Positions 1 through 35,574 of a DNA stretch of 35,574 nt are shown piece by piece. The translations under genes and the position numbers were made by a program. The stretch is taken from positions 1-35,574 of the forward strand of contig JAUVGH010000019.1 in assembly GCA_030593885.1 (NCBI GenBank), written 5' to 3'. The number at the start of each line of letters is the position of its first letter. The first letter of the stretch is position 1. This stretch comes from Methanomassiliicoccales archaeon. Lineage in GTDB: Archaea > Thermoplasmatota > Thermoplasmata > RBG-16-68-12 > SOIM01. The notes under the pieces were generated by a model. The model was not told the origin of the DNA and did not search any database. It worked only from the letters and a program-made list of their open reading frames with translations.

Positions 1-354
1 GGATACTGATTTGAAGGGCATGAACGTCTCCTCAGAGAGAAATCCTCGGTAGTTCCTAATACCATTCTCATACACACGGAAGTAGTCATGTTTGAAAGAA
101 GATGCGAGCAGGATAAGTCCAACTACGAAAGCGAAAGCCACCATCCAAGTAACACCCATAAGCGCCATAGATGCGTTCTCAAAAGTTCTCGGGATTCCTG
201 CGAATCTCAGAAGAACTATGAGAAGTATTGCGCCAAAGGCGAGGGAAAAGGTCAATCCCAAGAATAGATTCTCTCGTTTCTGCGTTCGAAATTTCACTTC
301 TTTCTTTGGATCATAGACTAGTCTTCCGAGTTCCCTGTCTTCCCCGTGTCTCAC
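1..354 (-). CDS. Partial two-helix membrane protein (C-terminus outside window)
   Basis: I do not recognise this gene. Reading the minus strand from a GTG at 354 gives 118 codons open to the left edge, so the C-terminus is missing. The start is fixed by an in-frame TGA two codons upstream and a GGAGG about nine bases before the GTG. A charged cytoplasmic N-terminus (about residues 1-30) is followed by two hydrophobic segments, about 31-52 and 63-82, separated by a short polar loop. The part after the second helix (KHDYFRVYENGIRNYRGF) reads like the start of a small beta-rich domain of the kind found in bacterial-PH-like membrane proteins, but that is inference. It lies downstream of vapC on the same strand, about 200 bases away, so it probably has its own promoter. 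Confidence 0.7.
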   Translation of the reverse strand, partial: MRHGEDRELGRLVYDPKKEVKFRTQKRENLFLGLTFSLAFGAILLIVLLRFAGIPRTFENASMALMGVTWMVAFAFVVGLILLASSFKHDYFRVYENGIRNYRGFLSEETFMPFKSVS

Positions 355-384
355 TCTTCACATCCTCCAACAGACTAATCTGAG

Positions 385-409
385 AAGGATTTGGACATAT
401 GAAATCCTT
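385..409. repeat. 8-bp inverted repeat upstream of the partial membrane gene
   Basis: Arms AAGGATTT and AAATCCTT are perfectly complementary around a 9-base spacer. The repeat lies about 30-55 bases upstream of the GTG start at 354 and overlaps the AT-rich stretch that could be its TATA element. It could be an operator, or a weak stem at the 3' end of the vapBC transcript; no T-run follows it. The remainder of the 355-552 gap shows no gene. Confidence 0.35.
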
Positions 410-552
410 TTGGCGAAAAGAAGAGATATGGGCCCCGGTGGTCAACCCTGGGATAGCCAGTTTGCAGTATCCTTGAGTGAAGCATCTGTTCCAAAACTAT
501 GCTAAGATCGTTCCATCATTATCACCAGCAGGCGACGTGAAGGATTGTTTGA

Positions 553-1008
553 TCAATCTTTCTCCGGGTCTAGGGTCTGCATTCTTTCTAAGGCAGCAAC
601 ATCAAGTAATTCCCCGTCTGAAGCGACAAACACAATACTCTTGCCAGTAAAGCCAGCTATCTCTTTGGCTGTCGCCAAATGCAGAGAATCTGCGGCCTTC
701 AGTCCGTGTTCAATGACCAAGTTGGTTGCAAGGGACAGTATCCGTTCATCGATGGGCCGCACGGAGAAATACTCCGTCACATCAGAGAGGAAAGTTGCAA
801 TGGCCATATCGAATACTTCTCTTCCAATCTCTTTGGACTTCAGTTTTCTTCGTAGGGCTGATACAATCTCCAAGATGGCGAAATGGGAGATGACCCCTTC
901 ATCACCCCTTCCAAGTTCATCAAGTATCTTGTCAACGGTCTCTGTTCCTCTCTCTGAATGGTACCTCTTGACAAGAGCAGAAGAGTCGAAATAGTAGATC
1001 TTCGTCAT
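553..1008 (-). CDS. vapC: VapC-type PIN-domain ribonuclease toxin
   Basis: A 151-residue PIN-domain protein, the usual length for VapC toxins, which are Mg-dependent ribonucleases that cut RNA to arrest growth. The acidic metal-binding residues expected of the family are visible: D8 in the opening YYFDSSALVKRY motif, E47 in ILEIVSAL, D107 in KAADSLHLATA and D131 near the C-terminus. The gene starts three bases after the stop of the ribbon-helix-helix gene upstream, which is the standard antitoxin-toxin arrangement and implies translational coupling. All catalytic positions are intact, so it should be active. The RNA target cannot be read from the sequence. Confidence 0.9.
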   Translation of the reverse strand: MTKIYYFDSSALVKRYHSERGTETVDKILDELGRGDEGVISHFAILEIVSALRRKLKSKEIGREVFDMAIATFLSDVTEYFSVRPIDERILSLATNLVIEHGLKAADSLHLATAKEIAGFTGKSIVFVASDGELLDVAALERMQTLDPEKD

Positions 1009-1011
1009 TGC

Positions 1012-1239
1012 TCACTCTCTTGCATCAACCACGGTATCGCTCATCTTGCCTTTAACGGTGGCCATCCCCCTCCTCAGATCATCTATTTCTGTGATCTTGT
1101 CCTTGTATTTGAAAAGCAATTCCCTGAGAGCGTCGCGCAAGGCCTCGCTTTTGCTTTTGTAGAGGCCAACGGCTACGAGAGCGTCCAACTCATTGTTCAT
1201 GGTTTTTGGCAGGTCCGTGGTCACTCGTACCAATTGCAT
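1012..1239 (-). CDS. vapB: VapB-type ribbon-helix-helix antitoxin
   Basis: A 75-residue protein with a short N-terminal beta strand (QLVRVTTDLP) and two helices (KTMNNELDALV, then SKSEALRDALRELLFKYKD), the layout of the CopG/Arc ribbon-helix-helix fold. The charged tail after residue 45 would wrap the toxin. The frame is open for 55 more codons upstream, but I place the start at the ATG at 1239. A TATA-like box lies about 30 bases before it, and a perfect 9-bp inverted repeat overlaps the start, as expected for an autoregulated, nearly leaderless antitoxin gene. It is followed directly by vapC. Function is inferred from fold and partner; the subfamily is not identified. Confidence 0.8.
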   Translation of the reverse strand: MQLVRVTTDLPKTMNNELDALVAVGLYKSKSEALRDALRELLFKYKDKITEIDDLRRGMATVKGKMSDTVVDARE

Positions 1240-1263
1240 CACCGATACTGCATAGGTGATGCA
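1235..1263 (-). promoter_or_regulatory. Palindromic operator over the vapBC start
   Basis: TGCATCACC and GGTGATGCA form a perfect 9-bp inverted repeat with an 11-base spacer, one helical turn between arm centres plus about nine bases. It covers the ATG of vapB and lies just downstream of the TATA-like box, where a bound ribbon-helix-helix protein would block transcription. Autoregulation is inferred from position. Confidence 0.7.
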
Positions 1264-1265
1264 TC

Positions 1266-1277
1266 TATACTTATAAT
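1266..1277 (-). promoter_or_regulatory. TATA box of vapBC
   Basis: Minus strand reads ATTATAAGTATA about 30 bases before the vapB ATG, which fits an archaeal TATA element driving a short-leader transcript. Confidence 0.6.
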
Positions 1278-1295
1278 CTTCCATCAGAACCGGTT

Positions 1296-1326
1296 TTGGA
1301 CGTTCAGATTCGAACCTGAACTCCAA
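1296..1326. repeat. 11-bp stem with TTCGAA loop, T-arm-like
   Basis: TTGGA-c-GTTCAG pairs with CTGAAC-TCCAA, an 11-bp stem with one bulged base and the 8-base loop ATTCGAAC. On the minus strand the loop contains GTTCGAATC, the tRNA T-loop consensus, but with one base too many, and no tRNA body is present around it. It sits just upstream of the vapBC TATA box. It could be a regulator site, a decayed tRNA end, or chance. Confidence 0.5.
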
Positions 1327-1422
1327 CTCCTCGCCTCCGCGTCCTGCCGAAGCGAGCGCATGAAACATAAGCCAAGGCTCTGAACGCACTTCCGGCAACG
1401 ACAACAGTAATTCCTATATTGC

Positions 1423-1599
1423 TCAGATATTCACGTGTGCAAGATAGCACGGAGAACACTCAAACCTGTCTATGACATCTTCTCCCTTGTCGTAATTGAT
1501 TTGATAGTACGACTTAGTTGTATCTATCTTCTCTCCACACCTCTCGCAAACGATCTCTACTTTCTTCTTCTTCTTTCCTTTCTCGTCTTTCTTACTCAT
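1423..1599 (-). CDS. Small zinc-ribbon protein, 58 residues
   Basis: A 58-residue open frame with a strongly lysine-rich N-terminus and two CxxC pairs, C18-C21 (CERC) and C48-C51 (CSPC), spaced as in a single zinc ribbon. The start ATG at 1599 is preceded by GAGGAGG nine bases upstream and by an in-frame TAG, so the reading frame is well fixed. Basic tail plus one zinc ribbon suggests a nucleic-acid-binding or adaptor protein, but no specific family is recognised. It lies upstream of vapBC on the same strand, separated by about 185 bases that hold the hairpin and the vapBC promoter. Confidence 0.75.
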   Translation of the reverse strand: MSKKDEKGKKKKKVEIVCERCGEKIDTTKSYYQINYDKGEDVIDRFECSPCYLAHVNI

Positions 1600-1902
1600 A
1601 TCCAGATTCCTCCTCTATTCTCTCGGCCATCTACAAAGCCAACAACTAGTACAAATATTCTTGTGATTGATATCGTTGTGCGGCCATTGACCGCTTTCTT
1701 CACGCCGCTTCCCCCCCTTCAAGGATTCCTTTCTCTTCCAGAGAACGCTCAAATATCCCCGCAAGTTCAGCTGTAGAACGGTCAACAAGAGAATCGACAT
1801 GGAGCTAATGAACCATTCGTCCTTGAGATGTCAAAGCAATCTATTTATCTCTCCACTAGATATTGAAGAACAAAGGGATATTGCCGTGGGGGAGTAGGAC
1901 TC
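1600..1902. other. Divergent intergenic region
   Basis: About 300 bases between the small zinc-ribbon gene (minus) and the membrane-anchored protein at 1903 (plus). It holds the TATA-like box at 1841-1850 for the plus gene and the ribosome site of the minus gene. A 61-codon minus frame at 1615-1800 and the end of a plus frame crossing the region lack convincing protein character. I see no RNA gene here. Confidence 0.5.
1841..1850 (+). promoter_or_regulatory. TATA box for the gene at 1903
   Basis: CTATTTATCT lies about 60 bases before the GTG start, predicting a leader of about 30 bases that contains the GGGGGAG ribosome site. Confidence 0.45.
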
Positions 1903-2352
1903 GTGGAGGAATACTCAGTACCAGCACCACCGGAGGAAGTTCCAGAGCCGCCTGACCCTGTGAGAGATGCGGATCAAGACCTGCGGAGGCGGAGGATCTA
2001 TGTCATCGTTTTTGTGGCCGTGACCTTGACAGTGCTCTTTGCCCCATTATGGGAGGTCGATGTCGAGAGTTACGACGTAGTGGTGGTCAGGGCCACGAAC
2101 TACCAGGCAAGCACATTCTGCGAGATCGAGATCAGGGACGAAGGTGTGGGTGGAGAATATTCGGTCACTTTCCTTGTTGATGACAAAACGGCAACTGCCA
2201 ATAAGTTCATTGACACGGATCAGGTCGGTCTCCTTGGCGCCAACGTCTCGGGCGTGGGATCCTATTTCTGCCAGTGTGAGATCGACGCTCCGAAGGGAAA
2301 AGAGAGGATATCATTGGCCAGAGCATTGTACAACGGCCTGATGGGCGGATGA
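1903..2352 (+). CDS. Membrane-anchored protein with single N-terminal helix
   Basis: Unrecognised 149-residue protein. The first 30 residues are proline- and glutamate-rich and end in an arginine cluster (DLRRRRIY). This is followed by one strongly hydrophobic helix (about 32-50). Residues 55-149 form a soluble beta-rich domain carrying two cysteines in a CQCE motif and one earlier cysteine. The positive charges before the helix predict that the C-terminal domain faces outside. The start is a GTG with GGGGGAG about ten bases upstream. It stands alone on the plus strand between minus-strand genes. Its role is unknown; archaeal cell-surface or pilin-assembly accessory proteins can look like this, but no pilin signal is seen. 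Confidence 0.65.
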   Translation: MEEYSVPAPPEEVPEPPDPVRDADQDLRRRRIYVIVFVAVTLTVLFAPLWEVDVESYDVVVVRATNYQASTFCEIEIRDEGVGGEYSVTFLVDDKTATANKFIDTDQVGLLGANVSGVGSYFCQCEIDAPKGKERISLARALYNGLMGG

Positions 2353-2550
2353 TCCTTTCTTCTCATCCAACTGGAACCTGACCCGTATCTGCGATCGGTT
2401 TCTGAACTCTCAGATCGTACGAGCTCGCTCGAGAGGCTGAATGCGTTGGACGCACGACCTGATATGGAGGGGTGAGGATGGGTACCTAGTCTGTGTTTCA
2501 TGAATGTGCAACGCTAACTGCAGACGCGGCATCGGAATACGAATCTCCTT

Positions 2551-2775
2551 CTAGCAGGATCCCCAAAACAAGTAGGTCGTGAAAAGTAGCACACTGGCCA
2601 TCGAGAATAAGATTCCAGCTATTCCTCGGATTTTCCACATCAGCATCGCACCAAATCCCGTGAGAAATGTCCCCGCTGTCAGCATGAGGAAACCTGGTCC
2701 GAAGCACCAGTTGAGGAACAACAATACGCTTGCCAGATAGACGAACATACCAATCAATAATAGAACTCCGCCCAA
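2551..2775 (-). CDS. Small hydrophobic membrane protein
   Basis: A 74-residue protein made almost entirely of two or three hydrophobic helices (about 2-24, 25-45 and 52-72). No family is recognised. I use the TTG at 2775 because GAGGTC lies about seven bases upstream. The same frame stays open upstream to a TAG at 2880 and encodes a polar, protein-like stretch (VKYSEQVREPVKRSAI) with no ATG or GTG. The true N-terminus may therefore be longer, or the start may have been lost by mutation. No partner gene is adjacent. The 2353-2550 stretch downstream shows nothing recognisable. Confidence 0.55.
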   Translation of the reverse strand: MGGVLLLIGMFVYLASVLLFLNWCFGPGFLMLTAGTFLTGFGAMLMWKIRGIAGILFSMASVLLFTTYLFWGSC

Positions 2776-2942
2776 TATTGCTGACCTCTTGACAGGCTCT
2801 CTGACCTGCTCAGAATACTTGACTATCGGAACCCCTCTTCGGCCTAAAGCGCTTCCCTCCTGCTTCTGTATTCGAGGCTAATTTGACGATGAAGATGGGT
2901 GTAGATTAATGTTTTGATGGCGATACTAGAGAAATGAGAAAG

Positions 2943-2951
2943 AATATAATA
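2943..2951 (+). promoter_or_regulatory. TATA box for rubrerythrin
   Basis: AATATAATA lies about 65 bases before the start codon and predicts a leader of about 40 bases containing GGGGAGAGGAG. Confidence 0.45.
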
Positions 2952-3011
2952 AGCTGATAGAAGTATGAGGACCGTCAAGTTTGGGAACGAGAATCCCTCG
3001 GGGAGAGGAGA

Positions 3012-3551
3012 ATGTCAAAAGTCAGAGTATTCAGATGCAGAATATGCGGGGATCCATATATCGGGACAGAAGCTCCCACAAGATGTCCGTTCTGCGGAGC
3101 AGTAACAGAGTTTTTCGTCATGGCGGAGGACTGGAACCCCAACGAGTTCAACGTGGAGCTCAATGATGTCGCACGGGCTGACCTTGAGGCCGCATTGAAA
3201 CTGGAACTGGACAACACAGCCTTCTACTCATGCGCGATGGATGCCGCAAAGGAAGCCGGCGATGAATACGGTCTCGCGAAGTTCAAGGCCCTGAAGAAGG
3301 TCGAGAACGAACACGCTTCTTCAATATGCAAGTTCCTGAAGATAGACAAGCCGAGTTTGGAATCCGTTCCTTGTTCCGGTGAATTCAAGGCCAATTCACA
3401 GGAAGGCTGGGAAAGGGAGGACAGGGCGATAAAGGCCTACACCAAGTTCCGGGACGAAACCACCGAAGAGCGACTGAAAGAGTTCTTTGGAGCCCTGGTC
3501 GAGATCGAAAAGGACCATCTGGACCTTCATGCGGAGAACCTCGAGGAATGA
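3012..3551 (+). CDS. Reverse-type rubrerythrin
   Basis: A 179-residue non-haem iron protein for peroxide and oxygen detoxification in anaerobes. An N-terminal rubredoxin-like site (C9-C12 and C25-C28) precedes a ferritin-like four-helix diiron domain. Candidate diiron ligands are E65 in LELDN, the ExxH pair E98/H101, E134/E136 in WERED and the ExxH pair E166/H169. Having the rubredoxin domain first is the reverse of classical rubrerythrin; such reverse rubrerythrins are known in clostridia and archaea and act as NAD(P)H-fed peroxide reductases. It sits behind its own TATA box and is followed by a separately promoted TPR gene. It suggests an anaerobic or microaerobic lifestyle. Confidence 0.9.
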   Translation: MSKVRVFRCRICGDPYIGTEAPTRCPFCGAVTEFFVMAEDWNPNEFNVELNDVARADLEAALKLELDNTAFYSCAMDAAKEAGDEYGLAKFKALKKVENEHASSICKFLKIDKPSLESVPCSGEFKANSQEGWEREDRAIKAYTKFRDETTEERLKEFFGALVEIEKDHLDLHAENLEE

Positions 3552-3571
3552 CCTGACCCGGAATTGAAAAA

Positions 3572-3580
3572 GCTTTAATG
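3572..3580 (+). promoter_or_regulatory. TATA-like box for the TPR gene
   Basis: GCTTTAATG, preceded by an A-run, lies about 30 bases before the start region of the next gene. Depending on where transcription begins, the mRNA is leaderless or carries the AGGAG at 3595. Confidence 0.4.
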
Positions 3581-3608
3581 CGCCTAGAACGATGCAGGAG
3601 TGGTTGTC

Positions 3609-4382
3609 ATGACTTCATTGGAGAACTTGGATGTGACCCTGGATATGGGTGAGAATGTCAAAGCGATTCTGAATGCTCTTTCGGACATAGGGTTCCAAAG
3701 GGACGCCTCCGGGAACGTTCAGGTTCAGGATCCCTCAAGGGCAAAGGATGTTCTGGCCAAGATCGATGTCAAGGTGGATGAGGCGGAGGACTATTTCTGG
3801 AGACCCCTGGACTCTCCTGAAGTGTATACCGACCTGAAGGACCTCGCAACGACCCTGGGTGACGCTGCCCGGGAGCAGAAGTTCGAGAAGAAGATCAACC
3901 GCATCAAGGCGAACGATTTGGAGTTCAACGGCCGCATAGAAGCATTCTACGGGAACCAGGCAGAGGCCTACAAGTATTACGAGGAGGCAACTGGTCTTTC
4001 ACCTGACCACCCTCTGGCCGGACCCGGGAAAGAGAAAGCGTTCAAAGCGGTGGAGAAGGCCAAGAACGACCTGGAGAAGTTCGAGAGATCCGTGGATGAC
4101 AAAGCGAATGACGGGACCTTCTGGTACAAGTACGCTGTGTGCAACCTGACACTGGGCAACCTTGAGAATGCGAGCGAGTGTTTTGACAACGCGATCAAAT
4201 ACTCTCCAGACAACCCCGATGCATATGCTAAGAAAGGGACCACCCTTCAGAGCATGAAGAGATACGAGGAGGCCAGACCCTTCTTCGAGAAGGCTCAGGA
4301 ACTGAAACCCAATTCAATGATCGCGAAGAGGGGACTTAACTACATCACCTACTTCACCCTGGGTGGCGAAATCCCAGAATAG
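3609..4382 (+). CDS. TPR-repeat protein
   Basis: A 257-residue soluble protein. The N-terminal third (about 1-100) is helical and of unknown fold. It is followed by tetratricopeptide repeats: one near 110-140 (FYGNQAEAYKYYEEATGLSP), then two clear C-terminal repeats (NLENASECFDNAIKYSPDNP and a second ending FFEKAQELKP). TPRs are protein-protein interaction scaffolds, so it is probably an adaptor. The ATG at 3609 is chosen because AGGAG lies nine bases upstream; a GTG three codons earlier (3600) would fit a leaderless start. It is convergent with the acyl-CoA synthetase gene, 14 bases apart, and no partner can be named. Confidence 0.8.
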   Translation: MTSLENLDVTLDMGENVKAILNALSDIGFQRDASGNVQVQDPSRAKDVLAKIDVKVDEAEDYFWRPLDSPEVYTDLKDLATTLGDAAREQKFEKKINRIKANDLEFNGRIEAFYGNQAEAYKYYEEATGLSPDHPLAGPGKEKAFKAVEKAKNDLEKFERSVDDKANDGTFWYKYAVCNLTLGNLENASECFDNAIKYSPDNPDAYAKKGTTLQSMKRYEEARPFFEKAQELKPNSMIAKRGLNYITYFTLGGEIPE

Positions 4383-4396
4383 TCATTCACGAGACG

Positions 4397-5950
4397 TCAG
4401 CCACCATATTTCTGCCTGAGGAGGTTCTTCTTGATCTTGCCTGAGGTTGTTGTCGGGATTTCATCGGTAAGAACTATCTCTTTCGGGGCCTTGAAAGACG
4501 CCAGTTCTCTCTTGCAGTAATCTATTATCTCTTGTTCGGTGGGTACCTCCCCCTTGGGGACTATTATCGCGACTATCCTCTCACCCCATATCTCATCCTT
4601 CAGACCTATGACCGCGGCTTCCGAAACATGCGGATGGCCATTCAGCACATTCTCCACCTCAATGGAATAGACGTTCTCTCCTCCGGTGATAATCATATCG
4701 TCCATCCTATCCACTATCGTGACATATCCCTCCGGGTTGACCGTCGCAAGGTCTCTCGTGTGGAGCCAACCGTCCACTATCCTCTTCTCGGTCTCTTCAG
4801 GAAGTCTCCAGTATCCTGGAGTTATCGTCTCTCCCTTTGCGATTATCTCACCGACCTCCCTATTGTCCGCCTCGACTTCTTCTCCATTCTTCGTGACCAC
4901 CTTCAACTGCACATCCTTGAAAGGCCTGCCCGCGGTCGCCAGATACTCCAACCTCTCCTCGAACGGCAGATCCCTGAGCCGATCTTTCAGAATCGTCATG
5001 GTCAGATAAGGACTGGTCTCGGTCAGTCCGTACGTTTGAATGTATTCGCATCCGAACGTCTCAATGACATCCCTTATTACATCCGGCGCAATGGGAGCTC
5101 CGCCGCTCATGACCAACCGGAAGCTGCTGAGATCGGCACCGTCCATATCAGGATGGTTCACAATCCTGGCAAGCATCGTGGGGATGAAGTTACTGACCGT
5201 CGCTCTGCCACTCTCGATCGTCCGCAGGACCTTCCCAGCGTCGGTCTCTGGCTCAAACAGGTGCTTTCCTCCCACCATTGTGATTGCCCATGTGGACCAT
5301 GCATCGGCAAGATGATACATCGGTGACACGTGCAGCCAGGTGTCCTTCTTGTTCAGCTGGATTTCCTTTATCGCGTTGACGGCATGAACGCAGTTGTTCC
5401 TGTGGGTGAGGATAACTCCTTTTGGTCGTCCTGTTGTTCCGCTCGTGTAATAGAGATGGGCCATATCGTCTTCATCGATATCCGGCTTCGAGAGTTCGTG
5501 TCCGTCACCTTTGATGAGTTCATCATACAGAACGCCCTTGGCAGGCATGCCGCCGTGTGGCTCCCCGGTCACGACCACCAGTTCCAAGCCGATAGTCTGC
5601 TCCAACGCCGGTCTGGCCATTTCCAGCAGATGACCCTCCACTATGATTGCCTTGGAGCCCGAGTTCTCCAGTATGTGAGTGATGTCGCTGACCGACAACC
5701 TATAGTTGATGGGCACCGAGACCGCCCCGATTCTCGCCACGGCGAAGTAGGCCTCCAGAAAATGATGGCAGTTCCTGTGGACAATGGCTATCCTATCTGA
5801 TGATTCCAAACCCCTGTCTGTCAGGCCCACAGCGAGTCTTTCTACTCTGTTCTTCAAATCCGAATACGTGTACCTGGTTGCACCACACTCGACCGCTGGC
5901 TCGCTACCATGTTTATCATCAGCATCTTCTAATATTCCCGAGAGAAGCAT
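4397..5950 (-). CDS. AMP-forming acyl-CoA synthetase
   Basis: A 517-residue adenylate-forming ligase that activates a carboxylic acid with ATP and CoA. It has the P-loop-like YYTSGTTGRPKG (about 167-178), the A5 motif TYGLTETSP (about 315), the hinge region with GWLHTRDLA and DRMDDMIITGGENVY, and the C-terminal PTTTSGKIKKN motif whose lysine catalyses adenylation. Length and motifs match medium- or long-chain fatty acyl-CoA ligases, but the substrate cannot be assigned. The ATG at 5950 is preceded by GGGGAG and lies 20 bases after the upstream stop; an in-frame ATG 20 codons earlier would overlap that gene. It ends a minus-strand run with a stress protein and permeases, and could feed acyl-CoA oxidation linked to the ETF genes at 30-34 kb. 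Confidence 0.92.
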   Translation of the reverse strand: MLLSGILEDADDKHGSEPAVECGATRYTYSDLKNRVERLAVGLTDRGLESSDRIAIVHRNCHHFLEAYFAVARIGAVSVPINYRLSVSDITHILENSGSKAIIVEGHLLEMARPALEQTIGLELVVVTGEPHGGMPAKGVLYDELIKGDGHELSKPDIDEDDMAHLYYTSGTTGRPKGVILTHRNNCVHAVNAIKEIQLNKKDTWLHVSPMYHLADAWSTWAITMVGGKHLFEPETDAGKVLRTIESGRATVSNFIPTMLARIVNHPDMDGADLSSFRLVMSGGAPIAPDVIRDVIETFGCEYIQTYGLTETSPYLTMTILKDRLRDLPFEERLEYLATAGRPFKDVQLKVVTKNGEEVEADNREVGEIIAKGETITPGYWRLPEETEKRIVDGWLHTRDLATVNPEGYVTIVDRMDDMIITGGENVYSIEVENVLNGHPHVSEAAVIGLKDEIWGERIVAIIVPKGEVPTEQEIIDYCKRELASFKAPKEIVLTDEIPTTTSGKIKKNLLRQKYGG

Positions 5951-5969
5951 TTGGATGTCTCCCCTTCGA

Positions 5970-6245
5970 CTATTCGATCTCATCTTCTTCCAGAAATGCC
6001 TCGTGGACATACCAGTACATACCCCAGATGGAGAACCCCAGGACTATCCAGATGAGCCAGAACTCCGCGAACATCTCACCTACCGAATTGATGTTCACCA
6101 GCACCTTGTACGTCCCTGTCGTGATGCCGTTCCACCACGCTACCAGCCATGTTATTATCGTTATGAGCCCAGTCCCGAATATCATTCCCAGACCCAGCAT
6201 TCCCGCTATGTCCTTCGCTCTCTCCGATTTCTTCCCCAAGTCCAT
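5970..6245 (-). CDS. Two-helix membrane protein
   Basis: A 91-residue protein with a charged N-terminus (DLGKKSERAKD), two long hydrophobic, tryptophan-rich helices (about 16-40 and 59-81) and an acidic C-terminus. I do not recognise the family. It lies between the universal stress protein gene (26 bases upstream) and the acyl-CoA synthetase (20 bases downstream) on the same strand, so it is probably cotranscribed. A role as an accessory subunit of a transporter or of the acyl-CoA synthetase at the membrane is speculation. GGAGGTG sits only two bases before the ATG, unusually close; no alternative upstream start exists in this frame. Confidence 0.65.
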   Translation of the reverse strand: MDLGKKSERAKDIAGMLGLGMIFGTGLITIITWLVAWWNGITTGTYKVLVNINSVGEMFAEFWLIWIVLGFSIWGMYWYVHEAFLEEDEIE

Positions 6246-6271
6246 CCACCTCCTTGATTCAAGATATCGAG

Positions 6272-7120
6272 CTAACCTTTCGCCGGCTTCCTTTGCTTTG
6301 GACCCTCTCTGAAGATCAGCGTTGGCCTGCGGGAGTGGTGCATTACCTTGGACACGACATCTCCCAAGAGAAGGTCAACGACCGCCGATGTTCCCTTGTA
6401 CCCCATCACAATGAGTCTGTAGTCCCCCTTCCTCGCTTCCCTCAGGATCTCCTCTGCTGGATGACCACTGCTGACCTTGGGGGTCGCCTTGATCCCCTTC
6501 TCCTTCAGTGCTTCGGCTCCGCTCCTCGCTATCTCGGTGGCGCGTTCCACGATCTTCGGGTCGTCCGATGGTGCAACACTGAGGATCGTCACCTCAGATC
6601 CAGCCTTTTCAGCTATCCCCGATGCGAAATCGATCGCGTCGTCGGCGTATTTGGAGCCTCCCGTGCACATGAGTATCTTGGAGAACCCTCTCGGGTTCCT
6701 GATAACTATGACTGGAACCTTGGAATGGTGGACGATCTGACTCGAAACCCCGCCGAGCAAAGCTTCCATGAGCACAGATCTGCCGTGGCACCCGACGACT
6801 ATCAGGTCTATCTCTTCTTCATGGGCCACCCTCAGCAGTTCTTCGGCGGGAGAGATACCCTCGACCAGCCTTCCGGTGGCCTTTATGCCGAACCTCTCCC
6901 CAAGTAGCTCGGCCTGCATGACGATGGCTCTTCTCTCCTCCATTATCTCTTCCCTTTTGAGAGCGGGTACGGTCCCGAAGAGGCTGTAGACCTGAAGCTC
7001 CTCCACCACATGCAAGGCCACCAGTTCGGCGCCCAAGACCTTGCATAGGCTCCCCGCGTAATCCAACGGCATGCATTCTTCTATGTTGATGTCCACGCCA
7101 ACCAATACCTTCTTTATCAT
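6272..7120 (-). CDS. Tandem universal stress protein (two UspA domains)
   Basis: A 282-residue protein of two consecutive UspA folds (about 1-145 and 146-275). Each keeps the ATP-binding loop of the Gx2Gx9G(S/V)-type: GCHGRSVLMEALLGGVSSQI in the first and GYKGTSAVVDLLLGDVVSKV in the second. Such ATP-binding tandem Usp proteins often regulate adjacent transporters. The ATG at 7120 is preceded by GGAGG eight bases upstream, and the gene starts 19 bases after the TauE/SafE permease, so the pair is probably cotranscribed and may be functionally linked. The C-terminus ends in a short basic tail. Confidence 0.9.
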   Translation of the reverse strand: MIKKVLVGVDINIEECMPLDYAGSLCKVLGAELVALHVVEELQVYSLFGTVPALKREEIMEERRAIVMQAELLGERFGIKATGRLVEGISPAEELLRVAHEEEIDLIVVGCHGRSVLMEALLGGVSSQIVHHSKVPVIVIRNPRGFSKILMCTGGSKYADDAIDFASGIAEKAGSEVTILSVAPSDDPKIVERATEIARSGAEALKEKGIKATPKVSSGHPAEEILREARKGDYRLIVMGYKGTSAVVDLLLGDVVSKVMHHSRRPTLIFREGPKQRKPAKG

Positions 7121-7139
7121 CTCGAAATCCTCCGAAACC

Positions 7140-7913
7140 TCACGCCGTGAATACCGTTTGCAGTATTATCACGAGTCCTAGGATCATTATGGCCAATCCC
7201 ACAACGGCCCTCAGGTTCCTCGCATGCAGTCTCTTGACAGTGAGCGCCGAGAACGGGACCGATAATATGGCGCCTACTGTGAGCGGTACGGTCAAAACCA
7301 TCTCCCCCAAGCCAGCGCCAACGTACATCCAGGCAGCTACGCCGGCTATGGAGGCGATGCCCTCGGCCAGTGAGGTTATCCCCACTGCGCTCTTGGTCTC
7401 CACGCCCGACAATATCTGGCCTCCAGTGGCCATCGGTCCGTATCCTCCCCCGCTGAGACCTTTGTTGAACGCCGAGACAAGTCCCAGGCCGACAATCCTT
7501 CCCCAGGTGAAGACGAACGTCCTGCCGATCAACACCAGTATGACGATTCCCAGGGCGAAGACCAGCACCCCGATGTACATCTTGAGGATGAACTCCGGCA
7601 GCCATGCGGCAACGAAGGCGGCTATCACCACGCCCACGATGCTACAGGCGCCCAATATTCCCGCGATCTTCAGATCTGGAGAACCAAACGTGAAATCGAC
7701 GTTCCTGACGAAGTGGTGAGAAATCCCCGCAAACATCCCGGCGACGAACTGTGAGATCAACAGGGGCGGAACGAAATCCAGGGGACTGTAACCCATCAGG
7801 AGAAGTATGGCCGCAAGGCTGGTGCCGTAACCCATTCCCAGTGTGGCGTCGACGTACTCGGTCACGAACGAGAGGAATCCTATGATCAACAATACCGTCA
7901 AACTCAGTTCCAC
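7140..7913 (-). CDS. TauE/SafE (TSUP) family permease 1
   Basis: A 257-residue integral membrane protein with about eight helices in two homologous halves. It carries the family's glycine-rich segments near the start of each half (DATLGMGYGTSLAA and FNKGLSGGGYGPMATGG). TSUP permeases export or import small anions such as sulfite, sulfoacetate, taurine or other sulfonates; the substrate is unknown here. The start is GTG at 7913 with an AGGAGAGG site upstream. It is followed closely by the tandem Usp gene. A second, divergent TSUP gene lies directly upstream; the two may be independent transporters or form a heteromeric pair. Confidence 0.88.
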   Translation of the reverse strand: MELSLTVLLIIGFLSFVTEYVDATLGMGYGTSLAAILLLMGYSPLDFVPPLLISQFVAGMFAGISHHFVRNVDFTFGSPDLKIAGILGACSIVGVVIAAFVAAWLPEFILKMYIGVLVFALGIVILVLIGRTFVFTWGRIVGLGLVSAFNKGLSGGGYGPMATGGQILSGVETKSAVGITSLAEGIASIAGVAAWMYVGAGLGEMVLTVPLTVGAILSVPFSALTVKRLHARNLRAVVGLAIMILGLVIILQTVFTA

Positions 7914-7972
7914 TTGACGCCTCTCCTGTCACTCTCCATGCCCCTTCCGACCTTCTCACGTATTGCCGTCAG

Positions 7973-7982
7973 TCTTAAAACT
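7973..7982 (-). promoter_or_regulatory. TATA-like box for TSUP permease 1
   Basis: Minus strand AGTTTTAAGA lies about 65 bases before the GTG, predicting a leader of about 35 bases. It suggests the downstream run can be transcribed apart from the upstream permease. Confidence 0.4.
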
Positions 7983-8004
7983 CTTTTTCATTTCCAGTTA
8001 CCGC

Positions 8005-8802
8005 TCAGGTTCCAAGCATCAGATCCACAGTCATCTTCCCCGCTGCGATGAACATGACAAGAATGAAGATGAGCGCTACTGACCTTGTCTTCAGTTTCTT
8101 CAAACCCCATCTGGAACCCACGAATGCGCCCACGAACACGAAAGGCCAGAGCAGCGCTATCAGGTTGAAGTCTATCGCCAGGGAGGGCTTCAGCCACAAG
8201 TAGCTGAAGAAGCCGAAGATCGATGTGACAACTATCATTGCAGAGGAAGTCCCTATCGCCTTCCTGGTCCCACGTCCGAGGACGTAGACCATCAGAGGAA
8301 CGTTGACCAGACCCCCGCCTATGCCAAGACCCCCCGACAGGAACCCGGAAGCCAGTGTGCCGTTCGCGGAGGCCGCAGTCCTCCCCCGGGTCATCATGGA
8401 ATCGTCGTTCTCGTCCTCCGATCTCCGGTTCTTCCTCCAATCATGGAGCATCTTGACTCCCATTATCACGATGACGGTCACGAAGAACGCCAGGAAGACC
8501 TGCTTGGATGTGTTCAGGTTGAAGAACGCACCGATGACCGCACCGATGAGCGCTCCTGTTATGAGGATGCCAGCCAGTTTGAAGTTCACGAGCCCCTTTC
8601 TGTGGTGGTTGATGGTTGCCGACAGACCCGTGGCCGTTGTGAATGTGAGCGAAACGGGAACTGCGATGTCCTCAGCTCCCTCACCCGTGAAGGCCAGTGA
8701 TAGAAGGATCGGTACGTAGAGAAGACCTCCCCCGAGCCCAAGGTTGGAGTATATGAAGGCAACCCCGAACACGAGGATGACCAGGAGGACCAATTGCCAC
8801 AT
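8005..8802 (-). CDS. TauE/SafE (TSUP) family permease 2
   Basis: A 265-residue membrane protein with about eight helices and the TSUP signature in both halves (SNLGLGGGLLYVPILL near the N-terminus; SGGLGIGGGLVNVPLM at about 165-180). A charged cytoplasmic loop (about 120-150, rich in D, E, R) joins the halves, typical of the family. It is only distantly similar to the neighbouring TSUP protein, so this is not a recent duplication. I start at the ATG at 8802, which lies about 30 bases after a TATA box, giving a leaderless mRNA; a TTG nine codons earlier is in frame but overlaps that box. Substrate unknown; an inorganic or organic sulfur anion is likely from the family. Confidence 0.88.
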   Translation of the reverse strand: MWQLVLLVILVFGVAFIYSNLGLGGGLLYVPILLSLAFTGEGAEDIAVPVSLTFTTATGLSATINHHRKGLVNFKLAGILITGALIGAVIGAFFNLNTSKQVFLAFFVTVIVIMGVKMLHDWRKNRRSEDENDDSMMTRGRTAASANGTLASGFLSGGLGIGGGLVNVPLMVYVLGRGTRKAIGTSSAMIVVTSIFGFFSYLWLKPSLAIDFNLIALLWPFVFVGAFVGSRWGLKKLKTRSVALIFILVMFIAAGKMTVDLMLGT

Positions 8803-8826
8803 CTCGAAGCGAGTATGAGCGGTTCG

Positions 8827-8836
8827 CAAATAAACC
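8827..8836 (-). promoter_or_regulatory. TATA box for TSUP permease 2
   Basis: Minus strand GGTTTATTTG is about 30 bases before the ATG at 8802, fitting a leaderless transcript and deciding that start. Confidence 0.55.
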
Positions 8837-8845
8837 TAACGAGAG

Positions 8846-8855
8846 GTTTTAGTAG
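8846..8855 (+). promoter_or_regulatory. TATA-like box for the ThiI-like gene
   Basis: GTTTTAGTAG lies about 28 bases before the ATG at 8878, divergent from the TSUP promoter and consistent with a leaderless mRNA. Confidence 0.4.
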
Positions 8856-8877
8856 AGAGTTCCGATAATGAGAGCGT

Positions 8878-9744
8878 ATGCTGTATCTGGTCAGGTACGG
8901 GGAGATAGGGCTCAAGTCCTCACAGGTCAGGAGGAGGCTCAGGGACAGGCTGGTCACCAACATCCAGGATTCGTTCTTGAACGAAGGTGTGGAGTGTCTT
9001 ACCTCAGCTGAGGAAGGCAGAGTCTACGTGAGGTCCGAGAATCATGAGGTCGCCTCGCATATCTTGTCCAGAACCTTTGGGGTGGTCTCCTTCAGCCCGG
9101 TCGAGGAGTGCTCCTCGTCCATGGAGGATATCAAGAAGAGCGTCATGGAACACTTCAAGGACGATTTAAAGGAGGGGGTGTCTTTCGCCATCAGGGCAAG
9201 GCGGTCTGGCACGCATCCGTATTCGAGTCAGGATCTGGCCGTTGAGCTGGGATCTGCCGTGATGTCGGCCTTCGAAGGTCTGAGCGTTGACCTGACAGAA
9301 CCGGACCTTGAGATATTTGTTGAGGTCAGGGGGAAGGACGTATATCTGTTCCGGGGAATCATCCGTGGACCAGCCGGTTTGCCGCTTGGGAGCCAGGGCA
9401 AGGTCCTGGGTAGGGTGGAAGACATCAATGACGCGGTCTCATGCTGGCTCATGATGAAGAGGGGATGCAAGGTCCATTTCACACATCGAAACGGAGATAA
9501 TCTGGTCAAGGTCCTGGAAAGCTGGGACCCAAAACCCAGGTCGCACCAGGTTCAGGATTATTCCGAGATGGATGACCTGGCCAAGAAACTGAAGGTCGAA
9601 GGACTGGTGTTCGGGAACGATATCGACAATCTAGAATTCGAGAAGAAAGAGTTCCTGGCAATATTCTACCCTGTTGTTGGGCTGTCCTCGGAGGAGATCT
9701 CCTCGCTTGCCGAACGGATCGGACTAGAAGACGACTCCCATTAG
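8878..9744 (+). CDS. ThiI-like THUMP protein with degenerate PP-loop
   Basis: A 288-residue homologue of ThiI, the tRNA 4-thiouridine synthase. It keeps the N-terminal RYGEIGLKS motif, a THUMP RNA-binding domain (about 60-165) and the linker GLPLGSQGK that leads into the AANH adenylation domain. Where ThiI has the ATP-binding SGGIDS motif, this protein reads VEDIND (about 180-185), although the following LMMKRG helix is recognisable. The protein also stops about 100 residues short of full-length ThiI. Thus ATP activation should be lost; it may only bind tRNA, or serve another modification enzyme. The frame is intact and the spacing normal, so it looks like a maintained divergent family rather than a decaying gene. 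Confidence 0.85.
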   Translation: MLYLVRYGEIGLKSSQVRRRLRDRLVTNIQDSFLNEGVECLTSAEEGRVYVRSENHEVASHILSRTFGVVSFSPVEECSSSMEDIKKSVMEHFKDDLKEGVSFAIRARRSGTHPYSSQDLAVELGSAVMSAFEGLSVDLTEPDLEIFVEVRGKDVYLFRGIIRGPAGLPLGSQGKVLGRVEDINDAVSCWLMMKRGCKVHFTHRNGDNLVKVLESWDPKPRSHQVQDYSEMDDLAKKLKVEGLVFGNDIDNLEFEKKEFLAIFYPVVGLSSEEISSLAERIGLEDDSH

Positions 9745-9852
9745 GAAACCCAGCAAGTAACAGACAAAGCCGACGACTGCAATCACCAAGATTGCATCCG
9801 AGGCCCCGAGATCAAAACGCGACATATCCGCATTGCTTATTTTCTGCGACAT
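9724..9852 (-). CDS. 42-residue single-helix membrane peptide
   Basis: A short minus-strand frame with a polar N-terminus (SQKISNADMSRFDLGASD) and one hydrophobic helix (about 20-42). ATG at 9852 has a TATA-like TTAAAAG about 30 bases upstream, so it could be a leaderless transcript of its own, 67 bases downstream of the eL15 gene. Its stop codon lies inside the 3' end of the convergent ThiI-like gene (21-base overlap). Size and topology resemble small archaeal membrane subunits such as SecG/Sec61-beta, but no conserved motif allows that assignment. Moderate confidence because it is so short. Confidence 0.5.
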   Translation of the reverse strand: MSQKISNADMSRFDLGASDAILVIAVVGFVCYLLGFLMGVVF

Positions 9853-9919
9853 GGTCGTCCGAAAACAGAACACGGTCGCTTTTAACCGTTATTGCGCTAT
9901 TATCCAGTCTGATAGAATA

Positions 9920-10582
9920 CTACTTGCCCTTGCCATCATGCGCTCGGATGGAGGGTCTAATCTTCTCTGCGCCCTTTCCTTTCTTTCGGAGTCCTCTACC
10001 CTTCTTGCCTGCTGGCGTGAGCCCCCTGAAGACCCTTCCCTTGTTGGCGGAATTGCAGATCCAGTTTATCTTCGGGTCGTTGACTATGCTCGGGTTATGC
10101 GGGTCGACCAGTATGACTTCGTAATACTTGCTCTTGCCGTCCTGTCCCACCCAATAGGATGAAAGGACCTCCATGTTGGGATACTTCCTGGCCGTCCTCT
10201 CCTCGGCTATCCTCTGGATGCTCTTGCCCATGGTGATCTTGGAGATGCCCTTTCTCTTCTGTCTTCTTCCGGCCTTGATGGCATGCTTCCTGAGCCCTCC
10301 GCGTCTAACCCTCGCACGAACCACGATGTAGCCGTGCTTTGCCTTGTATCCGAGCGTCCTAGCCCTGTCGATCCTCGTGGGTCTCTCAACCCTTACGAAA
10401 GAGTTGCTTCTCCTCCACTCGAGCATCCTCCCCCTTCTGAGGTCGTTGACATAGTTCGAACTCGGTGTCTTCCATGCGTCTCGTACGAACTGATACATGC
10501 TCCTTGTTTCTGGTGCGACAACCTCTTCCTCCTCTGCAGGAGGCGTTGGTTCCTCGGTCGTAGGCTGCTTTTTTTTAGGCAT
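9920..10582 (-). CDS. rpl15e: Large ribosomal subunit protein eL15 with acidic N-terminal extension
   Basis: Archaeal/eukaryotic eL15, a component of the 50S subunit. The family core is clear from about residue 29: [10 protein letters not shown], then [17 protein letters not shown] and [12 protein letters not shown], ending in a glycine/lysine/arginine-rich tail. Unlike most archaeal eL15 proteins, which begin at the MYxxxREAW motif, this one has about 28 extra residues rich in E, P and T with a KKK start. The ATG at 10582 is supported by a TATA box 70-80 bases upstream; starting at the internal ATG (10498) would give a 130-base leader with the SD only one base away. Total length 220 residues. 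Confidence 0.95.
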
Positions 10583-10651
10583 CGCTCATCTCTCTGCGTG
10601 TCATCCAGGTCCCTATCTGGCAATCCAGAAGTGGGAGAGTCTAATTATCCA

Positions 10652-10664
10652 ATCGATATAAAGC
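10652..10664 (-). promoter_or_regulatory. TATA box for rpl15e
   Basis: Minus strand GCTTTATATCGAT is a strong archaeal TATA element; initiation about 26 bases downstream gives a leader of roughly 45-50 bases before the ATG at 10582. Confidence 0.65.
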
Positions 10665-10688
10665 CTTTGTGCAAGTCCTGGTGGCGAA

Positions 10689-13058
10689 TCACATGAAATC
10701 CTTGAGCGTCAGGTCCTTGTTGGTGGTCCTAACCTCCTTCTTCTTCTCTTTCTTCTTGAAGTCCCCCTCGAACAAGGTGGCCTGCTGGGACCCGGCGAGC
10801 AAGCTCTTCTCGTCCCAGTCGAAGTGGTCGGTTATGTAGGACAATGTGTGGGCTATCCTTCTCGCATAGTACTCCTTGTCCGGTGTTGACTCGAACGGTC
10901 TGCCGCTGACATACGGCTCCACTTCTAGCGGGGTCTTCTTTCCGTTGGTCACTATCCACGAGACCTTCATCCCCGGCGTGAATTCGTATCCCATTTTCTG
11001 GAGCTTTCGGGCGGCCTGCACGTTTGCCATTGAGTTCGGATTTGCGTACTGCTTCGGGTCCTTGCACGTCCTGGAGATGACAAGTTGGTCCGGGGGTACC
11101 TTGCCCTGCTGGACGTCCGATACTGTGTCCCTTGCGATCTTTATCACCCCGTTCACATCGTCCTCCAGCAATCTTTCGAAAACGACTTCCTGGGTCTTGC
11201 TTTGAAGGTCGAACGCATCCGTCCTCCGGAGCTCGTAGCCTCGCACTATCATCTTCTCTTCGGGCCAGACAGCCTTACCGACGTACCTCTTCTTCCTTCC
11301 GTGAGAGAAGAAAGCGGAAAGGACCTGCTCGAATTCCAGCACCGCACCTCCTTTGGAGAAGCGCTCGGCCGCCTTGGTACCGAACTCCACTGATTGCTCT
11401 AGATTCTCATGCGGCGATTTCAGAAAGATGCTGTCCGTGTCCCCATAAATGATCTGAATACCCTCTTCTTCCAGCTTGCCGATTATGCTTTTGATATTCT
11501 CCCTGGCGAATGCGGTGATGCTTGCTCCTATCTTGGGATTTGTGAACCTGTAGAATGCTGAAGCGAACACTCCGTAGAAGGCGTTCATCAGGGTCTTGAC
11601 CGCGTCCTGAAGGCCGTAATAGTACTTCCTCTCGTTCTCGGAAGCCGCCTCGTTCATCTTCCTCTTGATGTCATCCCTCTCTTTCATCAGCCTGTCCAGT
11701 ATTTTTGGTAGGAGACCCTCCTTCTGATCCGCGGAGAGGAAATGAACACCTATTGGGCTGACTGTCTGTCCGGAATCGTCCACTGTAGTGAAGCAAACGT
11801 TCTTTTCGATTATCAGGCTGGGATACATGGCCTTGAAGTCCAGCACGCACAGCCAATGGTGGATGCCGGGCTTGATGGCGTGGACATAACCGCCTTCAAT
11901 GGACTCGGTTGTCCTGTCCCTCCGGGTCATTGGGACCCCGATGTTGTTCTTGTCCGCCTCTCTGATTAGGATGGAGTCGATGAGTGTGGATGTTCTGCCG
12001 TTGAGGACCTCGTCAACCGGGAGCTTGGAGACAGTGGCCAGGTCCATGGACTTATTGATGATCTCGATCTTCTCCAGGATCCGCAGGGCCAGTTCAGCAT
12101 CCTTCAGGCAGTACTTGATCACCTTCTCGGAGTCCTTCTCCCATTCCTCGTCGATGCTCGAAGGGTCAACATCCCCTTTCTGCTCTCCCAGCAAGAGTTG
12201 TGCCACATGGTTGAGCGTTTCCTGTTTGGGCTTGAGCTGTTTCTTGGCATTCCACCACGCGTCCGCGATTATCCTCCCATGAGCCCTCCAGAATCGGTTG
12301 CCGATGTGCCGCAGGGGTGTGTCGTTCCTGCTCCATCTCAGGTTCCTGATGCCCAACTTCTCGGCCCTTTCCTCTATCACTGGAATGTCATATCCATCGA
12401 TGTTGTACCCGGTTATCACGTCCGGGTCTTCATCACGAATGAGCTTCTCGAAGTTCTCGATCATCTCTCTCTCTGTGCCCTCGAGGCGGACCTGTTTCAA
12501 TTTTCCATCCGCTCTGATTGCCACCCCGATGACCAGCAGGTGCCCATCCTTGATGCTGTTCTCTATGTCGAAGCTCAGGATCTTGAGCTCTGGGTGGAGA
12601 GGTTCGATCTCTTCGAAACCTTTGGCCCTGACCACCAGGTCAGTCGTTCTGTCCTTCTCGATCTCCTCCCCTTCGATCCTGACACTGGATGCAAGGTCCA
12701 TATCGTAGACGAAACGATGTGCGAACGGGATGTCCGCTGCCAGCACCTGCCTTGCTTCGCCAGCTCTGCATCTTTCCCTGTATTCTGGGGTCTTCCAGGG
12801 ATGCCTCAGGGTGATTTTGGAGCATTGAGTGGGCACATTCTCGTACATGAGCTCCTTGGGTTCGACCTTCAGGACCTCACCGTCCTTTCTCAGCTCGTCC
12901 AGCAGCCTCTCGGGCGGTTCCACTGCATAGAAGTAGGGCTTGAAACCCTCGTACCGGATCGTGATCGACTTGCCTTCCTTTGTTTTGCCGAACAGCTCAA
13001 CGGTCACATCGTCTCTATCGTAGGATGCCGTCAGAAGTCTAACGTCCCAAGTTCCCAT
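10689..13058 (-). CDS. polB: Family B replicative DNA polymerase
   Basis: A 789-residue archaeal PolB with proofreading exonuclease. Exo I is FDIE (D164, E166), Exo II YNIDGYD (N219, D224) and Exo III YCLKD (Y316, D320). Polymerase motif A is DFKAMYPSL (D407), motif B KTLMNAFYG (488-496) and motif C YGDTDS (538-543); the KKRY thumb motif follows at about 590. All catalytic residues are present, so both activities are expected. The C-terminus has QQATLFEGDF (about 758-767), a plausible PCNA-binding motif, then a basic stretch and a final LTLKDFM. The ATG lies one base after the stop of the YchF-type GTPase gene, so translation is coupled. It is the last gene of an apparent four-gene operon. 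Confidence 0.97.
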   Translation of the reverse strand: MGTWDVRLLTASYDRDDVTVELFGKTKEGKSITIRYEGFKPYFYAVEPPERLLDELRKDGEVLKVEPKELMYENVPTQCSKITLRHPWKTPEYRERCRAGEARQVLAADIPFAHRFVYDMDLASSVRIEGEEIEKDRTTDLVVRAKGFEEIEPLHPELKILSFDIENSIKDGHLLVIGVAIRADGKLKQVRLEGTEREMIENFEKLIRDEDPDVITGYNIDGYDIPVIEERAEKLGIRNLRWSRNDTPLRHIGNRFWRAHGRIIADAWWNAKKQLKPKQETLNHVAQLLLGEQKGDVDPSSIDEEWEKDSEKVIKYCLKDAELALRILEKIEIINKSMDLATVSKLPVDEVLNGRTSTLIDSILIREADKNNIGVPMTRRDRTTESIEGGYVHAIKPGIHHWLCVLDFKAMYPSLIIEKNVCFTTVDDSGQTVSPIGVHFLSADQKEGLLPKILDRLMKERDDIKRKMNEAASENERKYYYGLQDAVKTLMNAFYGVFASAFYRFTNPKIGASITAFARENIKSIIGKLEEEGIQIIYGDTDSIFLKSPHENLEQSVEFGTKAAERFSKGGAVLEFEQVLSAFFSHGRKKRYVGKAVWPEEKMIVRGYELRRTDAFDLQSKTQEVVFERLLEDDVNGVIKIARDTVSDVQQGKVPPDQLVISRTCKDPKQYANPNSMANVQAARKLQKMGYEFTPGMKVSWIVTNGKKTPLEVEPYVSGRPFESTPDKEYYARRIAHTLSYITDHFDWDEKSLLAGSQQATLFEGDFKKKEKKKEVRTTNKDLTLKDFM

Positions 13059-13059
13059 T

Positions 13060-14250
13060 CTACGCCCTCGCCACTATGGTAATAACGTCATCGTTCTCAA
13101 GCACGTAATCGGCTCCAACCACTCTCTTTGTCTTCGCGTTGATCGCCCTTATGAAATTGTCCCCCAGATCCGTGTGGACCTTGTATGCCAGGTCCTTCGC
13201 GGTGCTTCCGTTGGGCACCAGATAGGCGTCCGGCAGGACGTTCCCGTCATTGTCGCAGTACTTGTTCTCGTCCTCGACCGGGAAGACGATGATCAGGTTG
13301 AGGAGTTCGAACGCCGCCTTCTCTATGCATTTCTGGACACCGGTCGTCCCAAGTGTTGGTAGCACCTCTTGGATGTGCTTCATACCTTTCAGTTGTGCCT
13401 TATTGAGCTTGGAGGGGTCGGGTATGGTGAAGCTCTCGGCTCCGATTTCGTACTCGATCAGATCCGCATTGGCCGCCCTTCGGAGGGCAAGTTCGAATTC
13501 AGCGGAAGTAGGTATGGTAATGTAGGAATCCAGGCTCTGCAGCTTCTCCAGATTCTCTTTAGGAGCGATGTCAGATTTATTGGCAGCGAGTATCATCGGT
13601 TTTCCTTTTATCTGGAGCTTCCTTGAGAGCGTCAGCAGTTCCTCGTCCGTCCAATCGACCGGCTGGTCCGAGAGATCGGAATCCCTCAAAGCCTCCATAA
13701 TCTGAACCTCTGAGATCCCTAATCCAGTCATCTTCTCGTACAGAAGCTTCTCCAGGTCCTTTCCCTCGTACTGGCTCATTCTGGCGATCTTGACCCAGTC
13801 CTTGGAGATGATCTTCTCGATCCAGTGGGATACTTCCACCTCAAGGAACTCGACGTCCTCCATGGGGTCGTGCTCTCCAACACCGCAAGTATTGCCCTCT
13901 ATGTCGGTGCTGCCGCTGGCATCAACGATATGGATCAGTGCGCTGGCCTGCCTGAGGTCGTCCAGGAACTTGTTCCCCAGCCCTCTGCCCTCGTGGGCAT
14001 CCGGCACAAGTCCTGCAACATCAAGCAGTTCTATGGGCACCAATCTTGTCCCGTTCTCACATGGAGCGTTCCGGGGGTCGCAAGAAACCTCGAACTCCAT
14101 GTGCGGACACGCGGTCTTCACATAGGCTATTCCCTTGTTGGGTTCAATGGTGGTGAAAGGATAACTGGCTATCTCGGCGGGGGCCAATGTCGCGGCTGAG
14201 AAGAAGGTGGATTTGCCTACGTTTGGCTTTCCGACTACGCCGATTTCCAT
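13060..14250 (-). CDS. YchF/Obg-type GTPase with TGS domain
   Basis: A 396-residue TRAFAC GTPase of the Obg superfamily, archaeal/eukaryotic YchF-related branch (Pyrococcus PH0525-like). G1 is GKPNVGKST (7-15), G3 is DVAGL, followed by the glycine-rich HEGRGLGN, and the NKSD (G4) motif is at about 237-240. An insertion with CPHMEFEVSCDP and a further Cys replaces part of the region after G2, as in archaeal members. The C-terminal TGS domain (about 310-396) ends in the family's DVITIVARA. These GTPases associate with ribosomes and translation factors. GGGGAGGGAG precedes the ATG, and the next gene, polB, starts one base after its stop. Confidence 0.93.
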   Translation of the reverse strand: MEIGVVGKPNVGKSTFFSAATLAPAEIASYPFTTIEPNKGIAYVKTACPHMEFEVSCDPRNAPCENGTRLVPIELLDVAGLVPDAHEGRGLGNKFLDDLRQASALIHIVDASGSTDIEGNTCGVGEHDPMEDVEFLEVEVSHWIEKIISKDWVKIARMSQYEGKDLEKLLYEKMTGLGISEVQIMEALRDSDLSDQPVDWTDEELLTLSRKLQIKGKPMILAANKSDIAPKENLEKLQSLDSYITIPTSAEFELALRRAANADLIEYEIGAESFTIPDPSKLNKAQLKGMKHIQEVLPTLGTTGVQKCIEKAAFELLNLIIVFPVEDENKYCDNDGNVLPDAYLVPNGSTAKDLAYKVHTDLGDNFIRAINAKTKRVVGADYVLENDDVITIVARA

Positions 14251-14270
14251 TGACTCCCTCCCCGTGGGGT

Positions 14271-17200
14271 CTAAGAACCGGAATGGCGTTTACGCCTCTT
14301 TATCATGACGGTTTGGAGAGCTACTAACAACAAGGCCGGTAGAATGACGAATTCGAACTCGGGGATATCCCCATGGCTCGTGATATCTACATATTCAAAA
14401 GGAAGCCCCTCCCCCGGCGGAGCTCTATCATTGTTACCTGTCATGTTGTGGTCCTCGGACCAGTTTGTGGCAGCTTGTATGCCGGTATAGTCAGTAATGG
14501 AGCCGATCTCGCTTCTCAATACGGCAAAGTCGATGCAGCCAAACACGTCAGCACCTACATCCATGGTGCTAGCTCGCGCGGCACTGTCATCATCCAGGCC
14601 TGTGAGTGTGTCATACCATTCATTTCCCGTTCCTCCCCATGTGCCACTCCCAGCGAACCACTCGAGTCCATGGACAGTTCCCCCGCTACTGCCTGACATC
14701 TCAATCACCAGCCAATCATTGAGATTGTCGCCGTCAGTGTCGATGTAGATCCACCATGTGTAATTGGTTATTGTCGGTGGACCGCTGTTCTGGTAATCAG
14801 TTCTCAATCGAACATAAAGGTAGTTGGCGTCAATGTTGAAGTAGACTTCGAGAAGGTCGATACTGGGTAGTACGGCGTCATCACTATCTGTTACAATTGA
14901 TATCCAGGTCGCAGGCCAGATAGGGGCCATTGTCTTGGGGTTGACTTGCCCTCTCGAACCCTCTCCTCTTGTTATCGCTTCTGTAATATCTCCCTTAGAT
15001 GCCCAATCAGTGCTTGCGAAAACCACACCCATTTCCGATGATGATGCGCCAAGAATGACTGCGGAGATCTCTATCCTTGATGTGTCCTTGCCAACCTGGA
15101 CGGCGTCTGTGCAAAGCCATCCAGGGCTCCAGTGGCAGATCACCTTGTGTGTTACCATGCCGTAGATGCCGTTGATTCTTATCAGGTAATCAGGCTCTAC
15201 TCCGATTCCGCCTATGGGGGCCCCATCAGTATCATCGCTCTTGTTCGAATCGATGTAGATGTAGGTCACGTCCTCTCCCCCCATTCTATTCAGTCTCATC
15301 ACCGGGGGAGATGGTTGTCCTCCGCTGGACGGAGGGTGCTTGAGCCTCACCTGTGGGGCGCTCACTCCACCCAGTAGTTCGTTCTCGACCTCAAGATAGA
15401 AGTAGGTGGTGTCATCGGTGGCATCCTTGCTTACGGCGGATTCCTGGATATCAAGATCTGGATTGACAATTGGGGAAGCGTCATTATCGATCTCCTTCTG
15501 GACGGACTCCCAGTCCCCGAACCAGCCGTCGATGACCCTGTCGGTCGGTGAGTCCTCGAAGTAGGCCTTCGCACCGCTTCCTCCGATTGTGTAAGGGGTG
15601 TCGGTTATGATGTCCGCGATCGAGATCTCGATCAAGTCCCCATTCGTTGACGAGGCAGTTTCGACTGAGACCGTCCTGGTCGCCGTCGAACCTTCATCAA
15701 TGACGAAACTCCCAATCGGCTGGGCCAAGGCGCCAAATACATCGAAACTCACGCTGTCAATCTGCACATCGGCCCCCTTTGCTTCAAACGTCAATTGCAT
15801 GATATCGTTCGCACCGTTTCCAACAACAAGGTACTGGCTGAACTCTGCCTGCCTGACGAGCAATGCACCATGGGTGGGTCCAATGCTGACAGAGGAATAC
15901 GTCACACCGCCCTCCCCATCATCCGCGCAGAACATCAGCCTGAAGTCTCCGGAGAGGTCGAAGCGACCATTGGAGGCGACTTGACCTTCCAGTCTGTTTC
16001 CCGCGACATCAGCCTCTCCGATCGCGATCTGGTTCCATTTCGTGAAGTTCAATCTGTCTTGGGTATCCTCATACGCGTACATTGGAACGCTGACCACCTC
16101 TCTGGCGCCGCCAAAGATCTCTATCATGTAATCTGCGCCCAAGTCCTTGACAGTATATCCAGTGCTCGGGTTATTATCCTGGTCAAAGAAGAGGTAGAAC
16201 GAGTCGTGTCCTGTCGTATCGCCCAGAGCGGCCCCCTGGACTTCGATCAGGAACGAGAAGAACCCGTTGTCAAGAGTGTGTCCGTATCCGGTAATGGATG
16301 TATCTGGGTTGGGTCCTTGACCTTGGTCCGTGTACAGGTCCACTCCGCTCCAATCCTGGAACTGACCGTCGATCGTTATGGGTGAAACCTGCCTCTCTGC
16401 CTGAGGGACTATCCCATAGAGTCCAAGAACCAGAATCGCGAACGCGGCGGCCAAAGCAACATATCTGATCCCAGCCCTCTTGCCGGGCCCTCTTGTGATG
16501 TTCGACAGGGCCAATCCATTGGTGAAACCGTTCCCGTTAATGAGGCCGTTGACCCTTCCTCTTCCATTTACAATTCCCCTTCCGTTCACAAGTCCTTTGC
16601 CGTTGACCATTCCAGTTCCGTTTATCCTGCCCAGCCCGTTCACAAGGCCGGTTCCGTTTATCCTGCCCTTGCCGTTGACCATACCTTTCCCATTCGTGAG
16701 CCCAGATCCTTTGGCTATCTTCCGGGGAATCATTCCTATTTCCTCTTCCATCAGTTCTTCTTCGAGAATGTCCTCCGTCACCACGCCTTCATCAAGCGAC
16801 TCAAGCGGGAGTTCCTCGTCTGGTCCAACGAACTCGATTCCGCACGAAGGACAAGTATTGGACCCTAGAGGAATTGTAGAACCACACGAAGGACAGTCCT
16901 CCGCAAGCAAATCCTCTAGGGCCGCCATGGCGTCTTCCTCCTTACCGAGTTCAATGCCTGCCGCCGTCGCGCTTTCATCGACGATCTCCCGGTAGCAGGA
17001 AGCAGCCTCGTCAAGCCTGCCTAGTTTAGAAAACAACTCTGCCTTGGCAATCCAAGCGCTCTTCATTTCGGGCCGGATTGTCAACGCCCTGTCATACGAT
17101 TTCAAAGCCTCCTCGTAATTCTCCATCTTCCTAAGGATACCTCCTCTGGCTATCCACAGTTCTGCATCCTTGGGGTTCTCCAGAAGCTTCATATCAAACA

Positions 17201-17957
17201 ATGAAAGTGATGATTTCTCCTCGCCCACCTTCTCCATCTCTGCGATGAACGCTTGGTCCTGGACCACTCTCTCGAAGGCCGTGCCGCACTCCGAGCAATC
17301 CGTGTCATATGCACTTACGATGGTCCTGCAGACCGGGCACTCGAACTCCTCCTCCATCGACTCCTCGAGCAACCTTTGGCTCTCCACCGGCTCGACGTAC
17401 ATCATCTGGAGAGCTTCCTTGATGGATTTGGCCGTCCTCATCCCTATCTGTCGCACCTTGGCGAGTTCTTCCACCGTGGATTTGGTGAGTTTGTTCAGCG
17501 AGCTGTAACCCGCCTTACAGAGGACCTCTGCCCTGAGCCTGCCGACCCCCGGGATCTTCATGATCTCCTGGACATCCTCTTCCACGTATTCGCCGACGAT
17601 CTTCCTCGGCCTCCTGCGGCGCTCAACCTCGGGCGCAATCTCCTCCAAACCCTCCACCGCGAAGCTTGAACCGCACGATGGACATTCCTTGGCATCTGGG
17701 TCAACGAACGCACCGCACATCGGGCATCCGAATTTCTCCCCCTCCGGTATTATGTCATGGAATGAATACGTCTCGTGACAATCCCCACATTCAAAAACTA
17801 TCTTTGCCGAGCGCTCACAGACGGGACACTTCTCCGCCTCCTGAACGGGTTGAAGTCCCTCTCTCACCGTCTTGACACCGCATGATCCGCACTCGATGAG
17901 AGGCAGTAGCTTACCGTTGCAAGAAGGGCATGAGCCCTCCCTCTGTTCGTCCTCCAT
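14271..17957 (-). CDS. 1228-residue zinc-ribbon/HhH/TPR membrane protein with NG repeats and extracellular modules
   Basis: No named family covers this protein. Cytoplasmic part: three zinc ribbons (CxxC pairs at about 10/23, 44/57 and 78/92), a double helix-hairpin-helix DNA-binding-like region (130-185, IPGVGRLRAEVLCKAGY), a fourth zinc ribbon (207/221), two TPRs (about 260-325) and a fifth ribbon (355/369). A hexapeptide repeat follows, (V/I)NGxGx, about eleven copies (421-487). One membrane helix (about 498-517) then leads to an extracellular half with three beta modules that look CBM9- or DOMON-like (starting near 525 with ITIDGQFQDW, near 807 with VIDGWFGDW, and near 1030). The C-terminus is IPEFEFVILP, a hydrophobic helix and KRRKRH, resembling a PEF-CTERM sorting tail. 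The ATG overlaps the upstream TPR gene's stop (TGATG), so translation is coupled. The domain names are from visible motifs; the function is unknown. Confidence 0.85.
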   Translation of the reverse strand: MEDEQREGSCPSCNGKLLPLIECGSCGVKTVREGLQPVQEAEKCPVCERSAKIVFECGDCHETYSFHDIIPEGEKFGCPMCGAFVDPDAKECPSCGSSFAVEGLEEIAPEVERRRRPRKIVGEYVEEDVQEIMKIPGVGRLRAEVLCKAGYSSLNKLTKSTVEELAKVRQIGMRTAKSIKEALQMMYVEPVESQRLLEESMEEEFECPVCRTIVSAYDTDCSECGTAFERVVQDQAFIAEMEKVGEEKSSLSLFDMKLLENPKDAELWIARGGILRKMENYEEALKSYDRALTIRPEMKSAWIAKAELFSKLGRLDEAASCYREIVDESATAAGIELGKEEDAMAALEDLLAEDCPSCGSTIPLGSNTCPSCGIEFVGPDEELPLESLDEGVVTEDILEEELMEEEIGMIPRKIAKGSGLTNGKGMVNGKGRINGTGLVNGLGRINGTGMVNGKGLVNGRGIVNGRGRVNGLINGNGFTNGLALSNITRGPGKRAGIRYVALAAAFAILVLGLYGIVPQAERQVSPITIDGQFQDWSGVDLYTDQGQGPNPDTSITGYGHTLDNGFFSFLIEVQGAALGDTTGHDSFYLFFDQDNNPSTGYTVKDLGADYMIEIFGGAREVVSVPMYAYEDTQDRLNFTKWNQIAIGEADVAGNRLEGQVASNGRFDLSGDFRLMFCADDGEGGVTYSSVSIGPTHGALLVRQAEFSQYLVVGNGANDIMQLTFEAKGADVQIDSVSFDVFGALAQPIGSFVIDEGSTATRTVSVETASSTNGDLIEISIADIITDTPYTIGGSGAKAYFEDSPTDRVIDGWFGDWESVQKEIDNDASPIVNPDLDIQESAVSKDATDDTTYFYLEVENELLGGVSAPQVRLKHPPSSGGQPSPPVMRLNRMGGEDVTYIYIDSNKSDDTDGAPIGGIGVEPDYLIRINGIYGMVTHKVICHWSPGWLCTDAVQVGKDTSRIEISAVILGASSSEMGVVFASTDWASKGDITEAITRGEGSRGQVNPKTMAPIWPATWISIVTDSDDAVLPSIDLLEVYFNIDANYLYVRLRTDYQNSGPPTITNYTWWIYIDTDGDNLNDWLVIEMSGSSGGTVHGLEWFAGSGTWGGTGNEWYDTLTGLDDDSAARASTMDVGADVFGCIDFAVLRSEIGSITDYTGIQAATNWSEDHNMTGNNDRAPPGEGLPFEYVDITSHGDIPEFEFVILPALLLVALQTVMIKRRKRHSGS
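16497..16697 (-). repeat. Tandem (V/I)NGxGx hexapeptide-coding repeat
   Basis: Roughly eleven degenerate 18-base units encode (V/I/T)NG(K/T/L/R)G(M/R/L/I), with one four-residue unit near the end. Codons vary between units although the peptide pattern holds, which argues for selection on the peptide rather than recent DNA duplication. The repeat lies between the fifth zinc ribbon and the membrane helix. Confidence 0.85.
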
Positions 17958-18655
17958 CAATCTTCTCCCCCGGACTCAGCCTGTGCCTCTTCCCGAGCCT
18001 TCTTGGCCTTCTCGAAACCCGGGTCGAGCGACAGTGCTTTGTCGAAGTTGTATATCGCGTTGTCCGCCTTGCCCTGCTCAAGCAATGCCTGCCCTTTCTG
18101 GAACCATGCCATCACGAAATCCGGTCTTTCTTTCAGAACGTGGTTGTAGCATTTCATGGCCTCTTCCCATCTCTTCATCTTCATCAGTGTAGCGCCCTTG
18201 TTGTTCCACGCCATCACGTACGAGTCATCGATCTGCAATGCTGCGTCGAAGCACTCCAATGCATCCTCCGTTTTCCCTGCTTTGGCCAGCAGTCTTCCCT
18301 TGTTCACCCAGGCAATCTCGTGCTCAGGATTGATGTCCAATGCCCTGTCGAAGCACTTGAGAGACTTGGACATCTTGCCCATTCTGTACAGCACCACCCC
18401 CTTGTTCACCCAGGCGTCTGAGTATTCTGGTCGGAGCTTCAGGGCCTTATTGTGGCATTTGACGGCTTCCAGATACTTACCAGCTCTTTCGAGCAACAGT
18501 CCCTTGTTGTTCCATCCGATCGCGTTCTCTGGGTTGTCCTGGATCGCCTGATTGTAGTACTGCATCGCATTCGCATACTCCCCCTTCCGATAGAGTGCAT
18601 TACCTTTCACTATGCGATGGTTTGCTCTAGCTCTGATTCGAGCATTTCCAGTCAT
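17957..18655 (-). CDS. TPR-repeat protein, partner of the 1228-residue protein
   Basis: A 232-residue soluble protein consisting almost entirely of about six consecutive TPRs of the YNQAIQDNPENAIGWNNKG type (from about residue 20 to 220), a superhelical protein-binding scaffold. The start is the ATG at 18655, with GGTGGAG seven bases upstream and a TATA box about 50 bases away; a TTG 13 codons earlier is in frame but would lie too near the promoter. Its TGA overlaps the ATG of the large membrane protein by one base, and that protein also has TPRs and zinc ribbons, so the two are likely to work together. First gene of the operon that ends with polB. Confidence 0.9.
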   Translation of the reverse strand: MTGNARIRARANHRIVKGNALYRKGEYANAMQYYNQAIQDNPENAIGWNNKGLLLERAGKYLEAVKCHNKALKLRPEYSDAWVNKGVVLYRMGKMSKSLKCFDRALDINPEHEIAWVNKGRLLAKAGKTEDALECFDAALQIDDSYVMAWNNKGATLMKMKRWEEAMKCYNHVLKERPDFVMAWFQKGQALLEQGKADNAIYNFDKALSLDPGFEKAKKAREEAQAESGGED

Positions 18656-18700
18656 GCGGCAGGCTCCACCCTTAGATTCGAGAAAAAAAGACAACTTGAC

Positions 18701-18711
18701 CTTATATAATT
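18701..18711 (-). promoter_or_regulatory. TATA box of the TPR-to-polB operon
   Basis: Minus strand ATTATATAAG is a strong TATA element about 50 bases before the TPR ATG and the only clear promoter seen for the four-gene run down to polB. Confidence 0.6.
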
Positions 18712-18760
18712 GTCGATACCCCTATTATCAAGGGAAATAAGACAATTTTCCGGCAACAGG

Positions 18761-18769
18761 ATTATTAAT
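18761..18769 (+). promoter_or_regulatory. TATA box for phosphopantoate--beta-alanine ligase
   Basis: ATTATTAAT is about 28 bases before the ATG at 18794, indicating a leaderless transcript and deciding that start over in-frame codons further upstream. Confidence 0.5.
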
Positions 18770-18793
18770 CGGCGACTTATTGGACTTCTCAAG

Positions 18794-19540
18794 ATGAAGA
18801 TCCCAAAAAGCCATCCAAGATACCGCTCGCTCAATACGAGAGAGAAGCTGGTGGAAGCGTGTGAAGAAGGGATCCTGGCCGTTCAAGGGCTCATCGCTCA
18901 TGGTCGTGGTGAGTCATTTGATTATCTACTGGGCGAGAGAACAATCCCTCCTGCAGATATTGCAGAGGAAATGGCAGCTGCGGTGTTGCTTAACAGCGAG
19001 CGTCCCGTGTTGTCGGTGAACGGGAACGTGGCCGTTCTTGCTGGCGAGGAAGTTGTGGCACTGGCACAGACCGTTCCCTGTCAGGTCGAGGTAAACGTCT
19101 TCCACCGGACCGAGGGAAGGGTGTCCAAGATAGTGGACCGCATGAGGCAGTTCTCGGATATCCAAATACTCGGTGAGAACGCGAACGCCATGATTCCCGG
19201 CCTCGATCAACCCAGGGGTCTCTGCGAACGGGATGGCATCTTCTCAGCTGACACCGTCCTTGTCGCGTTGGAGGATGGGGATAGGACGGAGGCGCTGGTC
19301 GAAATGGGGAAGACGGTCCTAGCCATCGACCTCAACCCTCTCTGCAGGACCTCCAGGAAGGCAACTGTAACGGTCGTGGACGAGGTCACCAGGGCCATAC
19401 CCAGGATCACTGATTATGTCAAGACATTGAAGACCGACAGGAATGGCATACAGAGAATCTTGGACGCTTTTGACAACAAGAAGAACCTTCAGGACGCAAT
19501 CCAACATATCTGCGAATCGCTCGAGAGGCTGGGTTTCTAG
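18794..19540 (+). CDS. 4-phosphopantoate--beta-alanine ligase (archaeal phosphopantothenate synthetase)
   Basis: A 248-residue enzyme of the archaeal CoA pathway. It condenses 4-phosphopantoate with beta-alanine using ATP to give 4-phosphopantothenate, replacing the bacterial PanC/PanK order. Family hallmarks are the N-terminal IPKSHPRYRSL, GLIAHGRGESFDYLLGER, PVLSVNGNVAVL, the EVNVFHRTEGR segment and VLVALEDGDRTEALVEMGK followed by AIDLNPLCRT. Length is close to the usual 250-260. The ATG at 18794 matches a leaderless start. It is divergent from the TPR/polB operon and convergent with a 70-residue gene whose stop overlaps its own by four bases. Partner pantoate kinase is not in the window. 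Confidence 0.93.
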   Translation: MKIPKSHPRYRSLNTREKLVEACEEGILAVQGLIAHGRGESFDYLLGERTIPPADIAEEMAAAVLLNSERPVLSVNGNVAVLAGEEVVALAQTVPCQVEVNVFHRTEGRVSKIVDRMRQFSDIQILGENANAMIPGLDQPRGLCERDGIFSADTVLVALEDGDRTEALVEMGKTVLAIDLNPLCRTSRKATVTVVDEVTRAIPRITDYVKTLKTDRNGIQRILDAFDNKKNLQDAIQHICESLERLGF

Positions 19541-19749
19541 TCCACAATCAGCTCGACCAGGTCTTCCTTGGGCTCCACCTTCTTCCCAGGCGTCATCGGC
19601 TGGCCCCAGGCCTTGATTATCTCCGGAACGCCTTTCTTTCCCGTGTTGGCAAGGATGAACCCGAAAAGCTGGTGGTCCTCCATGTTCTCAATAATCTTCT
19701 CGGCCATTTCCTGCAGCTTCTCTCTCCTTTCATCCTTTTTTTTCGCCAT
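19537..19749 (-). CDS. Conserved-looking 70-residue soluble protein
   Basis: A small charged protein: a lysine/glutamate-rich N-terminal helix (about 1-24), a hydrophobic core segment (HQLFGFILANTG, 27-38) and a proline-containing C-terminus (EIIKAWGQPMTPGKKVEP). No family recognised. A TATA box 25-35 bases upstream and a good ATG support it as a real gene. It is convergent with the phosphopantoate--beta-alanine ligase gene, stop codons overlapping as CTAG, and divergent from pyrG. A role in translation or as an adaptor is possible but unsupported. Confidence 0.7.
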   Translation of the reverse strand: MAKKKDERREKLQEMAEKIIENMEDHQLFGFILANTGKKGVPEIIKAWGQPMTPGKKVEPKEDLVELIVD

Positions 19750-19773
19750 GCTCTCACCGATTAATCGTTCTTC

Positions 19774-19784
19774 GGATATATGAT
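19774..19784 (-). promoter_or_regulatory. TATA box for the 70-residue gene
   Basis: Minus strand ATCATATATCC lies about 28 bases before the ATG at 19749. Confidence 0.5.
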
Positions 19785-19851
19785 ATTATTTCCTCGTCGG
19801 ATTCTGTCTACATCTCACTGTTCTGCGGCACTCCTAGATTCCACAGACATA

Positions 19852-19863
19852 ATCTTTAAATCG
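19852..19863 (+). promoter_or_regulatory. TATA box for pyrG
   Basis: ATCTTTAAATCG lies about 37 bases before the ATG, giving a short leader that includes the GTGAGG ribosome site. Confidence 0.55.
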
Positions 19864-19894
19864 ATTGTGACCGTTTTCCTTCTCCCGTGAGGCA

Positions 19895-21505
19895 ATGAAG
19901 TATGTAATAGTCACGGGGGGTGTTTTGTCAGGCTTGGGAAAGGGCATAACAACTTCTTCCCTGGGTATGCTGCTGAAGGCGAGGGGTTTGAAGACCACAG
20001 CAGTTAAGATCGATCCCTATCTGAATTGCGATGCGGGCACAATGAATCCGTTCCAACACGGCGAAGTATTCGTTTTGGACGACGGCAGCGAGGTCGACCT
20101 GGACCTCGGGAACTACGAACGTTTCTTGGATGCGAACCTCAGGTCCGACCACAACATCACGACCGGAAAGGCATACCGCGAGGTGATAATGAAGGAGAGA
20201 AGGGGCGACTATCTTGGCCAGACCGTTCAGATAATCCCGCACATCACCGACGAGATCAAGAAGGAGATCGTGGAGGTGGGCGAAAAGGATGAGGCCGACG
20301 TTGTCCTCGTGGAGCTTGGAGGAACAGTTGGGGACATCGAATCCATGCCTTTTCTGGAGGCGGTACGGCAGCTGTCCATGGATGTGGGCAGGGAGAACTG
20401 CGTCTTCCTGCACACCACATTGGTGCCCATCATGGGAGTGGTCGGTGAGCAGAAGACAAAACCGACACAGCATTCTGTCAAGGAACTGAGGGCGGTTGGC
20501 ATCAAACCCGATGCGATCATAGCCAGGGGCGAGAGGCCTCTCCTTGACTCCATAAAAGAGAAAATCGCCTTGTTCTGCGACGTTCCTGTTGAAGGTGTAA
20601 TAAGTGCACCCGACGCGATATCGATCTACCAAGTTCCCATAATCCTCGAGGAACAGGGACTCACGGATCTGATTGTGGATCATTTCAATATAGGGTCCAA
20701 GGGAGAGGACCTTACCCGCTGGAAAGGTTTCCTGGACAAAATGACCAATCCTATAGGAGAGGTCAACATCTCTATCGTGGGGAAGTACACACACCTCATG
20801 GATTCGTACATCAGCCACCTGGAAGCGTTCCATCACTGCGCCTCAGAGACCCAGAACAAAGTCAACATCGTCTGGGTGGAGGCCGAGGACCTGGAGAAAG
20901 GCGATCCCAAGATGGTATTCAAGGATGTGCACGGCATCCTTGTTCCCGGAGGGTTCGGTGAAAGGGGAATCGAGGGTAAGATCATCGCGATCAACCATGC
21001 GAGGGAGACCGGGATTCCATATCTGGGAACATGCCTGGGATTCCAGCTTCTGGTCGTGGAGTTCTGCAGGAACGCGCTGGGTCTTACGGACGCCAACAGC
21101 TCAGAGTTCAATCCGGATGCCGGACATCCCGTCGTAGATCTTCTGCCTGAACAGATTGGATTGGAGGACAAGGGCGCTACCATGCGTCTCGGGTCGCACG
21201 AGGTGATTGTTAGCGAAGGGTCCATGGCCCATGAGATGTACGGCTCCACAAAGGTACTTGAGAGGCACAGGCACAGGTTCGAGGTCAATCCCGAATACAT
21301 CGACAGGATCGAGGCAGCAGGGTTGAAGTTCACCGGAAGGTCCAAGGACGGCAGGAGGATGGAGATCGCCGAGCTTGAGGGCCACAGATATCTCACCGCA
21401 TCCCAGTTCCATCCAGAGTTCAAATCCCGACCGCTCAGACCATCCATTCTTCACCTGGGTCTGGTCAAGGCCGCGATCGATCACAGAGATGGCAAAGATT
21501 TTTAG
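19895..21505 (+). CDS. pyrG: CTP synthase
   Basis: A 536-residue glutamine-dependent CTP synthase, converting UTP to CTP with ATP and ammonia from glutamine. The N-terminal synthase domain (1-about 270) opens with [12 protein letters not shown] and contains [13 protein letters not shown] and [10 protein letters not shown], all conserved. The C-terminal class I glutaminase domain has the oxyanion loop PGGFGERG (351-358), the nucleophile in GTCLGFQ (C380) and the HPEF dyad (H506, E508). All key residues are present, so the enzyme should be fully active. It heads a plus-strand run with aIF2-beta, a presenilin-type protease and a phosphodiesterase. Confidence 0.98.
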
Positions 21506-21532
21506 CATAAGCAATCCTTTTGCGTGGACATA

Positions 21533-22153
21533 ATGGCCGATCAAGATTATGCAAGCCTCTTGAAGAGGGCAAAAGAGAAGCTTCCAGAGAAGGTCGCAAC
21601 ACATGAGAGGTTCACCATCCCTGAAGTCGTTGTCTTTCTGGAAGGCAAGACGACCGTCCTCAGGAACTTCGAGGACATCGTGCACGCCGTGAACCGGGAG
21701 AACCAGCACGTCCTGGCCTATCTGCTTCGTGAGTTAGGAACCGCGGGGACCATCGACGGAAGGAGGGCCGTGTTCAAAGGCAGGGTCTCTCCTACCCAGA
21801 TCGAGGACAGGATCAAGGGCTACGTCGATACCTACGTTCTGTGTTCAGAGTGCAAGAGGCCGGATACCCGGATCGAGAAGGATGGCAGGATCACCATCCT
21901 CGAATGCGATGCCTGTGGCGCACACCGCCCCGTGGCCGTGAGGAAAGGAAGCAAACCGATTCGGGAGAAGGCTCTGGAAGAAGGCAAGGTCTACGAGGTC
22001 ATCATTCAGGATATCGGCCGGAAAGGGGATGGGATAGCGAAGGTCGGCGGTTACACGATTTTCGTTGCTGGGACTGCCAAAGGGGCGACCGTCAAGGCAG
22101 AGATCGAGAAGATCGCTGGGAAGATCGCCTTTGCAAGGGTCGTAAGGGAGTAG
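21533..22153 (+). CDS. eif2b: Translation initiation factor aIF2 beta with TRAM domain
   Basis: A 206-residue beta subunit of the archaeal initiation factor that brings Met-tRNAi to the small subunit. It has the helical N-terminal region, the central alpha-beta domain (about 20-95) and the C4 zinc ribbon with C104-C107 and C125-C128. An additional TRAM domain (about 145-204, YEVIIQDIGRKGDGIAKV) is present, an RNA-binding fold fused to aIF2-beta in several euryarchaeal lineages. The start is the ATG at 21533; a GTG three codons earlier has no better ribosome site. The presenilin-type gene starts one base after its stop. Confidence 0.93.
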   Translation: MADQDYASLLKRAKEKLPEKVATHERFTIPEVVVFLEGKTTVLRNFEDIVHAVNRENQHVLAYLLRELGTAGTIDGRRAVFKGRVSPTQIEDRIKGYVDTYVLCSECKRPDTRIEKDGRITILECDACGAHRPVAVRKGSKPIREKALEEGKVYEVIIQDIGRKGDGIAKVGGYTIFVAGTAKGATVKAEIEKIAGKIAFARVVRE

Positions 22154-22154
22154 G

Positions 22155-23105
22155 ATGAAGAGTAACATCTCTTCAGTTGCAGCCATGGCAGGACTCATGG
22201 TCATTGCTCAGGCCATCGCGCTTCTCATGGCCATTCCGTTCATCGAGGCCGAGCTCCAGGTATTCGAAGATCCTGAGGACGTGGCAACCCCCATCTGGTA
22301 CTTCCTATTGATAATACTCGTAACGGCCGTCATCCTATTGATGGTCAAGCTCAGGAGGAGGAACATCCTCAAACACGTGATCCTCTTCGCCTTCGGCCTC
22401 ACTCTTTTCATGGTGTTCGACATTCTCTTCTTATTGGCCTTGAGCCAGATTACCTCGGACATCTCGGTAATATCTTGGGTTTCGTTCATCTCCGCACTAG
22501 TGGTTGCCGCTGGCTTGACATTCCTGCTGTACAGATTCCCCGAATGGTATGTGGTCGATTTCGTGGGCGTGTTCGTTGCCGCTGCCGTGGCATCCATTCT
22601 GGGGATCTCCCTCGCCATTCTACCTGTTTTTGTTCTGCTGATAATCCTGGCCCTCTACGACGCCGTCGCAGTCTACAAGACCAAACACATGATAACCCTG
22701 GCCGACGCCGTCACCATGGAGAGACTTCCGGTACTTCTGGTGGTTCCAACAAGCAAGGGCTACTCGTTCCTGAAACAGAAGAGCATCAAGGAGCAGATTG
22801 AAAAGAAGGAGAAAAGGGACGCGGTCTTCATGGGGCTGGGGGACATATCCATACCTACGGTCCTGGCAGTTTCAGCCTTTGCGTATCTTCCTGGCAAGGA
22901 CGGGCTTTTCACATTCTCTCACGTTCTTGTCGCCATTGTCACGCTTGTGGGCTGTATGATCGGATACCTCATCCTCATGCGGTTCGTGATGAAGGGCAAT
23001 CCTCATGCCGGACTCCCTCTTCTGAACGGAGGGGCGATCGCCGGCTACCTTCTTTCCTATCTGATATTCTTCCCCGGCGACTTCACATTCGGGTTCATCT
23101 TGTGA
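22155..23105 (+). CDS. Presenilin/signal-peptide-peptidase family (A22) intramembrane aspartyl protease
   Basis: A 316-residue protein with about nine membrane helices. It carries the two catalytic aspartates of family A22 in their motifs: YD at 168-169 (ALYDAVAVYKTKHM) and GLGD at 227-230. The C-terminal PAL region is represented by GLPLLNGG (about 286-293). A long charged loop with many lysines (about 200-222) separates the catalytic helices, as in other archaeal homologues. It should cleave membrane-spanning substrates such as signal-peptide remnants. It is translationally coupled to aIF2-beta and followed eight bases later by a phosphodiesterase. Physiological substrate unknown. Confidence 0.9.
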   Translation: MKSNISSVAAMAGLMVIAQAIALLMAIPFIEAELQVFEDPEDVATPIWYFLLIILVTAVILLMVKLRRRNILKHVILFAFGLTLFMVFDILFLLALSQITSDISVISWVSFISALVVAAGLTFLLYRFPEWYVVDFVGVFVAAAVASILGISLAILPVFVLLIILALYDAVAVYKTKHMITLADAVTMERLPVLLVVPTSKGYSFLKQKSIKEQIEKKEKRDAVFMGLGDISIPTVLAVSAFAYLPGKDGLFTFSHVLVAIVTLVGCMIGYLILMRFVMKGNPHAGLPLLNGGAIAGYLLSYLIFFPGDFTFGFIL

Positions 23106-23113
23106 GGCTTTGA

Positions 23114-23740
23114 ATGAAGGTTCTGGTCATCTCGGATCTGCACGGTTCTGATTGGGGCGTCAGGCAGATACACAGCTGGATCGATGAGCTCCAACCGGAA
23201 ATGCTTCTTGTATGTGGTGATACTATCCATTTCGGACCTATCTCGTTCGCCAAGGACTTCTTTGAGGGGCTGGACCGCAGAACATTGGCCATCCCAGGGA
23301 ACTGCGACCCAGTTGCCATTCTGTCCGTTCTTGATGAGCTCGGCGTCAACCTCCATGAGAGAGTTGTCAAGGTCGGGGACGAGACCTTCATCGGTTTCGG
23401 TGGTTCCAACCCCACGCCCTTTGACACCCCGTTCGAGGTTCCTGACGACAAGATGTACGAATCTCTTTCCCCGCTCATGACCAAGGATGCGGTACTCGTG
23501 ACGCATGCTCCTCCTCACGGAACATTGGACGGCACAACTTATTCAGGTCATTTGGGAAGCAAGGCGCTGGCAAGGATCATTGAAGGATTCCAACCCAAGC
23601 TCTCCGTCTTCGGTCACATCCACGAGGCCAGGGGGTTCCAACCCGGGAGACCGTCCTACCTCAACCCCGGTTCCGCAAGGGAGGGATACGGCGCGCTCGT
23701 AGAGATCGGCGAATCCGTCGATGCAATGCTTCTCGGTTGA
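23114..23740 (+). CDS. YfcE/MJ0936-type metallophosphoesterase
   Basis: A 208-residue calcineurin-like phosphoesterase that hydrolyses phosphodiester or phosphomonoester substrates with two metals. The metal ligands are in order: ISDLHG (D8, H10), VCGDTIHFG (D36), GNCDP (N, D at about 63-65), VTHAPPHG and GHIHEARG. This compact set is typical of the YfcE/MJ0936 family. The substrate is not predictable. It follows the presenilin-type gene by eight bases, with GTGAGG as ribosome site, and is followed by a separately promoted ribosomal gene. Confidence 0.9.
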   Translation: MKVLVISDLHGSDWGVRQIHSWIDELQPEMLLVCGDTIHFGPISFAKDFFEGLDRRTLAIPGNCDPVAILSVLDELGVNLHERVVKVGDETFIGFGGSNPTPFDTPFEVPDDKMYESLSPLMTKDAVLVTHAPPHGTLDGTTYSGHLGSKALARIIEGFQPKLSVFGHIHEARGFQPGRPSYLNPGSAREGYGALVEIGESVDAMLLG

Positions 23741-23785
23741 GATGTCCAGAGGCGCCCTTCATCCCCGATAACCTGGGTGGAAAAT

Positions 23786-23795
23786 GTATTTATAC
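23786..23795 (+). promoter_or_regulatory. TATA box for rps8e
   Basis: GTATTTATAC lies about 33 bases before the ATG at 23824, giving a very short leader and deciding that start over an open frame 29 codons upstream. Confidence 0.6.
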
Positions 23796-23823
23796 AGAGT
23801 CCATCATTGATTGCCCGAACCAT

Positions 23824-24216
23824 ATGGCACTCTGGCAAGGAAAATCGAAAAGGAAGACATCTGGCGGAAGACGAAGGTACGCCCGCAAGAAGAGGAAGTT
23901 CGAGATCGGACGGGAACAGCAGTACGCCAGCGTCGGAGATTCGAAGAGAAAACTGTACAGGACCAGGGGCGGAAAGTCATCCAAGGTCAGGGTACTGGGA
24001 GCAGAGTACGTCAATGTGGTGGACCCGAAGACCAAGAAGACCAAGAGGGTCAAGGTCGTGACCGTGAGAACAAATCCGGCCAACCCGCACTTTGTCCAGA
24101 GGAACATCATCACAAAGGGAGCGACCATTCAGACCGAGATCGGCGAGGCTAGAGTGACATCGAGGCCCGGTCAGGACGGGACCCTAAACGCCGTTCTGGT
24201 GAAATCTACCAAGTGA
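23824..24216 (+). CDS. rps8e: Small ribosomal subunit protein eS8
   Basis: A 130-residue archaeal eS8, a component of the 30S subunit. Recognised from the N-terminus MALWQGKSKRKTSGGRRR, the central LYRTRGGKSSKVRVLGAEY and the C-terminal FVQRNIITKGATIQTEIGEA. Length is as expected. The open frame extends 29 codons upstream, but the TATA box within that extension and alignment of the family N-terminus fix the start at 23824. SRP19 follows five bases after its stop, so the two are likely cotranscribed. Confidence 0.96.
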   Translation: MALWQGKSKRKTSGGRRRYARKKRKFEIGREQQYASVGDSKRKLYRTRGGKSSKVRVLGAEYVNVVDPKTKKTKRVKVVTVRTNPANPHFVQRNIITKGATIQTEIGEARVTSRPGQDGTLNAVLVKSTK

Positions 24217-24221
24217 TCGTG

Positions 24222-24497
24222 ATGGCTAGAGATCAGCTAATCATCTGGCCGATATACTTTGATTCCAGAAAGAGCAGGAACGAGGGACGTCGTGTTCCAA
24301 AGAAACTCGCTGTACCATCACCAGATATAGATACAATAGCGAAGGCAGCGAAGGCCGTAGGATACACTGTGAAAACAGAGGGAGGGTCCTCCCATCCTTC
24401 TCATAGTAAGAAGGGCAGAATCAGGATTGCTATTGGGGAGCCCAAGACCCAGGCGCTGAGGAGAATCGCAGAGAAGCTGAAAAGCTACCTGTCCTGA
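24222..24497 (+). CDS. srp19: Signal recognition particle protein SRP19
   Basis: A 91-residue archaeal SRP19, which binds 7S RNA and promotes SRP54 assembly for membrane protein targeting. Recognised from LIIWPIYFDSRKSRNEGRRV and PKKLAVPSPD, the typical motifs of the RNA-binding face, and the basic middle region SSHPSHSKKGRIRI. The ATG at 24222 follows the eS8 stop by five bases; a GTG three codons earlier overlaps that stop. The 3' end overlaps the convergent DUF211 gene by 13 bases. The 7S RNA gene itself is not in the window. Confidence 0.93.
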   Translation: MARDQLIIWPIYFDSRKSRNEGRRVPKKLAVPSPDIDTIAKAAKAVGYTVKTEGGSSHPSHSKKGRIRIAIGEPKTQALRRIAEKLKSYLS

Positions 24498-24775
24498 GGC
24501 GTCTCCACTTCTTCAACAATCTTCTTGCCGGCTGAAACGCTGTCCACTGAATGAATGACCGCACCGCATTCCCTGATCGTCTTCTCTATCTTCGAAAAGC
24601 TCACCGAGGGACCTTCCACGGTTATCTTTATGCTCTCGGTGTCCTGGTCGACTTCGTCCAGTGTGCAATTGACTCCTACAACTCCGTTCACGTTGCTCAA
24701 TCGTTTGGAGAGCTCGACAATGGATGGGTTGTGTGGTTTCAAAACGTCAAGAACTAGTCTTTTGATTTCACTCAC
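24485..24775 (-). CDS. DUF211 (ACT-like) small protein
   Basis: A 96-residue protein of the archaeal DUF211 family, whose structures show an ACT/ferredoxin-like fold assembling into rings. Family features visible are the N-terminal RRLVLDVLKP-like opening (here IKRLVLDVLKPHNPS), the GVVGVNCTLDEVDQDTE segment and the IRECGAVIHSVDSVSAG motif near residues 68-84. Function in the cell is not established. The GTG start at 24775 has GGAG seven bases upstream and a TATA box about 40 bases away. It overlaps the end of SRP19 tail to tail. Confidence 0.9.
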   Translation of the reverse strand: MSEIKRLVLDVLKPHNPSIVELSKRLSNVNGVVGVNCTLDEVDQDTESIKITVEGPSVSFSKIEKTIRECGAVIHSVDSVSAGKKIVEEVETPQDR

Positions 24776-24812
24776 ACATTATCTCCGTATATCGTCATCG
24801 AATTTCTCTTGT

Positions 24813-24824
24813 GAATTATAAACC
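24813..24824 (-). promoter_or_regulatory. TATA box for the DUF211 gene
   Basis: Minus strand GGTTTATAATTC, about 40 bases before the GTG, gives a leader of about 17 bases holding the GGAG site. Confidence 0.55.
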
Positions 24825-24855
24825 TTTTGGCCATATTCCCACCGCTCAAATCATG

Positions 24856-25746
24856 TTAACCCGTAGTGACCTCGCATCCGTCCTCGGTGACGACAACTGT
24901 GTGCTCTGCCTGTGAGACCATGCCCTTGCCCACATCGCTGAGGATCGGGTATGAGGTTATGAGCCCCTTCCTCAACAGCCGCTGGATGCTCGCTCGGGCC
25001 TTCTTGTCGAAATCAACGCACCATCTCTCGGCAAATGGGAGGGTCCCAAACTCCTCTTCAATGAACTTCAGCAGCTCATTGGCCCTGGGCCTCTTCGCCT
25101 CTCCTCTCTTCACGAAACGGTAGATGTTCCCGTTCCTCCTACCGCTGACCCTTCCCGCTCCGTTCGTGGCAAAGGGCTCTATCGCAAGTGCCTCGCCGAA
25201 CAGCGTCTTGGTGGTCGTGTTGTCCAGAATATTGGGGACGCTCTTCCCGCTGTGAAGTGAGTACTTCTCCAGATTATGCCCTGTCAGATTCGCCACTGGT
25301 GTGAAGCCGGAGTGCTCGATGGACCTTTCGATTGCACCTCCAATCATACGGATGGGAGCGTTCGGTTTGACCAGCTCAATGGCAATACCCAGAGCGATCT
25401 CGGAGGCTTCTATCAGCTTGGACCAATTCCTTGTGCCGATCTCCACCGTTGCCGCAGTATCACCGATGTACCCGTCCACGTGGACACCGACATCTATCTT
25501 GACGACATTCCCCTTCTCCAGGCGTAGCCTGTCATCCGACCGCGGAGTGTAATGGGCAGCCACACTGTCAATGGCAACATTGATTGGAAAAGCCGGTTGC
25601 GCTCCTCTTTTGCGGACAAGCTCCTCAGCCTCTTCCACCAGGTCCAGAACGACAGCTCCCTCTTTGGCGAGACCGATACCGAGTTCCCTGGATTCCTTGG
25701 CTATCTTACCCGCCCGCCTATAGCTCTCGAAGACTTCACTTTTCAT
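24856..25746 (-). CDS. map: Methionine aminopeptidase, type II
   Basis: A 296-residue archaeal class II MAP, which removes the initiator methionine cotranslationally. Metal and catalytic residues are visible: H65 in AAHYTP, D85 and D96 in KIDVGVHVDGYIGD, H157 in LTGHNLEKY, E190 in AIEPFAT and E281 in QAEHTVVV. The helical insertion typical of type II enzymes lies at about 205-265. The gene overlaps the end of the Sua5 gene by 11 bases on the same strand, which implies cotranslation. Third gene of a minus-strand operon. Confidence 0.96.
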   Translation of the reverse strand: MKSEVFESYRRAGKIAKESRELGIGLAKEGAVVLDLVEEAEELVRKRGAQPAFPINVAIDSVAAHYTPRSDDRLRLEKGNVVKIDVGVHVDGYIGDTAATVEIGTRNWSKLIEASEIALGIAIELVKPNAPIRMIGGAIERSIEHSGFTPVANLTGHNLEKYSLHSGKSVPNILDNTTTKTLFGEALAIEPFATNGAGRVSGRRNGNIYRFVKRGEAKRPRANELLKFIEEEFGTLPFAERWCVDFDKKARASIQRLLRKGLITSYPILSDVGKGMVSQAEHTVVVTEDGCEVTTG

Positions 25747-26350
25747 TGATACGCAGCCTTTCCCGACTCATGACTCCTGATCTGATTATCTTTGGAGTGT
25801 CTGTTGAAACGTCCAGCACCGTTGATTCTTGTCCGTAGCGGCATTTACCCCCATCGATGTAGATCTCCACCGAATCTCCCAGCTGTTCGATGGCGGAATC
25901 GATTTCGCACGGAGGTTCCGACTCGTGGATGTTCGCACTTGTTGACGTGATCGGTCCGAACCCATCGAGGATGGGAAGCGCGACGGGATGGTCCAAGATC
26001 CTCACCCCCAGCTTGGTCTCGCTTGAGACTATTGGGAGAGATGATGGATCCTTCTTCTTGAGGAGAATCGTCAAGGGTCCGGGGAGGAATTCTCTGGTCG
26101 TGTGTCTGGCAACTTCGGTCAGCTCCACGTAGTCTTCGATCTGTGAGATATCGTGCACGGCTATGGAAATAGGCTCGTCAAATGGTCTCTTCTTCAGGTC
26201 GTACATTCTCTTGACGGCTTCTACATCGAATGGATTCACGCCAAGACCATAGAGGGTGTCCGTGGGATACACGATAGTCCCGCCGGACTTCAGAACTTCA
26301 ATCACTTCTCTCAGTTGTTCGTCGTTCAAAGGACTGTTGAATCTTTTCAT
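25736..26350 (-). CDS. L-threonylcarbamoyladenylate synthase (Sua5/YrdC family)
   Basis: A 204-residue enzyme that makes threonylcarbamoyl-AMP from threonine, bicarbonate and ATP for t6A37 formation in tRNA. YrdC-fold motifs are GGTIVYPTDTLYGLG (23-37), KRPFDEPISI (54-63), PGPLTILLKKK (90-100), GVRILDHPVA (115-124) and SANIHES. Length fits the short YrdC-type rather than full Sua5 with its extra domain. It lies five bases after the metallo-hydrolase gene and overlaps map by 11 bases. Kae1/Bud32 are not in the window. Confidence 0.94.
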   Translation of the reverse strand: MKRFNSPLNDEQLREVIEVLKSGGTIVYPTDTLYGLGVNPFDVEAVKRMYDLKKRPFDEPISIAVHDISQIEDYVELTEVARHTTREFLPGPLTILLKKKDPSSLPIVSSETKLGVRILDHPVALPILDGFGPITSTSANIHESEPPCEIDSAIEQLGDSVEIYIDGGKCRYGQESTVLDVSTDTPKIIRSGVMSRERLRINEK

Positions 26351-26355
26351 CGGTC

Positions 26356-27009
26356 TCAGAATATCTCTGCATACCTCAAAAACTTTAGGGAGGTTTCGAT
26401 ATGCTCGGTCGCATCCCCTTCCGCGTAAGGTCCGTGACCCGGGTACATGTTCTTGGTTTTCAGTTCCTTCAACATCTCAATCGATGCCAGTAATTGCTGG
26501 TAGCTTCCGGTTTCGAAGTCCCATCTCCCGACACCACCGTTCGTGAACACGGTGTCACCAGAGAAAAGGGACCCGCTCTTCTCATGGAAAAGCGAAATGC
26601 TTCCCACAGTGTGGCCCGGAGTGTGCAGGATCTTCAGCTTCTCATCACCTAGGTCAAAAGAACCTCCGTAATTGAGAACTGATACATCCAACTTGTTGAG
26701 CGGTATGTTGAACATCGCTGAGCCAGTGGTGGTACGGTCCCCTTCAATCAGCGGGATCGATTCGTCCACTGAGGCATAGAGCTGAGCATCACAGATCTTC
26801 GAAAGTTCCTCCGCACCTCCCACATGATCGATGTGCCTGTGGGTGAGGATGATGGAATCGATTATCTTGGGGTCGATGTGCTCTTCGATTGTCTTCACGG
26901 CACCAGCTGTGTTCGATCCGGTACCAGCATCGATCAGAATGGGCTTCTCGGCCTCAATGAAGAAGATATTGGCGTCGAACCCCATGCCCATGATGTAATG
27001 GACCTTCAT
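26356..27009 (-). CDS. Metallo-beta-lactamase fold hydrolase
   Basis: A 217-residue zinc hydrolase of the glyoxalase II/MBL superfamily. The ligand motifs are complete: THRHIDH (at about 97-103), GHTVGS, SGDTVF and a final YPGHGP. The substrate is not identifiable; glyoxalase II-like thioesterases and other hydrolases share this layout. The ATG at 27009 is chosen because a TATA box lies 27 bases upstream, giving a leaderless mRNA, although the frame is open 43 codons further. It is followed closely by the Sua5 and map genes, so tRNA modification and protein maturation may be coordinately expressed with it. Confidence 0.88.
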   Translation of the reverse strand: MKVHYIMGMGFDANIFFIEAEKPILIDAGTGSNTAGAVKTIEEHIDPKIIDSIILTHRHIDHVGGAEELSKICDAQLYASVDESIPLIEGDRTTTGSAMFNIPLNKLDVSVLNYGGSFDLGDEKLKILHTPGHTVGSISLFHEKSGSLFSGDTVFTNGGVGRWDFETGSYQQLLASIEMLKELKTKNMYPGHGPYAEGDATEHIETSLKFLRYAEIF

Positions 27010-27030
27010 GCGGCTGGAATAACCTGGGAT

Positions 27031-27040
27031 TGATATAAAG
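27031..27040 (-). promoter_or_regulatory. TATA box of the MBL-Sua5-map operon
   Basis: Minus strand CTTTATATCA lies about 27 bases before the ATG at 27009, a strong element for a leaderless transcript. Confidence 0.65.
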
Positions 27041-27067
27041 CGGTTTTGAATCGAGGTACCTTCCACT

Positions 27068-27349
27068 TCATCCTTCTTTGTCCCAATCTTCCTTCCCTTT
27101 GACGCCATCCAGTGTGTAGTCTCCGTATTCCTGGACAACGGGCTTCTTCTTCAGCATGTAGTAGAAGGCGAGAAGTATCATAACAAGTCCGATCGCCAAC
27201 ACCAGGATCACGAGTCCGATCAACGCGTAAAGCCCGAGGAATGCTATGGCCCATAGTAACGCTCCAAGGAAGTGCAGCACCAGGAGTAACGCTGCGACTA
27301 TCGCCAGGAATATCAGGATTGCCAAGGCTGCTGCCTTACCACTGCTCAT
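27068..27349 (-). CDS. Small membrane protein next to AIM24
   Basis: A 93-residue protein with two long hydrophobic helices (about 7-32 and 36-63, rich in L, I, V, A) and a polar C-terminal tail of about 27 residues ending in acidic and lysine residues. No family is recognised. GAGG lies eight bases before the ATG. It starts 19 bases after the AIM24-family gene on the same strand, so the two are probably cotranscribed. AIM24 relatives are often found with small membrane partners, and this protein may anchor it, but this is inference. Confidence 0.7.
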   Translation of the reverse strand: MSSGKAAALAILIFLAIVAALLLVLHFLGALLWAIAFLGLYALIGLVILVLAIGLVMILLAFYYMLKKKPVVQEYGDYTLDGVKGKEDWDKEG

Positions 27350-27368
27350 CTGAGGTCCTCTTCTGCGA

Positions 27369-28073
27369 TTACTTGAAGAGGCTCGATGAACCGGATGACT
27401 GCTGAGGCATGTATCTGCTCAGCGTTATGGCCAGCTCTGGCAGGTTCATGGACTGCAGCAGTATCTTCCCCGGACCGGTGAGAGTTGTCAGGAACACTCC
27501 CTCGCCGGCAAACATCATGCTCTTCAATCCACCGGACCTCTGAATGTCGAAGGTCACTGAAGCATCCCAGCCCACCACGGAACCCGTGTCCACCTTGATG
27601 ATCTGACCCGGAGCCAGATCCATCTCTACGAAGTCACCGGTGGCGTGAATGAAGGCCTTGCCTTGTCCAGACAGTTTCTGCAGAATGAACCCTTCTCCGC
27701 CAAACAGAGAAGCGCCCAGTTTCTTCTGCCATGCCATGTCCAGGGCCACACTGTTCTCGGCGCAGAGGAATGCGTCCTTCTGAACCATGAACTCTTTTCC
27801 GGGCACCAGGTCGATGCACTTGATGGTCCCAGGGGCGTTCCCTCCGAAGCCCACGTATCCCGCGCTCTGGGCCGGTGTGAACTCGGTCAAGAAGAAGGAC
27901 TCTCCTGTGAGCTTCCTCTTCAGCCCCTTCATCACTCCGCCCTTTGCTCTAGCTTCGAAGGTCATGTTCCCGGACATGTAGACCATAGCTCCCGCTTCGG
28001 CGTACATTCTCTCGTTAGGATCCAGTTCGCATGTTACAATCTGGAGATTGTCTCCAGTTATGTTGTATTTCAT
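27369..28073 (-). CDS. AIM24-family (TIGR00266) beta-roll protein
   Basis: A 234-residue protein of the AIM24/TIGR00266 family, found in bacteria, archaea and mitochondria, where it affects membrane organisation. Family features are the N-terminal ERMYAEAGAMVYMSGN, the repeated glycine-rich turns such as GYVGFGGNAPG, GGEGFILQKLSGQGKAFIH and FAGEGVFLTTLTGPGKI, and a low-complexity end rich in serine and glutamine. The repeats form a symmetrical beta-roll. No catalytic residues are expected; the function is uncertain. The ATG is preceded by GGAGG and a TATA box about 85 bases upstream. Confidence 0.9.
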   Translation of the reverse strand: MKYNITGDNLQIVTCELDPNERMYAEAGAMVYMSGNMTFEARAKGGVMKGLKRKLTGESFFLTEFTPAQSAGYVGFGGNAPGTIKCIDLVPGKEFMVQKDAFLCAENSVALDMAWQKKLGASLFGGEGFILQKLSGQGKAFIHATGDFVEMDLAPGQIIKVDTGSVVGWDASVTFDIQRSGGLKSMMFAGEGVFLTTLTGPGKILLQSMNLPELAITLSRYMPQQSSGSSSLFK

Positions 28074-28152
28074 ACATTTTCCTCCAATGTCATTTCCAGG
28101 ATCTTACAGATACTGAGTTCTGGAAATCTCTTGCGGACGTGCCAGAAATCTG

Positions 28153-28164
28153 GATTTATAAAAG
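28153..28164 (-). promoter_or_regulatory. TATA box for the AIM24 gene
   Basis: Minus strand CTTTTATAAATC lies about 85 bases before the ATG, predicting a leader of about 57 bases with GGAGG at its end. Confidence 0.55.
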
Positions 28165-28223
28165 CGTTTCGACCGTATTATTCAAAAGAGGCAATAGGGA
28201 AGCTGAAAGCGTGCTTGCGGTGT

Positions 28224-29165
28224 TCAGTCGCCGATTCCACCTTCTGTTACCATGAAGACCGCCTCTCCTTCGGGCAGATTGGGAGAATCTGTCAAACGAG
28301 CTATCCTCTTTCCGCCCTTGCTCTTCCTGAGGTAGATCCTGAATGTCGCAGTGTGTCCGACTATGTGACCTCCAATGGGTCTCGTCGGGTCTCCGAAGAA
28401 AGCGTCCGGCTTTGCTTGGACCTGGTTGGTCGCGCAGATAGCAGCGTCGTAGATGTCCCCGAACCGTAGCAGTGCGTGCATGTGCTTGTTCAACAGTTGC
28501 TGTCGCTCAGCGAGTGCACCTCTTCCGATGTACTCGGCCCTGAAGTGCGCGGTCATCGAATCGACCACCAGGAGCTTGATGGGGAACTTCTCGGCCTCTT
28601 CCATCGCTTTGTCAACCAGGAGCATCTGGTGATGGGAATTGTATGCCCTTGCGACGTGAACTCTCTTCAACACAGTCTCTGGATCAAGTTCCAAAGCTGT
28701 TACCATCTGCCCTATCCTGCTGGGTCTGAAGGTGTTCTCACTGTCTATCCAGAGGGTGTCGCCGTCAAGACCTCCCTGGTCCTTGGGCATGGTGACATTG
28801 ACGGCAAGCTGGTGGGCAATCTGGGTCTTACCAGACCCGAACTCTCCGTACAGCTCGGTTATCGCCTGTGTTTCGAATCCTCCCCCCAATAACTCGTTCA
28901 ATGCTTTGGAACCGGTCGTGATCCTGCCAATCTTCTTTCTCTTCTCGAGAATGGCGTCTCCAGTCTCGAACCCTCCGATATCGGCCTCATGCCGGGCCGC
29001 GAGAATTATCTTCTGTGCGGAGCTTTGACCAAGTTCAGCCGCCTCGGCGAGCATCTGAGGTGACGCCACTGCGATGGCCATCAGGTCATTGTATCCGGCT
29101 TCGTGTAACTTATCTGCTGTTGCGGGTCCTACTCCTGGCAACTCCTCTATCGTTTTGGAAGCCAA
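28224..29165 (-). CDS. radA: DNA repair and recombination protein RadA
   Basis: A 313-residue archaeal recombinase that forms filaments on single-stranded DNA for homologous recombination. It has the N-terminal helix-hairpin-helix domain ([13 protein letters not shown], 8-20), the linker GGFETGDA that includes the polymerisation Phe, Walker A GEFGSGKT (107-114), Walker B LLVVDS and the L1/L2 loops (L2 near [12 protein letters not shown], ending [11 protein letters not shown]). The start codon is TTG at 29165; an in-frame TAA lies six codons upstream and no ATG or GTG intervenes. GGTG lies about six bases before it. TTG starts usually lower translation. A TATA box is about 30 bases upstream. 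Confidence 0.97.
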
Positions 29166-29192
29166 TCTATCACCACTACCTTATCGTCCATT

Positions 29193-29204
29193 TACTTATA
29201 AGAT
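29193..29204 (-). promoter_or_regulatory. TATA box for radA
   Basis: Minus strand AATCTTATAAGT centres about 33 bases before the TTG start and predicts a leader of only a few bases. Confidence 0.55.
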
Positions 29205-29300
29205 TTAGCGGGAGAGGTGGGTGAAAGTGATGAGCCAAGGAAGTGGAATCGGAGCTCTCGCTGTCTGGAAAAAGGTCTCATGTCTTGAAAAGGTCCAGCT

Positions 29301-29918
29301 CTACTGCGTGAACGTCTCCAGGTGCTTGTAGTTGCCCTTCAGGTGCTTGAGCAGTATCTCCCGGTTCCGCCTGAGATGCGATTCATACCAAGCAGCAATG
29401 ATGTCCGCGAAGATCGCGTGAAGGTCGTCCAAGTTCACCTTGTCAACCTGCTTGTCATAGAGCGTGTGTTTGGCGAACATCCTTCTCCATCCGGAGTACT
29501 TGTAGTAATGTTCTCCCTCGCAATAGAGGAACTCCACCTTCAAATGGATCTTGTCATCCTTCGCCGGCACGTAGCTCAGGGTAAGGGAATCGCCCGTTCG
29601 GCCCTGCTCCTGGGTCCTGTCCACCAATTGGACAATGTTAACACTCGCAACGTTGAACGAAGGCCTCCAATCCCAAGCTCCATAGGGAAATTCTTCGAAC
29701 TGGGCGAACGCATTGTAATGAGGCTCCATGGCGAAGTGGATATTTATCTTGTTGAACCTCTTCCATATCTCCCAGATATCCCCGATCAACTGCTTGTTGA
29801 GCTGCACCTTCTGGGAATTCTGCTCCCCGATGCTGTTGATGATATCGTCCGTTCTCTTCTCCAGTTCCTTGTCAAGAACCTCAAACCATCTCTCCTCTAC
29901 CTTTGCCTTTGGGGACAT
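29301..29918 (-). CDS. Unknown 205-residue soluble protein
   Basis: Not recognised. The first half is helical and charged (ERWFEVLDKELEKRTDDIIN, then about 30 residues of possible coiled coil), and the second half has many aromatic residues and short strands (AWDWRPSF, YCEGEHYYKYSGWRRMF), ending in a helical region. No membrane segments, metal motifs or nucleotide-binding loops are evident. The ATG at 29918 is chosen: GGTGG precedes it and a TATA box lies 38 bases upstream; the frame is open for 96 codons further, but that part lies across the divergent promoter and the DUF504 gene. Followed by radA after about 135 bases. Confidence 0.7.
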   Translation of the reverse strand: MSPKAKVEERWFEVLDKELEKRTDDIINSIGEQNSQKVQLNKQLIGDIWEIWKRFNKINIHFAMEPHYNAFAQFEEFPYGAWDWRPSFNVASVNIVQLVDRTQEQGRTGDSLTLSYVPAKDDKIHLKVEFLYCEGEHYYKYSGWRRMFAKHTLYDKQVDKVNLDDLHAIFADIIAAWYESHLRRNREILLKHLKGNYKHLETFTQ

Positions 29919-29950
29919 AACCACCACGCCACCGTGAACCGTTTTCAAAC

Positions 29951-29961
29951 TCATAAAGTTT
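29951..29961 (-). promoter_or_regulatory. TATA box for the unknown gene at 29918
   Basis: Minus strand AACTTTATGA lies about 38 bases upstream of the ATG, fitting a leader of about 12 bases. Confidence 0.45.
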
Positions 29962-30008
29962 TGGTAGACGGTCCATTTGGCACTCGACTCATCATTTTGG
30001 AGATAAGG

Positions 30009-30018
30009 GTTAATAATC
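30009..30018 (+). promoter_or_regulatory. TATA-like box for the DUF504 gene
   Basis: GTTAATAATC centres about 26 bases before the ATG at 30040, as expected for a leaderless mRNA. Confidence 0.45.
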
Positions 30019-30039
30019 CCTCGGCTCATTTCCCGATCG

Positions 30040-30300
30040 ATGACCCCGCGGGAGATCCTCAACGAGCTCAAGTGGAGGGAGGACAAGGACGTCTCCAAAG
30101 CGGAGATATGGTACACATCTGGGGGGACCGTGGATGGTTTCGTGATCATCACCGGAGATGAGCTGACCGAACTCGGGAAATCATTCTTCAGCACGGCACA
30201 AGCCACGATCCCTTTCTACAAAATATTCAGAATAATATATGACGGGGAGGTCATCTTCGACCGGGAGGAGTTGGAGAAGAAGAGGTTCACCCAAATCTGA
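30040..30300 (+). CDS. DUF504 / MJ1316-type small RNA-associated protein
   Basis: An 86-residue protein of the archaeal UPF0248/DUF504 family, also called the MJ1316 RNA cyclic-group end recognition domain. Recognised from the N-terminal PREILNELKW, the middle hydrophobic strand and the C-terminal IPFYKIFRIIYDGEVIFDRE motif, which in the family reads IPxHRIxxIxYDGxxxWDR. The conserved His and Trp of that motif are replaced here by Tyr and Phe, so this is a divergent member. The family is proposed to act on RNA 2',3'-cyclic phosphate ends, by inference. It overlaps the convergent fixX by 14 bases. Confidence 0.85.
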   Translation: MTPREILNELKWREDKDVSKAEIWYTSGGTVDGFVIITGDELTELGKSFFSTAQATIPFYKIFRIIYDGEVIFDREELEKKRFTQI

Positions 30301-30598
30301 ACCTTATGCCGTATCCGCCGCGGGGATAGGACCACTTGATCGCGTTTCTCCCTAGCTCCCGGCACACCACCTTGCACGCACCCAGTTCGATGCATCCTTC
30401 CGGATTGTAGACGAGGTCGTCTCCCTCAAGCGTGTACACCCGGGCCGGACAGATGTAGAGGCAAGGTTTCAGTTGGCATGTCTTGCATAGAGCGGTGTCG
30501 ACCTCGATGAACGGTTCCTCATCCGTCGTGAACTTGTTGATGCCCAGCCTGTCATCCACGCTGAGCTTCGCTTCCGCTGTGCTCACCTTTTCCGCCAT
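30287..30598 (-). CDS. fixX: FixX-type ferredoxin-like protein
   Basis: A 103-residue ferredoxin-like subunit of the Fix/ETF system. Seven cysteines lie in the FixX arrangement: C38, C41, C46 and C50 in ALCKTCQLKPCLYICPA, then C69, C75 and C79 in CIELGACKVVC. The usual second motif residue is replaced, so only one [4Fe-4S] cluster may be complete. The opening LSVDDRLGINKF and the IEVD strand match FixX/ETF-QO C-terminal domains. It pairs with the divergent fixC; together they correspond to ETF:quinone oxidoreductase. The ATG is 28 bases from a TATA box. It overlaps the DUF504 gene by 14 bases at its end. Confidence 0.9.
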   Translation of the reverse strand: MAEKVSTAEAKLSVDDRLGINKFTTDEEPFIEVDTALCKTCQLKPCLYICPARVYTLEGDDLVYNPEGCIELGACKVVCRELGRNAIKWSYPRGGYGIRFRFG

Positions 30599-30621
30599 TC
30601 AACAATGCACGCAATTCCGTT

Positions 30622-30631
30622 CTTAAATAGT
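30622..30631 (-). promoter_or_regulatory. TATA box for fixX
   Basis: Minus strand ACTATTTAAGA-type element about 28 bases before the ATG at 30598. Confidence 0.5.
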
Positions 30632-30655
30632 TTCCCCGATGGGCCTTTGACGGGA

Positions 30656-30666
30656 AAAATATAAAC
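30656..30666 (+). promoter_or_regulatory. TATA box for fixC
   Basis: AAAATATAAAC lies about 57 bases before the fixC ATG. It stands back to back with the fixX promoter, so one site could control both transcripts. Confidence 0.5.
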
Positions 30667-30717
30667 CGACCATGATGTTATCCGAACCATCCCCATCGCT
30701 GGGCTTTGGTGTAGGGA

Positions 30718-32004
30718 ATGGACGAGTTCGATGTTGTCATAATTGGTGCCGGACCAGCTGGCTCCTCTACCGCTTATCGTTTGGCCAAGGAAGGCTTCAA
30801 TGTTCTGTTCGTGGAAAGGTCGAACAGGCCAGGGTCCAAGAACGTCTTCGGCGGCAGGATATACTCGTACCCATTCCCGGAGATATATCCCGATTTCTGG
30901 AAGGAAGCACCAATCGAGAGGTACGTGACGCAGGAGAACCTGGTCTTCATGACCGAGTCCAATTCTGTGACCATGAAGTTCGATTCCTCTTCCTCTGAAG
31001 GTGTATCGACACAGAGCTTCACCGCATTGAGGGAGAAGTTCGATACATGGATGGCGAAAAAGGCCGAGGAAGCTGGAGCCCTGCTGATTACCGGTACCAG
31101 AGTGGACGATCTCTATTGGGAGAACGGCAAGATCGCTGGCATCATCGCCGGTCCAGATACCGTCCGAAGCAACGTCGTCGTGGCTGCCGATGGCGTAGTG
31201 TCAGATTTCGCCCAGAAGGCCGGTCTGAGGAGGGAGTTGACAGCAAAGGAGGTCTCCGTCGCGGTGAAGGAGACCATAAAGCTCCCCAAGGAGACGATTC
31301 AGGACAGGTTCAACCTCGGGAAGAGGGAAGGTGCGGCCTATAGTTTCGTGGGTTCTGCCACCGACTATCTTAGGGGCGGAGGTTTTCTGTACACCAACAA
31401 GGAAACGTTATCACTCGGCGCCGTCGTCAGCTCAGAAGACCTTTCACTGCAGAAGAAGGAGATATTCGAGATAATCGAGAACTTCAAGCTCCACCCGTTC
31501 ATCCAGAAGTTGGTTCGCGGAGGGAAGGTGGTCGAGTATTCCGCCCACATGATCCCCGAACTCGGCGTGAACACCCTCCCCGCTCTGTTCAGGGACAACT
31601 TCCTGGTCGTGGGGGATGCTGCCGCCATGGTGATCAATCACGGTTACACTTACAGGGGCGTGGATCTGGCCGTGGTCTCGGGCATTTCTGCTGCGGAGGC
31701 GATCATTCAAGCCAGGCAGAGGGGCGATTACTCTCATATGGGACTTTCTTCCTACCCGGATTTCTTGAAGAAGAGGGGGATAATGGACGACATGAACAAG
31801 TTCAAGAACGCTCCTTCCTTCTTGCAGAACGCCAGGATCTTCACGGCCTACCCGAGGATGGTCTGCGACTTCTTTGATAGAATGTATACAGTTGATGGCA
31901 AGGGCAAGGAGAAGATATTCGATATCGGCAAGGACGAGATGTTCGGCAAGGTCTCGGTACTCAAGATGCTCAGGGACATGATGAGCGGACTCAGATCGAT
32001 GTAA
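30718..32004 (+). CDS. fixC: FixC-type electron-transfer flavoprotein dehydrogenase
   Basis: A 428-residue FAD-dependent oxidoreductase of the FixC/ETF-QO family, which passes electrons from ETF towards the quinone or menaquinone pool. The N-terminal dinucleotide-binding fold is VVIIGAGPAGSSTAYRLAKEG (6-25) with the ERSNRPGSKNVFGG segment that follows. The second FAD motif, FLVVGDAAAMVINHGYTYRGVDLA, is at about 295-318. It lacks an own ferredoxin domain; FixX supplies that. The ATG is preceded by GTAGGG. It shares a 120-base divergent promoter region with fixX and is followed by the ETF beta and alpha genes. Confidence 0.93.
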   Translation: MDEFDVVIIGAGPAGSSTAYRLAKEGFNVLFVERSNRPGSKNVFGGRIYSYPFPEIYPDFWKEAPIERYVTQENLVFMTESNSVTMKFDSSSSEGVSTQSFTALREKFDTWMAKKAEEAGALLITGTRVDDLYWENGKIAGIIAGPDTVRSNVVVAADGVVSDFAQKAGLRRELTAKEVSVAVKETIKLPKETIQDRFNLGKREGAAYSFVGSATDYLRGGGFLYTNKETLSLGAVVSSEDLSLQKKEIFEIIENFKLHPFIQKLVRGGKVVEYSAHMIPELGVNTLPALFRDNFLVVGDAAAMVINHGYTYRGVDLAVVSGISAAEAIIQARQRGDYSHMGLSSYPDFLKKRGIMDDMNKFKNAPSFLQNARIFTAYPRMVCDFFDRMYTVDGKGKEKIFDIGKDEMFGKVSVLKMLRDMMSGLRSM

Positions 32005-32015
32005 TCAAACCGAAA

Positions 32016-32025
32016 GAATAATACA
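32016..32025 (+). promoter_or_regulatory. TATA-like box for etfB
   Basis: GAATAATACA lies about 45 bases before the GTG at 32067, so the ETF genes could be transcribed independently of fixC. Confidence 0.35.
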
Positions 32026-32066
32026 TCGGTTACCCTTGCTTCTTTTCCCCTTTCGGTTAAGAACAG

Positions 32067-32909
32067 GTGAATTATTTGGAGGACGGCCAGGAGGCAAGAC
32101 CCCCCAATAAGGGGTTGAAGATAGTCGTGTGCATAAAGCAGGTGCCAAAAGGGGAGCAGTTGGAGATCGACCCTGTGAAGAAGACCCTCAGGAGGGAGGG
32201 CGTCGAGAGCGAGATGAATCCGGCGGACAAAAACGCGGTGGAGATGGCCCTCGGTTTCAAGGATGAACACGGCGGTGAGGTGATCGCTCTTTCAATGGGC
32301 TCAAGGTCTTTTGAACGGTCCCTGAGGATGGCGATCGGCATGGGGGCGGACAGGGCGGTTCTTCTTTCCGACAGGGCTCTTGCAGGTTCTGACACAACTC
32401 CAACATCATATGCTCTGGCTGGGACCATTTCCCTTCTGGGAAAGATCGATCTGATTCTGTGCGGTGAGGAGACATCGGACAGCTCAACCGGGCATGTCGG
32501 TCCCGGGATTGCAGGACATCTTGAGATTCCCCAGATCACTTACGTCACCGAGGCTAAGGTCGAGAATGATAAGATCATCGCCAAGAGACAGGTCGAGTTC
32601 GGGTTCGAGACCTGGGAGACGACATTCCCGGCACTTCTCACCGTGAAGTTCGGGTGCAACCGTCCCAGGGAGCCGACTCTCTCCAGAAAGATCAAGGCAA
32701 AGCGCGGTAACGTTATCCGAACCTGGAGCGTCAAGGATGCCGGTCTGGACGAGTCAAAACTGGGCTTGAACGGCTCCCCGACCATCGTGTCCACGATAGA
32801 TACCGTAGAGCTTCCCAGCAGGAAGGGGGAGTTGTTCTCTGGCAACCTGGGGAAGAACGTTTCAGACCTGTTAAGCCGGCTGGTAAGGGACGGATTCATA
32901 AGAGGCTAG
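32067..32909 (+). CDS. etfB: Electron-transfer flavoprotein beta subunit
   Basis: A 280-residue beta subunit of ETF, which accepts electrons from acyl-CoA or similar dehydrogenases. Recognised by IVVCIKQVPKG (19-29), NPADKNAVEMAL (51-62), the AMP-binding-type loop ALSMGSRSFERSLRMAIGMGADRA and LILCGEETSDSSTGHVGPGIAGHL. The start is not certain: GTG at 32067 gives 16 extra N-terminal residues, while a TTG at 32115 would match the family start but has GGGG directly adjacent. The alpha subunit follows three bases after its stop. The acyl-CoA dehydrogenase partner is not in this window. Confidence 0.92.
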   Translation: MNYLEDGQEARPPNKGLKIVVCIKQVPKGEQLEIDPVKKTLRREGVESEMNPADKNAVEMALGFKDEHGGEVIALSMGSRSFERSLRMAIGMGADRAVLLSDRALAGSDTTPTSYALAGTISLLGKIDLILCGEETSDSSTGHVGPGIAGHLEIPQITYVTEAKVENDKIIAKRQVEFGFETWETTFPALLTVKFGCNRPREPTLSRKIKAKRGNVIRTWSVKDAGLDESKLGLNGSPTIVSTIDTVELPSRKGELFSGNLGKNVSDLLSRLVRDGFIRG

Positions 32910-32912
32910 AAG

Positions 32913-33929
32913 ATGGAAGCGGGAGAGTACAGAGGAGTTATGGTGTTCCTGGAACACAGAAAGAACAAGCTCAGGAATGCCTCCATCCAGCTCATCGGCG
33001 AAGGCAGAAGGCTTGCCGACATCCTCAAACAGGAGCTCTCCGGTGCCATCCTTGGAAAAGGTGTTGAGAACCTTGCCGAAGAAGCAATTCAGTATGGATG
33101 TGACAAGGTCCACTATATCGAGCACGACCTCCTTGAGGACTACGCCCCGAGACCTTACTCCAAGGCCTTGGCAGAACTTGTACAGAAGCGAAAACCGGAT
33201 GCCCTGTTGTTCGGCGCGACCATGAACGGAAGAGAGGTGGCGGGTCGTTTGCACGCCTATATCCGCACCGGGTTGGCAGCCGATTGCACCGCCTTTGGTA
33301 TTACAGAGGACGGCTACTTGGAAATGATCAGACCAGCATTTGGCGGGAAGAGCCTGGCCCACATCATCTGTAAGAAGACCAAGCCTCAAATGGCATCCGC
33401 GAGGCCCAACGTTTTTCCTGCCCCGGACAAGGACCCTGCTCGGAAAGGCCAGATATTGAAGGAGACCGTCCAGCTTACCCGGGAAGATGTCGACACCCGG
33501 TGCCTCGAGGTGGTCGAACACGAAGAAGAGGCCGATATGCTGACCAAGTCCGAGATAGTCGTTTCCGGCGGCTATGGTCTGAAAAAGAAAGAGAACTTCG
33601 CTCTTCTGGAAGAGCTTGCTGAGCTTCTTCACGGCGTCGTCGGCGCATCAAGGAAGATCGTCGACATAGGATGGTTCCCAAGGGAGAGGCAGATCGGTCA
33701 GACCGGAAAGACGATCAGGCCCAGGCTGTACTTCGCTGTCGGAATCTCGGGCGCCATCCAGCATCTTGCAGGAATGGAACGTTCGGAGAAGATAGTGGCG
33801 ATAAACGCCGATCCAGAAGCTTCGATCTTCGAGGTCGCTGATTACGGCATCATCGGCAACCTATTCGAGGTCATCCCGGAGATGATAAGACAGCTGAAAG
33901 CGATGAAAGCGAGTCAGAGCAGCTCGTAG
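32913..33929 (+). CDS. etfA: Electron-transfer flavoprotein alpha subunit
   Basis: A 338-residue alpha subunit that forms the FAD-binding half of ETF with EtfB. The N-terminal domain opens with GVMVFLEHRKNKL and contains KPDALLFGATMNGREVAGRL; the C-terminal FAD domain has VVSGGYGLKKKENF, VGASRKIVDIGWFPRERQIGQTGK and GISGAIQHLAGM, followed by VAINADPEASIFEVADYGI. All the FAD motifs are intact. There is no extra ferredoxin domain. It is the last gene of the fixC-etfB-etfA series and overlaps the convergent AlaX gene by 16 bases. Confidence 0.95.
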   Translation: MEAGEYRGVMVFLEHRKNKLRNASIQLIGEGRRLADILKQELSGAILGKGVENLAEEAIQYGCDKVHYIEHDLLEDYAPRPYSKALAELVQKRKPDALLFGATMNGREVAGRLHAYIRTGLAADCTAFGITEDGYLEMIRPAFGGKSLAHIICKKTKPQMASARPNVFPAPDKDPARKGQILKETVQLTREDVDTRCLEVVEHEEEADMLTKSEIVVSGGYGLKKKENFALLEELAELLHGVVGASRKIVDIGWFPRERQIGQTGKTIRPRLYFAVGISGAIQHLAGMERSEKIVAINADPEASIFEVADYGIIGNLFEVIPEMIRQLKAMKASQSSS

Positions 33930-34642
33930 ACGATCCTGTCAATGTCCTTTCCCTTGCTCCTTCTTTCCAATATGTGGACCTTGCCCAATTCTGACGTGTT
34001 CTTCACGTGAGTCCCGGCGCAAGGGCAGATATCCACGCCCAAAATGTCAATGACTCTTAATCTGGGAATACTCTTGGGGATCATATCTAGAATGTACCTC
34101 TGATCGGTCATCTTCTCCTCTAGAGCGGGCCTGGTCTCCTCATAGACGTGAACTGGAACTCCCTTGCCTATGATCTCATTGCACTCCTGCTCCACCCTCT
34201 GAAGGCCCTCATCCTCGAACTTGATGGGCTGGAAGTCCACCCTGGAATGGTCCGCATGTACTTGGTTGCCGGCGGTCCTCGCCTTGAACATCCTGTATAC
34301 AACGCTTGAGAGAACATGTTGGGAGGTGTGCATCTTCATGCGCGCATACCTGAGGTCCCAATCCAGAACCCCCTGCACCTCATCAACTTGGGAAACCTCA
34401 TCCACGAAATGCCTGATCTCTCCTTTCTTGAGCACCTCCGTGACCCGTGTCTCACCACCGTTCCATTTCAGCCTACCAGTATCGGATGGTTGGCCGCCTC
34501 CAAGTGCATAGAAGGCAGTCCGATCGAGCACGACATACGTCTCTCCCCTCTTGATGATTTTCGCGTCGAACTCTTTTATGTAGTTCGGGTTCTGAACGCT
34601 CTCGTCCCCTGTCCACTCCCCCATGTAGAGAACTTCGGTCAT
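33914..34642 (-). CDS. alaX: AlaX-type alanyl-tRNA editing protein
   Basis: A 242-residue AlaX-M protein that hydrolyses mischarged Ser- or Gly-tRNA(Ala) in trans. It has the zinc motif HTSQH (H105, H109) and the second pair in CPCAGTH near 209-213, plus the N-terminal glycine-rich FYALGGGQPSDTG. Length fits AlaX-M, without the oligomerisation domain of AlaRS. The ATG at 34642 is chosen because GGAGGCG lies eight bases upstream; an ATG five codons earlier overlaps that site. It is convergent with etfA, and divergent from the beta-helix gene. Confidence 0.92.
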   Translation of the reverse strand: MTEVLYMGEWTGDESVQNPNYIKEFDAKIIKRGETYVVLDRTAFYALGGGQPSDTGRLKWNGGETRVTEVLKKGEIRHFVDEVSQVDEVQGVLDWDLRYARMKMHTSQHVLSSVVYRMFKARTAGNQVHADHSRVDFQPIKFEDEGLQRVEQECNEIIGKGVPVHVYEETRPALEEKMTDQRYILDMIPKSIPRLRVIDILGVDICPCAGTHVKNTSELGKVHILERRSKGKDIDRIVYELL

Positions 34643-34725
34643 GGTTATCGCCTCCATATTCGCATTTTCATACTTCTTCTTTGCTTTGGACCCCCACGCT
34701 CAAAGTATGGAACGTCGTACCAACA

Positions 34726-34735
34726 TTCTTAAGTA
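34726..34735 (+). promoter_or_regulatory. TATA-like box for the beta-helix gene
   Basis: TTCTTAAGTA lies about 45 bases before the ATG, giving a leader of about 20 bases with GGAGGAGGAG as ribosome site. Confidence 0.4.
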
Positions 34736-34776
34736 CGCTCAGACCGATAAAAAGCTCGGACAATGGAGGAGGAGAG

Positions 34777-35574
34777 ATGTCCTGGGCAGGAAAGAAAGTC
34801 GAGATTGTGAGCGTTGCCTTTCTGATTGTTTTCGCTTCGATGTACGGATTCTTGTTCCCATTGAACGTCAACGTCGTGGCAGGGACAGAGTTCAGTGGAC
34901 ACATCACCACAGACACCAACTGGACCAGCACTGACAGTCCCTATTGGATCGTCGGCGATACGTTCGTGGACCCGAATGTGACCCTCAGGATCGAGCCTGG
35001 AGTGGAGGTCTTCTTCAACGGGACCTATTACTTCAATGTCAGCGGGAACCTGGTCACTCAAGGCAGTGTCTCCGACATGGTGATCATCGCGAGTGAGAAG
35101 TACCCCGACCCGTTGGGACAGTTCTGGCAGGGGATATACATCAAAGATGAGGGCAGTCTGGTGATGGACTACACTGTCGTTTCGAATGCTTACTGCGGGA
35201 TCACCATCATGACGGATAACCGGGGTCAGAGCAGTGTGTCCATCCGAGGAAGCGATATATTCTACAACAGAGACTGCGGAGTGAAGGCCGGCAATTACAC
35301 CTCCATTTACATATCGGACTCCGAGATCACCTACAGTAAGTATGGGGTGGACCTTGGCTATTCCTTGGGAGCGACAATAGAGAACAGCATCATTTCCTTC
35401 AACGAGTTCGGGATCATTGGCAACTACTCGTACGCACGCATACAGAATTCCGACATTTCATACAACTCTCGATACGGGATCTTCTACGAAAGTCAGTCCG
35501 GGACGACTGTTTCGAATAGTTGGTACTGGAACAACACGATTTCGAGCAACGGGATACAGACGCCACCTGGCTGG
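34777..35574 (+). CDS. Partial secreted right-handed beta-helix protein
   Basis: The first 266 codons of a gene that runs off the right edge. Residues 1-37 form a signal peptide or N-terminal anchor (KKVEIVSVAFLIVFASMYGF). The rest is rich in Asn, Ser, Thr, Tyr and Gly with repeated short strands, for example VSIRGSDIFYN, IYISDSEITYSKYGVDL, ATIENSIISFNEFGI and ARIQNSDISYNSRYGI. This pattern of about 20-24 residues is typical of parallel beta-helix (PbH1/NosD-like) surface proteins. Many N-x-S/T sites suggest glycosylation. The start has a strong GGAGGAGGAG site. The C-terminus and any sorting tail are outside the window. Confidence 0.85.
   Translation, partial: MSWAGKKVEIVSVAFLIVFASMYGFLFPLNVNVVAGTEFSGHITTDTNWTSTDSPYWIVGDTFVDPNVTLRIEPGVEVFFNGTYYFNVSGNLVTQGSVSDMVIIASEKYPDPLGQFWQGIYIKDEGSLVMDYTVVSNAYCGITIMTDNRGQSSVSIRGSDIFYNRDCGVKAGNYTSIYISDSEITYSKYGVDLGYSLGATIENSIISFNEFGIIGNYSYARIQNSDISYNSRYGIFYESQSGTTVSNSWYWNNTISSNGIQTPPGW

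Follow-up and report, generated by a model that had tools for sequence, protein, structure and literature searches.

A predicted membrane-spanning chimera of uncultured Thermoplasmatota with a conserved cytoplasmic half and a putatively recombining outer half

Can a single archaeal gene encode both a zinc ribbon-rich cytoplasmic platform and a large outer half built of CBM9-like modules, and if so, what might such a protein do? The question is raised by a minus-strand open reading frame in the stretch of DNA analysed here (the window, 35,574 nucleotides of contig JAUVGH010000019.1 in assembly GCA_030593885.1, labelled Methanomassiliicoccales archaeon). The ORF occupies 14271-17960 and encodes 1229 aa counted from a TTG codon, which is residue 1 in the numbering of the chimera protein used here. 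The likelier start is the ATG one codon past the TTG, at 17955-17957; it shares bases with the stop codon of the upstream TPR gene (TGATG) and matches the end, 17957, given by the first-pass annotation.

Organization of the gene

The components run from zinc ribbons (five), an HHH_5 domain and two TPRs through Asn-Gly (NG) hexads and a membrane helix to CBM9-related modules and a PEF-type tail:

17957..18694, minus strand: upstream TPR protein gene, 245 aa; overlaps the chimera start, neighbour conserved in most families
14271..17957, minus strand: whole gene, chimeric membrane-spanning protein; 1228 aa from ATG, 1229 aa from TTG; supported by orthologues
17871..17939, minus strand: zinc ribbon 1 (Cys 11/14/24/27); four Cys invariant in 21 rows
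17769..17834, minus strand: zinc ribbon 2 (Cys 45/48/58/61); four Cys invariant
17664..17732, minus strand: zinc ribbon 3 (Cys 79/82/93/96); not kept by G006 or by most of the g5 orthologues
17400..17570, minus strand: HHH_5 domain with two helix-hairpin-helix motifs, residues 131-187; Pfam E 2e-8
17277..17345, minus strand: zinc ribbon 4 (Cys 208/211/222/225); four Cys invariant
16962..17171, minus strand: two TPRs, residues 264-333; Pfam, AlphaFold/Foldseek
16833..16901, minus strand: zinc ribbon 5 (Cys 356/359/370/373); Pfam DZR, alignment
16512..16706, minus strand: Asn-Gly hexad repeat, about residues 419-483; Lys/Arg-rich, predicted disordered
16407..16469, minus strand: membrane helix, residues 498-518; hydropathy, AlphaFold helix, basic residues on the N-terminal side
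15861..16379, minus strand: outer module 1, CBM9-related (IDGxFxDW ... DxDxxxxTGY); AlphaFold, hhalign, PDB profile search
15558..15863, minus strand: Ig-like beta domain in the interval between modules 1 and 2; AlphaFold
14961..15554, minus strand: outer module 2, CBM9-related; AlphaFold, hhalign, PDB profile search
14370..14933, minus strand: outer module 3; hhalign 85% to module 1, AlphaFold weak here
14274..14366, minus strand: PEF-type tail (IPEF, hydrophobic stretch, KRRKR); PEF-CTERM profile, family-wide tail count

Orthologues and gene order

Matches were present in all 41 genomes searched. Each of the other four genomes in the window's family has a full-length orthologue, with 57-83% overall identity to the window protein, and at least 28 of the 37 genomes of the order have a match to the N-terminal half at E <= 1e-70. 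Some orthologues come from MAGs labelled Thermoplasmata or Euryarchaeota, and two are labelled Methanomassiliicoccales; the family-wide alignments A1 and A2 proved too diverged to scan contigs with. The same architecture thus recurs in relatives across the order, and its core in other classes of the phylum (see below); such recurrence is what the first-pass annotation had named as support for a family.

The arrangement PPS <-> TPR gene - chimera - ychF - polB is shared by families f1-f4 of the order, and a single-contig genome shows part of it together with the same domain join. In G009, which belongs to another family of the order, the PPS and ychF matches lie only 118 bases apart at a clean junction that holds neither the chimera nor the TPR gene, so that these two genes appear to be gained or lost as a pair in most of the order. 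Most genomes of the genus-level group g5 carry the chimera, but no upstream TPR gene was detected in them. The conserved neighbourhood also includes, at window positions 22155-23105 on the plus strand, a signal-peptide-peptidase/presenilin-type intramembrane protease (Pfam E 2.3e-74).

An assembly or annotation artefact that fused two genes might be suspected, given that the window is a MAG contig and that the frame of the G008 orthologue is interrupted within module 1. However, the same join is present across the order, including in the single-contig genome, and full-length orthologues share the same gene order across families, which leads us to reject an assembly join. Two separate genes were likewise sought and none was found, the short frames holding N-terminal halves being truncated by contig ends. 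We consider the probability of an artefact negligible, and the first-pass proposal of a genuine membrane-spanning chimera in one frame is upheld.

The cytoplasmic half

All five ribbons follow the CxxC...CxxC pattern with four Cys each. Ribbons 1, 2 and 4 are invariant across 20 orthologues (an alignment of 21 rows), while G006 lacks ribbons 3 and 5, and most of g5 lacks ribbon 3. Pfam detects HHH_5 at residues 131-185 (E 2e-8), TPR_1 (two repeats, E 1.6e-11) and the double-zinc-ribbon family DZR. In the AlphaFold cytoplasmic model the HHH and TPR parts are confident and the NG repeat is disordered; Foldseek on this model confirmed the TPR part alone. By Pfam, alignment and hydropathy, the five ribbons, HHH, TPRs, NG hexads and membrane helix initially recognized from motifs are all confirmed.

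These modules resemble those of archaeal cytoplasmic proteins with double zinc ribbons, TPRs and HHH motifs, and the same modules occur in soluble-looking proteins of the window's own genome. In the chimera, unlike those proteins, they continue through the NG repeat and a membrane helix into modules of the surface. A 1508-aa frame on contig C66 of that genome (L065:3642-8165) appears to encode a class I tRNA synthetase (Anticodon_1, DUF5915) continued by a double zinc ribbon, HHH_5 and DUF835, and its ribbon/HHH modules are the same as those of the chimera.

The first-pass annotation suggested a sensor or tether linking the cell surface to nucleic acid or translation machinery; on that view this half would hold DNA, RNA or the ribosome at the membrane. 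The canonical IPGVG hairpin, found in the HHH_5 domain of the window's own family and some others, would suit such a role, as would several zinc ribbons, the basic NG repeat and the adjoining ychF and polB genes. However, the hairpin glycines (GxG), although kept in f1, g9 and G006, are absent from both hairpins throughout family f2, and the g5 orthologues of f4 have a degenerate hairpin 1, with the zinc ligands retained in both groups. Such loss across whole families, next to retained zinc ligands, disfavours nucleic-acid binding. Moreover, the ychF-polB order exists without the chimera gene, and paralogues that lack HHH keep the constant core described below. A link to nucleic acid or translation is, in our estimation, very unlikely.

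NG repeat, membrane helix and tail

The NG region contains 11 Lys/Arg and no Asp/Glu, and its copy number differs among congeneric genomes. The hexad period led us to consider a left-handed beta-helix, but AlphaFold shows no structure (pLDDT about 30). Hydropathy reaches membrane-helix strength in two stretches only, at about residues 496-520 and 1202-1221. With a cytoplasmic half of 490 aa ahead of the first of these, the chimera has no N-terminal signal peptide.

Like the PEF-CTERM/archaeosortase proteins (TIGR03024), the chimera ends in a PEF motif, a hydrophobic stretch and a basic end, and an exosortase-family enzyme is present in close relatives. This tripartite C-terminal end is found in 39 of 40 family members with a closed C-end. 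In contrast to PEF-CTERM proteins, however, the window tail falls below the curated cut-off for TIGR03024 (16.9 bits vs 23) and a long cytoplasmic half precedes the N-side helix. An exosortase/archaeosortase-family enzyme is encoded in G001-G004, in 11 of 13 near-complete relatives and in 25 of the 41 genomes searched; none was found in the window's own genome, which is 86% complete.

The outer half

Pfam has no match to the outer half, NCBIfam has no family above cut-off, and no curated model of either collection covers it. Modules 1 and 2 are homologous to each other (hhalign 99.8%). A profile of the two searched against 177,635 PDB sequences returned, as its top two matches, the CBM9 chains 1i82 (E 0.0044) and 7nwn (E 0.038), whereas hhalign of the same modules against a small CBM9_1 set from relatives was not significant; homology to CBM9, as judged by profile comparison, is detectable but remote. 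Module 3 is probably a divergent repeat of module 1, given the hhalign score of 85%, and its position is taken by other domains in other families. A higher score for module 3 (89.9%) was discarded, since it traces to a single orthologue that ends in a genuine CBM9 domain.

The AlphaFold model is of good confidence for module 1, the Ig-like domain and module 2, but poor for module 3. Of the three CBM9/DOMON-like modules claimed at first, two are well supported, the third is weaker, and the Ig-like domain had been missed. Foldseek searches with the multi-domain outer model were dominated by long beta-rich chains, with 1ug9 alone suggestive. A glucodextranase C-domain (PF09985) is not supported: the Foldseek probability for 1ug9 was 1.00, but the alignment is multi-domain with high rmsd, and the domain was found in 0 of 21 genomes.

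The modules resemble the CBD9-like sandwich of the Thermotoga maritima xylanase CBM9 (1i82), modules 1 and 2 sharing the IDGxxxDxW start and the later Dsv.fiD....TGY. In contrast to the Thermotoga domain, they have no attached enzyme, lie below Pfam detection and are joined to a helix and a cytoplasmic half. In the alignment, the Trp preceding 'EQDSVEIF' of 1i82, an aromatic sugar-binding residue, has no counterpart in the module consensus, and the sugar-sandwiching residues of CBM9 appear not to be kept in the outer modules.

Localized divergence of the outer half

We compared three genomes of one genus (the window's, G001 and G002). The N-terminal half is 95-96% identical within the genus, with synonymous differences mostly at 0.02-0.18 per site. 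These rise to 0.5-0.9, close to saturation, from about residue 880-920 (window vs G001) or 640-680 (window vs G002), and return to 0.13-0.16 in ychF. A segment test delimited divergent blocks in the chimera at codons 916-1216, 674-1224 and 686-1224, each stronger than anything obtained in 500 shuffles; the fraction of synonymous differences is 0.53-0.61 inside the outer blocks vs 0.09-0.10 outside. Paralogues on contigs C19, C90 and C30 have blocks at 304-488, 867-1063 and 1110-1240, respectively, all past their membrane helices; a further C90 block (76-127) falls in the NG repeat, where the alignment register is unsafe. The same test found no divergent block in ychF and a weak one in the upstream TPR gene. 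In polB (window 10689-13058, minus strand) there is a milder block: synonymous differences are about 0.42 at codons 270-400 vs 0.11 elsewhere, in the window genome only.

Across module 3, the congeners share 67-71% identity with the other genus but 53-58% with the window. The simplest reading is that the outer half exchanges segments by recombination, although strain chimerism in MAGs could mimic this pattern, and the polB block also speaks against it. A tree of the outer half rejects the full-length proteins as one clade (AU p 0.0002; p = 0.014-0.02 after odd or long rows had been shifted or dropped). This is a hint that ectodomains were exchanged long ago, although long branches make the tree unsafe. 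The apparent exchange of outer segments is also in keeping with the earlier proposal that the outer half is exposed at the surface.

This pattern bears on the possibility of a structural tether, in which the protein would anchor an S-layer or envelope lattice and its scaffold would tie to a cortical or cell-shape structure, with no part in recognition or signalling. Two membrane attachments (the helix and the PEF tail), a large beta-rich ectodomain, a disordered linker and a TPR scaffold are consistent with such a tether, as are the many paralogues per genome with their different cytoplasmic halves. Localized ectodomain exchange and family-specific outer C-terminal domains are harder to reconcile with a lattice, though variation is possible in S-layer proteins too. 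We regard a purely structural tether as possible, though doubtful.

A wider family in Thermoplasmatota

Judged from sequence, the chimera belongs to a large family in Thermoplasmatota that combines a constant core with cytoplasmic halves that can be exchanged. Of 54 members tested, 52 have the core (NG repeat, membrane helix, CBM9-like modules). Among the 54 distinct members with upstream sequence, 53 have the membrane helix directly ahead of the first CBM9-like module and 53 have the NG repeat. With an outer-part profile, 16 of the 243 genomes drawn from the whole phylum, belonging to this and other classes, proved to carry the family; several of these matches also bear the NG repeat, though it is absent from the search profile. 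Outer C-terminal domains differ among families. Two complete relatives encode a TPR - NG - helix - CBM9-like - PEF member, one of them with a BNR match ahead of the tail. One complete-genome relative with a member is presumably Aciduliprofundum boonei; as a cultured relative thus likely holds a member, the function of the family could be tested.

The window's own genome encodes at least six paralogues. Their N-terminal halves comprise HHH, ribbons and TPR (contig C30), TPR and a ribbon (C55), or little cytoplasmic part beyond the NG repeat (C19 and C90), while that of the C7 paralogue contains a KaiC-like ATPase (Pfam E 5.7e-22) with TPR and zinc ribbons. The C7 frame (L063:2-6400) encodes at least 2133 aa, its KaiC-family ATPase, TPRs and zinc ribbons being followed by the NG repeat and membrane helix.

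Such a paralogue raises the possibility of a transmembrane sensor, in which an outside ligand would alter the cytoplasmic platform and pass a signal on via a TPR partner, with the KaiC-like ATPase protein as an output-bearing sibling. The N-terminal position of that ATPase and the swappable cytoplasmic halves on a constant core suit a sensor. However, the chimera has no catalytic or known signalling domain, and a disordered NG linker would be a poor rigid transmitter; we consider a sensor unlikely.

Surface recognition as the best explanation

The explanation that we favour, with about even confidence, is a membrane-anchored surface-recognition protein that combines a diversifying ectodomain with a cytoplasmic docking scaffold. 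From the computed architecture, conservation, synteny, family membership and localized divergence, we infer its topology, binding, processing, partner and recognition role as follows. The zinc ribbons, HHH fold and TPRs would form a cytoplasmic protein-binding platform, probably working with the TPR protein of the upstream gene as its likely partner, and the basic, flexible NG repeat would bridge platform and membrane helix. Outside, the tandem CBM9-related modules with the Ig-like domain may recognize a glycan, some Ca2+-dependent ligand or an adjacent protein of the envelope. An archaeosortase probably acts on the PEF tail, in which case the ectodomain would be held at both ends, by the helix on the N-side and by a lipid or helix on the C-side. 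Recombination would diversify the ectodomain, as expected for a part facing viruses, competitors or variable ligands.

More tentatively, the family may represent a phylum-wide class of inside-out receptors that constitutes a surface-recognition repertoire, with segment-exchanging ectodomains and a constant core to which various adaptors (zinc ribbon-HHH-TPR, KaiC-like ATPase, TPR only, or none) can be attached.

Our literature searches found no paper describing the family. In the cell-wall-associated genomic island of Haloquadratum walsbyi, archaeal surface genes are likewise reported to vary between close strains (PMC4535781). There a multi-gene island varies, whereas in the chimera outer segments of one gene do so and the cytoplasmic half is conserved. 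Uncultured Thermoplasmatota thereby gain a defined set of membrane-spanning surface proteins, apparently conserved inside and recombining outside, a combination that points to a recognition layer or one exposed to viruses.

Directly 3' of a family paralogue on contig C49 of the window's own genome lies a repeat-rich, secreted-looking ORF of at least 1561 aa (L062:4318-9003).
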